Assembly: GCA_014529675.2 (NCBI GenBank)
Contig: CP076040.1
Coordinates: 186,001 to 250,000, forward strand
Reading direction: 5' to 3'
Source of the DNA: Opitutia bacterium ISCC 52
GTDB lineage: Bacteria > Verrucomicrobiota > Verrucomicrobiia > Opitutales > UBA2995
DNA length: 64,000 nt
Below, in pieces: positions 1 through 64,000 of this stretch. The notes beneath the pieces were generated by a model, which was not told where the DNA came from, ran no database searches, and saw only the letters and a list, made by a program, of their open reading frames with translations. Each line of letters starts with the position of its first letter. Position 1 is the stretch's first letter. The translations under genes and the position numbers were made by a program.

Positions 1-315
1 CGGGGCAAAGGCGAAGTCTATGAAAAGGGAAAGTTTATCGGCGAAGCACGGCTTACGCAGGGCTCTTTCGGTCTTCAGTTGGGTTTCCAAGCCTACATCG
101 AAATCATTTTCTTTGAGAAGAAGTCCAATCTTTTGAACTTCAAGAAGAGCAAATTCGAGCTCAGTGCTCAGGCGAGTGCTGTTGCTGCCGCAGAAGGCGC
201 TGCGGCCAATGCCAAGTATGAGCATGGGGTCGCAATTTTCACGGTCGCCAAAGGCGGGCTCATGTATGAAGCCAGTGTGGGTGGGCAGAAATTTGAGTTC
301 ATTCCTGAAGACTAG
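1..315 (+). CDS. SYLF (Ysc84) domain lipid-binding protein, C-terminal part
   Basis: The frame is open from the first base of the window and stops at 313-315, so the start lies outside. The 104 visible residues run GKGEVYEKGKFIGEARLTQG then GLQLGFQAYIEIIFF, the pattern of the second half of the SYLF/DUF500 (Ysc84 actin-binding) domain, including the Glu-Ile-Ile-Phe-Phe strand and the later Ala-rich helix and VGGQKF end. Bacterial members are small secreted or periplasmic proteins thought to bind lipids; no reaction is known. The apparent TTG start at 79 is internal to the domain and is not the real start. Nothing in the next 140 bases suggests an operon with the following gene. Confidence 0.8.
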   Translation, partial: RGKGEVYEKGKFIGEARLTQGSFGLQLGFQAYIEIIFFEKKSNLLNFKKSKFELSAQASAVAAAEGAAANAKYEHGVAIFTVAKGGLMYEASVGGQKFEFIPED

Positions 316-458
316 GTTTTCTTAGTCTGGAAGCAGCACAGTCAAAGTGTTGCTGCTCAGAGCGTGCGTGTGTTCTGAAAAAAATGGGAAAACTCGCCAC
401 TCTTCCAGCTTTCTGGTGTCAATGAACATCCGATTTCCTACCTTTGTGTTTTGAATTC

Positions 459-1529
459 ATGTCCTCGGCTAAAAGCATCTCCTCACTTTTAATGCTGCTC
501 CTAAGCTCCGTCTGTTTAGTGGCTCAAGTTGTGCCCGTTCCAGATCGGAAAGATAGGAGTAATCCCTATTCCGGTAATCCGACTCAACTTCCAGGTGAAT
601 CGCTTGAAGAGGCCGAGGCTCGCGATTCCTTCGTTGATAATCGTGTTTATAGTGACCTCTTTGGGATCGGGCTTCCGTCATTCTTCCGAGAAGGGCAGTG
701 GCGGATCCGTTTGAATCCCAAGTTTGGTGATTTTTTTGACGACGAGTATGTTCGATTCCCACTTGGAGTTGAGTATAGCTTCAGCAACCACTTTGAAGGG
801 TTTCTGGGTGTTGGTACCTACTTTCCCAATCCTTTCAACAGTGGTGGAGATTGGGGCACCTACAACATGCGTGTGGGTGGTAAATACAGCTGGTGGGGCT
901 TTGCAGATTCGGAGAATAATTTATCAGTAGGTTTTGATTCTAAAATGCCTTGGTCTGACCCACCGATCGAAGTGGCCGATGGTTGGGCTCGACATGAGGT
1001 CTATGTTTCAGCAAGTCGCGAATTGAGCCAAGATCCCGCCAAGTTGGTTTATCTCAATATTGCTCATGAGTTTGTGGGAACGTCTCCCTTTGAGTCCAAT
1101 CCGATTAGTCCTCGACCGAAAGATCGCATATTTATTCGTCCAGGTATCATTTATTATCCCGGCGGTAATTTTCGCTATTCAGCAGAACTTGAATACCGCA
1201 CCAGTGCCTTGGATGGACGAACACCCAATCCTCTGGACTATGAAGAATGGGAAGGGACTCGAGAGTATACACGAGCCTTTGATAAGGTACATGAAGTGAT
1301 TTTTTCGCCAGGCATTACCTGGTTCCCAACCGACGAATTTCGGGAGGGATTTTTCGTTCCTGGAAACTGGGACGTCGGGGTGAAGCTCGACATTCCTATC
1401 ATTGAGGAAACGGATGAGAACATTGGTGTGTCTCTGCGCTTTCGCTGGTACTACGACTACGATCAGTACCTGAAAAACTATATCAAGAGCTGGTGGCCGA
1501 TCGGAAGAGGGGAAGAAAGACGTTACTAA
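459..1529 (+). CDS. Putative outer-membrane beta-barrel protein
   Basis: I do not recognise a named family. The ATG at 459 opens with MSSAKSISSLLMLLLSSVCLVAQ, a good signal peptide with cleavage near residue 23; a TTG at 444 would add five residues and is less likely. The mature part (about 333 residues) is rich in Trp, Tyr, Phe and Gly with alternating strands (for example GVEYSFSNHFEGFLGVGTYF and GVSLRFRWYYDYD), consistent with a transmembrane beta-barrel. The protein ends in a Tyr/Trp-rich segment but not a classical terminal Phe. It converges on the lipoprotein gene at 1526, overlapping it by three bases, so the two share a 3' junction. Localisation is inference from composition. Confidence 0.6.
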   Translation: MSSAKSISSLLMLLLSSVCLVAQVVPVPDRKDRSNPYSGNPTQLPGESLEEAEARDSFVDNRVYSDLFGIGLPSFFREGQWRIRLNPKFGDFFDDEYVRFPLGVEYSFSNHFEGFLGVGTYFPNPFNSGGDWGTYNMRVGGKYSWWGFADSENNLSVGFDSKMPWSDPPIEVADGWARHEVYVSASRELSQDPAKLVYLNIAHEFVGTSPFESNPISPRPKDRIFIRPGIIYYPGGNFRYSAELEYRTSALDGRTPNPLDYEEWEGTREYTRAFDKVHEVIFSPGITWFPTDEFREGFFVPGNWDVGVKLDIPIIEETDENIGVSLRFRWYYDYDQYLKNYIKSWWPIGRGEERRY

Positions 1530-2503
1530 CGATAGTCGCCGAGCTGAAAGCGATAGAAGGCGGGGTTGACCCAGATATCGACTGCTTCAACTTCCCAATC
1601 CGAATGCATGGCTTCCAACTTGTTCTTTTTCTCAGAGGCTTCCTCAGGCATCGACATCAGGTTGGTCCGGTATCCTTCGTAACGAACCAGTAGTAATGTC
1701 AATTGATTGCCGAATGAGTTGGGTTGAAAGGTTCGGTAAAAGGGTTGCCACCATGCATCGTGAATGAGGCCTGCCTCATCTTCGGTATCCTTCTTTGCGT
1801 ATCGCGTAACCAGGTCGTAAAATCGATCTACGTCCTCGGATGCTTCGAACTCGATACACAAGTCATGTTCTTGGGCAGTGACCAAGCGGTCGCCGTTGTT
1901 AAGCTGCACCAGTGGGACACTGGGTTCTCCCCAATCGTCTCTAAAAAGAAAGGCCGAACGCTTGTGCAAGAAACTTACTCGAGGCCTCATGCCTTCCGAA
2001 TAACAAAGCGCGTAAAGTTGACGAGCATGCTTGAGATCGTTGTGCCCGTAGAGAATCGTTTTTGCAGGGTCAAACTGTGGCCAGCGATTCTCTGGCATGA
2101 TGTTATAGCCCGTGGTGATTCGTTGTTCAATGGGTTGCGCCAATCGCTTCTCAAACGCATCGATGATGGGCTTATCTTTTTCCATCCAGTTTGGCTGCAT
2201 TGCCGTTTGCAAAAATTGTTGAATGGGATGGCTCGCCCATTGTTGAAGCATTTCTTGACGACTTCCATTGAGATCTAAGCTGCCCAAAACCGCTGCCGCT
2301 CTTCGCTCTTTCTCGCCCGCCTCTTTAAGCCTTGGAGGTGCAAACTGTTTCGTTTTTTCCTCATTAAAAGTCGCCGCGAGTTCGCTTAGTTCCATTTCCT
2401 CAAGGATGGCTGAGTAGTCCGGCTTCTCTGCGGCGCATCCAGATAATATCAGCCCAACGGTTACGGCTGAGAGAAAAAACCAAACTGAATCCTTAATGAG
2501 CAT
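1526..2503 (-). CDS. Lipoprotein of unknown function
   Basis: 325 residues starting MLIKDSVWFFLSAVTVGLILSGCAAEKP; LSGC is a clean lipobox, so the mature protein should be lipid-anchored at Cys-23. The rest has no family I recognise. It is acidic/charged and Trp-rich, with a segment around residues 125-190 (NRWPQFDPAKTILYGHNDLKH) and a C-terminus that reads like a soluble alpha/beta domain. It lies alone on the minus strand, 239 bases downstream of the M32 carboxypeptidase gene of the same strand, with an inverted repeat between them, so cotranscription is doubtful. Its stop overlaps the stop of the convergent beta-barrel gene. Confidence 0.7.
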   Translation of the reverse strand: MLIKDSVWFFLSAVTVGLILSGCAAEKPDYSAILEEMELSELAATFNEEKTKQFAPPRLKEAGEKERRAAAVLGSLDLNGSRQEMLQQWASHPIQQFLQTAMQPNWMEKDKPIIDAFEKRLAQPIEQRITTGYNIMPENRWPQFDPAKTILYGHNDLKHARQLYALCYSEGMRPRVSFLHKRSAFLFRDDWGEPSVPLVQLNNGDRLVTAQEHDLCIEFEASEDVDRFYDLVTRYAKKDTEDEAGLIHDAWWQPFYRTFQPNSFGNQLTLLLVRYEGYRTNLMSMPEEASEKKNKLEAMHSDWEVEAVDIWVNPAFYRFQLGDYR

Positions 2504-2567
2504 TTTTGTTTTCTATCTCAATACTGAGCATGAGCAAGGATGGGTTTTTCTTCGTCTCTGATTTATT

Positions 2568-2649
2568 AACTACGAAATGCGCGAAAATACGCAAAAATAG
2601 TAGTACTTAGGACAGAGGTTTTTCGCATGGGTTTGCGCATTTCGTAGTT
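2568..2649. repeat. Palindromic intergenic element (15-bp arms)
   Basis: A 15-base arm at 2568-2582 (AACTACGAAATGCGC) is repeated exactly in inverted orientation at 2635-2649. The interior also matches imperfectly: GAAAATACGCAAAAA on the left against AAACCCATGCGAAAAA read back from the right. The arm itself carries the short 'ACGAAA/GCGAAA/CGCAAA' periodicity seen in dispersed non-coding repeats of several environmental bacteria. It sits between two minus-strand genes. It could act as a transcription terminator by structure, but it has no T tract on the coding side; a MITE-like or REPIN-like repeat is the better guess. Confidence 0.6.
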
Positions 2650-2742
2650 GTTATAAACTGACTTATCTCAATTTCGGAGTTCCGAGGAGCAAAGCGACGA
2701 CAAGACCGGGCTGCGCAGCAGAACCGGAACCAGAGGAAGGTC

Positions 2743-4239
2743 TTAGGTATACAGAGGCACGTATCGATCTTTCAAATACCGTATGAGGAAACTTGGGTCG
2801 ATGGGGTTGCCGGTCACTCGGGTGACGAGGTCCTCTGTGTCGTAGAGCTTGCCATGTTGGTGGATGCGATCGCGGAGCCAACTGAGCAGACGATCAAATT
2901 TACCTTGCGCGAAATCGGTTGAGAGGTCGGGGATTTCTTCGAGAACTTTATACCAGAGCTGAGCAGCGATCATGTTGCCAAGGCAGTAGCTTGGAAAGTA
3001 GCCGAACATACCGCCGGACCAGTGGACATCTTGAAGCACGCCTTCCTTGTCGGATGTGGGTTTCAGCCCGATAATCTCCTGACTCAGGCGGTTCCATTCA
3101 GCTGGTAAATCGTCCACCTCAAGTTCTCCGGCCAGGAGTTTCTTTTCCAGCTCGAACCGAAGGATGATGTGCAGGTTGTAAGTGACTTCATCAGAATCAA
3201 CTCGGATAGGGCAGAGGGTGACTGCGTTGACTGCGAGGTAGAGATCGTCGGAGCTGAGATCAGCGAGTTGATCCGGAAAGGTGTCCCGATACTTGGGCTC
3301 AAAGAATTGCCAGAACTCACGGCTCCGTGAAACTTGGTTTTCCCAAAGTCTACTTTGTGATTCGTGGATGCCCATGCCGACAGCCTGCCCGAGTGCGTTG
3401 TGCAACTGATCGAGGGGTAGGCCTTGTTCGTATAGGCCATGGCCTGTTTCGTGGATTGAGCTGAATAGAGAGTCGAGTGGCACATCCTCATGGAAACGTG
3501 TTGTGAGCCGAGTATCGGCTGCGTTGCCGGAACAGAATGGGTGTACGGCTACGTCGAAGCGGCCGCGCTTGAAATCAAAACCCAGGGTTACATTGACCTC
3601 CTTGAGGAAGGTTTCCTGCTTATCAATTGCGAAGCCGCGAAGCTTTTCGGTTCGGGCTTTGATAGGGGAGTCGAGTATAGTGTGCGCCAGCGGAACCAAC
3701 TCCGCCTTCAGCTTTCCAAACAGACCTTCGATGGTCTCGGCGTTCATGCCAGGATCGAAAAGATCAATTTGGTAGTCGTAGGGTTTGTCGCCGTGTCCGA
3801 GTAGCTCAGCTCCCCGGATGGCCATTTCTACCTGGCGTTTTAAAAATGGAGCAAAGGCACCGAAGTCGTTGTTCTCCCGCGCCTGGACCCAGGCATGGTA
3901 AGCCTCCGAATCGAGCTTCGCTTTTTCTGTTACGTACTCGGTGGGCAAGCGGGTAGCACGGTCGTAGTCTTTGCGCGTATGCTTTACGACGGCTTGTTCC
4001 GCGGGATCCAGAGAATCCCAATCCTTTTCCAAATCTTGTAGAAGCGATTCTATTGCCTGGTCGGATGCCAGCTCGTGATGGAGTTCACTGAGTGTGGCCA
4101 TTTGTTGGGCACGTTGAGCAGCACTATCGGGAGGTAAATTAACTTGTTCATCCCAGCCTAGAAGTCCTAGCACGCTGGCCAGGTGGTGTTGCTTTTCCTG
4201 CTTTTCCAGAAGGTTCTTTATCGAAGGGTGATTCAGCAT
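2743..4239 (-). CDS. Carboxypeptidase, peptidase family M32
   Basis: 498 residues, the normal length for M32 (thermostable carboxypeptidase Taq type). The zinc-binding HEXXH is present as HETGH near residue 261 in SSIHETGHGLYEQG, followed by the family hallmark HESQSRLWEN about 30 residues later and DVHWSGGMFGYFPSYCLGN near residue 415. These enzymes remove C-terminal residues from peptides in the cytoplasm in a metal-dependent way; no signal peptide is visible. The start MLNHPSIKNLLEKQEKQHHLASVLGLLGWDEQ matches the usual N-terminus. The gene is single, 50 bases downstream of the minus-strand membrane-protein gene at 4290, so the two may be cotranscribed. Confidence 0.95.
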   Translation of the reverse strand: MLNHPSIKNLLEKQEKQHHLASVLGLLGWDEQVNLPPDSAAQRAQQMATLSELHHELASDQAIESLLQDLEKDWDSLDPAEQAVVKHTRKDYDRATRLPTEYVTEKAKLDSEAYHAWVQARENNDFGAFAPFLKRQVEMAIRGAELLGHGDKPYDYQIDLFDPGMNAETIEGLFGKLKAELVPLAHTILDSPIKARTEKLRGFAIDKQETFLKEVNVTLGFDFKRGRFDVAVHPFCSGNAADTRLTTRFHEDVPLDSLFSSIHETGHGLYEQGLPLDQLHNALGQAVGMGIHESQSRLWENQVSRSREFWQFFEPKYRDTFPDQLADLSSDDLYLAVNAVTLCPIRVDSDEVTYNLHIILRFELEKKLLAGELEVDDLPAEWNRLSQEIIGLKPTSDKEGVLQDVHWSGGMFGYFPSYCLGNMIAAQLWYKVLEEIPDLSTDFAQGKFDRLLSWLRDRIHQHGKLYDTEDLVTRVTGNPIDPSFLIRYLKDRYVPLYT

Positions 4240-4289
4240 AGAGGAAAGTGTGCAGGCGAATCTCGCTGCATCAAGTTCATCCTCTTCCG

Positions 4290-4871
4290 CTAATCAGAAA
4301 CCATCGCGAGTTTGTCTGGGAAAAGGTAGTGGTAGACCATCACGGATTTGGCATATTTTACGACGGTCATTTGGCCGGGTACGTTTTCGTAAACCACTCT
4401 ATATTCTCCATCAATATTGCGTCGCTTTAGCTGCCAATCCTCCTCTCGCGCATAGACCTTGAGAGCTCTCCCTTCAATATGGTCTCTGATCAATTCGTCG
4501 GACGTCGCAAAGGCTACACGAGCGACCTTTTCCTCATGGTAGTGAATTTCCAAAGTAACGGGATCGAATTCCCAGTAGTAGAGCTCTTCCTCTTCCCTAT
4601 AGGGTGTTTTGGAATGAGGTTCTCCGAGGATTTCTGTAGCTCGCTTAGGAGTCATATAGAAATAGTTGAGGACAATCCCCTTGCTTTGTTTCGTAAAGGC
4701 ATCGGACACCAGATTCCCCACTTTAAAGCGGGGTGCCATGTAAACTAAGCTCAGCCCGATTAATATAAACAGACCCATGAGAACCCTTAACTCACCGAAT
4801 TTTGAGCGTTGCTTGGAACTGCCTTTTAGAGACTGAAAACGAACTTTGGCTGAAGACACGGCAATATTCAT
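4290..4871 (-). CDS. Single-pass membrane protein with BamE/SmpA-like domain
   Basis: 193 residues. A basic N-terminus (about 28 residues) is followed by one hydrophobic segment at about 30-47 (VLMGLFILIGLSLVYMAP) and a roughly 145-residue outer domain. That domain contains ATEILGEPHSKTPY followed by EELYYWEFDPVTLEIHYHEEKVARV, which resembles the 'G-x-P...W-x-Y...V-x-F-x-x-G-x-V' pattern of small BamE/SmpA-like lipoproteins, but here it is anchored by a helix. The resemblance is weak and the function is not known. The 304 bases upstream should hold its promoter. Confidence 0.55.
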   Translation of the reverse strand: MNIAVSSAKVRFQSLKGSSKQRSKFGELRVLMGLFILIGLSLVYMAPRFKVGNLVSDAFTKQSKGIVLNYFYMTPKRATEILGEPHSKTPYREEEELYYWEFDPVTLEIHYHEEKVARVAFATSDELIRDHIEGRALKVYAREEDWQLKRRNIDGEYRVVYENVPGQMTVVKYAKSVMVYHYLFPDKLAMVSD

Positions 4872-5175
4872 ATGATGCGTGGAGTTATTCGGAAATCTCT
4901 AAATGAAGATTCTTCCCATAGCTGTTATTCTAAATTCGAAAGTAGGTCTTAGCTCAGATCCTCGCTTTTCCGTTCTTTCACGGAGACCGCTCAATTCTCT
5001 GCAATCAAGCTAAAGGATTGGGAAGTAAGGAAACCCGATGCCTGCGATGGAAAGGCTAATAACTATAATCAAAGCTGGTTCCCAGTTTTCTCGAAAATAT
5101 ATCAGAAAATACCAATCCCACAAATGGAGGTAGCACGGACCTTTCTAATCCTGCTTTGGTCGTGGCTGGCTATTT
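4872..5175. other. Intergenic stretch without a recognisable gene
   Basis: 304 bases between the 3' end of the Bat operon (minus strand, ending at 5176) and the start of the membrane-protein gene at 4871, which faces the same way. It must contain the end of the Bat transcript and the promoter of that gene. I see no clear hairpin with a T tract, no repeat and no coding pattern. Confidence 0.5.
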
Positions 5176-5919
5176 TTACTGCCACACTTTCCCAATGGCC
5201 GCATCCTTTACCCAGCCTTCCTGCTTATCGGGTGTGCGGATGTAGTGGTAGGGTTCGTGGGTCTCGAGAACTTCAACCCAGGTACCGTTGGAAAGGGTGT
5301 TTAAACTGTTGGCTGATTCGGTGGGGGCGACGCGTAAGCCGGTATCAGGAATCAGGACGAGGCCACGGGAGAAATCCTGTTTCCATATCAACGCCCCTGT
5401 GATCGACATGAGCATGAGCGGAATTGCCAGGTAAAGACCTAGAGTCGGAATCGGAGACAATTTCGGTGCATACCAGATGAGGAGACCACAGACGATAATG
5501 GCTCCGGATCCGATCATCAAAAGCAGCAGCCAGGTATTGACTGGCAGGGTGTAGGCGAATTCTTGGGCGATCGAGTATTGCGGGCGTTCGAGGTCGGACT
5601 GATCAATGATCTTTTGCAAGTTGGCCAGCACATCCGGGTTGCCGGGTTCCAGAGTCAGGGCACGTTCGTAGGCGAGCAATGCTGCGGGGAAATCTTGCAA
5701 CTGGTAGTAGGCATTCCCCAGATTGAAAAGTAATGCCAGGCTGGATTTTTCGGAACTTGAAAAGGCTTTTTGGTAGGCCTCCACGGCATCCTCGTATCGT
5801 TCATCGGCAAAGGCTGCATTGCCTTCGCTGAAGAGGTTTTGCAGATCCTCAGTCTGGCCGTAAGCCAAGTGGACCGTCAAAGAAAGGAAGCTAGCTACTA
5901 GAAAACGACGGACGATCAT
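5176..5919 (-). CDS. batE: TPR and SH3 domain membrane protein, BatE-like
   Basis: 247 residues: signal peptide (about 1-21, ending AYGQ), three TPR-like helical pairs at about 24-105 (NAAFADERYEDAVEAYQKAF, LLFNLGNAYYQLQDFPAALL, ALTLEPGNPDVLANLQ), two hydrophobic helices at about 128-175, and a bacterial SH3 domain at about 185-245 (LVLIPDTGLRVAPTESANSL, EGWVKDAAIGKVW). This is the organisation of BatE at the end of Bat operons. The Bat proteins act together at the inner membrane; their biochemical role is not settled. The start ATG overlaps the end of batD by four bases, so translation is coupled. It is the last gene of the operon. Confidence 0.8.
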   Translation of the reverse strand: MIVRRFLVASFLSLTVHLAYGQTEDLQNLFSEGNAAFADERYEDAVEAYQKAFSSSEKSSLALLFNLGNAYYQLQDFPAALLAYERALTLEPGNPDVLANLQKIIDQSDLERPQYSIAQEFAYTLPVNTWLLLLMIGSGAIIVCGLLIWYAPKLSPIPTLGLYLAIPLMLMSITGALIWKQDFSRGLVLIPDTGLRVAPTESANSLNTLSNGTWVEVLETHEPYHYIRTPDKQEGWVKDAAIGKVWQ

Positions 5920-7736
5920 TTCTTCTTACCAAGCTGGCGTAAAATTGACTCCAGCTCTAACTCCTCCTTTTCAAGTGCTCCAACCGGGGCCGCATTTCCT
6001 GAGTAACGCAATACATCCACCTTGGCAAAGAATGCTTGAATGGATTGCTTGATGGTATCGTCCCCTAGTGCGGGAACCCATAATGCACCGATGTCTTTTT
6101 CGGTGATCGATTCTGGGTTACATCCTAACTGGCGTGCCAGGGCTACTTGCAATACTCGGCAGCCTGCTTGGTAGAATGCGTGAGTCTCATTGTCATTGCG
6201 TGCTTTCTGTAAATCCTTGCGGTGCTGCGCCATTTTTTGATCCAGCTCTTTCAGTCGAATACGTTCCTTGTCATTTTGAGAGGAATGACGGCTACGTCTT
6301 ATAAGAAACGCCAATCCGAGAATCCCAAGGGGAGCAATGACTCCTGCGGCGAGTGTATTTTGCACACGGGCCAGAGTGGGGGGGGTTACCGTGCTGCCCA
6401 AGGATACTTTGATGGGCAGGAAAGTATCTCCTTGGCCTTGAGACGGATTGCGGAAAGACAGTTGAGGCGTTTGAGTCTGCGGAGTTGGTAAGCTTTGTTG
6501 GGCTGCAGCTTTAATGGAAACTGGAATGACCGGCGTATTCATCTCCGAATACATGCCCGTTCTTGGATTGAAATAGGAGAATGGGATTTGCGGAACCAGA
6601 TTGATGTCTGCTGAGAGCGGAATCACCACGTATTCAAATTGCTTATTTCCGGAATAACCTTGTGTGTCGAGTTGCTCATCGAGCACGCGAGGCGGGTAGG
6701 TCTTGAATTGATCGTTTTCGGGAAAGTCTGGAGGACCCATTTGGGAAAAGTTACCCTCCCCTTCGATTCCAATTTTCAAGGTGATGGGATCTCCTTCTGA
6801 GAGGTCAGTGACATCTGCGGTGGCTGTCACGTTGAATTCCCCTATGGCGCCATTGAAACTGGCTGGCCTTCCTTCTTGCGGTAGCCCTTCGATCGTGATC
6901 TCGGCTGGCTCGCTTTCTGCCAGAATCTCTGTGTCATTGTAACGTCCGAACATGCTGTCGAAGAAAGGATCGTTAAATGCGCTGAAAGGATCTGACCGCG
7001 AACTGCGTCGGCTCTCAGGGATTCGGAGCACGTGTGCGGCTTTAAACTTAAGTGTTTGTGTCCCGGCTTTGACTGGAGTGATGCCGATCTTCCAAAGGTA
7101 GACATCGTAGTAGCGTCCATTTTTTACCGAACGGGTAATCTGTGGCTGTGTGTCGATCGGCGTTATACTAAATGCGTCGCCTTCGATTTGCGGTAGCCCT
7201 TTGTTGGGGAAAGTTGCCTGATTGAGCATGATCATTCTCAACTCAGAAGAAATGGTTTCGCCCACGTAGACATTGCGCTCTGGCAAATCAAATTCGAGCC
7301 AGGCAACTTCTTTGAGATCAATACCTGCCTCGGCCTGCTCGACCACTTCGATATCAATTTGCTCTGTGTTGTACGGCTTGCCATCGACAAAGATGGTTAG
7401 TGGAGAAATACGGAACTTACCTACCCTTTGAGGCTTCACCTGAAAGACATGAGTAATACTCACCGTCGTTTTCCCGTTCACATTCATAAACTGCGTATTG
7501 GGACCGCGGTAGGCGAATTCCATATACTCGTTACTTTCAATGGTTGGGGGCTCCGACTGTTGGCTGCCTTCAATGGTAATCTTCAGTTGTGCCGATTGTC
7601 CCAAGACCACAGGATTGGGCTCAACGACCGCACTCGCGTTGACCTGAGCCAACAAGGAATTTGCGGACATAGCGAAGGCCGGCAACAGGAACCATGCCAG
7701 CTGCTTCGTATTCAAGGCCTTTATGCTTATTCTCAT
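5916..7736 (-). CDS. batD: BatD family oxygen-tolerance protein
   Basis: 606 residues. A signal peptide (about 1-31, ending SANSLLAQ) leads into a long periplasmic region of immunoglobulin-like beta domains (NASAVVEPNPVVLGQSAQLK at the front; VYVGETISSELRMIMLNQ around residue 155; ATADVTDLSEGDPITLKIGI around residue 310). A transmembrane helix lies near residue 465 (VIAPLGILGLAFLIRR), followed by a basic coiled stretch and a cytoplasmic helical domain containing GCNPESITEKDIGALW. This is the standard BatD layout. It lies between the BatC-like repeat protein and batE, overlapping batE by four bases. Confidence 0.9.
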   Translation of the reverse strand: MRISIKALNTKQLAWFLLPAFAMSANSLLAQVNASAVVEPNPVVLGQSAQLKITIEGSQQSEPPTIESNEYMEFAYRGPNTQFMNVNGKTTVSITHVFQVKPQRVGKFRISPLTIFVDGKPYNTEQIDIEVVEQAEAGIDLKEVAWLEFDLPERNVYVGETISSELRMIMLNQATFPNKGLPQIEGDAFSITPIDTQPQITRSVKNGRYYDVYLWKIGITPVKAGTQTLKFKAAHVLRIPESRRSSRSDPFSAFNDPFFDSMFGRYNDTEILAESEPAEITIEGLPQEGRPASFNGAIGEFNVTATADVTDLSEGDPITLKIGIEGEGNFSQMGPPDFPENDQFKTYPPRVLDEQLDTQGYSGNKQFEYVVIPLSADINLVPQIPFSYFNPRTGMYSEMNTPVIPVSIKAAAQQSLPTPQTQTPQLSFRNPSQGQGDTFLPIKVSLGSTVTPPTLARVQNTLAAGVIAPLGILGLAFLIRRSRHSSQNDKERIRLKELDQKMAQHRKDLQKARNDNETHAFYQAGCRVLQVALARQLGCNPESITEKDIGALWVPALGDDTIKQSIQAFFAKVDVLRYSGNAAPVGALEKEELELESILRQLGKKK

Positions 7737-7789
7737 AGGGAAATTGAACTGTCGAGAAAGAGGGTCATTCCAAAGTCAAACTAGCTGGA

Positions 7790-8839
7790 TTACCAATCCT
7801 TTTTATTGTCCTTCTTCTGATCGTTAGGATTTACGATGAAGAGAGGGAGTTTCTTTTCGTCGCCTTCCATGGCTTCCAGTAGGCGTGCAGCTTCCTCCGG
7901 TGTCATTTGCAGAGGCATAGGTTGCTCACCGCCAGGAGTTTCTTCCTCCTCATTCGGGTCCTGAGGTTGTTCTTCCTCACCGCCTTGGTCCTCCTCGTCT
8001 TCGCCCTCCTCGGGCTCTTCAGGTTCCTGAGGTTCTTCCTCTTCCTGATTTGGATCTTGGGGCTCTTCCTCTTGGTCGCCCTCATCTTCTTGGCCTTCGT
8101 TGGGATTCTGTTCGTCCTGGTTAGGATCCTGCTGATCTTCCTTTTGATCCTGGTCTTGTTGATCTTCGTTCTGATCTTGGTTGTCGTTCTGGTCCTCGTT
8201 CTGGTCTTCGTTTTGATCCTCGTTCTGATCTTCGTTTTGGTCTTGGTTCTGGTCCTGATTTTCGTTTTCGAATCGGGCTACGATGTCGTGGTCGCCATCG
8301 GCTATGATGGTTGTTTCCGGGTTTTCTTTCTCTTCCTCGCGGATGCCTTTCCCTTCCCAACCGAGGAACTTAAATCCATCATTAGGCTTAACAGAAAGAG
8401 AGACCTCCGTTCCGTCCGGGTAATCTCCGCCTCCTTTGACCTTACCTGCTTCTTTGTTGTCCGGCGCGGCAATGACATTCCAAATGCGGTTATAGTGAGC
8501 TTTGATGCTCACATGATCGTCCATGGTTACGAATGTCTTGGCTTCCTCTAGATTAGCAATCTGCTCACCTTCCCAACGCTCAAATTCGAATCCAGGATTG
8601 GGCACCACTTCGATTTGGGCATAGGAACCTGGTTTATATGAATCCTGACCAAACAGAGTTCCTTCCCAGGTCGTAGCGCCTCGATTCCTACTTTGTTCAA
8701 TGGCTTCTTCCATGGGTAGCTCGATTGCGGGCACGGCTGGTTGTTGTTGGGCGTTCGCAAAGGGAGCCGTAAGGAGGCTTCCTAGGAGGATACTTCCAAG
8801 CAGGTATCTAAAATGGGAGACTGTCCTACTGCTTCTCAT
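7790..8839 (-). CDS. BatC-like secreted protein with InlB-type repeats and acidic low-complexity tract
   Basis: 349 residues. The signal peptide ends near residue 30 (APFANAQQQ). Two InlB-like beta repeats follow at about 60-190, each with a 'GF-x-F-x-x-WEG' core (NPGFEFERWEGEQI; NDGFKFLGWEGKGI). Residues about 193-310 are almost only Asp, Glu, Asn, Gln and Pro. The C-terminus carries MTPEEAARLLEAMEGDEKK, which resembles the 'ARLLxALExDE' motif at the end of BatC proteins. BatC normally pairs a D/N/Q-rich tract and this motif with TPRs; here TPRs are absent and InlB-type repeats stand in. The start overlaps the end of batB by 14 bases. Possible role: extracytoplasmic partner of BatA/BatB (inference from context). 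Confidence 0.75.
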   Translation of the reverse strand: MRSSRTVSHFRYLLGSILLGSLLTAPFANAQQQPAVPAIELPMEEAIEQSRNRGATTWEGTLFGQDSYKPGSYAQIEVVPNPGFEFERWEGEQIANLEEAKTFVTMDDHVSIKAHYNRIWNVIAAPDNKEAGKVKGGGDYPDGTEVSLSVKPNDGFKFLGWEGKGIREEEKENPETTIIADGDHDIVARFENENQDQNQDQNEDQNEDQNEDQNEDQNDNQDQNEDQQDQDQKEDQQDPNQDEQNPNEGQEDEGDQEEEPQDPNQEEEEPQEPEEPEEGEDEEDQGGEEEQPQDPNEEEETPGGEQPMPLQMTPEEAARLLEAMEGDEKKLPLFIVNPNDQKKDNKKDW

Positions 8840-10784
8840 CTATATCAAACACGAGCTCCCTGGCTTCTTCGCAGATGACGACCACAGTGGTGTCTGCGTT
8901 CATGGTTATTTTTGTTTCAGGACTCGAACGATCCTGAATGTCTGGCCCCTCATATTGAACGAATCGCCACCCATAAGCGGATTCAAATTTGAGGTCCACT
9001 TCTTGTCCCTTGTCGTATGTTCCTGGTGATTCGGAAGTGCCTGCTTCCGGGGGAATGACAACCACACGCAGGTCCACCAGCTCGATCAAATTTGCGGTGA
9101 GTGTCTTATCGGCATCGACCAGGACGCGGGTCTTTTCTTTATCGGCAGGATCAATCCCTTCACCCACCCAGGTATCGAAACGATAATTCTCCTTATCCTG
9201 TAAGGTAACCGAAATGGATCGCTTGATTCCTTGGTCGTAGCGACCTGCGCCTTTCAATTCGACGACGTCAGGGAAATTGGAATCGAGATGAATGTCATAC
9301 ATGACCAGATATTCGATCTGGTAGTTTAGGAACTTTAAATTGGCTAGTGTTTCATCGTCCTCCGGGCGGATTACCAGGCTGCCTTCATAATACTCAGCTG
9401 CCTTGGCCCAGTCCTTCCTTGTCTCCGGCTGACGGTCAGAGATTATACCTTCCCCAATCCGGTAAGTGGCGTTGCCCATATTGTAGAGAATGTCGGCTTG
9501 TAAGTCCGGGTCTGGACTCTCCAAGGCCTGCTGAAAAACGGTGACCGCATCTGCGTATTTGCCTTGTCGATACAGAGAAATGCCCAGGTTGTAGCGAAGG
9601 CGCATGTCCGCGGGCTCTTCATCGATGGCAGCACGATAAAGCTGTTCTGCTTCAACGAACTCACCTTTGCGCAGGTGCTTCTGTGCCTTGTATGGATCAG
9701 CCTGAAGATCGGGCGTGGACATAAACACAGCTCCGAGAACTAAAAGAGACGCAACTGCTTGCTGTGTGCGTCGCTTGATGCGGGCACTCCGTCTACGAGT
9801 GCCAATCAACCATTCCAGTATCAGTAGGAAAATGCCCGCTGCCAGCACCCACTGGTAACGTTCGATGGCCTGCTTATTCATTCGCGAATTGAGTTCCTGG
9901 CGAGGGATCTCTTCCAGTCCGAGACTGTAAACCTTCTCCAGACCTTCACCGAGGGGTCCGAGAGGACTATAAAATCCATTCGAGGCCATGGAAATTTGGC
10001 GTAGGGTGTCTTCATCCAGGCGTGTTCTTACCACGTTGCCCGCTTCATCGCGCACGTAGTCCTGGCGTCCGTTTTTATCGGTATACGGAATGATTTCTCC
10101 TTCCTTGCTGCCCACTCCTAAGGTAAAGACCCGCACTCCTCGAGCGGCCGCCTGGCGTGCGGTTTCAATTCCATTTTCCTCCAGGTCTTCGCCATCGGTA
10201 ATGAGGATCAGGATCTTAAAGTTGTTTTCTTTATTAAATGCGTTCTCGGCTATCTGAATGGCAGCGGCGATGTCGGTGCCGGGTACGGGAATAACTCCAG
10301 GTTCAAGGATTTCCAGCGATTGGCGAAAGGCGTTGTAGTCGAGTGTCAGGGGGCATTGCAGAAAAGCTGAGCCAGAGAAGGCAACCAGGCCGATACGGTC
10401 GGTGCCCATCTTATCGATAAAATCTAGAACCGCTAGTTTTGCGCGCTCGAGTCGGTTGGGCCGCATATCCTGAGCTAACATACTCTTTGAAGTGTCGATC
10501 GCAAAGACGACGTCGATTCCCTTGCTCTTAACCTCCTGCCAGACGTAGCCGTATTGAGGCCGCGCAACCGCGATAACAATCAGGGCAATGCCTATGCTTA
10601 AAAGGACGGCCTTCAATTGCTTTTTTCTAGGGGAGACGGAGTCGGTGAGACTCTTAATCAGGGTAGGTGCCAGAAACTTCCCCAATTGCTTTTGTTTCCC
10701 ACGGTCCACTCGGTAGGCCCACAAAAGCATCAACGGGATCAATGCCACGGCGATGATAAATATGATGGGATAGGCAAAAGTCAT
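8826..10784 (-). CDS. batB: BatB: VWA-TPR protein with C-terminal InlB-type repeats
   Basis: 652 residues. Two N-terminal membrane helices (about 4-24 and 60-78) precede a von Willebrand factor A domain with the metal-binding MIDAS loop DTSKS near residue 95 (VVFAIDTSKSMLAQDM) and the LITDGED strand near residue 196. A third helix lies near 310-330. TPRs occupy about 370-480 (AQKHLRKGEFVEAEQLYRAA, RLRYNLGISLYRQGKYADAV). The last 150 residues hold two InlB-like beta repeats (YRFDTWVGEGIDP; YGWRFVQYEGPDI), an addition I do not know from standard BatB. The fused TPR part corresponds to what is usually BatC. It follows batA by six bases. Confidence 0.88.
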   Translation of the reverse strand: MTFAYPIIFIIAVALIPLMLLWAYRVDRGKQKQLGKFLAPTLIKSLTDSVSPRKKQLKAVLLSIGIALIVIAVARPQYGYVWQEVKSKGIDVVFAIDTSKSMLAQDMRPNRLERAKLAVLDFIDKMGTDRIGLVAFSGSAFLQCPLTLDYNAFRQSLEILEPGVIPVPGTDIAAAIQIAENAFNKENNFKILILITDGEDLEENGIETARQAAARGVRVFTLGVGSKEGEIIPYTDKNGRQDYVRDEAGNVVRTRLDEDTLRQISMASNGFYSPLGPLGEGLEKVYSLGLEEIPRQELNSRMNKQAIERYQWVLAAGIFLLILEWLIGTRRRSARIKRRTQQAVASLLVLGAVFMSTPDLQADPYKAQKHLRKGEFVEAEQLYRAAIDEEPADMRLRYNLGISLYRQGKYADAVTVFQQALESPDPDLQADILYNMGNATYRIGEGIISDRQPETRKDWAKAAEYYEGSLVIRPEDDETLANLKFLNYQIEYLVMYDIHLDSNFPDVVELKGAGRYDQGIKRSISVTLQDKENYRFDTWVGEGIDPADKEKTRVLVDADKTLTANLIELVDLRVVVIPPEAGTSESPGTYDKGQEVDLKFESAYGWRFVQYEGPDIQDRSSPETKITMNADTTVVVICEEARELVFDIDEKQ

Positions 10785-10790
10785 TTCAAG

Positions 10791-11792
10791 TTAGGGCAGG
10801 GTCTTCAGGCGTGTGTTCCCCAGTACGTATTCGAAGAGGAGGAAGAAAAGTCCGGCCAGGACTGGGTAAATGAACAGTTCGTCGTAGTAAGTGAAATTCT
10901 TTAGCTTGATTTCGGTTTTCTCGAGTTCGTCGATTTTGCCGTAAATTTCTTCGAGTTCCTCAGTATCGGTGGCCCGGAAGAATTCCCCTTGGGTTAATCG
11001 AGCAATTTCTTTGAGTGTGGGTTCATCCACGTCGGTTGGAACATTTCGGTAACGGGTCCGACCGAGGTAATCCTGCACTGGGAAGGGGGCCTTGCCTTTG
11101 GTGCCTGCCGCGATGGTGTACACTTTTACCTTAAGGGCTGCTGCTGCCTCTGCCGCTGTTACAGGTTGAATGGAGCCACTATTATTCACTCCGTCGGTGA
11201 GAAGAATCACCACCTTGCTTTTGGCTTGGAGGTTTTTTAACCGATTGGCACCCATGATCAGGGCTGAGCCAATCGCAGTTCCATCCTCTTGGATGAGGCC
11301 GATCTCCAGTCGCTCAAGATTCTTGTTCAGCCAGTCGTGGTTCAAGGTGAGTGGACTTACCAGATAGGGTTCTCCAGCAAAAGCGATGAGGGCGATGCGA
11401 TCTGCTTCCCGTTTTTCAATAAATTCTTTGATGACCTTTTTAACTACTTCCAATCGGTTGTAGCGTTTGTCTTCGATCTTGAAATCCATCGCTTGCATGG
11501 ATCCGGAAATATCAACCGCCAAGACGATATCGATACCGCTGGCTTCAATTTCCGTTTCACCGTGACCCAATCGTGGCCGTGCTAATGCGACAATCAATAG
11601 AATGAGAGCAACCGTGCGTAACAATGCCAGCCATTGTCCCGATTTGGAACCTCCATGGAATGCCAGCTTTCCTGCTAATTGCGTGTTGGAGAAGCGTATG
11701 CTTCCCTTTCGCGTCAGCCCACCGCGTAAGAACGGCAGAATGATCACTACCAGGATCAGGAAAAGAAAATAGGGATGTTGGAACTCGAGCAT
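10791..11792 (-). CDS. batA: BatA: von Willebrand factor A membrane protein
   Basis: 333 residues with an N-terminal membrane helix (LEFQHPYFLFLILVVIILPF), a second near 55-72 and a C-terminal one near 308-326. The VWA domain carries the MIDAS motif DISGS near residue 93 (LAVDISGSMQAMDF) and VVILLTDGVNNSGS near residue 195. The domain is expected to face the periplasm and bind a divalent metal ion. Typical length and layout for BatA. The stop codon of the DUF4381-like gene overlaps its start by one base, so the operon is contiguous here. Confidence 0.93.
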   Translation of the reverse strand: MLEFQHPYFLFLILVVIILPFLRGGLTRKGSIRFSNTQLAGKLAFHGGSKSGQWLALLRTVALILLIVALARPRLGHGETEIEASGIDIVLAVDISGSMQAMDFKIEDKRYNRLEVVKKVIKEFIEKREADRIALIAFAGEPYLVSPLTLNHDWLNKNLERLEIGLIQEDGTAIGSALIMGANRLKNLQAKSKVVILLTDGVNNSGSIQPVTAAEAAAALKVKVYTIAAGTKGKAPFPVQDYLGRTRYRNVPTDVDEPTLKEIARLTQGEFFRATDTEELEEIYGKIDELEKTEIKLKNFTYYDELFIYPVLAGLFFLLFEYVLGNTRLKTLP

Positions 11793-12403
11793 CAGTTCGG
11801 CGTAATGGCGTCCGGGTTATGAGTCGGGTTCTCGTCGGGTTTACCGGTGGTTTCAATAAACGTTTCAGCAGTACCATAGAGGTTTTCCATCTCTTCAGTC
11901 CCCAAGCCCCACTTGGCAAACTTGGCCAAGTCGCATTGTTCAGAGAACTCTTTCAGCTCGGTTTGCTGTTCAACGGTGAATACGTCCGTGTGTTTCGAAT
12001 CGGCAAAAAACTCTTCAGTCGTTTGCTCGGTAGCCGGTAACTTGAAGTGGGCTTCGAGAAAGCCGCGCATGATGGTTGAGACTTCCGTGCAGAAGCGCTC
12101 GGCGGTCTCCGGTTCCAGCCAATTGCGTGCTTGGCGCAAGTGGTTCAACGCGATCTCGTAGGGTGGTGGTGGTGCGAGCTCTGGCGGGCGAGTCATGCGT
12201 TTGAAAATGATGACGGCTATCCAGAAGAGTAGGGCGGCTATCACTATTCCAATGCCGATATAGAGCAGCAGCATGGGATCGAGCATAAACACTGGATCTT
12301 TGATATCCAGAATGTCTGCTTGGGAAACTTCGTTATCTTCTTGACCCATCAAGCTTCCGCTGGTCGCCAAAAGGGCAAAAAGGCTGAAACGAACTCTGCT
12401 CAT
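11792..12403 (-). CDS. DUF4381-like membrane protein of the Bat operon
   Basis: 203 residues: probable signal peptide or first helix (about 1-20), a strong membrane helix at about 46-68 (LLLYIGIGIVIAALLFWIAVI), a Pro-rich linker (RPPELAPPPPYEIAL), then a cytoplasmic helical domain whose sequence (ALNHLRQARNWLEPETAERF, IMRGFLEAHFKLPATEQTTE) matches the pattern of DUF4381-type proteins placed between DUF58 and BatA genes. Function not known. It overlaps batA by one base and the DUF58 gene by one base. The C-terminal 20 residues are rich in Pro, Asn and Asp and may be disordered. Confidence 0.75.
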   Translation of the reverse strand: MSRVRFSLFALLATSGSLMGQEDNEVSQADILDIKDPVFMLDPMLLLYIGIGIVIAALLFWIAVIIFKRMTRPPELAPPPPYEIALNHLRQARNWLEPETAERFCTEVSTIMRGFLEAHFKLPATEQTTEEFFADSKHTDVFTVEQQTELKEFSEQCDLAKFAKWGLGTEEMENLYGTAETFIETTGKPDENPTHNPDAITPN

Positions 12404-13320
12404 TAACGTCGCTTTTCCCGGGTTAAGAAAAACTCCCGGATCTTAGTGATGTAAGGTTCTCCATTATCCACGTAGATACTGTCGATGCCTAGGCGTTTGA
12501 GTGTGTCTTTAAACTCCTCGAGTTGTTTCGCGTTTTGACCTTCATAGGCTGAGCGTACGCGACTGTTACTGGTATCGAGTTCCACCAATTGACCAGTTTC
12601 CGCATCTTCTAATGTAAGGATCCCGACGTTGGGCAAGGCATACTCGCGTGGATCGGACAGTCGGACTACTATCAAGTCATGCCGGCGATCTGTCAGGCTG
12701 AGAGCCTTATACATCTCCGTATATTGGTTACGTATCTGCGCTTGGCGAAAATGATCTCTTACAAGAAAATCAGATACCAGGAATGTAACCGCTTTTCTTC
12801 GGACGATCCGATTGAGGTAGTCGAGGGCCACTTTGATGTCCGTGCCTGTCGACTTGGGTTCGAAAAAGAGAAGTTCGCGAATGATGCGCAATACGTGTTG
12901 TCTGCCCTTTTGCGGGGGGACGAATGTTTCCACCTGATCCGTAAATAGCAATAGGCCCACCTTGTCGTTGTTGCGAATGGCCGAGAACGCGAGGACGCTG
13001 GCCATTTCCGCCATCATCTCACGCTTACTTTCTTCTTGGGAGCCGTAGTCTCCTGAAGCACTGACATCCACGACCAGCATGAGAGTTAACTCCCGCTCTT
13101 CTCGAAAACGTTTTAAGTAGGCGTCGCCTGTTTTCGCAGTTACATTCCAATCAATAGCGCGAATGTCATCACCCGGAGAATAGGCACGCACATCCTCAAA
13201 GTCCATGCCCTGACCCTTGAATACTGAATTGTAATGCCCTGCCATCGCATCGGTAACCATCTTCCGGGTACGGATCTCGATCTGCCTGACCTTCTTCAGT
13301 ATCTCTCTTGGATCTTTCAT
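12403..13320 (-). CDS. DUF58 domain protein (VWA-like)
   Basis: 305 residues without membrane helices. DUF58 hallmark GMDFEDVRAYSPGDDIRAID lies near residue 40 with IDWNVTAKTGDAYLKRF just after. A VWA-like fold follows with the metal site DVSAS near residue 90 (LVVDVSASGDYGS). DUF58 proteins are cytoplasmic partners of MoxR ATPases; the MoxR gene is 34 bases upstream in the same operon. The length is normal for the family. Confidence 0.92.
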   Translation of the reverse strand: MKDPREILKKVRQIEIRTRKMVTDAMAGHYNSVFKGQGMDFEDVRAYSPGDDIRAIDWNVTAKTGDAYLKRFREERELTLMLVVDVSASGDYGSQEESKREMMAEMASVLAFSAIRNNDKVGLLLFTDQVETFVPPQKGRQHVLRIIRELLFFEPKSTGTDIKVALDYLNRIVRRKAVTFLVSDFLVRDHFRQAQIRNQYTEMYKALSLTDRRHDLIVVRLSDPREYALPNVGILTLEDAETGQLVELDTSNSRVRSAYEGQNAKQLEEFKDTLKRLGIDSIYVDNGEPYITKIREFFLTREKRR

Positions 13321-13354
13321 GGGTTAAAGCTCTCCTTTCGGTGAAAGAGGTGGC

Positions 13355-14344
13355 TTAAGGTACTGGAAGCGTATCCAAAATTTCCTGGACGATATCCTCG
13401 CTGGTCTTTCCTTCGGCTTCGGCTTCATAGCTTACGATGACCCGGTGGCGAAGCACATCCATGGCGATGGACTTTACATCTTGCGGGGTTACATACCCAC
13501 GACCTTGCAGGAAGGCCCAACCTTTAGCGGCCAGGGTGAGTGCGATCGTTGCCCGAGGACTACCGCCGAACTGGATGAGGGATTCCGATTGTAAATTGTA
13601 GTCAGCGGGAGAACGCGTTGCGAAAACGATATCGACGATGTAGTCTTTGATTTTGTCATCCACATAGACCTCGTTCACGACTTTGCGTGAGTTGAGGATG
13701 TCCTCGGGAGTAATGACGGCTGAGATATCTTTCATGGCCGAGGTGGTCGCCATGCGATCGAGAATTTCACGCTCTTCCTCCTTTGAAGGATAACCGATGT
13801 TGAGCTTCAGCATGAAACGGTCGACCTGCGCTTCAGGGAGCTGATAAGTGCCCTCCTGATCAATGGGGTTTTCGGTCGCGAGAACGAGGAATGGGACCGG
13901 CAGAGGATGCGTCTCATCCCCAATGGTTACTTGCCGCTCTTGCATTGCCTCCAAAAGGGCGGATTGCACCTTCGCTGGAGCCCGGTTAATTTCGTCTGCG
14001 AGAATGAGGTTCGCGAATACGGGCCCTTTCTTGGTTTCGAAGCTGTGATCCTTCGGATTGTATACCAAGGTTCCGATGATGTCGGCGGGAAGCAGATCCG
14101 GTGTAAATTGGATTCGTTGGAAATGGGCGTCGATGGCACAGGCCAATGTTCGCACGGATAGCGTCTTAGCCAGACCTGGAACCCCTTCCAGAAGGACGTG
14201 ACCGTTGGCTATGAGGCCAAGGATCAGGCGATCGACCAAATATTGCTGCCCGATGATGACCTGCCCGATAGCGGACCTAAGAGGTGAAACCCAAGCGGAA
14301 GCGGCTTGGATTTTTTCATTCAATTCGATGACGGAATTACTCAT
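13355..14344 (-). CDS. moxR: MoxR family AAA+ ATPase
   Basis: 329 residues. Walker A near residue 54 (LLEGVPGLAKT), Walker B near residue 115 (LILADEINRAP) and sensor 1 in LVLATENPIDQEGTYQLPEA near residue 152 are all present, and the C-terminal lid region is complete (GGSPRATIALTLAAKGWAFL). MoxR ATPases are thought to act as chaperones that assemble or activate VWA-domain partners. It is the first gene of the eight-gene leftward operon. The 75 bases to its right, facing the divergent AsmA-like gene, should hold the operon promoter. Confidence 0.95.
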   Translation of the reverse strand: MSNSVIELNEKIQAASAWVSPLRSAIGQVIIGQQYLVDRLILGLIANGHVLLEGVPGLAKTLSVRTLACAIDAHFQRIQFTPDLLPADIIGTLVYNPKDHSFETKKGPVFANLILADEINRAPAKVQSALLEAMQERQVTIGDETHPLPVPFLVLATENPIDQEGTYQLPEAQVDRFMLKLNIGYPSKEEEREILDRMATTSAMKDISAVITPEDILNSRKVVNEVYVDDKIKDYIVDIVFATRSPADYNLQSESLIQFGGSPRATIALTLAAKGWAFLQGRGYVTPQDVKSIAMDVLRHRVIVSYEAEAEGKTSEDIVQEILDTLPVP

Positions 14345-14515
14345 GGATCTTTGCGTGTAAAAGGATGATGGGTAACCGACACAGGACGAAGGTCAAGGTT
14401 TCGCTGATTTGCCAATAAATTGGCGTTTTTTATGAGCGCTCAGCTTGGGATTTCCGAAACTTTGGTTGGCCTGCGGGGACTTAATACTCAAACTACTACT
14501 ACTTTTAGAATAATC

Positions 14516-16759
14516 ATGCGAAAATTTCTGATCATTGCGGGACTATTTTTCCTGCTTTTTGTGGGTGCATTGGTGGCCTTGGTATTAAGCCCTCCCGTGC
14601 ATAAAGCTGCTTTTCTATGGGCCATGGATGGGAAAGTGGATGATATCTCCGTCGATTCTGTTCGCTTTACCGGTTCGAGTTTTGCGGTGGAGAATTTTAC
14701 CCTCTTTGAAGAGGGAGTAGAGGTTGCGGCCGACAAAGCGGAGGTGCATGCCAGCTGGCTGGATTTTGCCCGGACCCAGGAGTTACACATTGATTCGGTA
14801 AAAGTGAGTGGGCTCAAGGCCGACCTTGAGACGGTGGCAATGGCTTCAGGTGGTGGTCTGGGTGCCTGGCTGGATTTGCTGGGAAAAGGTGAGCCCCAAG
14901 ACACCGGGCCGTTTCGGGGGATTTTGGAGACGATGACCGCTCCAGAATCGATCTCAATTGGTGAAGTACGTCTCGATGGGCAGGTGTTGTTACCAGACGA
15001 GCAATTCATTGATATTAATTTAGCCTTGGATGATTTTGCCCGCGGGCAGAAAGCAAGGATCAGACTGCAAGGGGCTTTTCTAGATCAGGCAGGAGAGTCG
15101 ACCGTGAATCAGGCGAACTACGAGTTAACCCTCGATTTGGATCAGGGCGAAGATGGCAAGGTAAACGGTTTGGCCGGTACGCTTGGCCTTAATTTGGTGG
15201 GTGAAAAACTAAATCCTGCGGGTCAATTGGATTTGAATGGGAATTGGAATTTGGCCAAAACGGCCACGGGTGAGCTTATAAGTGTGTTTCTTGCTGAAAC
15301 CGGAAATAACAATCCGTTGATTGATACCGAGTTCGATTTGAATGTAACGACGGGTGATTTGAAAGGTCGGTTATCTGCGAGTTTAAACGGCGCGTTGGTT
15401 CCAGTCGAGTTACTCGATTTGCCACCTTTTGTCACCTCGGCCAGTTTTTCAACCCGAGGAGATGTGAATTGGAACTATCTGGCAGGGGTGGGAAGTCTCG
15501 ATCTTCAAGGCGCGGGTGTGCTAGAGGAGCGGCCTCTCCAATATCATTTAAAAGGAAGCGGGGCGGCTGATGCGCTTCCCGCAATTTCCGGATTTGTAAA
15601 GACAGGTTTTTCTGATGAAGGCGGGCCAGTAACACTTACGGTCAATCTGGATGTCAATTCACGGGGAGATGGCCAAGTTGTCATTCCGGTGAGTGTGCAA
15701 CGGGGCAATCGCACTTCGAAGCTATCGATCCGAACAGATATTAAGTCCTTAGAGTCACGGTTTAATCCCTTCGAGCTTTCACTCTCAGGAGACAGTGTTT
15801 TTTTGGCCGATCTACAATCGGTTGGTAAAGCTCTGGCAGGTTGGGGGTATGGTATGCAGCAACTAGATACGATTGAGCAGGGTAGGCAGATCCAAACGGA
15901 TGGGGTTCCGTGGCAAGGTCTGACTGGAAATGCAAATCTAGCTATCCAGCAGCTGATTCTGCCTCAAGGCTTTGTGTTGGAAGGCGTAAATGGTCGAGCA
16001 AGCATTCGACCTGACTCGGTGTCTTTGACTTCATTTAATTTGCGTATTGATCGAGGGAGCATTCAGGCAAAGGCCGATCTCATTCATTCTGCGAAAAGTC
16101 AGACACCCTACACCTTGCGTGTGGATGGGGCTGTTAGCAATATACCCTCCGATTTGTTGGACCTGGGTAGGGGTTCTCCTATCACCGGAAATTGGAATGG
16201 TAGTTTGTCGATGCTGGGCCAATCGAAGGACCTGGGCGGATTGGCTGACAGTGTTCAGTTATCTCTCGATTTAGAAGGATCTTCTGGGCTGTTACAATTT
16301 TCGAAGATCAACGAAAATGCAGACAAGGCGGCCAAAGTGATGCAGTTGGGAGCCCTTCTCGGTCAGTTCATTAAAGATGATCGTCTTACCGCTATTACGC
16401 AGATGACTCAGTATCTGCAATGTGTACCCTATAACTCAATACGCTTCAAAGTAGATCGCCTCGCTGACGGAAAAGTGGCCATCCATGAATTTACGGTTCA
16501 AGGGCCTGAACTACTCTTAACCGGAAATGGATCTATCAATGCCAATGACTGGGTGAGTTTGGCGGATGGGGCCCTGAGCATGAATCTCGCTATGGGTACG
16601 AAAGGTCGTTTTGGGCAGAATGCTTCCATTCTTGGGCTCACTAGTAATCAACTCTCAGGTGAGTATCAACTTTGGCGCAAGCCCATCAATTTTTCAGGGA
16701 CCTTAAGCAACTCAAACTATGCGGCACTTAAGGATATGATTCTGGGGGCTCTTAGGTAG
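14516..16759 (+). CDS. AsmA-like envelope protein
   Basis: The open frame begins at 14420, but the ATG at 14516 is preferred because it puts a membrane anchor at the N-terminus (MRKFLIIAGLFFLLFVGALV). About 747 residues: one N-terminal helix, then a long periplasmic region of beta-rich repeats (VDDISVDSVRFTGSSFAVEN, VKVSGLKADLETVAMA) and a C-terminal segment (FTVQGPELLLTGNGSINAND, LSGEYQLWRKPINFSGTL) typical of AsmA/DUF748/TamB-like proteins, which form lipid-transfer bridges or affect outer-membrane assembly. The exact subfamily is uncertain. It diverges from the MoxR operon. Confidence 0.75.
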   Translation: MRKFLIIAGLFFLLFVGALVALVLSPPVHKAAFLWAMDGKVDDISVDSVRFTGSSFAVENFTLFEEGVEVAADKAEVHASWLDFARTQELHIDSVKVSGLKADLETVAMASGGGLGAWLDLLGKGEPQDTGPFRGILETMTAPESISIGEVRLDGQVLLPDEQFIDINLALDDFARGQKARIRLQGAFLDQAGESTVNQANYELTLDLDQGEDGKVNGLAGTLGLNLVGEKLNPAGQLDLNGNWNLAKTATGELISVFLAETGNNNPLIDTEFDLNVTTGDLKGRLSASLNGALVPVELLDLPPFVTSASFSTRGDVNWNYLAGVGSLDLQGAGVLEERPLQYHLKGSGAADALPAISGFVKTGFSDEGGPVTLTVNLDVNSRGDGQVVIPVSVQRGNRTSKLSIRTDIKSLESRFNPFELSLSGDSVFLADLQSVGKALAGWGYGMQQLDTIEQGRQIQTDGVPWQGLTGNANLAIQQLILPQGFVLEGVNGRASIRPDSVSLTSFNLRIDRGSIQAKADLIHSAKSQTPYTLRVDGAVSNIPSDLLDLGRGSPITGNWNGSLSMLGQSKDLGGLADSVQLSLDLEGSSGLLQFSKINENADKAAKVMQLGALLGQFIKDDRLTAITQMTQYLQCVPYNSIRFKVDRLADGKVAIHEFTVQGPELLLTGNGSINANDWVSLADGALSMNLAMGTKGRFGQNASILGLTSNQLSGEYQLWRKPINFSGTLSNSNYAALKDMILGALR

Positions 16760-16812
16760 CTTTTTTGAGGCAAGTCTTGCTTCCTGAAGCCCTTTAACCT
16801 TCATCTTCTTCG

Positions 16813-17010
16813 ATGAAGTCGCACAGCAGTCGATTGGGAGAGACCCCAGTCCTCAAGTTGATCATGCAGATGTCCACGCCGTCCGTGGTTAGCATGATGG
16901 TGATTGCTGCCTACAACATGGTTGATGCGATGTTTGTCGGGCATTTTGTTGCACCGCTGGTGTGACGGCTATTCAGCTCCAGAATGCGACCTAACAGGAA
17001 GCGTGTGCCA
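16813..17010 (+). pseudogene. Remnant of a MATE efflux transporter gene
   Basis: An ATG at 16813 opens 50 codons that match the N-terminus of MATE/NorM transporters: GETPVLKLIMQMSTPSVVSM, then AAYNMVDAMFVGHFV, which is the conserved first helix and loop. The frame ends at a TGA at 16963-16965. In the next frame the sequence continues as AGVTAIQLQNAT, which fits the following 'LAGVTAxFPLQ' part of the family with residues missing, then stops. A full MATE protein is about 450 residues, so nearly all of the gene is lost. The end given is where recognisable similarity fades. Not expected to be functional. Confidence 0.7.
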
Positions 17011-17314
17011 AGCGACTGGCTTCGCGAATCAACTCAACCCACAGTCGTGGCTCCGTGTGGGTGATCTCAATCCAATTAGGATGGATTTGATCCCCAGGAG
17101 CAAAGTATTGGCCCCAGCCTTCAGCTATTAGGTAATGTATCTTGTGAGTTGGAAGCTTGATAATTAAAGAATGATTTTTCGAATTCAGAGCTGCTACGAT
17201 TTGGTCGTTCCCTCTTAGACAAGGGAGGCCGAATGAATCGCAACGCCGCAGCTCCTCTATTTGGAGTGCGTCGAAAAGTTCAGCGAGTAGGATGGAGTGG
17301 GAGTCTTCGAACAT
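16991..17314 (-). CDS. TfoX N-terminal / MmcQ-YjbR-like small protein
   Basis: 107 residues. The centre reads SFGLPCLRGNDQIVAALNS and then HSLIIKLPTHKIHYLIAEG, followed by EITHTEPRLWVELIREASR; this matches the order 'FG-x-P-C-L...G-K-x-x-A-x-L...L-V-x-K-L-P...W-x-x-L-x-x-E-A' of small TfoX N-terminal/MmcQ-like proteins of about 110 residues. Those are cytoplasmic and of unsettled function; some bind DNA. The expected 'G-K' is replaced by N-D. The gene converges on the MATE remnant. The start ATG is plausible by length. It lies in a stretch with decayed neighbours, so it may itself be under weak selection. Confidence 0.55.
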   Translation of the reverse strand: MFEDSHSILLAELFDALQIEELRRCDSFGLPCLRGNDQIVAALNSKNHSLIIKLPTHKIHYLIAEGWGQYFAPGDQIHPNWIEITHTEPRLWVELIREASRLAHASC

Positions 17315-17453
17315 CTAGGCGCGCCACAATTGGATGTATTCTGTATTCGTCAAAGTCTATTTCGAGAGTTGCCAATTTTTTACAATTGCCGCCGGAGTGT
17401 AACTTTCAACGGTCTGTTATCAGGGTCGGAAAGCGGGGTCCGACTCACGCTGA

Positions 17454-18212
17454 CTACTTTTGTTCGTTTAAATTCCAATCCCACTCACTAAAGCTCACCT
17501 TCCACTTCTTTGCTTCCTTTTTGAGATTCTTTCCAAGTGAGTCGTCAACGTGAGGTATCAGGGTTTCCAGCGCTTCAGTTGTATTCTTTCCAAAATCAAC
17601 TGCATACCATTCGTAGACTTTGGATAGTTTTGCCTTTCGATTTTTCAAATCGAATTGGTTCCGGTTTTTCATGAACCATTCTGCCTGTTCATTGAACTGC
17701 TCTTCTAGTAACTCGGCTGTGTAGGCTTCGCTTCTCAATTGTGGGCATGACTGTGCTGCACAGACCAAGGCATAATGGATGCGAGGATCGGGCCATTGGG
17801 GTCGGATGATAGCGTTTTCAACCTGATCGAGGGTGTACGTATTCCCAGCTATATGGGCCAAGGGGATTTTCCAGGTATCCGCAAAGCCCGGCTCCTTAAT
17901 ATCCATGATACTGGATAAGGGGTAATAATTCGTTATGAGTTTTAGAGTGTATGCGTTGTATGCATTCGTCCAGAAAGCTAGCTTGTCATTGCGGCTTTCA
18001 AGATCGTCCAGCTTGGCCGCCTTGAGTTTCTCCAGGTACTCATCCAGTCGTTTGTCTTTTTTGAGGCTTTTGTAGTCGACCAAGCCCTCCTGGACATGCG
18101 TTTTGAGAACCGAATCAAATAGACTATGGTCAAAGCTGGCTGAAGCCGAGCTCATCCACAGAGCAAACACCAAGAGCGTGTTCGAGATTAGTTTTAGAGG
18201 ATGGTGTTTCAT
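17454..18212 (-). CDS. DUF547 domain secreted protein
   Basis: 252 residues. A signal peptide ends near residue 26 (LWMSSASASF). The DUF547 signature is clear: KLAFWTNAYNAYTLKLITNY at about residue 80, GNTYTLDQVENAII at about 125, and RIHYALVCAAQSCPQLRSEA at about 145, including the conserved Cys pair region. DUF547 proteins are periplasmic or secreted and of unknown function, often encoded next to redox or envelope genes. Typical length. Monocistronic; it diverges from galM. Confidence 0.88.
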   Translation of the reverse strand: MKHHPLKLISNTLLVFALWMSSASASFDHSLFDSVLKTHVQEGLVDYKSLKKDKRLDEYLEKLKAAKLDDLESRNDKLAFWTNAYNAYTLKLITNYYPLSSIMDIKEPGFADTWKIPLAHIAGNTYTLDQVENAIIRPQWPDPRIHYALVCAAQSCPQLRSEAYTAELLEEQFNEQAEWFMKNRNQFDLKNRKAKLSKVYEWYAVDFGKNTTEALETLIPHVDDSLGKNLKKEAKKWKVSFSEWDWNLNEQK

Positions 18213-18316
18213 TTCTGATTACGAGCTTTAGTAATCCCTGTTCTAAAGAATCATACAGTACGCTTTTTCCTTTCATGGTAAAGAGGGAGTAGTTAAAACC
18301 GCTAAACTATAACAAT

Positions 18317-19324
18317 ATGACGCTCTATACCCTCGAGAATTCCAACGGCATTCGACTCGAAGTCTCTCCCTATGGGGGAATCATTAAAGAACTATGGGTG
18401 CCTGATCGGCAGGGTGATCAGGCAGATGTTGTTTTAGGTTTAGATCAAATTTCAGACTACAAAGAGAATTCACCCTATTTTGGTGCACTGGTTGGGCGTT
18501 GTGGAAATCGAATTGGTCGAGCGCAATTTGTCTTGGATGGTAGAACCTATACGTTGGCAGCCAACAATGGAGTGAATCATTTGCATGGAGGTGAAGTTGG
18601 ATTCAACAATGTGCTCTGGAGCGTCGAGGAATTCAGTAAGAAAACTGAAAGTGGCCTTAAGTTACGATATGTGAGTGCAGATGGAGAGGAAGGCTACCCA
18701 GGAGAACTGGATGTGGAAGTGGTTTATTCCCTCAATGAAACGAATGACCTAAGTATCGAATATCGCGCAAGCACTTCTAAACCAACTCATGTCAACCTCA
18801 CCCAACACAGTTACTTCAACCTCGGTGGGCATGACAATGGCACTGTGCTGGACCATGATATATTGATTAACGCAGACTTTTTTACTCCGACGGATTCAGG
18901 TTGGATCCCCACGGGGGAGATTCGCACCGTGGAGGACACCCCCCTGGACCTAAGAAAGCGACTCAGAATTGAAGATCGGATTAACGCGGAATACGAGCAG
19001 CTGGAAATTGCTGGAGGATTCGACCATAATTTTGTCTTGAATAAACTCCCTTACGATCTGAGTCATGCGGCTTCTGTCTGGGATCCCAAGTCAGGTCGAA
19101 TGATGAAAGTCTATACTACGGAGCCAGGTATCCAGTTTTATTGCGGGAACTATCTTACAGAAATGACAGGTAAAGCCGGAGCTACCTATCAGTGGCGATC
19201 GGGGCTTTGTCTGGAATCGCAACACTTCCCGGATTCTCCCAACAAATCCATGTTTCCATCGACACGGCTAAATCCTGGCGAAGAATACTTTACCAAGACG
19301 GTATACAAGTTTGGCATCGAATAG
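18317..19324 (+). CDS. galM: Aldose 1-epimerase (mutarotase)
   Basis: 335 residues, normal for GalM. It interconverts alpha and beta anomers of sugars such as galactose and glucose in the cytoplasm. The substrate-binding loop NGVNHLHGGEVGFNNVLW (about residues 86-103), the catalytic-acid histidine in QHSYFNLGGHD (about 163-173) and the catalytic-base glutamate in CLESQHFPDSPN (about 298) are all visible, as is GGFDHNFVLNK (about 234). The protein lacks a signal peptide. It stands alone between the divergent DUF547 gene and msrA, which follows after 99 bases. Confidence 0.95.
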   Translation: MTLYTLENSNGIRLEVSPYGGIIKELWVPDRQGDQADVVLGLDQISDYKENSPYFGALVGRCGNRIGRAQFVLDGRTYTLAANNGVNHLHGGEVGFNNVLWSVEEFSKKTESGLKLRYVSADGEEGYPGELDVEVVYSLNETNDLSIEYRASTSKPTHVNLTQHSYFNLGGHDNGTVLDHDILINADFFTPTDSGWIPTGEIRTVEDTPLDLRKRLRIEDRINAEYEQLEIAGGFDHNFVLNKLPYDLSHAASVWDPKSGRMMKVYTTEPGIQFYCGNYLTEMTGKAGATYQWRSGLCLESQHFPDSPNKSMFPSTRLNPGEEYFTKTVYKFGIE

Positions 19325-19423
19325 GGCGTAGCTATTCCCTGGCAACTCATTCATCCCTACACGCCTCTTGAGTTCGAAAGAAGCAGTTGAAAGGAAAGAG
19401 GATCTATAGACACTCATGAATTG

Positions 19424-19948
19424 ATGAGTGACGAATCGAATAGAGAAAAAGCGACTTTTGGGGGCGGCTGTTTTTGGTGTATTGAGGCAGTTTTCCAACA
19501 GTTGGAAGGTGTGGAAAGTGTTGTGAGTGGCTATGCCGGTGGGGAGAATCCGAATCCCACTTACCAAGCAGTTTGCACTGGTTCCACGGGGCATACCGAA
19601 GTGGTTCAAATTACGTTTAATCCTGAAACGATCAGCTATAAAGAACTCCTGGATGTATTTTGGAGGGCCCATGATCCCACGACGCTCAACAGGCAAGGGA
19701 ATGACGTAGGTACTCAGTATAGGAGTGCCATTTATTACCTTTCAGAAGAGCAAAAAGAAACGGCGATGAAATCGGTTGAGGAAGCTCAAGCGTATTTCCC
19801 TGAAAAGATCGTCACCGAAATTGCTCCTCTAGATGTATTCTACGGAGGAGAAGACTATCACCAGGATTATTACGTGAAACATAAAGAGGAGGGTTATTGC
19901 TCTTTCGTAATTCGACCCAAACTCGAAAAACTTGGGCTCAAGTCCTGA
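19424..19948 (+). CDS. msrA: Peptide-methionine (S)-S-oxide reductase
   Basis: 174 residues from the ATG at 19424 (a TTG lies one codon earlier). The catalytic motif GGGCFWCIEAVF is at about residues 13-24; the recycling signature GYAGGENPNPTYQAVCTGST follows at about 37-56, and DPTTLNRQGNDVGTQYRSAI at about 86. It reduces the S epimer of methionine sulfoxide in oxidised proteins using thioredoxin. The C-terminus is short (KLEKLGLKS) without extra resolving cysteines beyond the two in the active-site motif. Cytoplasmic. No Shine-Dalgarno sequence is close to the ATG. Confidence 0.96.
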   Translation: MSDESNREKATFGGGCFWCIEAVFQQLEGVESVVSGYAGGENPNPTYQAVCTGSTGHTEVVQITFNPETISYKELLDVFWRAHDPTTLNRQGNDVGTQYRSAIYYLSEEQKETAMKSVEEAQAYFPEKIVTEIAPLDVFYGGEDYHQDYYVKHKEEGYCSFVIRPKLEKLGLKS

Positions 19949-19954
19949 AGAACG

Positions 19955-20971
19955 TTACGCAGCAAGGATGAAGTCATGTTCTTCCTGAAGTCCTTTCGAG
20001 ATGAGGAAGTATCTTATTTTTTCTCTAGCTCCCCGGCTTCCAACGTAGGAGATAATGAAGGGCTTTTTAGAGAGGTCTAGTTGATCTGGCTGTAGAACAG
20101 GTATGCCATTCAAATCCGTATTCGTTTTGCGAGGGTCTATGTCTAGATAGCCGGAGAACTGAATTCCGTGGTCCTCAAAAAATTGTGCTCGTTTGCGCGT
20201 AATTCGACCAGCACCCCAAATCCAAATGGGGCGATCGATGAACCTTTCTTTCTTAAGCCATTTAGCCAGGTACTTTGCTTTTGTCCTATAAAAGGAATCG
20301 GGGGAGTAACGGGGATCTATTCTTGATAGGCGCCCGGGTGGATCGTACCAGTCGAGGAGTGGTGAATTGATCTTTCCCATCTGAATCCCTGCGTCCATCC
20401 AGCGCAGCCATAGCTCATAGTCTTCCGGGAAATTACCTTGTTGATAGGTTTCATCATTGGCGGAGACCAGGCTTCTACGAAACATCACCGACGGATGTGC
20501 GAATGGAGACTCCACAAAGCGATTCATTCGTATGTCTTTCCAGCTTACCAGGTCATTGGTCCAGTCAACATAGGCGGCGTAGCCTGCGTGTTTGTCTCGG
20601 TCGCCAAGGAAATTGACCTGCGTGCCCACCAACCCAATCTCAGGACGCTCATTGAGGAATTTGACTTGTTCCCGTAGGCGCTCTGGATGTGATACATCAT
20701 CGGCATCCATCCTTGCAATGTAGCTTCCAGCACTCAGGGCTATTCCGCGGTTCAGCGCATCAGCAATGCCCGGATTCGAATTTTGAATCAGGCGAATTCG
20801 CGGATCTTTCCCTCCCTGTGTTTCAGCAAGTTGATATGAAGTGTCTTTGGAATTGTCATCTACGACCATCAATACCCAATCTTTGTAGCTCTGACTTCGT
20901 ATGCTGTTGATCGCCCGAACCAGATGCGTTTCGGCGTTCTTTATCGGCATTATTATAGAGACTTCAGTCAT
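19955..20971 (-). CDS. Family 2 glycosyltransferase
   Basis: 338 residues. A GT-A nucleotide-sugar binding start (VSIIMPIKNAETHLVRAINS) is followed by VMVVDDNSKDTSYQ-type sequence (WVLMVVDDNSKDTS), GIADALNRGIALSAGSYIAR and the metal-binding MDADDVSHPERL (DxD) near residue 94. FPEDYELWLRWMDAG near residue 180 supplies the ED-Y catalytic region. The last 90 residues (RPIWIWGAGRITRKRAQFFE) look like a Rossmann-like extension found on some transferases. Soluble; donor and acceptor sugars cannot be read from the sequence. It ends six bases from the convergent msrA stop. Confidence 0.9.
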   Translation of the reverse strand: MTEVSIIMPIKNAETHLVRAINSIRSQSYKDWVLMVVDDNSKDTSYQLAETQGGKDPRIRLIQNSNPGIADALNRGIALSAGSYIARMDADDVSHPERLREQVKFLNERPEIGLVGTQVNFLGDRDKHAGYAAYVDWTNDLVSWKDIRMNRFVESPFAHPSVMFRRSLVSANDETYQQGNFPEDYELWLRWMDAGIQMGKINSPLLDWYDPPGRLSRIDPRYSPDSFYRTKAKYLAKWLKKERFIDRPIWIWGAGRITRKRAQFFEDHGIQFSGYLDIDPRKTNTDLNGIPVLQPDQLDLSKKPFIISYVGSRGAREKIRYFLISKGLQEEHDFILAA

Positions 20972-21063
20972 CAGTATTTGGATTCAATCTGAGAAAAATT
21001 CAGATCTTTCAGTAATCGCGATTGTTTTTTGCGTCTGAGGTGCATTTGCTAATAGTTGATATC

Positions 21064-22044
21064 ATGAGCAATCCATTACCCAAAGTTTATTTAACCCGCC
21101 AAATGGTTCCAGCTGTTTTGGATCGTTTGCGCCCTCAGTGTGATTTACACATTAACCCTGTTGATGACACCCTTCCACGTAACGAGCTTTTAAGTGAAGT
21201 GAGTGATGCAGTGGTTTTGGTGCCGAATGGCCCTGACAGGATCGATGCGGAGCTTTTGGAAACAGCCAAAGATCTCAAACTGATCGCTAACTTTGGTGTG
21301 GGATACAATAACATCGACGTCGATACGGCCGCGAAGATGGGTATTCCCGTTACGAATACACCCGGCGTACTGTCGGCTGCGACTGCCGATATCGCCTGGG
21401 GGCTTCTCATGAACGCGGCCAGGCGTATCGGGGAGGGAGATCGAATGATTCGTGCGAATGCCTGGCCCGGATGGGGGCCGTTACAATTACTTGGAGGCGA
21501 TATTACGGGCGCAACGCTTGGCTTGATTGGCCTCGGCAACATTGGCAAAGCCATGATCCCCCGGGCAAAAGGGTTTTCCATGGATGTTATTTATTGGAAT
21601 CGTACTCGATTGGATCCTGCAGAAGAGGACGCCTTAGGCATTCGTTACGGTAGTAAAGAGGAAGTATTGAGTACCGCAGACTATGTTTCACTACACGTGG
21701 CTTTAGTGCTTGAAACTCGACACCTGATTGGTTCCAAAGAATTGGCGCTCATGAAGCCTTCAGCTTATTTAATTAACACAACACGTGGACCTGTTGTGGA
21801 CGAGAAAGCACTCGTGGCTGTGCTTCAGGCAGGCCGAATTGCAGGCGCCGGTCTTGATGTTTATGAAAATGAACCCGTTGTAGACCCTGACTTGTTGCCT
21901 CTGGAAAATGTAGTGCTAGCTCCGCATCTTGGGAGTGCCACTATAGGTACTCGCACCAAGATGGGCATGATTGTCGCTGACAATATTGAGGCTTTTCTCA
22001 AGGGGGAACCGCTCTTGACCTGCGTAAATTCGCCCAAAGGGTGA
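21064..22044 (+). CDS. D-isomer-specific 2-hydroxyacid dehydrogenase (glyoxylate reductase type)
   Basis: 326 residues from the ATG at 21064; the upstream TTG-type start at 21022 is less likely because family members begin KVYLTRQMVPAVLDRL. It reduces a 2-oxo acid such as glyoxylate or hydroxypyruvate with NAD(P)H. The nucleotide loop GLIGLGNIGKAM is near residue 155; NFGVGYNNIDVDTA near 76 supplies the substrate region, NTTRGPVVDEKAL near 238 the catalytic Arg, and APHLGSATIGTRTKMG near 287 the catalytic His. Cytoplasmic. It stands alone, divergent from the GT2 gene. The exact substrate is not readable. Confidence 0.92.
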   Translation: MSNPLPKVYLTRQMVPAVLDRLRPQCDLHINPVDDTLPRNELLSEVSDAVVLVPNGPDRIDAELLETAKDLKLIANFGVGYNNIDVDTAAKMGIPVTNTPGVLSAATADIAWGLLMNAARRIGEGDRMIRANAWPGWGPLQLLGGDITGATLGLIGLGNIGKAMIPRAKGFSMDVIYWNRTRLDPAEEDALGIRYGSKEEVLSTADYVSLHVALVLETRHLIGSKELALMKPSAYLINTTRGPVVDEKALVAVLQAGRIAGAGLDVYENEPVVDPDLLPLENVVLAPHLGSATIGTRTKMGMIVADNIEAFLKGEPLLTCVNSPKG

Positions 22045-22234
22045 TTCGCTGGGAATCCTGGAACTAGGGAATTTCATTGGGTATTGGGTTAAAGCCCACA
22101 GCTTCCTGCGGGATCTGGTTAAAGATGCGTAAAACTGGTTAATTAGAGGACTTCTCCGTTTTTCAATTCCAGGGGATTTAAAAACTGGGGCGGTATTGAA
22201 TCCTCAATTCTCATCCTAAACCCAATCTAATCGC

Positions 22235-22588
22235 GTGGGACTCAACATTCTCAAAAGTCTACGAGCTCAGTTTTCTCAGCTGTTTATGCGCTGGCTGTCG
22301 CCTGTGTATTTAGCGTCATGGATCGGACTCACATTTTGTGGAGTACTCTTCGTTGCGTTATGGGGACTCTTCAGAGTCACGAACCTGCAAGATGTGCAAG
22401 GGATGCAGGAAGAAGAGATGGATGATGCCATCCATATGGCCATGGATCTCGAGCTTGAGTTTAAGGACCAAATGCAAAGCTGGAAGAACCTCCTGTTGAG
22501 AGGAGACGATCCACAGATGTTTCAACGATACTCCAGCGAATTTGAAAGAACCGAATCTTCAGTCCAATCCGGCCTCTTTTTGAACTGA
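22235..22588 (+). pseudogene. Truncated chemoreceptor-like N-terminus
   Basis: A GTG-initiated frame of 117 residues with a single hydrophobic helix at about 24-47 (LASWIGLTFCGVLFVALWGL) and a helical periplasmic part. MQSWKNLLLRGDDPQMFQRY and SSEFERTESSVQ match the 'WKN-x-LLRG-x-DP-x-x-F-x-x-Y' start of methyl-accepting chemotaxis sensor domains. The frame ends abruptly (GLFLN then TGA) before the rest of the sensor, the second helix, HAMP and signalling domains. The following 90 bases do not continue the family in any frame. Either a remnant of a deleted receptor or, less likely, a free-standing membrane peptide. Confidence 0.55.
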
Positions 22589-22679
22589 ATTCGGGGATAT
22601 GTTCAGAAGTGATTGCTAGACGCTCAAGAGTTGCCTTCTTTGGAACGATTCTCTGTAATAGCGAGTCCCTAAAGAAATC

Positions 22680-23867
22680 ATGCTTACCCGTCTAACACTT
22701 GTTATGTTCCTGCTCACTGGCAGCGGCTCCTTGCTCAAAGCCGATTTTGAGTTCGCACCTCCGACTCCTGAAGGACAGCCATTTACAAACGAGGTGGCTT
22801 TTGAGTTTCTGAGTAATTACGCGACCTTGGCTTGGTACCTTTACTCTGACTCGGTTAAAGAAACCGTCCGCTTCAATATGGCGGTGTATCGCTTTCGCAA
22901 GTCGCCTAGTGAAGAGACCTTTGAGGCGCTCAAAACTTCCTGGATTGAGGCACGCAAAATTTATGGCCGCACAGAAGTGTATCGGTTCTCCAATGGACCG
23001 ATTGATCAAATGGAGCTAGAAATTCTCATTAATGCCTGGCCGATCGACGAGAGTTTCATCGATTACACCGTGGACAATCCCAATTCGGGTATCATCAACA
23101 ATCCAGCGGATTACCCCGAGATTAACAGCCGGCTCCTGCGCCTGATGAACGAGCGGGATGGTGAGACCAATATCTCAACGGGATGGCACGCCATTGAGTT
23201 TTTGCTCTGGGGACAAGATCTCTATGCCGATGGGCCTGGAAAACGTGATTGGTCCGACTTCACGACCGCACCCAACGCGGATCGCCGTATGAAATACCTG
23301 GTCGCTTGCACCGAGTTGTTGCGCAGCCACCTGGTTGCTGTTGCCGATCAGTGGAGTATGTCCAACTACGAAAATCATACCGGTGACTTTTTTCTCAAAC
23401 GTCCAACCACCTTGATCAAACAAGTGATGACGGGTGTAACTTCCTTGGCGGGTCGTGAGCTGGCCGCCGAACGTATGTCGGTTGCCATGCGTTCCAAATC
23501 GCAAGAGGATGAGCATTCCTGTTTTAGCGATACCACGCATTTCGATTTTGTGGCCAATATGGAGGGTTTGGAAGCCGTTCTGTTTGGTTCTTACAAAGCC
23601 GCCTACGGTCCCTTGGTAGAAGGGAAGGGGCTCGTAAGCGTGATAGCGGATGCTGATGAGGAAGCTGCCGGAAAGGTGAAAGAAAAGTTTTATATCGCCA
23701 AAGAAAAGGTAGCTGCGATTTATGCGCCCTTTGATCAGGCGATTGTCGCCGAGGCAGGCTCAGCACAATTAACTCAAGTGAAAGAAGCCGTGGGCGCTCT
23801 TTGGAGTCTGGTCTATGCTTTGGCGGATGCTGAGGAGTTACTCGAATTGGATGTTAAGCGCGACTAA
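22680..23867 (+). CDS. Imelysin family protein (peptidase M75-like)
   Basis: 395 residues. Signal peptide at about 1-21. The imelysin GxHxxE motif is present as STGWHAIEFLLWGQD near residue 167, followed by GPGKRDWSDFT. The N-terminal helical bundle includes WIEARKIYGRTEVYRFSNGP. Imelysin proteins are periplasmic or surface lipoproteins linked to iron (or heme) uptake; proteolysis is not established. The next gene, 13 bases downstream, encodes a DUF1111 diheme oxidoreductase, the usual partner of imelysins, so the two form an operon. The domain is complete. Confidence 0.93.
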   Translation: MLTRLTLVMFLLTGSGSLLKADFEFAPPTPEGQPFTNEVAFEFLSNYATLAWYLYSDSVKETVRFNMAVYRFRKSPSEETFEALKTSWIEARKIYGRTEVYRFSNGPIDQMELEILINAWPIDESFIDYTVDNPNSGIINNPADYPEINSRLLRLMNERDGETNISTGWHAIEFLLWGQDLYADGPGKRDWSDFTTAPNADRRMKYLVACTELLRSHLVAVADQWSMSNYENHTGDFFLKRPTTLIKQVMTGVTSLAGRELAAERMSVAMRSKSQEDEHSCFSDTTHFDFVANMEGLEAVLFGSYKAAYGPLVEGKGLVSVIADADEEAAGKVKEKFYIAKEKVAAIYAPFDQAIVAEAGSAQLTQVKEAVGALWSLVYALADAEELLELDVKRD

Positions 23868-23880
23868 GCCAATCCTCTAA

Positions 23881-25251
23881 ATGTATAAGCGAGGGATTAG
23901 GATTGGGTGCTTCCTTCTGTTGCTGCATTATTTTAGTAGCGCCGCGACTGCAGACTTATTACCGGGTGGGCAGATCACCGTATTTGATACTTCGCCCAAT
24001 GCCTTTAGTCTTCCTTCCACGAATTTGCCCTGGAATGAGCATCCGCGCTTTTTTGCCGGCAATGCGTTTTTTAATAGAAATTGGGTCGATGCGGCGTCAG
24101 AGGTGAACGGTAGTGATGGGCTAGGCCCCTTATTCAATGTGCGCTCCTGTTCCACCTGCCACTTCAAAGACGGTCGCGGACAGCCGCCTGTGGGCAGTGC
24201 AGTTCCTAATGGCTGGCTCATGCGTATCAGTATTCCTGGAGAGGACGACCAAGGCGGACCCAAACCAGATCCTATTTACGGAAACCAAATCAGTGTTCGC
24301 TCTCTGCCGGAACTCGAGCCGGAAGCGAGAATCTGGATTCGTTCTCAGACGATTCAAGAGCTTTATCCCGACTATGTCGCCTACCAGTTGTTGAAGCCCA
24401 GCTACACCATCGATGCTTGGAAGTATGGAGAGCCTCATCCTGAGCTCATGACTTCGCCCCGCGTGGCGTCAGCTGTCTTCGGTCTGGGACTTCTGGACGC
24501 GATCCCTGAGCAAACGATTCTCGATCTAGCTGACCCGGATGACGAAGATGGCGATGGCATTTCCGGACGGCCGAATTTTGTGTGGAGCAAAAGTCTTGGA
24601 GCGAAATCCTTGGGGCGTTTTGGCTGGAAGGCCAATAAAGCCACTTTGCTCGACCAGACGGCCGGTGCTTTTGTCGGTGACATGGGAATTACTTCCGATT
24701 TATTCCCCGATGAAAATCACACGGAAGCCCAGAACATCGGCGAAGACTTCCCCAGTGGCGGGTTCCCTGAAATTGGGAAACAGGATTTGGAGGACGTGGT
24801 TTTTTACTTACAGACGTTGTCCGTACCGGCTGCACGGATACAGAATAGAGAAGAGTTTAAAAAGGGTAAGCAGTTGTTCGAAAGCGTCCAGTGTGCTACT
24901 TGTCACATCCCTGCCATGAAGACTTCCGACGATTACCCGATAGAGGTTTTGGCCGGGCAGCTCATACGACCCTATACGGATCTTCTCCTTCATGATATGG
25001 GAGAAGCTTTGGCTGATGGTCGGCCGGACTTTGAGGCGAATGGCAATGAGTGGCGGACCCCCCCTTTATGGGGAATCGGACTCCTTGAGAAAGTAAATGG
25101 GCACACGCGTCTGCTTCACGACGGACGTGCTCGTAACGTAGAGGAAGCCATTCTTTGGCACGGGGGTGAAGCAGAGCAAAGTAAGGAGCAGTTCAAGAGC
25201 CTGACGGCGGCAGATAGAAAACTGGTGATCCAGTTTGTGGAGAGTTTGTAG
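23881..25251 (+). CDS. Diheme c-type oxidoreductase, DUF1111 (thiol oxidoreductase-like)
   Basis: 456 residues. Signal peptide about 1-25. Two c-type heme sites: CSTCH near residue 90 in VRSCSTCHFKDGRGQPP and CATCH near residue 338 in SVQCATCHIPAM. Other family landmarks: LPWNEHPRFFAGNAFFNRNW (about 48), DEDGDGISGRPNF (about 221), LGRFGWKANKATLLDQTA and TPPLWGIGLLEKVNGHTRLL (about 396). Found with imelysin genes in iron-uptake gene sets, where electron transfer at the periplasmic face is assumed but not shown. Length and motifs are complete. It follows the imelysin gene by 13 bases. Confidence 0.93.
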   Translation: MYKRGIRIGCFLLLLHYFSSAATADLLPGGQITVFDTSPNAFSLPSTNLPWNEHPRFFAGNAFFNRNWVDAASEVNGSDGLGPLFNVRSCSTCHFKDGRGQPPVGSAVPNGWLMRISIPGEDDQGGPKPDPIYGNQISVRSLPELEPEARIWIRSQTIQELYPDYVAYQLLKPSYTIDAWKYGEPHPELMTSPRVASAVFGLGLLDAIPEQTILDLADPDDEDGDGISGRPNFVWSKSLGAKSLGRFGWKANKATLLDQTAGAFVGDMGITSDLFPDENHTEAQNIGEDFPSGGFPEIGKQDLEDVVFYLQTLSVPAARIQNREEFKKGKQLFESVQCATCHIPAMKTSDDYPIEVLAGQLIRPYTDLLLHDMGEALADGRPDFEANGNEWRTPPLWGIGLLEKVNGHTRLLHDGRARNVEEAILWHGGEAEQSKEQFKSLTAADRKLVIQFVESL

Positions 25252-25405
25252 AGTTATTGGTACCATTCCAGAGGAGTTGATTATAGCTCCTACCTCGGAG
25301 ACAGGCGTTTATGAAGGTGAAGGGTTCGATGCAAGTAACGACCTCTTAACTGACGGAAACTTATAAGGCTGTAAGGATTCCGCCGATGCGTCTACTGCTT
25401 CATAG

Positions 25406-26542
25406 ATGCTGCTTTTCATATTCTTTTTCCTACTGCTGTACGGTGGCCTGAATTTATACGTCTATACGACAATAGTTGCTGGATTGGGTTTTCACTCCCT
25501 GCCCATTGCGGTGGCGCTCATTCTTGTGGTACTGTCCCCAATCGTTTTGCGAATGGCGGAGGAGCGTGCTCCCAGATGGATCGCAACTACCATCGCTTGG
25601 GGTGGCTACAATTGGATGGGCGTGTCCTTTCTATTTGCGACGGTGGCTTTGGTAATGGATGGGGTTCAAGTGTTTGTTCCGCGAATATCCCAAACGACGG
25701 CTTTGATGGTCGTCTCGACGATAATCGTTCTGCTTTGCATCTATGGCTTCCTGGAATTGCGGTGTGTACGGATTCGGTTTCTCAAGCTGCGTTCGCCCAA
25801 GCTTTCTTTTTCAAAAGACCAGCCGTTTCGGATGGTGCAGATATCGGATGTCCATCTGGGATACGGAACGCTTCCCGGGCAGTTACGAGGAGTGGTGGAA
25901 AAGGTTCGTTCGTTAAAGCCGGACCTGCTGGTCTCCTCGGGTGACCTCTTTGATACGGATCTAAAGCATCTAGGTCGATACGTGGAGCGACTCAAGTCAC
26001 TTGAGCCTGGAGCAGGGAAGTTAGCAGTTCCTGGCAATCATGAAGTCTATGCGGGACTTGAGAAGGCCAATGATCTTACTCAGCAATCGGGGTTTCAAAT
26101 CCTGAAGAATGAGCCCGTACAGGTAAGTGATAATTTCTTTGTAGCAGGTGTGGATGATCCAGAAGCTTTAGGAGAAACCTCAACACAAGCAGCCGAGGCT
26201 CAGGCCTTCAGCACCATTCCTGAAGGAGCCTTTGTCGTCTTACTCAAACATCGTCCTCAAATTTCACGGGAAAATTTGGATGCGTTTGGCCTTCAGTTGT
26301 CAGGTCACACTCACGGTGGGCAAATCTTCCCCTTTATTTTTATGACGCGCCTGCAATACAAAGCGCGTCATGGACTCACCAAATTGGCGGAAACGACCTA
26401 CTTATATCTCAGTCGAGGAACCGGATTCTGGGGGCCGCAGATGCGGGTATTTGCTCCTCCTGAAATTACGGTATTCGACATGGAGCAAGGATCTTCATTT
26501 GAAGTCGCTTTTCAATCGAATCAAAAAGTGGTTGAAAGATGA
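25406..26542 (+). CDS. Membrane-anchored metallophosphoesterase
   Basis: 378 residues. Four hydrophobic helices fill about the first 120 residues (LFIFFFLLLYGGLNLYVY, LPIAVALILVVLSPIVL and so on). The calcineurin-like phosphoesterase domain has all metal-binding blocks: SDVHLGYG near residue 147, SSGDLFDTDL near 177, GNHEVYAG near 211, and LSGHTHGGQIFPF near 300. It resembles the YaeI/YkuE group that removes lipid phosphates or pyrophosphates, but the substrate is not readable. The domain should be cytoplasmic or periplasmic depending on helix number. It stands alone, 154 bases after the DUF1111 gene. Confidence 0.9.
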   Translation: MLLFIFFFLLLYGGLNLYVYTTIVAGLGFHSLPIAVALILVVLSPIVLRMAEERAPRWIATTIAWGGYNWMGVSFLFATVALVMDGVQVFVPRISQTTALMVVSTIIVLLCIYGFLELRCVRIRFLKLRSPKLSFSKDQPFRMVQISDVHLGYGTLPGQLRGVVEKVRSLKPDLLVSSGDLFDTDLKHLGRYVERLKSLEPGAGKLAVPGNHEVYAGLEKANDLTQQSGFQILKNEPVQVSDNFFVAGVDDPEALGETSTQAAEAQAFSTIPEGAFVVLLKHRPQISRENLDAFGLQLSGHTHGGQIFPFIFMTRLQYKARHGLTKLAETTYLYLSRGTGFWGPQMRVFAPPEITVFDMEQGSSFEVAFQSNQKVVER

Positions 26543-26599
26543 ATACACCTAATTAGTAAATTAAGCTTCGCTTAAGAAAGGGCATTTATTCTGTTACCG

Positions 26600-27712
26600 A
26601 TGCGTATTGGGAAACGATTGGAGATTTTTAGTAAACGATTCACTTGCTGGTTGCTGGCACGGTGTTTCATGTGTTGGAGAAAACGGCTTGGACCCGATTC
26701 AATTAAATCAATCCAGCGTGTGTTGTTTGTCCGCCCCAATTTCCGTATGGGTAATATGTTGCTCATCACACCCGGCTTTAGAGCGGTGAGACAACAATTG
26801 CCGGAGGCCAAAATCGGATTTTTGACCACGTCCGCTTACGGTCACATGCTTCATCATCACTCGGATTTGGATTATGTCCATGAACTGACACGAGCTATGA
26901 CTTGGAAATGGTGGGAGTTATTCTCATTCTTGAGGCAGATCAGAAAACGACGCTATGATCTGGTGATTGATTGTTCTGAGGGAGCGAGTCTTTTGGGTGC
27001 CGCGTTTGTTGCATTTTCCGGTGGCAGGTATCGGTTGGGATTTGAAGGGGGTCCAAATGCAAGTCTCTTCAATATTAGATCCCCTGCCAATGATCCCGAT
27101 GATCATCGGATTGAAAAACTCCTCAGCCTTTTGAGCTTTGTTTGGATTGGTTCTGAAGACCAGTCAATGAAGCTAACGTTGACACAGGCCCATAAAAACT
27201 GGGCTAGCGAGCGTTGGCGCCATTGGGAGATTTCCGAAGAAACACCTTGCGTGGGCATCAACCTGGGGGCTCGGGGTAAAAAGCGTTGGCCTCTCACGTG
27301 CTTTGATCGAGTCATCAGACAGTTGATAGATGAGCAAGTTCAACCCATCTTGTTTGTAGGCCCCGAAGAATTGGATTGTTTATCAAAGATGGAGACTCAA
27401 CTTCCGGAACAGGTAATTATAGACACGACACACGATCCCAGTCGCTTTGCAGCTTTATTGAACCGCTGTGCTGCATTTCTGACCTGCGATACCGGGCCCA
27501 TGCATTTGGCGGTAGCGGTTGGCACTCCGACCGTGGCGATTTTCAGAATTCACAACTTCAACCTGATAGGACCCTTAGGTCCCCGTCACCGGACCCTTTT
27601 TGATCCAGATGGTACGCGAGCAGATGCAGCGCTCGATTTGATTTTGGATTTGCTGAACAACGCCGAAGGAAGAGACAGTGAAGCAGTTCCTCGTGTGAAG
27701 GCTTCTTGTTAG
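26600..27712 (+). CDS. Family 9 glycosyltransferase (heptosyltransferase-like)
   Basis: 370 residues. RVLFVRPNFRMGNMLLITPG near residue 42 is the GT9 N-terminal signature (R-x-x-x-x-G-D/N-x-L-x-x-x-P). The C-terminal domain has GINLGARGKKRWPLTCFDRV near residue 214 and the acceptor/donor loop FLTCDTGPMHLAVAVGTPTV near 292, matching ADP-heptose LPS heptosyltransferases. A basic N-terminal extension of about 35 residues (RKRLG, RFTCWLL) may bind the membrane. The expected 'D' after G-R/N is Asn here, a common variation. Likely adds a sugar to a lipopolysaccharide core. It follows the phosphoesterase gene by 57 bases. Confidence 0.88.
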   Translation: MRIGKRLEIFSKRFTCWLLARCFMCWRKRLGPDSIKSIQRVLFVRPNFRMGNMLLITPGFRAVRQQLPEAKIGFLTTSAYGHMLHHHSDLDYVHELTRAMTWKWWELFSFLRQIRKRRYDLVIDCSEGASLLGAAFVAFSGGRYRLGFEGGPNASLFNIRSPANDPDDHRIEKLLSLLSFVWIGSEDQSMKLTLTQAHKNWASERWRHWEISEETPCVGINLGARGKKRWPLTCFDRVIRQLIDEQVQPILFVGPEELDCLSKMETQLPEQVIIDTTHDPSRFAALLNRCAAFLTCDTGPMHLAVAVGTPTVAIFRIHNFNLIGPLGPRHRTLFDPDGTRADAALDLILDLLNNAEGRDSEAVPRVKASC

Positions 27713-27764
27713 GGACAAACATTTTTCTATGGCGCATCTGAGGTCCGCCTCTACTGTTTCTTCT

Positions 27765-28112
27765 ATGAACGTAGAGCGAGTTAAATATATTATTTGGGCA
27801 GCTGATATGGATCGGGCGATTGCTTTTTATACCGATGTTCTTGGCGCAACGGTCGTTAAACAAATCGAAGTGATGGCTGAGCTGGAACTGTGCGGGTCCT
27901 TTATAGGCATTCACAGTGGCGGAGAAGGAAAGCGCACCTGGACAGGAATGAGTTTTCAGGTTTCGGATGTGGTTGAAGGAGCATCCGAAGTAGTAGCTGC
28001 CGGAGGTGAGTTAACGAACGAACCCAAACCGGAAAATGGTGAACCACCTCACCTGGCAATGTGCGTCGACCCTGAAGGGAATCAGTTTATGCTGACGCGC
28101 AAGCGCAGCTGA
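27765..28112 (+). CDS. VOC (glyoxalase/bleomycin resistance) superfamily protein
   Basis: 115 residues from the ATG at 27765; an in-frame ATG at 27729 would add 12 Ser/Thr-rich residues that family members lack. One beta-alpha-beta-beta-beta module starts at VKYIIWAADMDRAIAFYTDV, then GATVVKQIEVMAELEL, and ends EPPHLAMCVDPEGNQFMLTRK. Metal positions would be Glu-34-like and the C-terminal Glu of PEGNQF; the first His of many glyoxalases is not present. Soluble and small; reaction unknown. It follows the GT9 gene by 52 bases and ends before a decayed region. Confidence 0.85.
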   Translation: MNVERVKYIIWAADMDRAIAFYTDVLGATVVKQIEVMAELELCGSFIGIHSGGEGKRTWTGMSFQVSDVVEGASEVVAAGGELTNEPKPENGEPPHLAMCVDPEGNQFMLTRKRS

Positions 28113-28213
28113 TATAGAAAGTAAAAGGCGACCTGCCAGAACGGTTTGGTTAGAAACCGACCTAACAGGTTCACCTTGAATGTTCGGGACTGTCTGTATG
28201 TCTGCCCATGTGA

Positions 28214-29047
28214 TTAAATCAGTTTGGTTAGACGGTCAGTCAGACCCTGTTCACCGAGAACGACCTGGAGGTTGGAGGTCTTAGCGACGGTCTCCAGAAC
28301 TTCCAGCTCACGCAGACGAATGAGGGTAGGGTTGTTTTCGATGAGTTTAGCAGTGTTCATCTGAGAACGCATAGCTGCAGTTTCTTCGCGACGTTTGATG
28401 ACGTTCGCTTCAGATGCTTTTTAAGCTTCAATTACTTGGTTCATCAGTTCCTTCATGTCGCTAGGAAGGATGAGGTCGCGAATACCCAGACCGAGCATTT
28501 CAACACCGAAGTTCTTGGCCACTTGGACCAGGTTTGCTTTGGGGTTTTGCGCGAGGTCTTCTTTGTCGGAGAGCATAGACTCGAGGGTGCGAGCACCTAC
28601 TTCCTTGCGGAGGACGAGCTGTGCTTCACGGTAGAGGGCTTGTTCCACGTTCTCTACGGTTTCAACAGACTTACGAACATCGACGATTCGGTAGGTCAGC
28701 TGACCGTTCATACGCAGAGTCACTTTATCCTGAGTCATGAGTTCTTGACCAGAGATGTCCATGACTTGCTCACGTTGTTCGATGAGCACGATTTTGATGA
28801 CAGCCATGTCCTTCCAGAAGACTTGCTTCCCGGCGGGCAGGATGTCGGAGAGCTCACCGTTTACGAAGAGAACACCGACTTTACCTTCCGGGATATCAGT
28901 GACGTTCATGAAGGATTTGGCGGATACGTTTTTTAGAATGACCTGGAGGTCCTTGCCGGCCACGCGAAGGTCATTGGCGTCTGCCACTTCGACCTCTACA
29001 TTGCGGAAACGAGTCCAGTAACACGCCTGAGTAACACCTAGAATCAA
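28214..29047 (-). pseudogene. Slipin/SPFH (band 7) gene, 5'-truncated and interrupted by TAA
   Basis: From a TTG at 29045-29047 a 208-residue frame encodes an SPFH protein (KVGVLFVNGELSDILPAGKQ, VTLRMNGQLTYRIVD, EQALYREAQLVLRKEVGART, LGLGIRDLILPSDMKELMNQ) and ends VIEA-TAA at 28421-28423. The same frame continues for 68 more conserved codons: KASEANVIKRREETAAMRSQ, then LIENNPTLIRLRELEVLETV, to a normal stop at 28214. In homologs the stop position is a Glu, so one base change (GAA to TAA) explains it. The N-terminal membrane anchor is also absent, with a stop codon just upstream of the TTG. Probably inactive. Confidence 0.8.
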
Positions 29048-29430
29048 CTAACTAACCCCACCCTCTATCTCCCCCCTGGTAAATTAAGAGTAAACTAGAT
29101 TCGCTCCCCGTTGGCAGGTAGGTTGATACGGTGGAATAGGATCAAGAACCAGCAGTAAGGTAATAGCGTCTAGATGCTGAGCTTAAGTAGGGTCTACAAT
29201 CTGATTAAAGCCCCGTCAGAGGGTGCTTTAGAGATTAACAGACAAGATAGGTAGTAGAGGTCCAGTCAGGTAAGCTCGAACAAAGAAATGCCCCAAGCAA
29301 TCCCCTCAGGTCACCTGGGGCTAAATGTCAGGCCAACCTCTCAAGGCTCTCCTAGGCCTGGCAATCTAAGACCTTCAATAGGTCTATAATGTAAGAGTAA
29401 AATTCTATCAATTTGTTCCCGAATAGCAAA
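29048..29430. other. Non-coding stretch between two broken genes
   Basis: About 380 bases between the missing 5' ends of the slipin and pirin remnants. Stop codons are frequent in all frames and I cannot recognise coding sequence. It holds GC-rich inverted segments: GCCCCA at 29290-29295 pairs with TGGGGC at 29316-29321, while CCCCTCAGGT at 29302-29311 can instead pair with ACCTGGGG at 29313-29320. It may be the scar of a deletion that removed both gene starts. Confidence 0.4.
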
Positions 29431-29433
29431 CAG

Positions 29434-29879
29434 ATGATGGGGAAACTCTTCGCAGGTGCAACCGGGCCGGGGATTTACCACAGCGAGTTTAATCCTTCTG
29501 AAACTGAGTCGACTCGCCTCCTTCAGATCTGGATCCAACCGGAGCAAGCGGGTTTGGAGCCCAGTTACCAGGAGCAGGACTTTGACCTGAGTGAGCGTTC
29601 CAATCGATGGCTGACTTTAGCTTCACCACACGGTGAGGAGGGTATCGTCGATATCCGGCAGGATACTCGCATTCTAAATGCGGAGTTGAAAACGTCTCAC
29701 TCACTTGAACTTCCTGCCTCCATGAACCGGAAAGGATGGCTGCAGGTTTTAGACGGTGAAGTGACCGTGGGTGATCTTCATCTCAAACGAGGTGATGCCT
29801 CGCGCTGGAAGATGAGGCGGCTCAAGATCTGTCAACAAGCTCCAGTGCGGAGTTACTCTACTTCGATCTGCCTCGTTAG
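29434..29879 (+). pseudogene. Pirin-family gene remnant: 5' truncated and frameshifted
   Basis: The frame matches pirin/YhhW-type cupins only from their middle onward: GPGIYHSEFNPSETESTRLL, QIWIQPEQAGLEPSYQEQDF, DIRQDTRILNAEL and GWLQVLDGEVTVGDLHLKRG. The first about 100 residues, which hold the metal ligands, are missing. At about 29800, after GDA, the family continues in another frame as LEDEAAQDLSTSSSAELLYF then DLPR and a TAG at 29877-29879; one missing base near 29800-29803 accounts for it. The uncorrected frame runs on to 29988 without similarity. Two independent lesions make this a pseudogene. Confidence 0.8.
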
Positions 29880-29907
29880 TCTTAGTTCTAAACAACAAAT
29901 TGCATTG

Positions 29908-29937
29908 AAGCCCGATCAAAAACGATTGGGCTTTATT
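29908..29937 (+). terminator. Hairpin terminator after the pirin remnant
   Basis: AAGCCCGATC at 29908-29917 pairs with GATTGGGCTT at 29924-29933 around a short A-rich loop, with one G-T pair, followed by TTATT. It lies 28 bases after the ancestral pirin stop and supports the corrected reading frame as the original gene end. Confidence 0.7.
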
Positions 29938-30057
29938 GCGTTTGGAGCTGCCATTTTTGAAGAAAGAGAAGGTGGATTCTCTGTGTAGTAGAAAGATTCT
30001 GAAAGGTACCCGAGTGCTGAAACACCTATCATTCAAACACAATTCAACTCATTTATT

Positions 30058-30807
30058 ATGAAAACAATTATTGAAGGAAAGGTAGCCTTGGTTACCGGAA
30101 GTAATCGCGGCATTGGCCGTGCAATTGTAGAGGCTTTAGCAGCGCGCGGAGCGGCCAAAGTTTATGCCACCGCCAGAAATGCGGACTCATTGCAGTCTCT
30201 GGTTGAGGCTCATGGTGAGCGCATCGTGCCCGTGGCATTGGATGTAACGAATCCGGAGCAAGTAGCAGCGATTGCTGCGGAAGCCAGTGATGTGCAGGTG
30301 GTTGTCAACAACGCTGGTTTTGCTGGGCAGACAGATCTATTTGCTGAGGATATCAGTGCTGCCCGTCAGGAGTTTGATGTAAACTACTGGGGTGTCCTGA
30401 ATATGTTGCGAGCGTTTGTGCCCGTACTTGAAAGCAATGGGGGAGGCGCAGTCATCAATGTCGCAAGTGTGGCTAGCTTGGTGAGTTTCCCACCATTTCC
30501 GACCTACAGTGACAGCAAAGCTGCAGTGCATTCTATGACCCAGGGGCTACGTCTGACCAAAGGTACTGCTGGCATTCAGGTGGTAGGCGTCTATCCTGGC
30601 CCAGTTGATACGGATATGGCCGCTGATCTTGAGATGGAAAAGGCGACTCCACAATCGGTAGCCGAAACCATTCTGAATGGTGTCGAAGCCGGAAAAGTGG
30701 ATGTCTTCCCCGACGTCATGGCTGAAGGATTTATCCCTCCCTATGAAGCGGGCGCCAAGGTGTTCGAAGCTCAGACGGCCGAGATGTTGGCGGGTGGAGC
30801 CGAATAA
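30058..30807 (+). CDS. Short-chain dehydrogenase/reductase (SDR)
   Basis: 249 residues, classical SDR. The cofactor loop is VALVTGSNRGIGRAIVEALA (TGxxxGxG) near residue 10; NNAGFAGQ near 86; catalytic Ser in VINVASVASLV near 135 and the Tyr/Lys pair in PTYSDSKAAVHSMTQGLR near 149-153. VYPGPVDTDMAAD near 177 follows the usual pattern. It uses NAD(P)H to oxidise or reduce an alcohol/ketone; substrate not readable. It is the only intact gene between 28.2 and 31.5 kb and is followed by a strong terminator. Confidence 0.94.
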   Translation: MKTIIEGKVALVTGSNRGIGRAIVEALAARGAAKVYATARNADSLQSLVEAHGERIVPVALDVTNPEQVAAIAAEASDVQVVVNNAGFAGQTDLFAEDISAARQEFDVNYWGVLNMLRAFVPVLESNGGGAVINVASVASLVSFPPFPTYSDSKAAVHSMTQGLRLTKGTAGIQVVGVYPGPVDTDMAADLEMEKATPQSVAETILNGVEAGKVDVFPDVMAEGFIPPYEAGAKVFEAQTAEMLAGGAE

Positions 30808-30831
30808 ACATACAAACAGCCTTTTATCAAA

Positions 30832-30863
30832 AACGTCCGTATGCTTACGGGCGTTTTTTTTTA
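30832..30863. terminator. Strong, probably bidirectional terminator
   Basis: AACGTCCGTA (30832-30841) pairs with TTACGGGCGTT (about 30845-30855), followed by a run of T to 30862. An A run just upstream gives a T tract on the other strand too, so it can end both the SDR transcript and the leftward GAF transcript. Confidence 0.9.
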
Positions 30864-30874
30864 ATGTTCATCTC

Positions 30875-31444
30875 CTAGTCGCCCGAAACTTTCCTGCGGA
30901 GCTCCTCTTCGCGCTCCTCAATTTCGTTCTGGGTTTTTAGACGCCGCATCTCAGCCGTTGCGCGTTCACCAAAGAGTTCGAAGATGGCGATCCTTTCTTT
31001 TTCCAAGAGCGGCTTGGTATCCATAATCGCAATATGGCCCAGGATATTTTTGGACGTATCCAATAGAGGCATGCCAATGTAACTCACAACTCCCAGGTCA
31101 GCCATCTCCTGATCTTGCGGATAAAGGTCTACTGCGTGATCAGGAACATAATGCAGCGTGTTTCGATCTATGACATGCTCGCAGGGCGTACCATCAATAC
31201 AGTAGGGCGGATGTTCGATGTATTCATTATGGGCCCACCAGGCCAAGGGCTGGAGTGTTCGGGTTTCAGCATCCAGAAGCGTCACCCAGGCACCTCAGCA
31301 ATCGAGGGAGATGGTCAGGTGTTTTACGATAGCTCGAAAATAATCGACCCCGATTTTGGTAGCCGTGGCTTCCAAGATCGTCTGAAACACCGCCGAGACA
31401 TGGGGATCCATGTTTTCAACCGGTTGTTTCGATTCTTGGGGCAT
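30875..31444 (-). pseudogene. GAF domain protein interrupted by one UGA
   Basis: An ATG at 31442-31444 opens 49 codons (ESKQPVENMDPHVSAVFQTI, GVDYFRAIVKHLTISLDC), then TGA at 31295-31297, then the same frame continues GAWVTLLDAETRTLQPLAWW and on to RATAEMRRLKTQNEIEE at the end. The joined product (189 residues) is one GAF domain with a C-terminal coiled stretch. In GAF sensors the stop position commonly carries Arg, so CGA to TGA is a one-base explanation. A GTG at 31285 could restart translation but would lose the first helix and strand. Selenocysteine is unlikely as no selenoprotein context is visible. Confidence 0.75.
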
Positions 31445-31547
31445 AGGAGATGATTCCAGGGCGTATAATCTATGGAAGAGCTACTGGAGCTTCCACAAAC
31501 ACCATGTTTACGAAATCTCGTCAATCTCGGAGCGCGTAGCAATATAC

Positions 31548-32306
31548 CTACGCTTCCTTATCCAATCTGCCTTTCAGGCGAAGGAGGTCTTTGAATAAAC
31601 CAGCCGAATTGAAGAAATTCATGTGCCCATCCTTTTTGTCCACCCAGGTGACTGGTATTTCCTTCATTTTCAAACCGGTCTGTTGCGCACGATACAGCAG
31701 CTCTAGGTCAAAGGCAAAGCCCGCTTCGTACAGCTTTTCCCGGTTTTTGCGAAAAAAGGAACCAGGAATCACTTTGAATCCACACTGGGTGTCCTCGATG
31801 GGAAAGGAAAATAGCTGTTTGCGAAGCCAACGGAAGGTGAGGCCACCCAGGTTTCGTATGGCGCGGCGCTGGACCTGAGTTTCCTCATCTTCAATGCGGC
31901 TAGCGGCATAGAGGGTGTTCTCGGCCTCGGAATCCTCTCGAATGTGTTTGAGGACGCGGACCACCTCATCCGGGCCAACCGCTCCATCTGCATCGGCAAA
32001 TGCGAGAAAATCAGCCGACTGATTGGCGCCCCAGCCTGCGTAGACCGTTGCCCCTTTACCTGAATTCTCATCGAGCGTGAGTGGCTGCAAAAGAAAGGGG
32101 AAGGTCGACTCCAGCAGTTCCATCAGCTGTCGGTAGAGCCCTTGGTGAAGAAAGTCGGAGCCATCATCAATGATTTGCACCTGCACATTCAGGTCTGATT
32201 TGAGGATCGCCGTACACAATCCGGGTAGGAATTGGGCTACGCGCTCGCCTTCGTTGAAAGAGGGAAGGCCGAGATAAAAGGATTTCGAGTCGGAATCTTG
32301 GGTCAC
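31548..32306 (-). CDS. Family 2 glycosyltransferase, dolichyl-phosphate glucosyltransferase-like
   Basis: 252 residues. The front reads FYLGLPSFNEGERVAQFLPG, then VQIIDDGSDFLHQGL; SGKGATVYAGWGANQ near residue 85 and the metal-binding FADADGAVGPDE near 105 (DxD) follow. IEDTQCGFKVIPGSFFRK near 170 and FAFDLELLYRAQQTGLKMKE near 193 match the group that makes polyprenyl-phosphate glucose, which has 'DTQCGFK' and 'FDxE'. No membrane helix. It probably charges a lipid carrier with a sugar for envelope glycans. Encoded alone, ahead of the broken GAF gene on the same strand. Confidence 0.9.
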   Translation of the reverse strand: MTQDSDSKSFYLGLPSFNEGERVAQFLPGLCTAILKSDLNVQVQIIDDGSDFLHQGLYRQLMELLESTFPFLLQPLTLDENSGKGATVYAGWGANQSADFLAFADADGAVGPDEVVRVLKHIREDSEAENTLYAASRIEDEETQVQRRAIRNLGGLTFRWLRKQLFSFPIEDTQCGFKVIPGSFFRKNREKLYEAGFAFDLELLYRAQQTGLKMKEIPVTWVDKKDGHMNFFNSAGLFKDLLRLKGRLDKEA

Positions 32307-32521
32307 TGACTCTTTTATCGGAGAAAAATAGCCGAGGCGTCCAACGAAAAGCGACGAATGGGTGCTCAGACCAGCCTTTGAATAACTATCGAAATCGTTT
32401 CAGAAATCGACTCTTGCAGGTGTAAATATGGAAAATGCAAAATGTTATCAGATTTTGTTTGGTTCGTAGGGTAGAAATTATCTAACCTTGGTTGTTTACG
32501 ATATAGGAGACCTACATACAT

Positions 32522-32974
32522 ATGAGTGATCAATCCACCCCATCCACCCAAAGTAATAATTCCGCCGATGCAGAGTGGGCTTTTCTAGGTCTGCGTCTGG
32601 TTCTTGCATTTCGTTGGTTCTTTGCCGGCATAGAAAAGTTCGGATCGCCCGGTAATTACAGCTTCGAGAACTACTACAACAAAATGGGTGGTATGGCCGG
32701 CGGCATCGCGGATAATTCGCTCATACCTGGTTTTGCAGCCAAACTCTTCGCCCTCCCCATGGGCTACATCATGCTGATTTTGTCCGTGACGATTCTCCTC
32801 GGTGTTAAAATGAGGATTTCATTGATTGTTTCACTATTTCTCTATGTTGGCCTCTCAATCGGACTGATGGCCACCAACGAGCAGCACGGTATTGCTTGGC
32901 TCGGAATTCACGTTATTTTATCAGTCATGGCACTGAAAATGGTAACAAATGCCAAATGGGTGGTGTTAAAGTAA
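32522..32974 (+). CDS. DoxX-like small membrane protein
   Basis: 150 residues with about four hydrophobic helices: WAFLGLRLVLAFRWFFAGIE (residues 20-39), ALPMGYIMLILSVTILLGV (75-95), ISLIVSLFLYVGLSIGLMA (98-117) and GIHVILSVMALKMV (126-140). The first helix with 'RLxLAFRWFFAGxEKF' and the overall size fit the DoxX superfamily, integral membrane proteins of unclear function often next to secreted oxidoreductases. It is the first gene of an apparent three-gene operon with a Gfo/Idh/MocA oxidoreductase 21 bases downstream. Confidence 0.75.
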   Translation: MSDQSTPSTQSNNSADAEWAFLGLRLVLAFRWFFAGIEKFGSPGNYSFENYYNKMGGMAGGIADNSLIPGFAAKLFALPMGYIMLILSVTILLGVKMRISLIVSLFLYVGLSIGLMATNEQHGIAWLGIHVILSVMALKMVTNAKWVVLK

Positions 32975-32995
32975 CCCTAAGCCCGAAGTCTAAAA

Positions 32996-34369
32996 ATGAA
33001 TAAGGATACAGGACTCGGCGTCGATCGCCGCAGCTTTTTAAAATCCAGTGTCGCCGGTGGAGCCGGTCTGATGCTGTCGCAAAACCTTCCACTGTTTGCA
33101 GTTGGAGAGGGATCGAAGACCGAAAATATCAACGTCGCTCAGGTTGGCGTGGGTGCGCAGGGCCAAGTGCTTATGCAGTCGCTCATGAAGATTCCAGGCA
33201 TCAACGTGGTTGCGGTCTGCGATATCTGGGAGAAATTCAATTTAAAGCGGGGTGTGGGTCTCTGGAGAAAGAATGGCCAGAAGCCAGCTCCCTATACCGA
33301 CTACCGTGAAATGCTGGAGAAGCAGACGGACATCGATGCGGTCTTTATCGCCACGCCCGATTTCTGGCACGCACCAATAACCAATGCCTGTCTAGAGGCC
33401 GGAATCGACGTCTACTGCGAAAAGATGATGTCCAACACTCACGAAGGTGCAGTGTCCATGGTTCGCACAGCCGAGAAGACCGGTAAGTTGCTTCAGATCG
33501 GACACCAACGTCGGAGTAATCCACGCTACCAGTTCGTGAAAGATAACTTGATTGATAACAACATCTGCGGTCGTATTACCAACGTGAATGGACAGTGGAA
33601 CCGTGCGGTCTCTGATCCACTTGGCTGGCCGGAGCGGTATGCCATCTCTGATGACATTCTTAAAGAGTTTGGATTCGATGGCATGCATCAGTTCCGTAAC
33701 TGGCGTTGGTTCAAAGGCCTCGGTGGAGGACCTATTTCCGACCTCGGCGCTCACCAGATCGATATTTATGGCTGGTTCCTCGGTGCGAATCCTAAAGCGG
33801 TTACCGCTAGCGGAGGTGCTGATTACTACGACAGCCTCGAATGGCATGACAATGTGATGGCCATCTACGAGTTTGATACCGCGCAAGGTCCCGTTCGTGC
33901 CTTCTACCAGGTGCTTACAACCACGAGTGCCGGTGGAGGATACTTCGAGTATTTCATGGGGACTGAGGGCGCGATCAAGATGTCCGAGAATCCGAAGTAT
34001 ACGACGGTTTTCCGCGAAGCAAGTGCTCCAGAATGGAACAATTACATGAATGATGGGATCTTAAAGAAACAAGGAGAAGCTGAAGTGAGACCCTGGCAAG
34101 TACCATTACCACCACAAAGACCGGCAGGTTACGACACCGTTGACGTACGGGAGACTGCTGCGTTGGACGCTTTTGAGGTGAATGCTTCGTTGGAGGGTTA
34201 CATCCACCAGCCTCACATCGAAAACTTCCTGAACACCATCCGCGGTGAAGATACATTGAACTGTCCTGGCCACGTAGCACTTGAGTGCGAAGCAGCTGTC
34301 TTGAAGGTCAACGAAGCTATTGAAGCAGGTCGTCGCCTCGAATTCACTGAAGCAGATTTCCATGCATAA
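32996..34369 (+). CDS. Tat-exported Gfo/Idh/MocA family oxidoreductase
   Basis: 457 residues. The Tat signal is DRRSFLKSSVAGGAGLML at residues 10-27. The Rossmann domain starts INVAQVGVGAQGQVLMQSLM near residue 45 and has the family motif CEKMMS near residue 140 (DVYCEKMMSNTHEGAVSMVR), where EKP is usual; Met replaces Pro. DLGAHQIDIYGWFLGANPKA near residue 249 supplies the catalytic 'D-x-G-x-H'. These enzymes oxidise or reduce sugars or glycosides with a tightly bound NAD(P). The export signal suggests a periplasmic role in polysaccharide breakdown. It is 4 bases upstream of the discoidin-like gene and follows the DoxX gene. Confidence 0.92.
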   Translation: MNKDTGLGVDRRSFLKSSVAGGAGLMLSQNLPLFAVGEGSKTENINVAQVGVGAQGQVLMQSLMKIPGINVVAVCDIWEKFNLKRGVGLWRKNGQKPAPYTDYREMLEKQTDIDAVFIATPDFWHAPITNACLEAGIDVYCEKMMSNTHEGAVSMVRTAEKTGKLLQIGHQRRSNPRYQFVKDNLIDNNICGRITNVNGQWNRAVSDPLGWPERYAISDDILKEFGFDGMHQFRNWRWFKGLGGGPISDLGAHQIDIYGWFLGANPKAVTASGGADYYDSLEWHDNVMAIYEFDTAQGPVRAFYQVLTTTSAGGGYFEYFMGTEGAIKMSENPKYTTVFREASAPEWNNYMNDGILKKQGEAEVRPWQVPLPPQRPAGYDTVDVRETAALDAFEVNASLEGYIHQPHIENFLNTIRGEDTLNCPGHVALECEAAVLKVNEAIEAGRRLEFTEADFHA

Positions 34370-34373
34370 CTCT

Positions 34374-35039
34374 ATGAAAAGTACACTAAGAATTCTTACG
34401 GTTGCCGCGCTTGTCGGAGCCTACATATTCTCTCTTTCGTCTGCCCAGGCGGAGAAGACTTTGGAGCTTGAGCTACCAAAGCCCAAATTCTCTGGAACAC
34501 CCGTTCCTATTAAAGGAATTCCGCACCTGGCTAAAACAACCATCGGTGAGCGCGTGCTTCCTAAGGTCCCTGATGATGTTGGATTGATTTCCGAAGGCAA
34601 AGAAGTCACTTCCAGTGACGATTGGCCTATCATCGGTGAACTTGAGTTCCTGACTGACGGTGACAAAGACGCTGACGAAGGTTACTACGTTGAGCTCGGT
34701 CCTGAGCTGCAGTGGACGCAAATCGATTTGGAAGCTTCCAAGGAAATTTTCGTCATCGCTCTCTGGCACTACCACTCACAAGCGCGTGCCTACCACGATG
34801 TAATCGTGCAAGTATCGGACGATCCTGAGTTCGGTAGCGGCGTGAAGACCATCTTCAACAGCGACCACGACAACTCTGCCGGTCTCGGTAAAGGTAAAGA
34901 CAAAGCCTACATCGAGACTCACGAGGGCAAGATCATCGAAGCCGATGGAGTCAAAGGACAATACGTTCGCTTCTACTCCAATGGTAATTCGACTGACACG
35001 ATGAACCACTACATCGAAGCTCAAGTCTTCGGTCGTTAA
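34374..35039 (+). CDS. Secreted discoidin-like (F5/8 type C-like) protein
   Basis: 221 residues from the ATG at 34374; earlier in-frame starts overlap the upstream gene. Signal peptide MKSTLRILTVAALVGAYIFS to about residue 23 (SSAQAEK). The mature protein has a short lead (GIPHLAKTTIGERVLPKVPD) and a beta-sandwich: GYYVELGPELQWTQIDLEAS, ALWHYHSQARAYHDVIVQVS, DHDNSAGLGKGKDKAYIE and GQYVRFYSNGNSTDTMNHYI. The 'W-x-Q-I-D-L...Y-V-R-F-Y-S-N-G' order fits a carbohydrate-binding discoidin fold. Ligand unknown. Last gene of the operon, followed by a strong terminator. Confidence 0.8.
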   Translation: MKSTLRILTVAALVGAYIFSLSSAQAEKTLELELPKPKFSGTPVPIKGIPHLAKTTIGERVLPKVPDDVGLISEGKEVTSSDDWPIIGELEFLTDGDKDADEGYYVELGPELQWTQIDLEASKEIFVIALWHYHSQARAYHDVIVQVSDDPEFGSGVKTIFNSDHDNSAGLGKGKDKAYIETHEGKIIEADGVKGQYVRFYSNGNSTDTMNHYIEAQVFGR

Positions 35040-35061
35040 TTTAAGCTAACGCTATTTCAAA

Positions 35062-35093
35062 AAACCCCGGTCCGCAAGGTCCGGGGTTTTTTT
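35062..35093 (+). terminator. Rho-independent terminator of the DoxX-oxidoreductase operon
   Basis: AAACCCCGG at 35062-35070 pairs with CCGGGGTTT at 35081-35089 around a 10-base apex, followed by T to 35093. It lies 22 bases after the last stop codon and is clearly an intrinsic terminator. Confidence 0.92.
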
Positions 35094-35104
35094 GTGGCAG
35101 AATT

Positions 35105-35156
35105 GGTAGGGCGATCTCGCCGAGATAAAGGGTAGGGTCGCATCGCCGAGGCGACC
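35105..35156. repeat. GC-rich palindromic repeat, two half-copies
   Basis: GGTAGGGCGATCTCGCCGAG at 35105-35124 is followed by a related GGTAGGGTCGCATCGCCGAG at 35131-35150 and GCGACC. The same word family recurs at 36449-36474 (opposite strand) and 40241-40263, always between genes. Each copy is nearly self-complementary and can form a hairpin. It resembles a dispersed REP-type element; function unknown. Confidence 0.6.
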
Positions 35157-35464
35157 GATTAGAGTCTATTCAGGAAGAGGAAGAGGAAGAGGAAGGTTCA
35201 CGGTTATTCGCCCTTTGTCCCACGCCCTTCGTCCCCCGTCCCGTTCAATCCATCCTTGTCTCTCTCCTGAATCTTTTAACTTATTGAATACTCATCTTTC
35301 TCCGTTTTCATTCCCATGGACCTTGATTCCCCGAAAAGTCCAGATTCTGATTCTCCAAAGAATGCCTCGTTCTGGGTTGAGTTGATGCGTTCGTATAAAT
35401 CTTCGTTCGCTTCGTTACCTTTTGTTCGAGTTGTATTTATTAGCCGGAAGGAAAGGTTATTAAA
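35157..35464. other. Intergenic stretch with purine triplet run
   Basis: About 308 bases before the DUF6090 gene. A short GGAAGA hexamer/triplet run (GGAAGAGGAAGAGGAAGAGG, about 35173-35192) and pyrimidine-rich sequence (CCCTTTGTCCCACGCCCTTC) are visible. No coding pattern. The promoter of the DUF6090 gene should lie near the end; GGAAAGG at 35450-35456 is a plausible ribosome binding site before the ATG at 35465. Confidence 0.45.
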
Positions 35465-36244
35465 ATGAAGTCTCTATTCCGCAGCATCCGTCATAAGCTT
35501 CTCGGCGAGGGGAAGCCGCTTCGTTATTTAACTTACGCGGTCGGGGAGATCTTGCTGATCATTATCGGTATTCTCTTTGCCTTGAAGATCAACGACTGGA
35601 ACGAGGAGAACAAAGCTCGCGGTGTTGAAACTAAAATTTTGGCCGAGATCAGGAGCAATCTGATTTTGGATTTGGACGAAATTCGTGCGGACATTGTATT
35701 GCTAGAGGTCGTCCAAAAATCGTGCACGAAAGCTATCCACTTGATCGGAATTGAAGAGGTGCCCTCGGACGCATTTCAATCAGTGGTGGGTAACCTGAGG
35801 ATCAATCCGCACTTTGATCCCAATCGCAGTGGGTACGATCTTCTCAAATCCAAAGGGGTTGAAATCATTTTGGACGATGCACTGCGACGATCCATTTCCG
35901 ACTTATACGAATCGGCTTATACCTATTACTTTCGTTATGAAGAGGAGCGGAATCAGTTTGCTATCCAAACGGTTCATCCGACTTTGATGAAGTACTTTTC
36001 CTGGTCCTGGAACGGCCAGCCAGTCAATGACCTGGAGCCTCTGGATTACGGCATTTTCTTTGAGATTACTGAAGAGGACTACACGCTATTAAAAAGTGAT
36101 TCTGCATTTCGTAAATTGGTACAAAGGGTTTATTATGAATATTTCCAGATCCAAGACCGCGCCGAACGAACCGAGGGTATCATTGTCGAGCTGATTGAAC
36201 AATTGAATGAGGAGCTGGGAATCTCGGAGGAGGAGACTGAATGA
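35465..36244 (+). CDS. DUF6090 family membrane protein
   Basis: 259 residues. The N-terminus MKSLFRSIRHKLLGEGKPLR, then YLTYAVGEILLIIIGILFAL and KINDWNEE, is the standard opening of the DUF6090 family: a basic amphipathic lead, one membrane helix with E-x-x-L-x-x-x-G-I-L-x-A-L and a 'I-N-x-W-N-E' end. The rest is a helical extracytoplasmic domain (AEIRSNLILDLDEIRADIVL, NPHFDPNRSGYDLLKSKGVE). Function unknown. Genes of this family often occur as near-identical tandem copies; a 20-codon start of a second copy follows at 36332. Confidence 0.88.
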   Translation: MKSLFRSIRHKLLGEGKPLRYLTYAVGEILLIIIGILFALKINDWNEENKARGVETKILAEIRSNLILDLDEIRADIVLLEVVQKSCTKAIHLIGIEEVPSDAFQSVVGNLRINPHFDPNRSGYDLLKSKGVEIILDDALRRSISDLYESAYTYYFRYEEERNQFAIQTVHPTLMKYFSWSWNGQPVNDLEPLDYGIFFEITEEDYTLLKSDSAFRKLVQRVYYEYFQIQDRAERTEGIIVELIEQLNEELGISEEETE

Positions 36245-36331
36245 AGTTTTTTTTGAACAGGAGAAAACGGAGGTAACGGTGGCTGAATTTGAAATCTTCT
36301 CTCACGGAGGAGCGGAGAGCACGGAGTAATT

Positions 36332-36391
36332 ATGAAAAGCCTTTTCCGAAGTATACGCATCAAGCTCCTGGGCAAAGGTCGTGCGAGATGA
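36332..36391 (+). pseudogene. Stub of a second DUF6090 gene
   Basis: ATG at 36332 encodes MKSLFRSIRIKLLGKGRAR and stops at 36389-36391. Fifteen of the first 16 residues match the start of the upstream DUF6090 protein, so this is the first 19 codons of a paralogue whose remaining part has been deleted. A GGAGTAAT sequence just before the ATG could be its old ribosome binding site. A palindromic repeat at 36449 lies soon after the break. Confidence 0.75.
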
Positions 36392-36448
36392 TTGAGTTGT
36401 TCTTGTCGTAAATTGCGTAGTTCTTGGGATCTCGAAGGTCGATGTTTC

Positions 36449-36474
36449 GGCGCCCTCGGCGAGGTCGCCCTACC
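36449..36474. repeat. GC-rich palindromic repeat copy
   Basis: GGCGCCCTCGGCGAGGTCGC then CCTACC: the reverse complement begins GGTAGGGCGACCTCGCCGAG, the same element as at 35105 and 40241. Its centre (CTCGGCGAG) is self-complementary. It lies between the DUF6090 stub and the toxin-antitoxin pair. Confidence 0.65.
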
Positions 36475-36493
36475 TTATTGCGGGTAAAACTAT

Positions 36494-36537
36494 ATCAAGG
36501 GGCATGGCTATGTTCGTCATTATAGAAAATCCTTGAT
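36494..36537. promoter_or_regulatory. Possible operator upstream of the AbrB-Doc pair
   Basis: ATCAAGG at 36494-36500 is repeated in inverted orientation as CCTTGAT at 36531-36537, 29 bases before the antitoxin ATG. Toxin-antitoxin operons are usually autoregulated through such sites. The assignment is from position and symmetry only. Confidence 0.3.
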
Positions 36538-36566
36538 GTTATAACGTAGGTAATTACTTTTTGAGC

Positions 36567-36797
36567 ATGGTTTTAAAACTCAAGCTCCGCAAAGTGGGAA
36601 ACTCCATTGGCGTTGTCATTCCCAAAGAAGCCCTCGCTAAAATGGAATCCAAAGAGGGAGATACTCTGGTTTTGTCCGAGACTCCCGATGGTGGCTTTCG
36701 TGTGACTCCAGACAAAGAATCCTTTGCTGATCAGATGGCCGTGGCGGAAGATATCGCCAATCGCTACCGGAATACGTTGAACGAGCTGGCTAAATGA
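36567..36797 (+). CDS. AbrB/MazE-type antitoxin
   Basis: 76 residues from the ATG at 36567 (a TTG two codons earlier is also possible). The AbrB/SpoVT swapped-hairpin domain is complete: MVLKLKLRKVGNSIGVVIPK, EALAKMESKEGDTLVLSE. The C-terminal part (DQMAVAEDIANRYRNTLNEL) is a helix that would bind and neutralise the toxin. The N-terminal domain should bind its own promoter. It overlaps the doc-type toxin gene by four bases (ATGA), the usual coupling of antitoxin and toxin. Confidence 0.9.
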   Translation: MVLKLKLRKVGNSIGVVIPKEALAKMESKEGDTLVLSETPDGGFRVTPDKESFADQMAVAEDIANRYRNTLNELAK

Positions 36798-37174
36798 AAA
36801 CGCCGGTGTGGGTGAGGCGGGATGTGGTTCTCGCCTACCACGATATGCTGTTATCGCGTCATGGGGGCGGAACAGGTATCCGGGATGAGGGCATGCTCGA
36901 CTCCGCTTTGAGTCGACCTGTGAACTTATTCAACTACGAGCAACCAAGTGTGTACGAACTCGCGGCAAATTATGGCTATGGCCTGGTTAAGAACCATCCC
37001 TTCGTCGACGGAAACAAGCGAATCGGTTTTGCCACATCCGTCGTGTTTCTTGAACTAAATGGGAAAAAGTTTGTAGCGAGCGAAGTAGACTCAGTTTTGA
37101 AAACCTTAGCCCTTGCAGCCGGTGAAATGGAAGAGGCGGAGTTTGCTTCCTGGTTGGAGTCTAGCTGCGAATAA
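36794..37174 (+). CDS. doc: Death-on-curing (Doc/Fic) family toxin
   Basis: 126 residues. The Fic-type motif NHPFVDGNKRIGFA is at about residues 66-79, matching Doc (HPFxDGNKR), with the upstream LSRHGGGTGIRDEGMLDSAL and the GYGLVKN helix. Doc toxins inactivate elongation factor Tu by phosphorylation in the model system. It pairs here with an AbrB/MazE-type antitoxin in place of the classical Phd type. The full domain and catalytic His, Asp and Lys are present, so it is probably active. Confidence 0.92.
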   Translation: MKTPVWVRRDVVLAYHDMLLSRHGGGTGIRDEGMLDSALSRPVNLFNYEQPSVYELAANYGYGLVKNHPFVDGNKRIGFATSVVFLELNGKKFVASEVDSVLKTLALAAGEMEEAEFASWLESSCE

Positions 37175-37179
37175 GATAC

Positions 37180-37605
37180 CTACAGCTCTCCCGCCAACCA
37201 CATGTCGATGACGTCAATGTCGTCATCTGTCACCTTCGCGTCGCGATGGGTAATCAGGTAGCTTTCAAGTGGCATGAGACCGTCGAGCATTTCGTCGAAG
37301 GTTTCTTCGATTTTACTTTCCTGACGATCTTCTTCGTAGGTGTCCCATTTCGAGTAGTTGACTTCCCGGCGTCCTTCGTGGACGTGATCAGCGACCCACC
37401 AAGAGACGGGGGCGACGTAGGAATACCAGGGCCAATGACTTTCATTGGAGTGGCAGTCGTAGCACTTCGCCTTAAGAATGGTCTTTACCTCTGCCGGAAT
37501 CGTTGAGTCGGCTATCTCGGACGGATTGGTGCGATCGGGCTGCTTCAATTGAATGAGGACAAAGATCGCAGCGAGTGTATAAAAGGTGTATTTAAGGTAT
37601 TTCAT
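37180..37605 (-). CDS. Heme-binding domain protein (c-type, Haem_bd)
   Basis: 141 residues. An N-terminal helix (LKYTFYTLAAIFVLIQL) serves as anchor or signal. A single c-type heme site, LKAKCYDCHSNESHWPWYSY, lies near residue 49, followed by VAPVSWWVADHVHEGRREVN and HRDAKVTDDDIDVIDMW near the end. This matches the heme-binding domain family (DUF with CxxCHSN...WPWY). Periplasmic electron transfer or sensing is likely; partner unknown. It ends five bases from the convergent toxin stop. No other cytochrome gene is adjacent. Confidence 0.9.
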   Translation of the reverse strand: MKYLKYTFYTLAAIFVLIQLKQPDRTNPSEIADSTIPAEVKTILKAKCYDCHSNESHWPWYSYVAPVSWWVADHVHEGRREVNYSKWDTYEEDRQESKIEETFDEMLDGLMPLESYLITHRDAKVTDDDIDVIDMWLAGEL

Positions 37606-37981
37606 CTTAGGGTTCGTTTCAAAGCTCCATCCTTTGTCTTAAAGGAGTCGTCGTTTGTCTACGATTAATTCTGTCGAGTGCAATTGGGGATTTTACGATT
37701 TTGACTAAGGTAGGGCGAGAGCGTCCCCGCTCCGCCGATTCATACGCTAGAGAAAACGGCACAGCGAGGACGCTGTAGCCCTAACATTTTAAGCATAGAC
37801 AGTGGGGCCCGGTCGCCGTTTCGAGGAGCCAATTGACGACACCGACAGGTGTCGTGTCTGTGAGTGAGGAATCGGCTTCTGTGTAACCGATAAGGCTCCA
37901 GGGTAGTTGTATTTATTAGGAAAGAAATTTTCTTGGTTCACCATCTCTTCTAGCTTTGAATGATCGGACTTTCATGCCCGC
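37606..37981. other. Intergenic stretch holding an inverted repeat
   Basis: 376 bases between the heme-binding gene and a small hypothetical gene. Apart from the inverted repeat at 37711-37783 I see nothing coding. GACACCGACAGGTGTC (about 37836-37851) is a further short palindrome (GACACC/GGTGTC). Confidence 0.45.
37711..37783. repeat. REPIN/MITE-like inverted repeat, 27-base arms
   Basis: TAGGGCGAGAGCGTCCCCGC at 37711-37730 plus TCCGCCG pairs with 37757-37783 (reverse complement TAGGGCTACAGCGTCCTCGC plus TGTGCCG). Twenty-one of 27 positions match across a 19-base spacer. The mismatches are spread along the arms, as expected of an old element. Confidence 0.65.
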
Positions 37982-38242
37982 CTACAGACTCCTACCCCCA
38001 GTTTTTCGAATTCCCCTTTCCTGGGTATCGATGAGCTCCTTCATTTCGTCATCTTCTGACCATTGAGTGATACTATAGAAGGTTTCCCGTTGCTTCAGAT
38101 TATAGCCCACCGGTCTTTCAGGTGGTTTCCCAATTACCTCCTCCAGGCTGAGGATTAGCTCGTTCCGAGCGTGCATGTGATTGGGCAGGTTAGCTGCCAG
38201 GAGGAGCAGAATGCTTGTATATATGAAATTTAGGCGAATCAC
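37982..38242 (-). CDS. Small secreted hypothetical protein
   Basis: 86 residues from a GTG at 38240-38242, chosen because it gives a signal peptide (VIRLNFIYTSILLLLAANLP, ending HMHA). The mature part (ELILSLEEVIGKPPERPVGY, ITQWSEDDEMKELIDTQERG) has no family I know. An ATG at 38299 is possible but would place 19 non-hydrophobic residues in front. It is not flanked by an operon partner. The coding status is uncertain. Confidence 0.4.
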   Translation of the reverse strand: MIRLNFIYTSILLLLAANLPNHMHARNELILSLEEVIGKPPERPVGYNLKQRETFYSITQWSEDDEMKELIDTQERGIRKTGGRSL

Positions 38243-38373
38243 TGAACGTTTCCGTTGTGGAGTGATGATAATACTCCCAAAGAACGCAGAGAATAGCAAC
38301 TGGGTTTCGCCCTATATCGGCTGACTCCATATTTCTCTGGAGCTAGTGAGAATCAGAGATCCATAAAAGGAGC

Positions 38374-40095
38374 TTAACGACTCTTCCGCTTCGACCAGTC
38401 GGGCTTCCCCTTGTCTTTGTTAGTGCGGTTCTTTTTGCCTTTTTTGGCGGCTACTTTCTTTTCACCAAACGGATGTCCGCCAGCCTTATCTGTCTTCTTG
38501 TCCTTTGCTTTAGGTCCATCTGGAGACGAGCTTTTGCTGACGCGTTTGGGACGGGCAGTGCGTTCTTGGCTTTCTTTGGGCCTTCTATCGTCACTGTCTC
38601 TATCCCTGGATTTACTTTTGAAATGGCTGCTTTTACCACGGTTTCCTGAAGGTCTAGAGCCTCTTGGTCCACGGTCGCGTCCGCGTTCTCTTCGTCCCTT
38701 GGAGTAGGAGCGATTTGCACGACTTCCACTTCCGCCTCCACCGCCGCGTCTGCGTTCGGGTCTTAACTCCTCGTTGTCTTCGATGATGGATTCCCCGTCG
38801 CGTCCCTTCGATTCTTTAATGAGGGAGAAAAGCGCACTCGCTATGTCGGTGTTGGTATGGCCTTGCTCGAGTAGTCGATCAATCGATTCCCGGTAGTTCT
38901 TAAAACTTCCGGATTCCAATTTGTCTTTTACCAGCTCGAGGATCACATCCGATTGACGACCTTCGATGTCCTCTTGGCTGGGGATCTTGGCGCGTTGGAT
39001 GGTTTGTTTGATATAGCGTTCGATTGAGCCTAGACGATAAATGTCTTTTCCGAATACAAAGCTGTAGGCCTTGCCTTCGCGTCCAGCTCTTCCAGTTCGT
39101 CCGATACGGTGGACATAGTCCTCGGGATCCTGTGGGAGGTCGTAATTGAATACGGCATCCACTTCATCAATATCGAGTCCACGAGCAGCCACATCGGTTG
39201 CCACGAGGATCTCAACTTTCCCAGATCTAAATTTCTTTAACACGCGTTCGCGGCCCACCTGTGTAATGTCGCCGTGGATACGATCAGCTGAGTAGCCACG
39301 ATTGATGAGGGCATCGCAACAGTCATCAACCATCCGCTTCGTATTACAGAACACGATGGCCAGGCGAGGTGGGTCAATATCGAGGAGTCGTGAAACAACT
39401 TCAATTTTAGAGCGATTACGTACTTCGAAATAGGATTGTTCTACCGTGGAAACTGTCAGCGCTTTACGCTTGATACGAATTTGCTCGGGTGAGTTACCAA
39501 AATGTTCAATCAGTCGCTCGACACCCTTGTTCATGGTGGCAGAGAAGAACATAGTCTGCCGCTCTGCTGGAGCTTGTCCCAGAATATGCTCCATGTCGTC
39601 GCGAAAGCCCATGTCCAGCATACGATCGGCTTCGTCCAAGATGACCATCTTGAGGAAGTTTAGATCGAGCGTTCCGCGTTCCATATGGTCCATAAGCCGA
39701 CCAGGCGTTCCAACCACAACGTGGGAACCCTTCTTTAAGTATCGGATTTGGCGATCAATAGGTGCACCTCCATAGACAGGAATCGCATTCAGATTCTTAA
39801 CGTGCGCGCCCAGCTTATGGATTTCTTCACATACCTGAACCGATAGCTCGCGGGTAGGGCAGAGGATCAAGACCTGGGTCTTTGAAAGGCTTAGATCCAG
39901 CATTTGCAGAGCCGGCAATCCAAACGCGGCCGTTTTTCCGGATCCGGTTTGGGATAAGCCTACGACGTCTTTACCCTCCAGCACGACGGGGATCGTTATG
40001 GCCTGGATGGGTGACGGGCTTTCGTAACCGAGTTTGTCTACGGCTTTTAATAGGTGATCGGCGAGACCAAGCTCTGAAAATGGTGGTGTGTCCAT
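38374..40095 (-). CDS. DEAD-box ATP-dependent RNA helicase
   Basis: 573 residues. All helicase motifs are present: Q motif ([20 protein letters not shown]), Walker A SQTGSGKT near residue 56, DEAD in [14 protein letters not shown] near 152, FFSATM near 183, [12 protein letters not shown] near 248, [12 protein letters not shown] near 300 and [10 protein letters not shown] near 330. Residues about 450-573 are a basic, Gly/Arg/Ser-rich tail ([38 protein letters not shown]) likely to bind RNA. It resembles RhlE/CsdA-type helicases that remodel ribosomal RNA or cold-stable structures. Single gene. Confidence 0.95.
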
Positions 40096-40240
40096 GGCAG
40101 CAGTGTTTGCGCTGTGTGTGCCGCCTGGGAAACCTTTTCCTATGCGGGCGGGCAGTCTTATGGGTAAAAGAGTGATGGCAAGTGTTAAAAAAACGGCTCG
40201 TTCGGCGATCGAGCCCCACCTTCCAGAAGCTGTTTTGGAA

Positions 40241-40263
40241 GGGCGGCCTCGCCGAGGGCGCCG
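40241..40263. repeat. GC-rich palindromic repeat copy
   Basis: GGGCGGCCTCGCCGAGGGCG then CCG; same element as at 35105 and 36449. It lies in the 321-base stretch between the helicase gene and the Tat-exported TIM-barrel gene, where nothing else is recognisable except the palindrome at 40373. Confidence 0.6.
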
Positions 40264-40372
40264 TGTTCAGATTAGAGGGTCCAGATTACGATCATGTGAA
40301 TCATCTAAAGGATCCATGGGTTCAATATTGCCAGTCCGATGCTGTCTGTTTCAACTTAAATTCAAATCGACG

Positions 40373-40387
40373 ACCTGTAGTACAGGT
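40373..40387. promoter_or_regulatory. Perfect 15-base palindrome upstream of the TIM-barrel gene
   Basis: ACCTGTAGTACAGGT is perfectly symmetric about its central G, and its centre lies 37 bases before the ATG at 40417. The size and place fit a dimeric repressor site of the LacI or GntR kind, common for sugar genes, but no regulator gene is in the window. Confidence 0.35.
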
Positions 40388-40416
40388 TCACCAAATTCAA
40401 ACATTTGATCCCCACC

Positions 40417-41379
40417 ATGAATCGTAGACAGTTTATCAAAAGCGGATCCATAGCAGCAGCAGCCAGTGCTGTGATCAACACCGCCTCAGCCGCCAGTCAC
40501 GCGGGCAAAGCCAAGCCCTTCAAGCTCAAGTATGCTCCCCACCAGAACCACTTTAAGCTACATGCGGGAGACGACATCATCGATCAAATCAAGTTTGCCC
40601 ACGATCATGGCTTTCGAGCCTCGGAGGATAACCGCATGCCAACGCGACCGGTGGCAGAGCAAGAGAAGATCGGTAAAACACTCGATGATCTCGGCATGGA
40701 GATGGGTGTATTTGTTGCCTATGGGAATTTTACTGAGCCTACTTTCGCAGTGAAGTCCGAGGACGCACAGGCGGACGTGCTACAGAAAATCCGCGAGGCC
40801 GTTGACATCGCCAAACGCGTAAACGCCAAATGCTTCACCGTAGTTCCAGGATCAGTTGATCAGCAGTCGGCAACCTCAGGTAAGGACTGGAACAGGTATG
40901 GTGGCTCTCGATTGTCCGAAGGTTATCAAACCGCCAATGTGATTGAGTTGCTACGCCGCTGTTCATAAATTCTTGAGCCACATGACTTGACGATGGTCCT
41001 CGAGCCACTCAACTGGCATTCGAATCATGGTGGCCTATTCCTTCAGTATTCAGATCAGGCATACGCCATTTGCAAGGCAGTCAATTCGCCGTCCTGCAAA
41101 ATTCTATTCGATATCTACCATCAGCAAATTACCGAAGGAAACCTCATTCCGAACATCGATAATTGCTGGGATGAAATTGCTTATTTCCAATCCGGCGACA
41201 ATCCCGGCCGGAAGGAACCTACCAGTGGCGAGATCAATTACAAGAATGTCTTCCGTCATCTGTATCAGAAAGGCTGGGACGGCGTCATCGGCATGGAGCA
41301 TGGTATCAGCATCGGTGGCAAGGCCGGTGAGAAGCGTTTGATTGAAGCCTACCGTGAGGTGGATGACTTCGAGGTCTGA
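40417..41379 (+). pseudogene. Tat-exported TIM-barrel (hydroxypyruvate isomerase-like) gene interrupted by TAA
   Basis: The ATG at 40417 gives NRRQFIKSGSIAAAASAVIN, a Tat signal. The TIM-barrel front follows (APHQNHFKLHAGDDIIDQIK, FAHDHGFRASEDNRMP, AKCFTVVPGSVD). At 40966-40968 a TAA interrupts IELLRRCS / ILEPHDLTMVLEPLNWHSN; the second half then continues in the same frame through LFDIYHQQITEGNL, FQSGDNPGRKEPTSGEINY and GVIGMEHGIS to 41379. The stop sits where homologs have Glu or Asp, so one base change (GAA to TAA) suffices. Both halves keep the metal-ligand acidic and His residues. Probably a recent pseudogene. The product would act on sugars in the periplasm. Confidence 0.8.
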
Positions 41380-41520
41380 ATCGTTCGCCGGATTGTGAGA
41401 AAAGTAATTCTAAAGATAAGATAACCCAACCCTTCTGAACTATTCGGCGATCGGACTACGAAGGTTTTCCCACTATCCAGTGAACGATCCAGATCAAGTG
41501 GGCGTCTTAGGTGATTGCCT

Positions 41521-41592
41521 GTAGCCACGGTCGTGAGACTGTGGAGAGCACCGTCTGATCGAAATTTCGACGGTGTCTCCACCGTCCCTACC
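41521..41592. repeat. Hairpin element with GTAGCCACGGTC word
   Basis: GTAGCCACGGTCGTGAGACT then GTGG at 41521-41544 is a self-complementary word that recurs at 60197-60220. The nearby CACCGTC (41550-41556) and GACGGTG (41569-41575) form a second stem around GATCGAAATTTC, and the element ends GGGACGG-like (ACCGTCCCTACC). It lies between the 3' end of the TIM-barrel gene and the 3' end of the sulfatase gene, so it may also end transcripts. Confidence 0.5.
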
Positions 41593-41606
41593 TTAATAAG
41601 TGTGCT

Positions 41607-43031
41607 TCAAGACTTCGGATACGGAAGCTTGGAACCTGTTTCTTCCTGCATGGCCTTGAGCTTGGCCAAGAGTTCGGCGGTTTTCTCCGGATGTGTTTTT
41701 GAAAGATCCTTGGATTCGCCGATGTCGTCTTTTAAGTTGTAGAGCTCGACTTTGTCGTATTCGTAAAACTGGACCAGCTTCCAGTCGCCATCACGGATAG
41801 CGGAGCCAGGAGTCCATGTGGAACCGTGGTAGTGTGGGTAGTGCCAGAAGAGGGCGCGGTCTTCGATTGAATTTCCTTCGAGCAGTGGCTTCAGGCTGAC
41901 ACCGTCCTTGTGTAGGTCGGGTTGCTGGGGGAGTCCGGCAAGGTCGAGAATGGTAGGGAAGAAATCCATGCTGATGGCCGGGGTATCAATCGTCGTATCC
42001 GAAGTATCGATACCAGGAGATTTGATCATGAGTGGTACGCGAATCCCTCCTTCGTAACACCAGCCTTTGCCGGCTCGCAGTGGCATGACGGATGTGGGTC
42101 CCGGTGTCGCCTTGGTTGTCAGGCCTCCATTGTCCGAAGAAAATAGGATGATGGTATCATCTTCGAGTCCTTGAGCTTTTAAAGAATCGAGGATGCGGCC
42201 AACGCTGTGGTCCAAGGCTTTTACCATCGCTGCGTATTGGTGGCCCGATTGATTCGTACGAGTCGTGCCTTCATGTTCTTCCCGGGTGGTCATTTCACCG
42301 CCATTGGGAAGCCCGGCTTTCTTCTCCTCAAAATACCCGTCGTACTCATCCCAGCCTTGGATAGGCGTGTGAACGGTATAATAGGACATATACATAAGGA
42401 AGGGTGCGCTTTCATCTCGTGTCACAAGAAACTCGATACACTCGTTTGTCAGGCGATCGGTCAGGTATCGATCGTCGGCTTTGTCGTCGAGTTGTGGGTT
42501 TTTAAAAGGCGCGTAGTAACCTCCTGGAGGGCTGCCTCGATGGTGCCCTCCTTTGTTGATGTCGAAGCCCTGATCTTGTGGAAAGTGTCCTTCATCGCCC
42601 AGATGCCATTTGCCTGCGTAGAAGGTCTGGTAGCCATGCCCCTTGAGCGCCTCCGCAATCGTAACTTCTTCCAAGGCCAAGTTGTCCCGATCTTCCGGGG
42701 TAACTAGCGTCGGATCTTTGGCAACTAACCCCGGTATCCAGTCGGTGATATTTACACGAGAGGGATAGCGCCCGGTCATGATGGCTGCACGGGTGGGGGA
42801 GCAAACTGGGTTCGGCGTGTAAGCGTTGGTGAAGCGTGCGGCTTCTTCGGCGAAAGCATCGATCCTTGGGGTCTCATGGTAGGTGCTGCCGTAGCAACCC
42901 AGGTCGGTCCAACCCAGGTCATCGACGAGAAAGATGATGACGTTCTTGGGTGTTTTGGTTTCCTCGGCTGGTTTGCTGCAAGCGACCAGGAAGAGGGAGA
43001 GAAGAATGAGTGGAAGGAGAAGTGACTTCAT
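41607..43031 (-). CDS. Sulfatase (Cys type), lipoprotein
   Basis: 474 residues. The signal sequence MKSLLLPLILLSLFLVACSK gives a lipobox at Cys-18. NVIIFLVDDLGWTDLGCYGS near residue 30 binds the metal, and NPVCSPTRAAIMTGRYPSR near residue 76 is the sulfatase signature C-x-P-x-R, whose Cys is converted to formylglycine. FYAGKWHLGDEGHFP near 140 and ILFSSDNGGLTTKATPG near 292 complete the site. It removes sulfate esters, probably from marine polysaccharides such as carrageenan or fucoidan; the substrate is not readable. The next sulfatase gene is 148 bases upstream, separated by the REPIN-like repeat. Confidence 0.94.
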   Translation of the reverse strand: MKSLLLPLILLSLFLVACSKPAEETKTPKNVIIFLVDDLGWTDLGCYGSTYHETPRIDAFAEEAARFTNAYTPNPVCSPTRAAIMTGRYPSRVNITDWIPGLVAKDPTLVTPEDRDNLALEEVTIAEALKGHGYQTFYAGKWHLGDEGHFPQDQGFDINKGGHHRGSPPGGYYAPFKNPQLDDKADDRYLTDRLTNECIEFLVTRDESAPFLMYMSYYTVHTPIQGWDEYDGYFEEKKAGLPNGGEMTTREEHEGTTRTNQSGHQYAAMVKALDHSVGRILDSLKAQGLEDDTIILFSSDNGGLTTKATPGPTSVMPLRAGKGWCYEGGIRVPLMIKSPGIDTSDTTIDTPAISMDFFPTILDLAGLPQQPDLHKDGVSLKPLLEGNSIEDRALFWHYPHYHGSTWTPGSAIRDGDWKLVQFYEYDKVELYNLKDDIGESKDLSKTHPEKTAELLAKLKAMQEETGSKLPYPKS

Positions 43032-43067
43032 GGGTTATTCTAAATGATAATCAGTATGGGGCCGTTT

Positions 43068-43140
43068 TGTAGGAGAGGAGCTTGCTCCCGATCAGGATTG
43101 TCGAGGGTTAGTCGAATCGGGAGCAAGCTCCTCTCCTACA
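43068..43140. repeat. REPIN-like perfect inverted repeat, 25-bp arms
   Basis: TGTAGGAGAGGAGCTTGCTC then CCGAT at 43068-43092 is repeated exactly in inverted orientation at 43116-43140 across 23 bases. The word 'GTAGGAG...GAGCTTGCTCCC' strongly recalls the REP words of Pseudomonas REPIN elements (GTGGGAGCGGGCTTGCTC type), which are spread by RAYT transposases. No transposase is present in the window. It lies between two sulfatase genes of the same strand. Confidence 0.85.
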
Positions 43141-43179
43141 TTTAAAAGACCGAATCGAAGAAGTTTTCAAAGTATAGAG

Positions 43180-44625
43180 CTAGAGTCCCCGCCCGCCTTT
43201 GACCAATGCGTTCATAAGAAAGTCGGCCGCTTTCTCGGGATCGTATTTTGGATTCGCTTGGGTGGGAACAGCGGCGCCGACGGATGTTCGCCAGACCTTC
43301 AGTTCCTCGTAGAGCTCTGCCGCGACTTTGGGATGGGATTTGATCACATTGTTTGTTTCGCCCAGGTCGGTGGCCAGGTTGTAGAGCTCCAATGCGCCAT
43401 CCTCAAAATACTCGTGTAGTTTCCAATTGCCCTTCCGGATGATTGAACCAGGTCGAGTACGAAAGAGTGGATCTCGACCATCATCTTTCTTGGTATTGTA
43501 GGCCTGCAGGTAGATGGGAAAGTGTAAGATCAGGGAGCGCTCTTCTATGTCCCCAGTTCCCAGGAGGGCTGGCGAGAAGTCGATGCCGTCGAGGGCTGCT
43601 GCCGGGCGTTCCTGACCAAGCAGGCTGGCGAGGGTCGGGAACCAATCGACAAAGGTGGTAACGGTGGATGTGTTTAGCCCGGGTTCTATGTGACCTGGCC
43701 AGGAAACGGTCATCGGCACCCGGATACCACCCTCATAGTAGGAGCCCTTCCCCGCGCGGAGCGGATCCTGGGGAGCCACGGCCCGAATGCCGCCGTTGTC
43801 CGAGGAGAAAATGATGAGAGTGTCATCTCCCAGGTTCTGTTCCTCTAGGTAATCAAGAATGCGTCCGATTTGCGTATCCATGTTTTCAACCATGCCGGCG
43901 TAGACCGGGCTATCTACGTTTCCTCGTGGGCCTTTCTGTTTGTATTTCTCTATCAGCTCGGGCTTGGCCTGTAAAGGCGTGTGAACGGCGTAATACGGTA
44001 AGTAGAGAAAGAAGGGTTTCCCCTCATCTCGCTCCTTGAGCCAAGTCAGTGCTTCGGTGGTGATTCGGTCGGTCAGGTATTCGCCATCGGGGCCACTTTC
44101 CAGAAAGGGGTTGTCCCAGGGAGCGAAATAACCCCCACGTGGGCTGCCGGTGTTCCAGCCACCGATATTGCGGTCGAATCCTTGGGAGCGTGAATCGTCT
44201 CCCAAGTGCCACTTGCCTGCCTGGCAGGTTTGGTAGCCCAGGTCGCGGAGAAACTCAGCGATCGTTTGATCTTCGTCGTCCAGGCCATCGATGTTTTTTA
44301 CCGGGATGATCTTCCTTGTAACGGCATTTCCCCGATCGGAGGGACTGACTGTGTAGATACCGTGACGTGGAGACTGTTGTCCCGTCATGAGGCAGGCTCG
44401 AGAAGGTGCGCAGTTGGCGGCTCCAGCATAGGCTTGTTTAAAAACCATGCTATCTTCGGCCAGTTGATCGAGGTTGGGCGTTTCAAAGTAGGCTGAGCCC
44501 ATAAAACCGGTATCCATCCAGCCCAGGTCGTCGGCCAAAATGAAAAGTATATTGGGGCGTTCTTCAGCAGTTGTGCTTGAGCTTAGGCAAGCCGCGAGGG
44601 TCAAAAGGGCAATGAGTCGGTTCAT
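43180..44625 (-). CDS. Sulfatase (Cys type), secreted
   Basis: 481 residues with a signal peptide to about residue 20 (LAACLSSSTTAEE). Metal site ILFILADDLGWMDTGFMGSA near residue 26; signature GAANCAPSRACLMTGQQSPR near residue 70 with the Cys-x-Pro-x-Arg core; KWHLGDDSRSQGF near 140; IFSSDNGGIRAVAPQDPLRA near 275. It resembles the sulfatase downstream but is clearly a different subgroup (Cys-Ala-Pro-Ser-Arg against Cys-Ser-Pro-Thr-Arg, 'GQ' for 'GR'). No sulfatase-maturating enzyme is encoded in the window, so maturation must be supplied elsewhere. Confidence 0.94.
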   Translation of the reverse strand: MNRLIALLTLAACLSSSTTAEERPNILFILADDLGWMDTGFMGSAYFETPNLDQLAEDSMVFKQAYAGAANCAPSRACLMTGQQSPRHGIYTVSPSDRGNAVTRKIIPVKNIDGLDDEDQTIAEFLRDLGYQTCQAGKWHLGDDSRSQGFDRNIGGWNTGSPRGGYFAPWDNPFLESGPDGEYLTDRITTEALTWLKERDEGKPFFLYLPYYAVHTPLQAKPELIEKYKQKGPRGNVDSPVYAGMVENMDTQIGRILDYLEEQNLGDDTLIIFSSDNGGIRAVAPQDPLRAGKGSYYEGGIRVPMTVSWPGHIEPGLNTSTVTTFVDWFPTLASLLGQERPAAALDGIDFSPALLGTGDIEERSLILHFPIYLQAYNTKKDDGRDPLFRTRPGSIIRKGNWKLHEYFEDGALELYNLATDLGETNNVIKSHPKVAAELYEELKVWRTSVGAAVPTQANPKYDPEKAADFLMNALVKGGRGL

Positions 44626-44760
44626 AGGGTGATGATGAGGCGAGATTTGAATCCTTGGGAAGCAAGGGGATTACAGAACCAGAATATCAAAATACATTCA
44701 AGTCTGCTGGTCTGTGATTCGAAGGATAACTTTCAAGAAAAAATGAAGTTACAGGAATAG

Positions 44761-47700
44761 ATGGTTTCTCCACAATATCTAAGCTTTAAGCATGCTCTCC
44801 AATTGACTTCGGAGATTTCGGATAACACTCTCTCTCAAGCTGATATGCGCCGCAACCTTCGTACACCTCTTTCACTCGTCGTATTAATCATTGCTGGATT
44901 TTGCATCTTCTGGATCAGCAAGCAGTCAGAGACTGAAAAACCGTTGGAGACCGTTCCGATCGTCAGTCATGATCACGGTCATGCGATTCCTGAGTTGGAA
45001 CCCGTAGAGGTGGACCCAATATTGATGGACGGCTTCCAGTCGTGGATGACCGCTTTCCGTGCCGGTGAGAGAGGAGAGACCTTTATCAGTCAAGGTCTGG
45101 CCCTAGCCGAGCAACGGAGATCGACCATGCTTGAATTGCTTCAGCGTGATGCGAGCTTGGCTTTGACGTATGCCATCAGCTATGCGGATTACGCATCGTT
45201 GCCGGATGCGATGCAGGCGATCGTTGAAGAGCCTTTTTCCTCCACAGGAGATTTGGAAGTGATCGCCCTTTGTGACCATGATTACCACACGCCTGAATAT
45301 CGTGTGAATGTTTACCTGGAAGATCAGCAGCGTCTTCGCACGGCTCCCAACTCACCTATGCGATCTGGGCTTTCAAAATTGGACGTTCCCTTACAAGGCA
45401 TCGAATTAGGTGGCTGGACGGCCCTAAAGCCGCAGGTGTTTGATCGCCTTGAAGGTGAAAATGTTGATTGGGCATGGGATTCGTTGCCTTCGGGTAATCC
45501 GGATTCATCCGTGGATTTCTTTACTGGCGAGCCTTTGGGGGCTAATCCTATGACGGTCGTTGCTGGTGGATTTTCTTTCCTGTTTGCGAATGAAGAGAAT
45601 CTTGATTCCCTCGAGGCCGAGCTTATCAGTTACGACAATATGGCTGGTGAGCATACCGGGAGCTCTGTCATTTTTTCAGAGGAAGTCCAAGAGGTTCAGG
45701 CCAAGGGCTTCCCGATTGAAGTGGTGCGGAATATTCAGAATCAGCTCGCAGAAGACGACACCACTGGAGACAAGACCTCGCTGTTTATTCAAATCGTGTT
45801 CACTGATAAAACCGAGGCTCCTATCTCCAAGGCCGACTTGGAGGCACAGATCAATGGTGCGGTATCAGGGCACTTGGCAGATTTCTCTTATAATCAGACC
45901 TCTATGACGGCCACGGTCACTGAAAAGGTGTATGATACTGTTGGGCCAAGCGGAGACTATGATGGTACTCCAAAAGATGAAGGTGACCTTTGGCAGGAAG
46001 CTGTTGATGCCTATAAAGAGGATAACGGAGGTACAGATCCTTTTAATACCTATGACATAGTAGGCATCATTTTCCCTAAGATTGATTCAGTGGGTTGGGC
46101 TGGATTGGGCACTGTGGGTGGTGCCAATTCCAAGCATTGGTTAAACGGTGTAGCCAGCACAGAAACCATCGTGCACGAGTATGGGCACAACTATGGGCTA
46201 GGCCATTCTAACTATTGGGCTTTCAACGACCCCGATCCGACTTCTACAAATCCCGTGGATCCAGACGGTTCGAATGAAGAATACGGAGACCTCTGGGACG
46301 TCATGGGTGACGGAGATGCTAATCGTGGTCACTTTCACATGGCTGCCAAACGTTACCTTGGCTGGTTGGGAGAAAATCAAATCGGGACGCTCACCGAGCC
46401 CAGCGACAGCAGGACGTATCGTATCAACCGGTTTGACCATAAGGATGCCACTGGCCTTCAGGGGCTGGAAATCAAGAAATCCAACGATGAGAACTATTGG
46501 GTGGGATTTCGCCGGGCTTTTGAGTCAAATGCCAATTACTACCAAGGAGCCTATATTCTTTGGGAGCGACCACCCAATGGTACGGATCGCAACCAGGGGT
46601 GGATTATTGACACAACTCCTGAGTCGGATGCTGAACGTCAGGACTCTGGTATTGCTTTAGGAAGAACCTATTCCGATCCCGTGGCTCAAGTGCACATCAC
46701 TCCGATTACCGTTGGAGGAAGTTCGCCCAATGAGTATCTGGATGTCGTAGTAAATGTGGGTGATTTTAGTGGTAACAATGCCCCCACTGTCAGTTTGAAT
46801 GCCCCATCCACTGGGGATGCGCGAACCCCCATTGCGATTTCTGCTACTGGCAATGATGGAGATGGAGATACCCTGGCCTATTCCTGGGACCTTGGGAATG
46901 GGGAGGTCTACACGAGTGAAGATGCTATAACTGCCTATTACACCGTGGGTGGAACTTATACTTTGTCTGTTACCGTGACTGACATGAAAGGTGGAACCAT
47001 GACGCAATCGGCTCAGATTGTGATTGATGACCCAGTCAATACATGGACCACGCGGACTAGTGGCACCTCAGAAAATTTAGATGCTTTGGCCACCAATGAT
47101 ACGCATGTGGTGGCTGTAGGCCAAAGTACCATTCTTCGTTCTACTGATGGACAAACCTGGAGTGATGTAACCCCGGGTAGTGCAAACAACGTCGCCTTCA
47201 ACGATGTGGTTTGGGCCGGTGATGAGTTTATTGCCGTTGGGCGGGATGCTGAATTCCAAAGCAATTCATTTTTCGGATGGAAGCCGGTAGTCTATACTTC
47301 GCCTGATGGCAGCAGCTGGACTCTAGAATTTGAGCTTCCTGCTTCGGCTGGTAGTTCTGTTTTCGCATTCAATCAATTGGCCAGCAATGAAGATGGAAGT
47401 ATGGTCATCGCGCTTGGAGATCAGAGTATCGTCTACAAGCGAATCGATGGTAATTGGACCGAGGTAGATTCATTGGGTCTCAGTGCGTCTACTTCATTGG
47501 GGGTCGGGTATGGTGCGGACGTCTTTATTCTGGGAGGGTTTGATTTTACGAATCAGCCTACGGGCTTGTATCTTTTCCGTACTTCCGATGGCACTAATTG
47601 GGAGGACCTTGAGGACAACAGCGATCTCAACCCCAACTCGGGTTTGGACAGCATCGCGTTCCTAAACGACATCTTCATCGGAAGCGGATTTAATTCCCGT

Positions 47701-48360
47701 GTGGTATTCTCTGAAAACAGGGGAATCAGTTGGCAGACACTAGAGCAAGGTAACCGCCATCGTATGAGTTCTTTCGCGTTTGGAGGTGGAGTTTTCTACT
47801 CCATTGGTGAAGATGAAACCAACGGGGGTGTCCTGGTCAATCTGGTCTCTAACGATGGTAAAATCTGGAAAGTTGTAGGCTCCGATGTGGATGAAGACGG
47901 TAACGACATTACTTACTTCAATAGCTCCTTTATCATCGTAAGCGATGGTGGGGTCATTCGTCAGTCTGGCTTAGTTGAGGCTGCTGAAGAAGTTTCCGCA
48001 TTTGATTCTTGGATAGCAGGATTCACCGTGGGCGACGAGGGTGGAGCAAGTGATAATCCGGATGGTGACTGGGCACTGAATTTGTTGGAGCGTGCGGTGG
48101 GTAGTGCTCCTGATGATGGAGATTCAGCTCCGGCTGCTCCGGTTATGTCTATTGATGGAAGTGGGAAAATCGTCTTCAAAATCAGTCGGCTCTCGAAATC
48201 TGGTGATGTTGCACTTTCCATTGAGAAATCTAGCAATTTAAAAGATTGGACGTTTCTAGCGACGACGATCACTAGCGATACGGATACTATGCTGGAACTG
48301 ACTTCGGAGGAAGCCCTTGCATTTGTCCCCTGTTTTCTCCGGGTAAAGGCGGTGGAATAG
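44761..48360 (+). CDS. Large secreted M11-type metalloprotease with PKD domain and propeller-like repeats
   Basis: 1199 residues from the ATG at 44761; an ATG at 44845 (MRRNLRTPLSLVVLIIAGFC) would place the membrane segment at the N-terminus and may be the real start. The metzincin site ETIVHEYGHNYGLGHSNYW is near residue 470, with Met-turn LWDVMGDGDANRGHFH near 513 and KRYLGWLGENQ after, as in gametolysin (M11). A PKD-like domain covers about 675-755 (NDGDGDTLAYSWDLGNGEVY). About 760-1075 holds repeats of the type ILRSTDGQTWSDVTPG, like BNR/propeller blades. The C-terminus (NPDGDWALNLLERAVGSAP, LSIEKSSNLKDWTFLATTIT) is the terminal domain typical of secreted verrucomicrobial proteins. Confidence 0.8.
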   Translation: MVSPQYLSFKHALQLTSEISDNTLSQADMRRNLRTPLSLVVLIIAGFCIFWISKQSETEKPLETVPIVSHDHGHAIPELEPVEVDPILMDGFQSWMTAFRAGERGETFISQGLALAEQRRSTMLELLQRDASLALTYAISYADYASLPDAMQAIVEEPFSSTGDLEVIALCDHDYHTPEYRVNVYLEDQQRLRTAPNSPMRSGLSKLDVPLQGIELGGWTALKPQVFDRLEGENVDWAWDSLPSGNPDSSVDFFTGEPLGANPMTVVAGGFSFLFANEENLDSLEAELISYDNMAGEHTGSSVIFSEEVQEVQAKGFPIEVVRNIQNQLAEDDTTGDKTSLFIQIVFTDKTEAPISKADLEAQINGAVSGHLADFSYNQTSMTATVTEKVYDTVGPSGDYDGTPKDEGDLWQEAVDAYKEDNGGTDPFNTYDIVGIIFPKIDSVGWAGLGTVGGANSKHWLNGVASTETIVHEYGHNYGLGHSNYWAFNDPDPTSTNPVDPDGSNEEYGDLWDVMGDGDANRGHFHMAAKRYLGWLGENQIGTLTEPSDSRTYRINRFDHKDATGLQGLEIKKSNDENYWVGFRRAFESNANYYQGAYILWERPPNGTDRNQGWIIDTTPESDAERQDSGIALGRTYSDPVAQVHITPITVGGSSPNEYLDVVVNVGDFSGNNAPTVSLNAPSTGDARTPIAISATGNDGDGDTLAYSWDLGNGEVYTSEDAITAYYTVGGTYTLSVTVTDMKGGTMTQSAQIVIDDPVNTWTTRTSGTSENLDALATNDTHVVAVGQSTILRSTDGQTWSDVTPGSANNVAFNDVVWAGDEFIAVGRDAEFQSNSFFGWKPVVYTSPDGSSWTLEFELPASAGSSVFAFNQLASNEDGSMVIALGDQSIVYKRIDGNWTEVDSLGLSASTSLGVGYGADVFILGGFDFTNQPTGLYLFRTSDGTNWEDLEDNSDLNPNSGLDSIAFLNDIFIGSGFNSRVVFSENRGISWQTLEQGNRHRMSSFAFGGGVFYSIGEDETNGGVLVNLVSNDGKIWKVVGSDVDEDGNDITYFNSSFIIVSDGGVIRQSGLVEAAEEVSAFDSWIAGFTVGDEGGASDNPDGDWALNLLERAVGSAPDDGDSAPAAPVMSIDGSGKIVFKISRLSKSGDVALSIEKSSNLKDWTFLATTITSDTDTMLELTSEEALAFVPCFLRVKAVE

Positions 48361-48511
48361 GACTCCCAAAATATTCACTGAATGCTCCTGCTCAGCTAGC
48401 TTGGGAAATATCAGCACTTCTTATTCTCTTAAGAGCGAGGTCTTCTAATCCTGTGTGCCTATTGCCATCTTTTAAAAAGCGCATCCTTTGAGCTTTGACA
48501 TAACCATAACT

Positions 48512-48967
48512 ATGAAAGCTCTAAGTTCCTCCCTGTCTTCTATACCTTGTTTTAGCGCGCTGCACCTGGCCGATATTTCATTCTTGGAATCTATCGTTTC
48601 TACTGAATTTGTAGAAGCAGGTCAGAATGTGTTCCTGAGGGGAGGGAATGCAGACAGGTCTTATGTTATTCTAGAGGGTACGGTTTCTTTGCAATTACCG
48701 AATAAGGAAAGTGGGCCTCTCCCTTTGATGAATTTGAATTCAGGCGAGCTCATTGGGTGGTCATGGTTTATCCCGCCTCACCAATGGAATTTTGACGCCT
48801 TGGCGTTGAACCATTGTGAATTACTCGCCTTCGACGCTACAAGCGTTCGGCGGCGAATGGATTGGGACAACGGATTTGGTTACCGTGTAATGAAGTCACT
48901 GGCACTCACTATGCATTATCGCATGACAGCCACCCGGTTACAATTACTTCGCCATCATGACGACTAG
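48512..48967 (+). CDS. Cyclic-nucleotide-binding-like protein without DNA-binding domain
   Basis: 151 residues from the ATG at 48512 (a TTG at 48488 is also open). The beta-roll is visible: VEAGQNVFLRGGNADRSYVI, LEGTVSLQLP, then LNSGELIGWSWFIPPHQWNF, the position of the phosphate-binding cassette, where the usual Arg is not present. The C-terminal helix (YRVMKSLALTMHYRMTATRL) would dimerise. The helix-turn-helix of CRP/FNR regulators is missing, and the gene ends naturally, so this is a stand-alone effector domain. Partner unknown; it may sense or scaffold. Confidence 0.75.
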   Translation: MKALSSSLSSIPCFSALHLADISFLESIVSTEFVEAGQNVFLRGGNADRSYVILEGTVSLQLPNKESGPLPLMNLNSGELIGWSWFIPPHQWNFDALALNHCELLAFDATSVRRRMDWDNGFGYRVMKSLALTMHYRMTATRLQLLRHHDD

Positions 48968-49004
48968 AGCACTTTAGATTTATCCCAAATCTATAAGTTC
49001 TAGC

Positions 49005-51815
49005 CTACTGTTCGATTGTAAAGGTACCGGTTGTTGTGCTTTGCGAAGTGACAAAGAATACTTCCACAGTTCCGGATGTCGGAGTTTCGTAGAATAGAAA
49101 GATCTGTTGGTCTAATAGGTTGTCAATGGCCACATCAAATAAATCATACTCTGCAGTCTCATGCCACTGGTACTCTACGATACTTCCGCTAGAAGTTGTT
49201 TGATCTGGGCGAACTCGAAGGACCGATCCGGAATTGTCACCCGTGATGGTAAACTCTTCTCTGTCGATCGTGGCATTGAAGTTGTTGGTATCAATATCAA
49301 GTAGCAGTTTGATGCCTTCCTTGTTAACCGAAACCCGTTCAGGATCAGCAGGACCTGTGGTGAATGGCCCTGTTTGCACCGTCCCATTATCAACAAACAA
49401 GGTTTCCATTTCTCCTCCATTTTCGGAAGAGTAATTGAGCTGGACTTGCATGGTTGGAAGGCCTTCGAGTGTGAATGTTGCAATCTCTCTTCCGTCTGAT
49501 CGTTCGTCCCAAATGTAATCCAAGACGCGGCCGATTGGTTCAGTCTCGCTGCTATTTCTAGAATATTGGTAATCGCCATCGTTCGCGCTTCTGAGATTCA
49601 GCGTTAAGGTTCCCAGACCTTCACGTCCGATTTCGAGTTCCAACTTCTGATCTGTTTTGTCCAGTCGAACAGGGCGATCATTACCACCGTCTTCGGTGTA
49701 TACGAAGGTTGCATCAGCTACCTGACCGAATTGAGGGTAATTAACTTTGGCCGTGCCTTCGGTGGCCGAGGTATATGTCAGATACACCTGCATTTCTGGA
49801 ATGGTGTCATAGAGAAGATCCACCCGAGTTTGTCCGCCTGATTCAAACCAAGCGTATTCAAGAACATCTCCAAACTGATTGACCTCGCTGTCAGTGCGTG
49901 TCGATTCGTAGCCACCTTCGAAGTTGTCGTAGAAATCAATGTTGAGCTCGGACTGAATGATATCGGTTTCCGTGCTGTTGACGTCGATAGTCAAGATCAG
50001 CTTGTCGCCTTCTCTTTCCATTGCATTGGGCCTGCCTTCGCCAACGCCGGTTGTGAAGGTAGCAGGGAAAAAGTCGTTAAACGAGGCACGAAAATAGGTT
50101 TCTCCAGTTCCGGCGGTTTCCGAAGTAAAATTTAATTTCACCAACAGTTCGTTCCCGATGTCGAAGGCCAAGAGTACATAGGTGTCTCCGTCCTTTTCAA
50201 ACCATTCGTAGAGCAAGATTCCAGTTTGGACAAATTCGGAGTTTGATCGGGAAATACTGTAGCCGCCTTCGAAGGAATCTTCCAATGACTCTTGGCTAAA
50301 ATTGTCCCACAGATTCATGGTGTAAGTAGTAAGGATGGGGTCTCCTTCTTCGGGTGTTTCCGTGATTACTAATTCGAAAAGAGTAAGGTCTTTATTTTGG
50401 CGTTCGGGTCTGTCATCAGCATCTCCAAGGGTAAAAGTGCCAGTGACCGTTGTCCCTTCAGGTCTCGGAGAGGTGTAGTATGTGTACACTGTGCCTGATG
50501 TTGGCGTGTCGTATTGCAGATAAGACTGCATCGTCGTGAAAAAATCAAAATCCAGGATGATTTGGTCACGGTGGGCGACAGGGATTATACTGTATTGCTG
50601 AATGTTACCCAAAGGTAGCAGGGTTTCAGAATCTGAGCGCTTCATTTGCCAGCCGGCTGAGCTTCTGTCGTAAAAGTCGACCGTGATCGTTTCTGGAGTA
50701 AACGGCACTTGATCGGGATCCAAATCTGCAATCGGGTCAAAGTTGAGCGTCAATTGCCTGCCTGTCCAGTCTGGCAATTCGGGGAGCTCAACTTCGAGTA
50801 GCTGGTAAAAGCTGCGCCTTCCTGGACCTGTTAGGATATCGCCCAATAGAAAACGAAATTCTCGATTGTCGTCAATGGAACCGGGTTCGACACCTTCCTC
50901 TAGGATCCTATCCTCAGAGAGTCCTCCACGTTGGTAGTTGGTGATCGACCATTCGTCCAAGTCATTGGTTTCTCTCAATTGGTATTCGTTTTTATTGTAA
51001 CGATTAAAGCGTCCTAAGAGGGTAAGGATAGCTGGTGTAGATGGGTCGTTGTCTGAATCCGTCAATTCATACCTCACATCAAACTCTGCGTTTTTGAAGA
51101 CGGGCGAAACCCAATAGAGTGATGGATCCCAGTCGTTTGCTCCAGCACCCACCTTTAATATGTCGATGGAGTCGATAATGGCGTCATTTACCGGGCTTGT
51201 TCCACTGATGGGGCTACGATTGATCTTCTGAACAATATCCTGACCTTCTCGAATGAAACCAAAAACGGAGTGTTTACCATTGAGGTTGTCCAGTTGGCCT
51301 TGCGTTTCTGGAAATTGAGCAGCCGTAATAAAAAACTGACTCCCGCCAGAATTTAAGCGTTGAGCTCCCGAGGACGAATTGGCCATGGAAATGATTCCTC
51401 CGCCGGTATGATTGAGGGTCGGGTCTATCTCATTGGGGATCGCGAAGCCTGGGCCATCGTTGCCGGTGCCGTTGCGGGAGCCGGTTTGGATGATGAAATT
51501 GGGCACCACCCGGTGGAATGTCAGGCCGTCATAGAAAGGTTCGGCTAGATCACCCGGTCCGCCACGGACCTCATAACTTTCAAAATCAAACCAAGGAAGT
51601 TCGCCGGTTGCCAGCCCGACAAAATTGGCAACTGTGACGGGAGACTGCCAAAACGTAAGTTGTACGGCAATTTCTCCGCTCGCTTGCTCAGTGGTATCTG
51701 GGTCATAATACGTAACATTCAGAACCGCATACATGCCATCACTGTCTGGCTCGTAGGCCGATGCAGGTAAGACGCAGCTTATTAGTAGAAAGACATAGGG
51801 AATGAAACGCTTCAT
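49005..51815 (-). CDS. Secreted cyclophilin-type peptidyl-prolyl isomerase with long C-terminal beta repeats
   Basis: 936 residues. Signal peptide to about 20 (LLISCVLPASAYE). The cyclophilin domain is at about 40-220: SPVTVANFVGLATGELPWFD, YDGLTFHRVVPNFIIQTGS (active Arg and Phe), LNSGGSQFFITAAQFPE and LNGKHSVFGFIREGQDIVQK. From about 430 there are at least five tandem repeats of about 100-110 residues, each with a strand like LLYDTIPEMQVYLTYTSATE, GT-F-x-x-G, a 'DRPxRxDK' turn, and 'SRSNSE...Y-x-W' (YSISRSNSEFVQTGILLYEW). I do not recognise the repeat family. No membrane anchor is seen. Single gene. Confidence 0.82.
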   Translation of the reverse strand: MKRFIPYVFLLISCVLPASAYEPDSDGMYAVLNVTYYDPDTTEQASGEIAVQLTFWQSPVTVANFVGLATGELPWFDFESYEVRGGPGDLAEPFYDGLTFHRVVPNFIIQTGSRNGTGNDGPGFAIPNEIDPTLNHTGGGIISMANSSSGAQRLNSGGSQFFITAAQFPETQGQLDNLNGKHSVFGFIREGQDIVQKINRSPISGTSPVNDAIIDSIDILKVGAGANDWDPSLYWVSPVFKNAEFDVRYELTDSDNDPSTPAILTLLGRFNRYNKNEYQLRETNDLDEWSITNYQRGGLSEDRILEEGVEPGSIDDNREFRFLLGDILTGPGRRSFYQLLEVELPELPDWTGRQLTLNFDPIADLDPDQVPFTPETITVDFYDRSSAGWQMKRSDSETLLPLGNIQQYSIIPVAHRDQIILDFDFFTTMQSYLQYDTPTSGTVYTYYTSPRPEGTTVTGTFTLGDADDRPERQNKDLTLFELVITETPEEGDPILTTYTMNLWDNFSQESLEDSFEGGYSISRSNSEFVQTGILLYEWFEKDGDTYVLLAFDIGNELLVKLNFTSETAGTGETYFRASFNDFFPATFTTGVGEGRPNAMEREGDKLILTIDVNSTETDIIQSELNIDFYDNFEGGYESTRTDSEVNQFGDVLEYAWFESGGQTRVDLLYDTIPEMQVYLTYTSATEGTAKVNYPQFGQVADATFVYTEDGGNDRPVRLDKTDQKLELEIGREGLGTLTLNLRSANDGDYQYSRNSSETEPIGRVLDYIWDERSDGREIATFTLEGLPTMQVQLNYSSENGGEMETLFVDNGTVQTGPFTTGPADPERVSVNKEGIKLLLDIDTNNFNATIDREEFTITGDNSGSVLRVRPDQTTSSGSIVEYQWHETAEYDLFDVAIDNLLDQQIFLFYETPTSGTVEVFFVTSQSTTTGTFTIEQ

Positions 51816-52333
51816 ATAAATGAGTAAACGTGGTTGCTAGCACAGTTGATACCGGTGATCAAGTCGGTATGTCATTGCGCTGGAAACGCTCGACTTTATC
51901 TTAGAATTGACTGAAATTTGGCTCTGAATTTGACGGTTTGGTTGCCTCGAAAAGTGGACACAGCGATTGGCTCTTTGTTTCGGCTTTCCTTAATTAATGA
52001 GAGTCACCGAAATTGAGCTGATTGTGTGGATGCTAATGATTTATCGAAAATAGGGTCCAGTACTGGAAAAAGCGTCACACTGAATAGTGTTCCTTGCTCT
52101 CAATCAACTACGAATTTCAGGCATTGATGGATGCATTGTTGCGCCCGGGTTTCTAGGGGAAAATGCACTGAAAAACGTGAGTTTATAGGGATTCGAGATC
52201 GATTCCATGGCTTCTCACTTTGTACAGTTGAGATTTGACGGCCAGAAAACAGGAACCTAGTAAGGGTGTTTGTTGTTGAAAAGGCTAGGTGTGTAACCTG
52301 CATTGAGCCTACCCAAGAACCTACTTTTCCTTT
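51816..52333. other. Divergent intergenic region without a gene
   Basis: 518 bases between the cyclophilin gene (leftward) and the amidase gene (rightward), so both promoters lie here. ATACCG at 51849-51854 and CGGTAT at 51865-51870 form a short inverted repeat 34 bases before the cyclophilin start, a possible operator. No coding pattern, repeat element or terminator is evident. Confidence 0.45.
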
Positions 52334-53041
52334 ATGTCCTTTATTCCACGTCAGACCTTTTTAAGGAGTACCATGGCCATGCTATTAGCCGGACCTGCTA
52401 TCTTGCGCGGAGCTTCTGACTATACCTATGTAGTACGTAAAGGGGATACCTTGAGCCAAATAGCTCGGAAGAATAGTGTTACCCTCAAGCAGTTGAAGAG
52501 TTATAATGGACTAACTAAGGACCTGATCATGGTGGGTCAGAAGTTAAAGATACCCACCAATCAGCAATATTTGAAAGACGTCCAAGCGCGCACCAACAAG
52601 ATCAAACTGAACAAATCTAAGTGGAAATACATCATCGCTCACCATAGCGCCACGCCCTATGGAAATGCCACGACCTACGATAAGGTAGATCGACGTCATG
52701 GTATGGAGAATGGTCTGGCTTACCACTTTGTGATTGGGAGTGGACGCGATTCAGGGGATGGTGAGATTGAGATCGGAACTCGTTGGACTAAGCAATTACA
52801 CGGTGGTCACGTGAGTAAGTGGAGCTATAACAATGCCGGAATTGGTATTTGTCTCGTAGGTAACTTCATGAAAACCAAGCCAACGGGACGGCAAATGGCA
52901 GCCTTTACGGAATTGGTCGATTACCTGGGCAACGGATTGTTGGGCGGAAAATACAAATTCATGGTTCACAAAGAAGTGAATGCTACGCTGTGTCCCGGGA
53001 AGAATTTCCCTACCAGTGCCATGCACAAGCGATTTAACTAA
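52334..53041 (+). CDS. N-acetylmuramoyl-L-alanine amidase with LysM domain
   Basis: 235 residues. A signal-like N-terminus (FLRSTMAMLLAGPAILRGAS) leads to a LysM at about 31-75 (YVVRKGDTLSQIARKNSVTL, LIMVGQKLKIP). An Amidase_2 (PGRP-like) domain runs from about 97 to 230: WKYIIAHHSATPYGNATTYD with a Zn-binding His, GLAYHFVIGSGRDSGDGEIE, HGGHVSKWSYNNAGIGICLV and VNATLCPGKNFP with the Cys ligand. It cleaves the amide between muramic acid and the stem peptide in peptidoglycan. The LysM anchors it to the wall. Single gene, convergent with the epimerase gene. Confidence 0.92.
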   Translation: MSFIPRQTFLRSTMAMLLAGPAILRGASDYTYVVRKGDTLSQIARKNSVTLKQLKSYNGLTKDLIMVGQKLKIPTNQQYLKDVQARTNKIKLNKSKWKYIIAHHSATPYGNATTYDKVDRRHGMENGLAYHFVIGSGRDSGDGEIEIGTRWTKQLHGGHVSKWSYNNAGIGICLVGNFMKTKPTGRQMAAFTELVDYLGNGLLGGKYKFMVHKEVNATLCPGKNFPTSAMHKRFN

Positions 53042-53052
53042 TTGATATCAGC

Positions 53053-53859
53053 TTATTCGTCGTATCGGTAGCCATCCTCGGGCACATAGCCCACGTTTTC
53101 TTCCGCATTTTTGATATCTGGCCAGAGATATTGGTTATTCGACATTCCGTAGTAGATATCGAATTTTAGGGTATCTGGCGCTTGGATACAGCACTCAGTC
53201 AGCCGGGCGATGTCGTTTTTGGTACATGAGAGAGGAATCAGATGATCCATTTTCTCATCCATGGAGTTCACCGCGCCTATTCGAAGACATATGCAGGACA
53301 TGTCATAAGTACTACTGTACATACGAGCGAGCGTTTCTCCGAACACCTTACTCGATGCGTATAGATTGACTGGCCATGCAACCTCTGAGGTCTTCAGCCG
53401 ATCAAAGCTGTCGGGCACTTTATCAAATTCTAATGCTCGGATGCTCTTATAAGGCTCCACATTGAGGGCCCAACCGGTACTCACTTGAATGGTGCTGGCG
53501 TAGATCACCCGTTTGACCCCTGCTTTTCTCGCCGCCTCGAACATGTGATAGCCGCCTTCAATGTTATTTTTCAGAACACTTTCCCAAGGAGCCTCCGTGT
53601 TAGGATCAGCGGCCATATGGATAACCGTGTCCATGCCTTTAAAGGCGTCTTCCAGTACCGTCATATCGGATAGATCGGCCGCAAAAAATTTGTCTTCAGG
53701 AATATCCACAGCTTCTTCCTCTGCGACGCGATCAGATCGTTTTCTTCTGCGAGCCATTCCATAGACGTCATAGAGATCGGGCTTCGACAGAAGAAGCTTA
53801 TATATAGAGCTACCGACCAAGCCGTAAACTCCTGTGATGAGTATCCTCTTTTTTGCCAT
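53053..53859 (-). CDS. NAD-dependent epimerase/dehydratase (extended SDR)
   Basis: 268 residues. The Rossmann start ILITGVYGLVGSSIYKLLLS has the TGxxGxxG-type loop with Tyr in the third position. FFAADLSDMTVLEDAFKGMD and VIHMAADPNTEAPWESVLKN follow near residue 60-95, and the active-site VNLYASSKVFGETLARMYS (Tyr-x-x-x-Lys) near 168. It belongs to the epimerase group close to uronate dehydrogenase/UDP-sugar epimerases, as the motif DPNTEAPWESVLKNN suggests, but the substrate is uncertain. Cytoplasmic. Single gene. Confidence 0.88.
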   Translation of the reverse strand: MAKKRILITGVYGLVGSSIYKLLLSKPDLYDVYGMARRRKRSDRVAEEEAVDIPEDKFFAADLSDMTVLEDAFKGMDTVIHMAADPNTEAPWESVLKNNIEGGYHMFEAARKAGVKRVIYASTIQVSTGWALNVEPYKSIRALEFDKVPDSFDRLKTSEVAWPVNLYASSKVFGETLARMYSSTYDMSCICLRIGAVNSMDEKMDHLIPLSCTKNDIARLTECCIQAPDTLKFDIYYGMSNNQYLWPDIKNAEENVGYVPEDGYRYDE

Positions 53860-54097
53860 GTTCGTCGCATTGTGAGAGGTGTTTTTGCTCTGGCAAGCCC
53901 ACCTGTTAATGTAATGTTTTTAAACAACCTGTGCCTAGCTTTCGAATTATTACTATAGTTAAGAAAATAAATAGCCCGCATTAACTTTACTAATAACAGG
54001 GCACTTCAGGCACCTATTTGAAAAATCTACCGGAAAAATACATTGTAAAATGAATCGTCCATGCCCAAATTTCGGCTTTTCCTTTTATTTAGAGGCG

Positions 54098-54760
54098 ATG
54101 TTCCAAAGAATGATTCCTTCCTATTCCTCTTTTCGATCTGCAGCAGCAGCTTGCGCTATATCACTGATTCTTCTGGGGTCATCTGTATCCGCTCAGGATT
54201 TGGATAATGGCAAAAAGATGTATCAAATCTGTATGGCCTGCCACGGTGCAGAAGGGCACGGTAACCAAGTATTAAATGCGCCTCAGATTGCCGGCCTTGA
54301 TGCGGTATATCTGGAAACACAGCTAAAGCACTTCAAGGAAGGCATTCGCGGAGCGCATCCCGATGACCATGCCGGATTGCAGATGCGTCCCATGTCCATG
54401 ACTTTAAAGGACGAAGAGACCATCAAGGATGTGGCTGCCTACGTCGCTACCTTGGAGCCAAAAATGCCGGAAGCTACCCTTGAGGGTGGTGACGCGAGCA
54501 AAGGTCAAGCGGCCTACGCAGTGTGTCTTGCATGCCACGGTCCAGATGCAGGTGGAAACGCTGCTCTGAAATCACCTTCATTGAGGCATCAGAATGACTG
54601 GTATATGCTTGCGCAGTTGAAAAAATTTAAATCAGGCGTTCGTGGAGCCAATCCCAAGGACGTCGGAGGTATGCAAATGCGTCCCATGTCTATGACTTTG
54701 GTTGATGAACAGGCGATGAAGGACGTTATCGCCCACATTCGCAGCCTCGCTGAAAAATAA
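54098..54760 (+). CDS. Diheme cytochrome c (c4-like)
   Basis: 220 residues from the ATG at 54098 (an ATG at 54110 is also good; upstream start at 54050 is less likely). The signal peptide ends AISLILLGSSVSAQD. Two c-type domains, each with CxxCH: CMACHGAEGHGNQ near residue 45 and CLACHGPDAGGNAA near residue 143, with partner Met ligands in GLQMRPMSMTLKDEET and GMQMRPMSMTLVDEQ. Both halves are similar, so the protein arose by duplication. It should deliver electrons to the cytochrome c oxidase encoded downstream, and the gene is the first of that operon. Confidence 0.92.
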   Translation: MFQRMIPSYSSFRSAAAACAISLILLGSSVSAQDLDNGKKMYQICMACHGAEGHGNQVLNAPQIAGLDAVYLETQLKHFKEGIRGAHPDDHAGLQMRPMSMTLKDEETIKDVAAYVATLEPKMPEATLEGGDASKGQAAYAVCLACHGPDAGGNAALKSPSLRHQNDWYMLAQLKKFKSGVRGANPKDVGGMQMRPMSMTLVDEQAMKDVIAHIRSLAEK

Positions 54761-54772
54761 ACATTTCCTCTT

Positions 54773-54880
54773 ATGAAGAACGACAAAGACGTCTCAGACA
54801 TCATTGCGAAAAAGACATTCATTGTCCTGACTGCTATCTGCCTGCTCTACGCAGCTGCTGTATTCATTTTCATTCTATAA
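54773..54880 (+). CDS. 35-residue membrane peptide of the cox operon
   Basis: ATG at 54773, TAA at 54878-54880, encoding MKNDKDVSDIIAKKTFIVLT and then AICLLYAAAVFIFIL: a charged lead and one transmembrane helix. It lies 12 bases after the cytochrome c gene and 31 before coxB, on the same strand, inside an otherwise packed operon. Small single-helix subunits or assembly factors are known in other oxidases (for example CydX or CcoQ/CcoH types), so this may be one. No sequence match is claimed. Confidence 0.6.
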   Translation: MKNDKDVSDIIAKKTFIVLTAICLLYAAAVFIFIL

Positions 54881-54911
54881 GGTACTATACCGGCTCTATT
54901 CTAATCTCGTT

Positions 54912-55613
54912 ATGATCGAAGCATATCTCGAACGCGCCTCCACCTACGCCGGCGATATTGATAATCTCTTTTCCCTGATATTCTGGATTGTTGTGCTCTG
55001 GGGTGGCCTGGCTGAAATTATCCTGTTTTATTTCTGTTTCAAGTTCCGCAAAAAGGACGGAGTTAAGGGACAGTATATTAGCGGAGAGGAAAAACATCAG
55101 AAGAAGTGGATCGCGATTCCCCACTACCTGGTTTTGGTGTTCGACGTTTTCCTGATCGCGGGAGCGATATCGGTGTGGTACAATATCAAGCAACGCTTGC
55201 CTGAACCCGATCTCACTATCGGTGTGGTTGCCCAGCAGTGGGCGTGGACGTTCATTCATCCCGGAGCCGATGGAGTGCTTCACACCGAAGACGACATCAA
55301 AACGATCGATAAGCTTCATTTGATTGAGAACACCACTTACCACTTCGAGCTTGAGTCCAAGGATGTACTTCACTCCTTCTCGGTCCCCGTATTCCGCTTG
55401 AAGCAGGACATCATCCCCGGTCGTAAAATCACCGGTTGGTTCAAACCTATCAAGCAAGGTGAGTGGGATATTCAATGCACAGAAATTTGCGGAATCGGAC
55501 ACGGACTTATGCCGGCCCGGGTACACATCACTTCAGCCTACGAGCACCAGCAGTGGATTGCTCAAAATTCGCCAGCCGGTTCTGGTCAAGCCTACGCGTC
55601 CGCCTCTAATTAA
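54912..55613 (+). CDS. coxB: Cytochrome c oxidase subunit II
   Basis: 233 residues. Two N-terminal helices (LFSLIFWIVVLWGGLAEIIL, LVLVFDVFLIAGAISVWY) and a cupredoxin domain with the dinuclear copper (CuA) site CTEICGIGHGLMPAR near residue 188, keeping Cys, Cys, His and Met. VVAQQWAWTFIHPGADG near 108 and KDVLHSFSVPVFRLKQDIIP near 154 are standard. It receives electrons from cytochrome c and passes them to subunit I. The N-terminus has no obvious lipobox. It is followed by coxA after 26 bases. Confidence 0.96.
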   Translation: MIEAYLERASTYAGDIDNLFSLIFWIVVLWGGLAEIILFYFCFKFRKKDGVKGQYISGEEKHQKKWIAIPHYLVLVFDVFLIAGAISVWYNIKQRLPEPDLTIGVVAQQWAWTFIHPGADGVLHTEDDIKTIDKLHLIENTTYHFELESKDVLHSFSVPVFRLKQDIIPGRKITGWFKPIKQGEWDIQCTEICGIGHGLMPARVHITSAYEHQQWIAQNSPAGSGQAYASASN

Positions 55614-55639
55614 CACTTTGATCGTCTTACCATTCTGAT

Positions 55640-57349
55640 ATGTCTCACTCGCACGAAATGAGTTTCTGGGAAAAGTATGTCTTTTCCACGGACCACAAAG
55701 TTATCGGACTTCAGTACTTGTTCACGGGGCTGTTTATGGCAGCCATCGGTGGATTCTTTGTTTATGTTTTCCGTATGCAGTTGGCCTTCCCTGGAATTAG
55801 TGTTCCCGGGTATGGTGAAGTAACACCTCTGGCCTACAACTCCCTGGTGACCAACCACGGAACCATCATGATTTTCTGGTTCGCCATGCCGGTATTGATC
55901 GCGGCTTTTGGTAATATCCTCATTCCGTTGATGATCGGGTGTGATGATATGGTGTTCCCCAGAATCAATCGTCTTTCCTACCAGATTTTCCTGTTGAGTG
56001 CGATTATCCTGATCGCCTCTTTCTTCGTGCCTAATGGTGGATTTGGAGGTGCATGGACTTCATACCCTCCGCTGTCTGCAAATCCAGAGTACAATGCTAC
56101 TCCTTTAGGTGCGCCTATGTGGCTAATAGCGGTGGCGCTTGAGTTTGTCGCCTTCCTGTTGGGGGGTATCAATTTTATCACCACTCTCATGAACGCCCGC
56201 GCGCCGGGAATGACGATGTATCGTATCCCGATTGTATTGTGGATGATTGTTATCGCCAGTATTCTGTTCATGTGCTCGGTAGGACCTCTGATCGCTGGAG
56301 CGGTCATGCTCCTGTTTGACCAAACTCTTGGGACCAGTTTCTACAATCCTGCCGGTGGGGGAGATCCTCTTCTCTGGCAGCACTTGTTCTGGTTCTTTGG
56401 CCACCCTGAAGTGTACGTAGTACTGCTCCCTGCTATGGGAATCGTGGCTGAGATCATGGCCACCATGGCTCGGAAAAAATTATTCGGCTACAAAACTATT
56501 CTTTACTCGGTCATTGCCACTGGGATTTTGAGTTTTGTGGTCTGGGCTCACCACCAGTTCATCGCCGGGATTGATCCTCGCATGGCCAATCTTTTCACCG
56601 TGACGACCCTATTGATTTCCGTACCCATTGCGGAGCTGTGTTTTGTTTACATTGCTACCTTGTATGGTGGATCGATCACCTTTAACACGCCCATGCTTTG
56701 GGCGCTGTCCTTTATGGTCGAATTCCTCATTGGGGGGATAACGGGTATTTTCCTGGGGGCTAGTGGAGTAGACATCTTCTTCCACGACACTTATTTCGTC
56801 GTGGCTCACTTCCACTATACCTTTGTTCCTATTGCGATCATCGGATTCTACGCTGGGATTACTTATTGGTTTCCCAAAATATTTGGTAAGATGCTCAGTG
56901 ATCGTCTCGGCAAAATCCATTTCTGGGGAACGATAATTCCCTTCAACTTCATTTTTATACCGCTCTTTCTTTTGGGAACGGCTGGACAACACCGACGTAT
57001 TTGGGATTTCTCAAATTACAGCGATCTTGCAACCCCCGAGCTTTTTAACCTCCGGGTCATTGCTACGGTATCGCTGATCTTGATGATTCTTTTCCAATTT
57101 GTCTTTGTCTACAATTTTATCAAAAGCCTCCGCAGTAAGGAGAAGGCGCCGAAGAACCCTTGGGATGCCAATACCTTGGAATGGACAGCTGATTCACCTC
57201 CTCCCCATGGCAACTGGCCAGAGCTACCTGAAAAGGTATATCGTGGTCCCTACGAATTCAGCCATCCCGATCGGGAGAGTGATTACTGGCCACAGGATGA
57301 ACCTGGGCCCGATCCTGCGGACCCTGATTATCAACCGAGAAACTCTTAA
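55640..57349 (+). CDS. coxA: Cytochrome c oxidase subunit I
   Basis: 569 residues with 12 or more helices. The heme-copper signature FWFFGHPEVYVVLLPAMGIV near residue 250 contains the CuB His, the D-channel Glu and the cross-linked Tyr (His-Pro-Glu-Val-Tyr) of A-type oxidases. WAHHQFIAGIDPRMANLF near residue 303 gives two CuB histidines, and FVVAHFHYTFVPIAIIGF near 390 binds heme a and a3. LVTNHGTIMIFWFAMPVLIA near residue 70 has the heme a His. It reduces oxygen to water and pumps protons. The C-terminus (about 500-569) is a charged, Pro-rich tail. Confidence 0.97.
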   Translation: MSHSHEMSFWEKYVFSTDHKVIGLQYLFTGLFMAAIGGFFVYVFRMQLAFPGISVPGYGEVTPLAYNSLVTNHGTIMIFWFAMPVLIAAFGNILIPLMIGCDDMVFPRINRLSYQIFLLSAIILIASFFVPNGGFGGAWTSYPPLSANPEYNATPLGAPMWLIAVALEFVAFLLGGINFITTLMNARAPGMTMYRIPIVLWMIVIASILFMCSVGPLIAGAVMLLFDQTLGTSFYNPAGGGDPLLWQHLFWFFGHPEVYVVLLPAMGIVAEIMATMARKKLFGYKTILYSVIATGILSFVVWAHHQFIAGIDPRMANLFTVTTLLISVPIAELCFVYIATLYGGSITFNTPMLWALSFMVEFLIGGITGIFLGASGVDIFFHDTYFVVAHFHYTFVPIAIIGFYAGITYWFPKIFGKMLSDRLGKIHFWGTIIPFNFIFIPLFLLGTAGQHRRIWDFSNYSDLATPELFNLRVIATVSLILMILFQFVFVYNFIKSLRSKEKAPKNPWDANTLEWTADSPPPHGNWPELPEKVYRGPYEFSHPDRESDYWPQDEPGPDPADPDYQPRNS

Positions 57350-57375
57350 TTCCTCCACCTAGCACTTTTAAATTC

Positions 57376-57948
57376 ATGGAAGTACCAATCGCAACTACTC
57401 GTAGCGCAACGGGGATCCCAACCTCACGGCTTGCTGTCTGGTGGGTTCTCGCATCGGAAGTCGTTATTTTCGGCGGCCTTATCATGTGCTATCTCATCTT
57501 TCGTCTTCACCATGAAAGTTGGGGCTACGAAGCCGCACATACCCAGCCTTTAGCGGGTGGCTTCAATACCTTCGTACTGCTTACCTCCAGCTTGTTTGTG
57601 GTGCTTGCACACCATGCAGCGGAGCACAAAGAAACCGATAAAGCCTTTCGTTACATTTGGTATACCATTGGTGGTGGTCTGGTCTTCATGATGGTCAAGG
57701 CCTATGAGTATACGACGGAAATCAGTCATGGCTACACCATGTTCAAGTCTGTTTTCTGGTCATTCTATTATACGGCCACAGGGCTACATGGTTTCCACGT
57801 ACTATGTGGAATGGTAATCATGGGCATCATCTCATTTGACGTTAAAAAGGGTAAGAATCTACACCGAGTGGAGGCCATTGGTATCTATTGGCACTTTGTC
57901 GATGTGGTTTGGATTTTCCTCTTCCCGCTTCTTTATATCGCTAAATAA
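57376..57948 (+). CDS. coxC: Cytochrome c oxidase subunit III (first copy)
   Basis: 190 residues with five to six helices: LAVWWVLASEVVIFGGLIMC, FNTFVLLTSSLFVVLAHHAA, IWYTIGGGLVFMMVKAYEYT, FWSFYYTATGLHGFHVLCGM and IYWHFVDVVWIFLFPLLYIA. The YTATGLHGFHV and WHFVDVVW motifs are the subunit III hallmarks. It stabilises the oxidase core. Lies 26 bases after coxA and 17 before subunit IV. Shorter than mitochondrial subunit III, as in many bacteria. Confidence 0.94.
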   Translation: MEVPIATTRSATGIPTSRLAVWWVLASEVVIFGGLIMCYLIFRLHHESWGYEAAHTQPLAGGFNTFVLLTSSLFVVLAHHAAEHKETDKAFRYIWYTIGGGLVFMMVKAYEYTTEISHGYTMFKSVFWSFYYTATGLHGFHVLCGMVIMGIISFDVKKGKNLHRVEAIGIYWHFVDVVWIFLFPLLYIAK

Positions 57949-57965
57949 TTTTATCCCACGTTCAC

Positions 57966-58364
57966 ATGTCTGAAGCAGTTGAAGATCACAGTCATTCTTC
58001 TAGTAAATATATCAAGATTTGGGGGATCCTTCTGGTCCTTTTGGTTATCAGTTTTGTCGGTCCTGAATTGGGCATCAAATGGCTGACGCTCATAACGGCG
58101 TTTGGTATTGCTATCGTAAAAGCTTTTATGGTCTGTGCCTATTTTATGCACATGAACATTGAGAAGAACTATATCTGGTATCTTATCTCAGCTACTTTGC
58201 TTCTCTTGCTGGTATTCTTTGCCGGAGTGGCTCCTGATGTCATGAAACCGTCTGGTCAAAATTGGGAGCAACTCTATCACGAGCCTACTTACGAGGAGTC
58301 TCAAGTACACCATGGAGATCATGGAGACGACCACGGAGATGACCACTCCGATGGCGGTCATTGA
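57966..58364 (+). CDS. Cytochrome c oxidase subunit IV
   Basis: 132 residues with three helices (IWGILLVLLVISFVGPELGI, LITAFGIAIVKAFMVCAYFM, WYLISATLLLLLVFFAGVAP), the pattern of prokaryotic subunit IV, including the AFMVCAYFMHMNIE turn. The last 20 residues are His- and Asp-rich (HHGDHGDDHGDDHSDGGH), a possible metal-binding tail. It ends four bases inside the second subunit III gene (TTGA overlap), so the two are translationally coupled. Confidence 0.93.
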   Translation: MSEAVEDHSHSSSKYIKIWGILLVLLVISFVGPELGIKWLTLITAFGIAIVKAFMVCAYFMHMNIEKNYIWYLISATLLLLLVFFAGVAPDVMKPSGQNWEQLYHEPTYEESQVHHGDHGDDHGDDHSDGGH

Positions 58365-58972
58365 TTCTTGAAACTGTGACTACGGTGGCTGCCAGCTCGT
58401 CAGATCCGATCGAACCTCGGGTTCGTCGGAAACTCGTACCCAGTAGCGTTCTGGGTATGATCATGTTCGTCATGAGCGAGATGATGTTCTTCGGAGCATT
58501 GATCAGTGCCTTTCTCATCGTGAAGTCGGGCAACATCATGTGGCCACCTCCAGGGCAGCCTCGGCTACCTATTGGCCTCACAGCGGTAAACACGCTGTTC
58601 CTCGTTGGCAGTGGTGTATTAGTTTATCTATCAAACAAGTCACTTTCCCGTGGCGACAAACTCGGTGCCAAAAAGCTTCTGGGTTATGCCATTCTATGTG
58701 CTCTCATTTTTCTTGGGATTCAAGGCTATGAGTGGGTGAACATGTTGCAGCATGGGTTGACCATGACGTCTAGCACCTACGGCAGCTTCTTCTTTATGAT
58801 CATTGGCTGTCATGGATTGCACGTTTTGGGAGCGCTCCTGTTTCTCATATCCGTTTACCGTAAGTTTTCTAAAGAAGCCTTTAAACCTGAAAGTTATTGG
58901 GGCGGGCAAGTGTTCTGGTATTTTGTGGTGGGTGTATGGCCGGTTCTATACGTGCTCGTGTATCTGTCATGA
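58361..58972 (+). CDS. Heme-copper oxidase subunit III (second copy)
   Basis: 203 residues starting at a TTG that overlaps the stop of subunit IV; a GTG or ATG later would lose the first helix lead, so TTG is accepted. Helices: LGMIMFVMSEMMFFGALISA, VNTLFLVGSGVLVYLSN, LLGYAILCALIFLGIQGYEW, SFFFMIIGCHGLHVLGALLF and WYFVVGVWPVLYVLVYLS. GSFFFMIIGCHGLHV and FWYFVVGVWPV correspond to the subunit III motifs. It is clearly a diverged paralogue of the gene at 57376. Two subunit III genes bracket subunit IV. It overlaps the next gene by four bases. Confidence 0.9.
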   Translation: MILETVTTVAASSSDPIEPRVRRKLVPSSVLGMIMFVMSEMMFFGALISAFLIVKSGNIMWPPPGQPRLPIGLTAVNTLFLVGSGVLVYLSNKSLSRGDKLGAKKLLGYAILCALIFLGIQGYEWVNMLQHGLTMTSSTYGSFFFMIIGCHGLHVLGALLFLISVYRKFSKEAFKPESYWGGQVFWYFVVGVWPVLYVLVYLS

Positions 58973-59211
58973 AACTTCGGCGTATCAGTGCAGTAGTCTT
59001 CTTCACTTTGCTCTTTGGAGTAATTCAGGCACAGGCATGTCCCGTATGTTTTCAATCGGGAGGTGAAGAGCGTTGGGCGTTTTACGCGACTACCGCCTTT
59101 CTTACGATGCTTCCGTTACTGGCTGTAGGTACCGCGGTATATCTCCTCTATAAACGCTCCCAGAGTCTGAATACTGAGGAAGTCAGTCAGAGGCTCGCTG
59201 CAACCCAATGA
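58969..59211 (+). CDS. Small membrane protein with CPVC motif, cox operon end
   Basis: 80 residues from the ATG at 58969, which overlaps the previous stop (ATGA). Signal or first helix to about residue 22, then QACPVCFQSGGEERW and a second helix (FLTMLPLLAVGTAVYLLYKR). The Cys-Pro-Val-Cys pair just after the first helix could form a redox disulfide or bind copper or heme, fitting a role in oxidase assembly. No family recognised. Last gene of the operon. Confidence 0.7.
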   Translation: MKLRRISAVVFFTLLFGVIQAQACPVCFQSGGEERWAFYATTAFLTMLPLLAVGTAVYLLYKRSQSLNTEEVSQRLAATQ

Positions 59212-59269
59212 CTGCTTTCCCGTTGTCATTGAGGGATCCTTGGCCAACTTCTAGTGTATTAACTTTATA

Positions 59270-60190
59270 ATGAAACGCCTGCTTCTCCTCAGTTTGTTTT
59301 TGGTACCTATGGTTCAGGGTGACTTTCCCGAAAAGCCCATCAAATTTATTGTTCCCACCAATGCCGGAGGAGGGATTGATGCTCAGGCGCGTATCCTGCA
59401 ACGGGCGATAGGTGATCATGAGCTCCTTCCTGAAAAAGTAGTCGTGGTGAATATACCTGGTGGCGGAGGCGTCGTTGGAACGGGTAAGGTTAAATCAGCT
59501 AAGCCGGATGGGTACACCATCGCTTTGTGGAATGCAGGGCTTGTGACTTCTCGAGTGATGGGGATTTCTAAATTCGATCATACCGATTTCGAGATCATCG
59601 GTATGACCGGATATACGGAACTGGGACTGGCCGTGAAAAACGATTCTTCGATCAAGACTTTCTCCGACTTAGTTCAACGTGCAAATGTAAAGCCAGGCAC
59701 GCTCAAATTCTCAACCGACATTGGAACTCCGGTGCATTTTATTCCGCTCATGTTTGCCGACGAGGCCGACATAGAATTCAGGTTCGTCCAAACAGGCGGA
59801 GGATCCAAGCGTCTGGCCTCCATCATGGGAGGACACACCGAAGTGAGCTTATTCTCAACCTTGGCCATGCTAACTTTCGCTGAGGCAGGTTTGAGACCCT
59901 TGCTTGTATTTTCAGAAGGCCGAAATGAGCTACTCCCGAATGTCATGACTTCCAAGGAAGGTGGCGTGAATGTTGTACTGACTGAACCACGTTTCTGGAT
60001 TGCCCCCAAAGGGACTCCCGAAGATCGCATAACGATCCTTCGCGAGGCTTTGACGAAGGCGATGGCCCTTCCCGCTGTCCATGAGGATTTTGCCTCTCAA
60101 GGGATTGTTCCTGTGTTCGCAGACGCGGATCAAGTCACCCAGGAACTCGACAGATTACTTGAGAAGATCGGACCGTTGATCAAACGCTAA
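59270..60190 (+). CDS. Bug-family tripartite tricarboxylate receptor (TctC-like)
   Basis: 306 residues with signal peptide (LLLLSLFLVPMVQGDF). The Bug/TctC pattern is clear: FPEKPIKFIVPTNAGGGIDA near residue 18, VVNIPGGGGVVGTGKVKSAK near 63 and FRFVQTGGGSKRLASIMGGH near 170, with PRFWIAPKGTPEDRITILRE near 243. These periplasmic proteins bind small carboxylates and pass them to a TctA/TctB membrane permease; no permease genes are nearby. With the OtnK-type kinase at 63 kb it could serve uptake of sugar acids, but the distance makes this only a guess. Confidence 0.92.
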   Translation: MKRLLLLSLFLVPMVQGDFPEKPIKFIVPTNAGGGIDAQARILQRAIGDHELLPEKVVVVNIPGGGGVVGTGKVKSAKPDGYTIALWNAGLVTSRVMGISKFDHTDFEIIGMTGYTELGLAVKNDSSIKTFSDLVQRANVKPGTLKFSTDIGTPVHFIPLMFADEADIEFRFVQTGGGSKRLASIMGGHTEVSLFSTLAMLTFAEAGLRPLLVFSEGRNELLPNVMTSKEGGVNVVLTEPRFWIAPKGTPEDRITILREALTKAMALPAVHEDFASQGIVPVFADADQVTQELDRLLEKIGPLIKR

Positions 60191-60196
60191 GCAAAA

Positions 60197-60220
60197 GTAG
60201 CCAGGGTCGTGAGACCGTGG
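60197..60220. repeat. Copy of the GTAGCCACGGTC hairpin word
   Basis: GTAGCCAGGGTCGTGAGACC then GTGG, 22 of 24 bases identical to 41521-41544. It folds as a hairpin (GGTC/GACC core). It lies seven bases after the Bug gene stop, between convergent genes, and could also terminate transcription. Confidence 0.6.
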
Positions 60221-60246
60221 ATTCCAGATTGTTCGCACTCAACCGG

Positions 60247-61104
60247 TCACATTCGCGATCTAAGAAAGTAATCCACGAGTGCCATCCTCTCTTCATCATA
60301 GAAGGCTTTGCCACCGTGAGCGCTTCCGTAAATCACTTCAAAATCAACCGGTAGGTCTTTGCTCTTATAGATACCGTGTAACTCATGCGCTTGGTTGATC
60401 GGCATTTGTGGATCCTGATCACCGTGGATCAAAAGTAGTGGCGGGTCATTTTCATCCACATGATAAACAGGACTGGCCAGCTTTGCGATTTTGGGCAGGT
60501 CGTCGGGATGACCGCCGATCAGTAGTTCCAAGGCGGGTACCCGAACACTGAGTCCGTGCGGAGTAGACTGATTCAAGATGGTTGTGAGATTACTAGCGCC
60601 GTAAAAGTCGACTATGGCCGCAATATCCGACGATACATCCAGATGGGTACCTACATCGCCTTCCAGTTCAGTTTGTCCATTGCTGACTCCGACCAAGGCA
60701 GCCAAGTGACCTCCTGCAGAAGCCCCAGAAATTACAAACCCATCTTTCTTAAACCCATAGAGTTCAGCGTTCGCACGTAGGTAGCGAATGGCAGCTTTGA
60801 TGTCGTGCACGTTAGCGGGGAAGGGCGCCACCGGAGTTAGGCGATAGCCAACACTGGCAACGGCATATCCCTTTTCGACCATGGGTAAAATAGAAGGATT
60901 CTCTTTCGAGCCTCGTCGCCAGGCTCCCCCGTGAACCCAAACTATCAAAGTGGGTTCTTCAATCTCGGTCGGTAGATACACATCCAGCTTAAGCGAGATA
61001 TCTCCCACCTTCGCAAATTCGACGTTCAGGAGTTTCTGGATTTCACCATTCAAACCGAGAGTGATCGAAATCAAAATGAAAGGGATGGGTAGAAGCTTTT
61101 TCAT
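60247..61104 (-). CDS. Secreted alpha/beta hydrolase (esterase/lipase, BD-FAE-like)
   Basis: 285 residues with signal peptide (LLPIPFILISITLGLNGE). The oxyanion loop LIVWVHGGAWRRGSKEN is near residue 56; the nucleophile elbow VISGASAGGHLAALVG near residue 125; the acid in LLLIHGDQDPQMPINQAHEL near 225 and the His in YGSAHGGKAFYDEE near 260. This is a Ser-Asp-His hydrolase of the bacterial feruloyl/xylan esterase group, likely removing ester groups from polysaccharides or small molecules. Single gene, minus strand, convergent with the Bug gene. Confidence 0.92.
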   Translation of the reverse strand: MKKLLPIPFILISITLGLNGEIQKLLNVEFAKVGDISLKLDVYLPTEIEEPTLIVWVHGGAWRRGSKENPSILPMVEKGYAVASVGYRLTPVAPFPANVHDIKAAIRYLRANAELYGFKKDGFVISGASAGGHLAALVGVSNGQTELEGDVGTHLDVSSDIAAIVDFYGASNLTTILNQSTPHGLSVRVPALELLIGGHPDDLPKIAKLASPVYHVDENDPPLLLIHGDQDPQMPINQAHELHGIYKSKDLPVDFEVIYGSAHGGKAFYDEERMALVDYFLRSRM

Positions 61105-61159
61105 AGGGATTTATGAGGCTAGGGCGCTTGGAATCTAGATCAACTTCCAATATCAAACT

Positions 61160-61531
61160 TTATTCGGCGATGGCTCGAATCTCGAAAAACAAGGGTTCAT
61201 TTTCTGGATGATTTAAGTAGGCTTCGATGAGCTCCAGCCCACCCTCTGTTCCTATCACCTGCGAATTGATTCCTGAATCGTCTCAAGTTTGTAAGTCATT
61301 GGAATACCAGACCGTTAACTGAGCTTCTCCTAAGGCTGTCAGATTTCTCCAATATCGTAGGCAGACAGGGTTCCTCTGCCTAAAAATTTCCAACTTGGGA
61401 AGTACACTCGAACTATAATCTACCTCGAACAAATACTCCTGTAGATTGTTATAGCCATTTTTGTCGAGGTCGGCTTAAAGCCCTGAAACTTCTGGATCTC
61501 CTAATTCCACTTCGATGTAACGCTGGGAGAG
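61160..61531 (-). pseudogene. C-terminal remnant of a large secreted protein
   Basis: One frame encodes SQRYIEVELGDPEVSGL, stop, ADLDKNGYNNLQEYLFEVDY, SSSVLPKLEIF, then LTALGEAQLTVWYSNDLQT, stop, DDSGINSQVIGTEGGLELIE and NHPENEPLFFEIRAIAE to a TAA at 61160. In-frame stops occur at 61283-61285 (TGA, where Trp is expected), 61475-61477 (TAA) and 61532-61534 (TAG). This is the same C-terminal domain type as at the end of the M11 protease. The frame beyond 61534 shifts to another frame upstream, overlapping the YbaK gene area. Multiple lesions: an old pseudogene. Confidence 0.75.
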
Positions 61532-61699
61532 CTAGTCGTCTATCGATCGTGGCGATAATACCGTTTGGTGGCAGAGGAACTAGTTCACCGGACTGGATGT
61601 TATCTTCATTTTCTGACCGAATGGCCCATCGATTCGACATTTTGGATTTGCTGGTTACCATTTTTGCCCGGTCTGTGGTTTCAAAAGGAGGTGAAAGAG

Positions 61700-62160
61700 A
61701 TGTCTATAAAACAATTGAAAAAGTCCTGAATCAAAATCATATAAAGTATGTTTGTCTGAACCATTCTCCCGCATACACAGCACAGGAGATTGCTGCTTCG
61801 GCTCATGTATCTGGCAAGGAAATCGCTAAAACTGTCATTCTGAAATTGGACGGCACATTTGCCATGGTTGTCTTGCCAGGATCTCTGATGATCGATTTCG
61901 ATCTTTTACGGGATGCCTTTTCTGCTACGACGATTGAACTTGCTACGGAGGATGAGTTTGAAGACCTGTTCCCAAATTGCGAAGTGGGTGCGATGCCACC
62001 TTTTGGCAATCTGTTTGGTTTGCATGTTTATGTAGCCCCTGAATTGGCTGAGGACGAATACATTGCATTCAATGCGGGTAGTCATGCTGAGCTCATCCAG
62101 ATGAGGTATGTAGATTTCGAGGATTTAGTTCAACCTCAGGAGTTGCTTTTTGCTATGTGA
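61700..62160 (+). pseudogene. YbaK/ProX-type deacylase gene with a frameshift after codon 8
   Basis: A near-perfect ribosome binding site AAAGGAGGTG at 61684-61693 stands seven bases before ATG at 61700, which starts MSIKQLKKS and stops at 61727-61729. One base over, the body of the protein runs from about 61724: LNQNHIKYVCLNHSPAYTAQ, EIAASAHVSGKEIAKTVILK and so on to a TGA at 62158-62160, a complete YbaK/Cys-tRNA(Pro) deacylase-like domain. The family starts 'LKxxLDxxxIKY', so one base is missing near 61724. From 61700 to 62160 is 461 bases, one short of a multiple of three. Another reading is a start further up in the body frame (61549), which lacks family support. Confidence 0.7.
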
Positions 62161-62301
62161 AGGGCTTGGTAAAGGTCTTTCCCAGTCTGGTCCGGCCAAT
62201 TGAGCCATACGAGGCCGATACATCTGAATAGGGCGACGAGGGTAATTTGAAATAAATTAAGGGAAAGAACGTGGGATTGAGAATCTTTTTCTCCTTGGGC
62301 A

Positions 62302-63009
62302 ATGGTTGGCCGGCTAGATGTCTCCTTGATCTTGAAAAAGACAAGAATCCGCATTCACTGGAGTCTCACGCGAGTTTTGGTTCTCTACTGTTTATGGCTT
62401 GGAAGCTTGGTCTTGTGGATTGGCTGCGAGACAACTTCTCAGTTAGCCAAAGACGATGTAGACGCCAGCCTTCTAAAAAAGACCAACCCAGCGATGTTAC
62501 TCGATGGGGACGCAGTTGAAATGCGAGGCATGGTTACGGTTGAACGGGTAGATGAGTTGGAATTGCGCGAAGCGTTTTCGTTTTTTGGTAATAAACGAAA
62601 TGAGCCTATTCACGTACCAGTCGGTTCCAGGAATATCCTGCTGGAAAGCTCATTCAATCGGGATGGAAAGATTTATGTCTATCAGGCCCAGTTGAACTTC
62701 GATGTAGAGCAGGGAAGTAATTATTTCCCGGTCGCAGGGTTCGAAGTAAACTCGGGGAAAGCATGGATGTGGATTAAAGATCACGATCGTAAGGTTCGTG
62801 TCTCTAACCGTTCTGAAGCGACCTTTGTAAAATCATTTGCTCCGGAGGAAGAGAGCTTCCTGGATATTTGGAGCTACGAATCGATTATCGATCAGGATGT
62901 GATGGCAGAACGACGCGCAGCTTGTGATCTAAGTCAGCTACCCGGGTACGAGGAAGATCTATCTCTTGTCAGAGGAGATGAGAAGTATGGTGATCGGGAT
63001 ACCGATTAG
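62302..63009 (+). CDS. Putative lipoprotein of unknown function
   Basis: 235 residues. A basic N-terminus is followed by a hydrophobic helix ending in LWIGCETTS near residue 42, a lipobox-like site (Trp-Ile-Gly-Cys); a start further in (TTG or GTG near 62371) would give a shorter signal. The mature domain (VEMRGMVTVERVDELELREA, VPVGSRNILLESSFNRDGKI, YFPVAGFEVNSGKAWMWIKD) is beta-rich and of no family I recognise. Soluble after the anchor. Its start overlaps no gene; the OtnK gene follows after 43 bases. Confidence 0.6.
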   Translation: MVGRLDVSLILKKTRIRIHWSLTRVLVLYCLWLGSLVLWIGCETTSQLAKDDVDASLLKKTNPAMLLDGDAVEMRGMVTVERVDELELREAFSFFGNKRNEPIHVPVGSRNILLESSFNRDGKIYVYQAQLNFDVEQGSNYFPVAGFEVNSGKAWMWIKDHDRKVRVSNRSEATFVKSFAPEEESFLDIWSYESIIDQDVMAERRAACDLSQLPGYEEDLSLVRGDEKYGDRDTD

Positions 63010-63052
63010 GGATTGCCCTAAATAAATTCGAGTCCCTACAGTTTACACCCCT

Positions 63053-64000
63053 ATGGCCCTTTTAGGATGTATTGCAGATGATTTTACCGGAGCCACTGAT
63101 TTAGCGAATACTTTGGTTTCCGAAGGGATGCGTGTGCTTCAGGTTTTCGGTGTTCCCGATGCCGATATTGAACTGCCCAGAGCGGATGCCATCATTGTGG
63201 CTCTCAAGTCGAGGTCTATTCCTGCAGAGGACGCGGTGGCGCAATCCTTGGAGAGTTTGGAATGGCTGAAGACGCACGGAGCCCAGCATTTTTTTTTCAA
63301 ATACTGCTCGACCTTCGATTCGACTCCTGCGGGAAACATCGGCCAGGTAAGTTCGGCTTTGATGGAGGCGTTGGACACTCGCACAACGATTGCTTGCCCG
63401 GCTTTCCCGGGAGCTGGTCGGACCGTTTATCAAGGGCATTTGTTTGTGTATGATAAAATCTTGTCCGAGTCGGGAATGGAGAATCATCCGTTGAATCCCA
63501 TGACCGATGCAAATCTGGTCCGGTGGCTGAAACGGCAAACCGAAAACGCGGTTGATCTCATTCCCTTGGCTACGGTCCGAAAGGGAATGGATGCTATACG
63601 AGCCAAGCTAGAGAAGGATGATTCCAACGCCAAAATCTTTGTCGTAGATGCCATTAAAAACAAAGACTTGCGCGCAATCGGTACCGCAATTGTCAGGTAT
63701 CCGTTGGCCACCGGAGGCTCTGGGATAGCCCTTGGATTACCCAATGCTTACCGAGCTGCCGGATTATTGCCGGTCGAACAATCGAAAGCATCCTTTCCTA
63801 AAGTCGATGGCAAACAAGCCATCCTGGCTGGTAGTTGTTCTTCCATGACGCTCAAGCAAGTTGAGTATATGAAGGAGCGATGCCCGAGTTGCCAACTGTT
63901 GCTTGAGGATGTCCTAAAACGATCTGGATTAGTCGCGGAAGTTTTGGAGTGGGCGGCACCCCTATTAGAAAAAGGACCGGTCCTCATCTACAGTTCAGCT
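63053..64000 (+). CDS. otnK: OtnK-type four-carbon acid sugar kinase, partial at the window edge
   Basis: 316 codons visible; the stop lies outside. The start MALLGCIADDFTGATDLANT is the family signature (DUF1537/OtnK: G-x-I-A-D-D-F-T-G-A-T-D). FFFKYCSTFDSTPAGNIGQV near residue 82 and CPAFPGAGRTVYQGHLFVYD near residue 115 follow the substrate-binding order, and the C-terminal domain begins QAILAGSCSSMTLKQVEYMK near 260. These enzymes phosphorylate 3-oxo-tetronates or similar acids with ATP in sugar-acid breakdown. Cytoplasmic. Partners (OtnI/OtnC or aldolase) would lie beyond the window. Confidence 0.93.
   Translation, partial: MALLGCIADDFTGATDLANTLVSEGMRVLQVFGVPDADIELPRADAIIVALKSRSIPAEDAVAQSLESLEWLKTHGAQHFFFKYCSTFDSTPAGNIGQVSSALMEALDTRTTIACPAFPGAGRTVYQGHLFVYDKILSESGMENHPLNPMTDANLVRWLKRQTENAVDLIPLATVRKGMDAIRAKLEKDDSNAKIFVVDAIKNKDLRAIGTAIVRYPLATGGSGIALGLPNAYRAAGLLPVEQSKASFPKVDGKQAILAGSCSSMTLKQVEYMKERCPSCQLLLEDVLKRSGLVAEVLEWAAPLLEKGPVLIYSSA

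Follow-up and report, generated by a model that had tools for sequence, protein, structure and literature searches.

A Bat operon in which a repeat-bearing BatB-BatC protein appears to have been split into two overlapping genes

INTRODUCTION

The window analyzed here, a stretch of 64,000 nucleotides from the 4.8 Mb, single-contig genome of Opitutia bacterium ISCC 52, contains a Bat operon in which two neighboring genes, encoding BatB and a BatC-like protein, both carry InlB-type repeats. The question raised by this locus is how such repeats came to lie on both sides of a gene border, and what they do in the Bat complex. An earlier note, made from the DNA letters, proposed that the repeats had been fused to BatB and had taken the place of the TPRs in BatC, and that they may give the complex a surface or binding role. 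Bat complexes occur widely and may finally act in oxidative or envelope stress, though a role in aerotolerance or oxidative stress is disputed even in models. No bat phenotype for oxidative stress or aerotolerance was found in L. biflexa (PMC3557215), and a batA mutant of R. anatipestifer is more sensitive (PMC11834572). Gene fusions within bat operons are known from Leptospira, Borrelia, Spirochaeta, and Francisella (PMC3557215), and for this reason the layout described below is counted as a variant of a known system and not as a new kind. A literature search in a limited collection found nothing on InlB repeats of Verrucomicrobia or on repeat-bearing Bat operons.

RESULTS AND DISCUSSION

Operon and genomic setting

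The operon runs from 14344 to 5176 of the window in the order moxR-DUF58-batA-batB-[batC-like]-batD-batE, with all genes on the minus strand, as are all features of the window given below. It opens with the genes of a MoxR AAA+ ATPase (13355..14344) and a DUF58 protein (12403..13320), both identified by Pfam, followed by a small membrane protein gene at a conserved position (11792..12403) whose likeness to DUF4381 is sub-threshold (E = 0.07). BatA (10791..11792; Pfam and NCBIfam) is a VWA protein with a DISGS MIDAS motif. The BatB gene (8826..10784, 652 aa) and the BatC-like gene (7790..8839, 349 aa), each defined by its ORF and Pfam matches, are followed by BatD (5916..7736; PF13584, 1.3e-22) and a BatE-like protein with TPR and SH3 parts (5176..5919; Pfam). 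With moxR, DUF58, batA, batB, batD, and batE co-directional, the assignment as a Bat operon made in the earlier note is borne out. The gene order from MoxR to the BatE-like TPR and SH3 protein is the same as in the Bat operons of Bacteroides fragilis (batABCDE), Leptospira, and Borrelia, and the VWA domain with its MIDAS and the BatC-type tail are alike as well; the present operon differs in that beta-grasp-like modules separate the TPRs from the BatC tail, with a break inside module 3.

The split layout is present in both genera of the family (f1) and is complete in the window genome (G000) and in G001, G002, G003, and G005; in G004 the same pair is spread over two contig pieces, and in G006 the contig stops ahead of the repeat region. 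Since four whole pairs and a contig-broken one are kept in other members of the family, the split repeat-bearing layout is neither chance nor a sequencing error. In G007, a 90% complete genome of the same genus, there is no BatB match, though PF18998 occurs in other ORFs; either the operon was lost or its contig is missing. For the L060 copy, a palindromic insert was suspected at the N-terminus but not confirmed.

The BatB protein

The BatB gene product comprises transmembrane segments, a VWA domain, TPRs, two repeat modules, and a short orphan strand (8826..10784). Its Pfam matches are VWA_2 (8.6e-23), TPR_16 (4.7e-11), and PF18998 (1.2e-9), so the TPRs do lie in BatB, as had been claimed. 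The VWA domain (residues 92-227, 10104..10511; Pfam) lies between transmembrane helices, contains the MIDAS motif DTSKS at residues 97-101, and matches the solved BatB structure 3ibs with E = 1.3e-42; the DxSxS residues D97, S99, and S101 are invariant across a 40-sequence alignment. The best NCBIfam match of the whole protein is BatB_Lepto (3.9e-38, under the cut-off of that model), and its N-terminus scores 23.8 bits with PF07584, the N-terminal domain of BatA type, against a cut-off of 25.9, which is exceeded by the BatA of the operon.

A fourth hydrophobic segment (residues 344-362, 9699..9755; hydropathy), which resembles a signal peptide, precedes the TPR region (residues 367-480, 9345..9686; Pfam). 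The separate BatC genes at L088, L089, and L147 start with a signal peptide at the site that matches this segment, which is probably what remains of a BatC signal peptide that preceded the TPRs. Two InlB-like modules follow, module 1 (residues 496-566, 9087..9299), defined by alignment and by a second, weaker PF18998 stretch, and module 2 (residues 570-639, 8868..9077), defined by alignment and by PF18998 at residues 576-635. The family reaches 38.4 bits in BatB (cut-off 23.6), in two stretches at a loose threshold and one at E 0.01. Behind module 2 lies the orphan strand ELVFDI (residues 643-648, 8841..8858), which corresponds to beta1 of a further module, module 3, in the alignment with the fused proteins described below.

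The BatC-like protein

The BatC-like product, 349 aa long (7790..8839), begins with a putative signal peptide (residues 1-30, 8750..8839), for which an n-region, a hydrophobic core, and an ANA|QQ site (...PFANA|QQQ) were recognized by eye and by hydropathy. It is followed by a linker that stands in place of beta1 of module 3 (residues 31-51, 8687..8749; alignment, a short helix in the model), by module 3 minus its first strand (residues 52-116, 8492..8686; alignment, pLDDT under 40), and by InlB-like module 4 (residues 118-190, 8270..8488; PF18998, alignment, and a confident all-beta model). PF18998 matches this protein in two stretches with 7.4e-20 and 71.2 bits, again above the cut-off of 23.6; the profile search thus agrees with the earlier note in placing InlB-type repeats in both proteins.

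The remainder is of BatC type, as the earlier note had recognized. Residues 191-305 (7925..8269) form an acidic and N/Q-rich tract by composition, with 55 D/E, 41 N/Q, and a single K/R in 115 residues, and residues 306-349 (7793..7924) form the end motif QMTPEEAARLLEAMEGDEKKLP...KKDW, of the general form LLxxMxxxEK..[KR]DW. A C-terminal BatC profile built from other families of the order matches only this ORF among the 825 frames of the window, with E = 1.2e-13. No TPR was found by Pfam in the 349 aa, the TPRs sitting in BatB, and we therefore term the protein the C-terminal part of a BatBC and not a complete BatC.

Break point between the two genes

In two other families of the order, f8 and f21, a single ORF of 895-985 aa encodes the VWA domain, the TPRs, four PF18998-type modules, the acidic tract, and the end motif; the fused protein of L062, for example, gives PF18998 at 1.5e-47 in four stretches. 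The BatB and BatC-like pair of f1 aligns end to end with this ORF. The tail of BatB, EARELVFDIDEKQ, aligns on beta1 of module 3 (e.g. PAFKLSVNLDPE in L067), and in the same co-linear alignment the BatC-like gene picks up at beta2 of that module. About 50 codons at the break are new sequence, and the signal peptide and linker of the BatC-like protein are absent from the aligned f8 and f21 proteins. When module 4 of the BatC-like protein was compared, in five species, with profiles of the single modules of the fused proteins, the module-4 profile gave 77-83 bits and those of modules 1-3 at most 60 bits; module 4 is the only module with an unambiguous counterpart, modules 1-3 being too short and too alike. 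The stop of batB and the start of the batC-like gene overlap by 14 nt (8826..8839) at a position conserved in f1: the start codon is found at the corresponding place in the other f1 species read, with an overlap of 17 nt in one. This overlap is probably a case of translational coupling.

At the sequence level, the comparison argues strongly that the two genes are the halves of one ancestral four-module BatB-BatC fusion. The idea that repeats had replaced TPRs in BatC does not survive this comparison, since what the gene encodes is the C-terminal portion of a fusion with four modules, which is intact in f8 and f21. We infer fission as the simpler direction for three reasons: the fused state is common, no signal-peptide remnant lies between modules 2 and 3 of the fused proteins, and it is BatB that carries the orphan strand. 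In the ancestral protein, four InlB-B-like beta-grasp modules would have separated the TPRs from the acidic BatC tail. A break at the beta1-beta2 turn of module 3 would then have arisen in the f1 ancestor, with an insert that introduced the stop, a second start overlapping in a different frame, and the signal peptide and linker; the BatC tail would thereby have become a separately exported periplasmic protein translated directly after BatB. Fission of a repeat-bearing BatBC, with the repeats as a periplasmic spacer and the halves kept together, is on balance the explanation that we consider probable for the locus as a whole.

Given that fusion is the rule in the order, one might suspect that the gene is truly fused and that sequencing or assembly introduced a frameshift. 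This is extremely improbable: the break, the signal peptide, and the overlap are the same in independent genomes of two f1 genera, roughly 50 codons at the break are new, both halves are under purifying selection, and no gene fused at the break site was seen in the f1 genomes.

Bat layouts across the order and the phylum

Counting the window, the operon was read at 59 loci of the order and classed with the C-terminal profile. BatB and BatC are fused at 42 of these loci, in 16 families, which makes fusion the majority state; the usual line-up is VWA, TPR, an optional linker, acidic tract, and an 'LLxxMxxxEK…KDW' end. Three loci (f6, f11, f19) have a separate BatB of 333-361 aa and a separate BatC made of signal peptide, TPR, acidic tract, and end motif. 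At seven loci the break lies downstream of the TPRs (five of f1, plus L069 of f20 and L086 of f3), and the remaining seven were left unclassed. Fused BatB-BatC proteins are also common in other orders: among 20 further loci from other orders and classes, most of them picked for long BatB frames, 17 encode a BatB polypeptide that itself ends in a tail of the DW or NW type, the other three being one wrong frame, one contig-cut locus, and one without such a tail. The BatB and BatC parts follow the same domain line in the fusion of Leptospira biflexa (PMC3557215) and in most of the Verrucomicrobiota read, from which the f1 protein differs in being split anew, downstream of the TPRs.

The repeat array has a much narrower distribution. 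When a fused f8 protein was searched against 387 genomes of the phylum, the repeat region was covered, among the matches listed, only in f1 and f21, and the other listed matches stop near the TPRs. Of 40 BatB proteins of the order, 11 match PF18998, and each of these belongs to f1, f8, or f21; a twelfth case is L133 (f21). The four-module layout, fused or split, is thus limited to three families of one order and is not a standard of the phylum, an outcome that the earlier note had left to a neighborhood survey.

Several other layouts were seen during this reading. The fused BatBC proteins of f2 (L093:2727-5159, L094:7845-10247) have SdrD_B-like beta domains between TPR and acidic tail, at the same site as the InlB-like modules of f1, f8, and f21, with scores of 25-27 bits against a Pfam cut-off of 29.7. 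The split in L069:8053-10907 (f20) and L086:7415-10071 (f3) is a different one: BatB ends in a TPR-like part, and the second gene encodes a signal peptide, a TPR-like part, the acidic tract, and the BatC end motif. Families f3 and f20 have this split in common, yet the f20 member L070 is fused. An LLxxMxxxEK..(K/R)DW-like end is found on BatC or BatBC in most of the Verrucomicrobiota read (L058-L097, L133-L171), whatever precedes it, and no Pfam or NCBIfam model matches this motif above its cut-off. In Bacteroidota, too, BatC probably closes with a KDW-like motif.

The split module 3

The orphan strand on BatB is well kept. ELVF is identical in the f1 members read, an identity reached by just 4% of the 4-residue windows in modules 1-2, and its pN/pS of 0.14 is close to that of the VWA domain (0.13), compared with 0.26-0.32 for modules 1-2, although the ELVFDI test covers six codons in a few related species. 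These codons lie just upstream of the second start, where constraint at the DNA level is possible, yet pS is high (0.96). The core of module 3 in the BatC-like protein is under purifying selection as well (pN/pS 0.28), with higher values for the linker and signal peptide (0.57-0.73, the signal peptide at 0.73).

In beta-grasp-like InlB B repeats beta1 is an inner strand, and a module that lacks it is therefore expected to be unable to fold alone. The AF2 model of the BatC-like protein, built from three sequences, has a well-formed module 4 (pLDDT 72-87), a disordered module 3 (29-37), and a helix at the linker where beta1 would be expected; the models rest on 3-4 sequences, and an alignment this shallow could on its own account for the poor module 3. 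With module 4 predicted as a beta module, the possibility named in the earlier note that neither protein would contain a beta repeat has not materialized. The BatB model is poor (mean pLDDT 41) and uninformative on modules 1-2.

With its break inside a module and a conserved strand left behind, the pair may be a natural case of split-domain re-association. Joint translation would keep the halves together, with ELVFDI completing module 3 of the partner, a split-domain complementation that we offer as a speculative reading. A natural split beta-grasp domain, strand-complemented in the periplasm, in which the covalent BatB-BatC link had become an assembled and possibly reversible one, is conceivable and somewhat doubtful. 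A comparably tentative standing is given to functionally separate halves, where BatB would anchor the TPRs and modules 1-2 and a soluble BatC-like protein would act alone, its module 3 refolded with the linker as a strand. The signal peptide of the BatC-like protein, the selection on the core of its module 3 (0.28), and the existence of the f3/f20 split with TPR-like parts on both sides all speak for such independence, but the orphan strand on BatB is conserved, the gene overlap probably couples translation of the two, and the linker is modeled as a helix and not a strand.

Surface role or periplasmic spacer

In structure, InlB B repeats are beta-grasp-like domains whose edge strands, beta2 and beta3, run parallel (PMC8900821). 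Both proteins of the pair exceed the Pfam cut-off of the corresponding family, PF18998 (Flg_new_2), and share its all-beta module; the difference is that the modules belong here to a periplasmic membrane complex, without an internalin domain or surface anchor. A PDB sequence search with the BatC-like protein returned no relative, and Foldseek with its model returned no match at E<=0.001. With VIA-align, module 4 matched SHIRT, SraP, YwfG, and the adhesion exoprotein 2kyw at Z 5-6.7, values below 8 that may reflect a common arrangement only. The likeness to SHIRT, SraP, and other stalks of Gram-positive surface proteins is one of fold, and no sequence relation is shown.

That likeness to adhesin stalk modules, and the many further PF18998 copies in large ORFs of the relatives G130, G027, G005, and G006, could be taken to mean that BatC exchanged its TPRs for adhesin-type repeats and that the Bat complex thereby took on a role at the surface or in ligand binding. 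We regard this as very unlikely. TPRs and tail are in one fused protein in relatives, so that nothing was replaced in BatC, and similar modules elsewhere in surface proteins are mostly stalks. In the window genome the three PF18998 matches at E<=0.001 all lie inside the BatB and BatC-like genes, and in G003 and G002 the family is likewise confined to the Bat operon; the repeats of the window genome therefore serve the Bat complex and not an adhesin repertoire. No internalin LRR, GW domain, or surface anchor (LPXTG) was found by Pfam in the two proteins. BB0173 of Borrelia, a BatA-like protein, is an inner-membrane protein with a periplasmic VWA domain (PMC5700661), and BatB, judged by its hydropathy, could have the same topology, which would place TPRs and repeats in the periplasm. 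A location at the cell surface has been reported for the neighboring BB0172 of Borrelia (PMC5700661), so nothing in principle keeps Bat-type VWA proteins from acting there. For the repeats of this locus the surface or adhesin role put forward in the earlier note finds no support.

The reading that we prefer is that of a periplasmic spacer. BatA and BatB would be inner-membrane VWA proteins that face the periplasm, and the repeat modules would form a semi-rigid spacer on which the BatC tail, that is, the acidic tract and the conserved LLEAME..KKLP..KDW end, extends off the membrane toward its partner. Across layouts, the stretch from the TPRs of BatB to the BatC tail is variable, being plain, extended by InlB-like or SdrD-like beta modules, or cut in various ways; the VWA/TPR end and the short terminal motif are the parts that are kept. 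Kept ends around a variable middle point to the terminal motif, which stays whatever the layout, as the working end of BatC and to the middle as a spacer.

Origin of the repeat array

A tree of six operon proteins (MoxR, DUF58, BatA, BatB, BatD, and BatE) has weak deep nodes. On this tree the placement of all repeat carriers in one clade was rejected by the AU test (p = 0.0002), so loss in f5, f11, and f18 or transfer of the array must be added to any single origin. A clade of the carriers together with f5, f11, and f18 was not rejected (p = 0.18), nor was a grouping of f1 with f8 (p = 0.117). Both one gain followed by losses and transfer of the array would accommodate these sequences. That f1, f8, and f21 acquired the array independently or through transfer among them, without common descent of the operon, draws on the rejection of the single carrier clade, and we hold it to be rather unlikely: one gain with losses in the three further families stands unrejected, module 4 of f1, f8, and f21 clusters together, and the insertion site is identical in all three families. 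Within f21, the three loci of genus g60 (L134-L136) encode a fused BatBC with a very long low-complexity tract and without visible InlB-like modules; they are unlike the other f21 genera in this, and either the array was lost, which is probable, or they represent a separate lineage.
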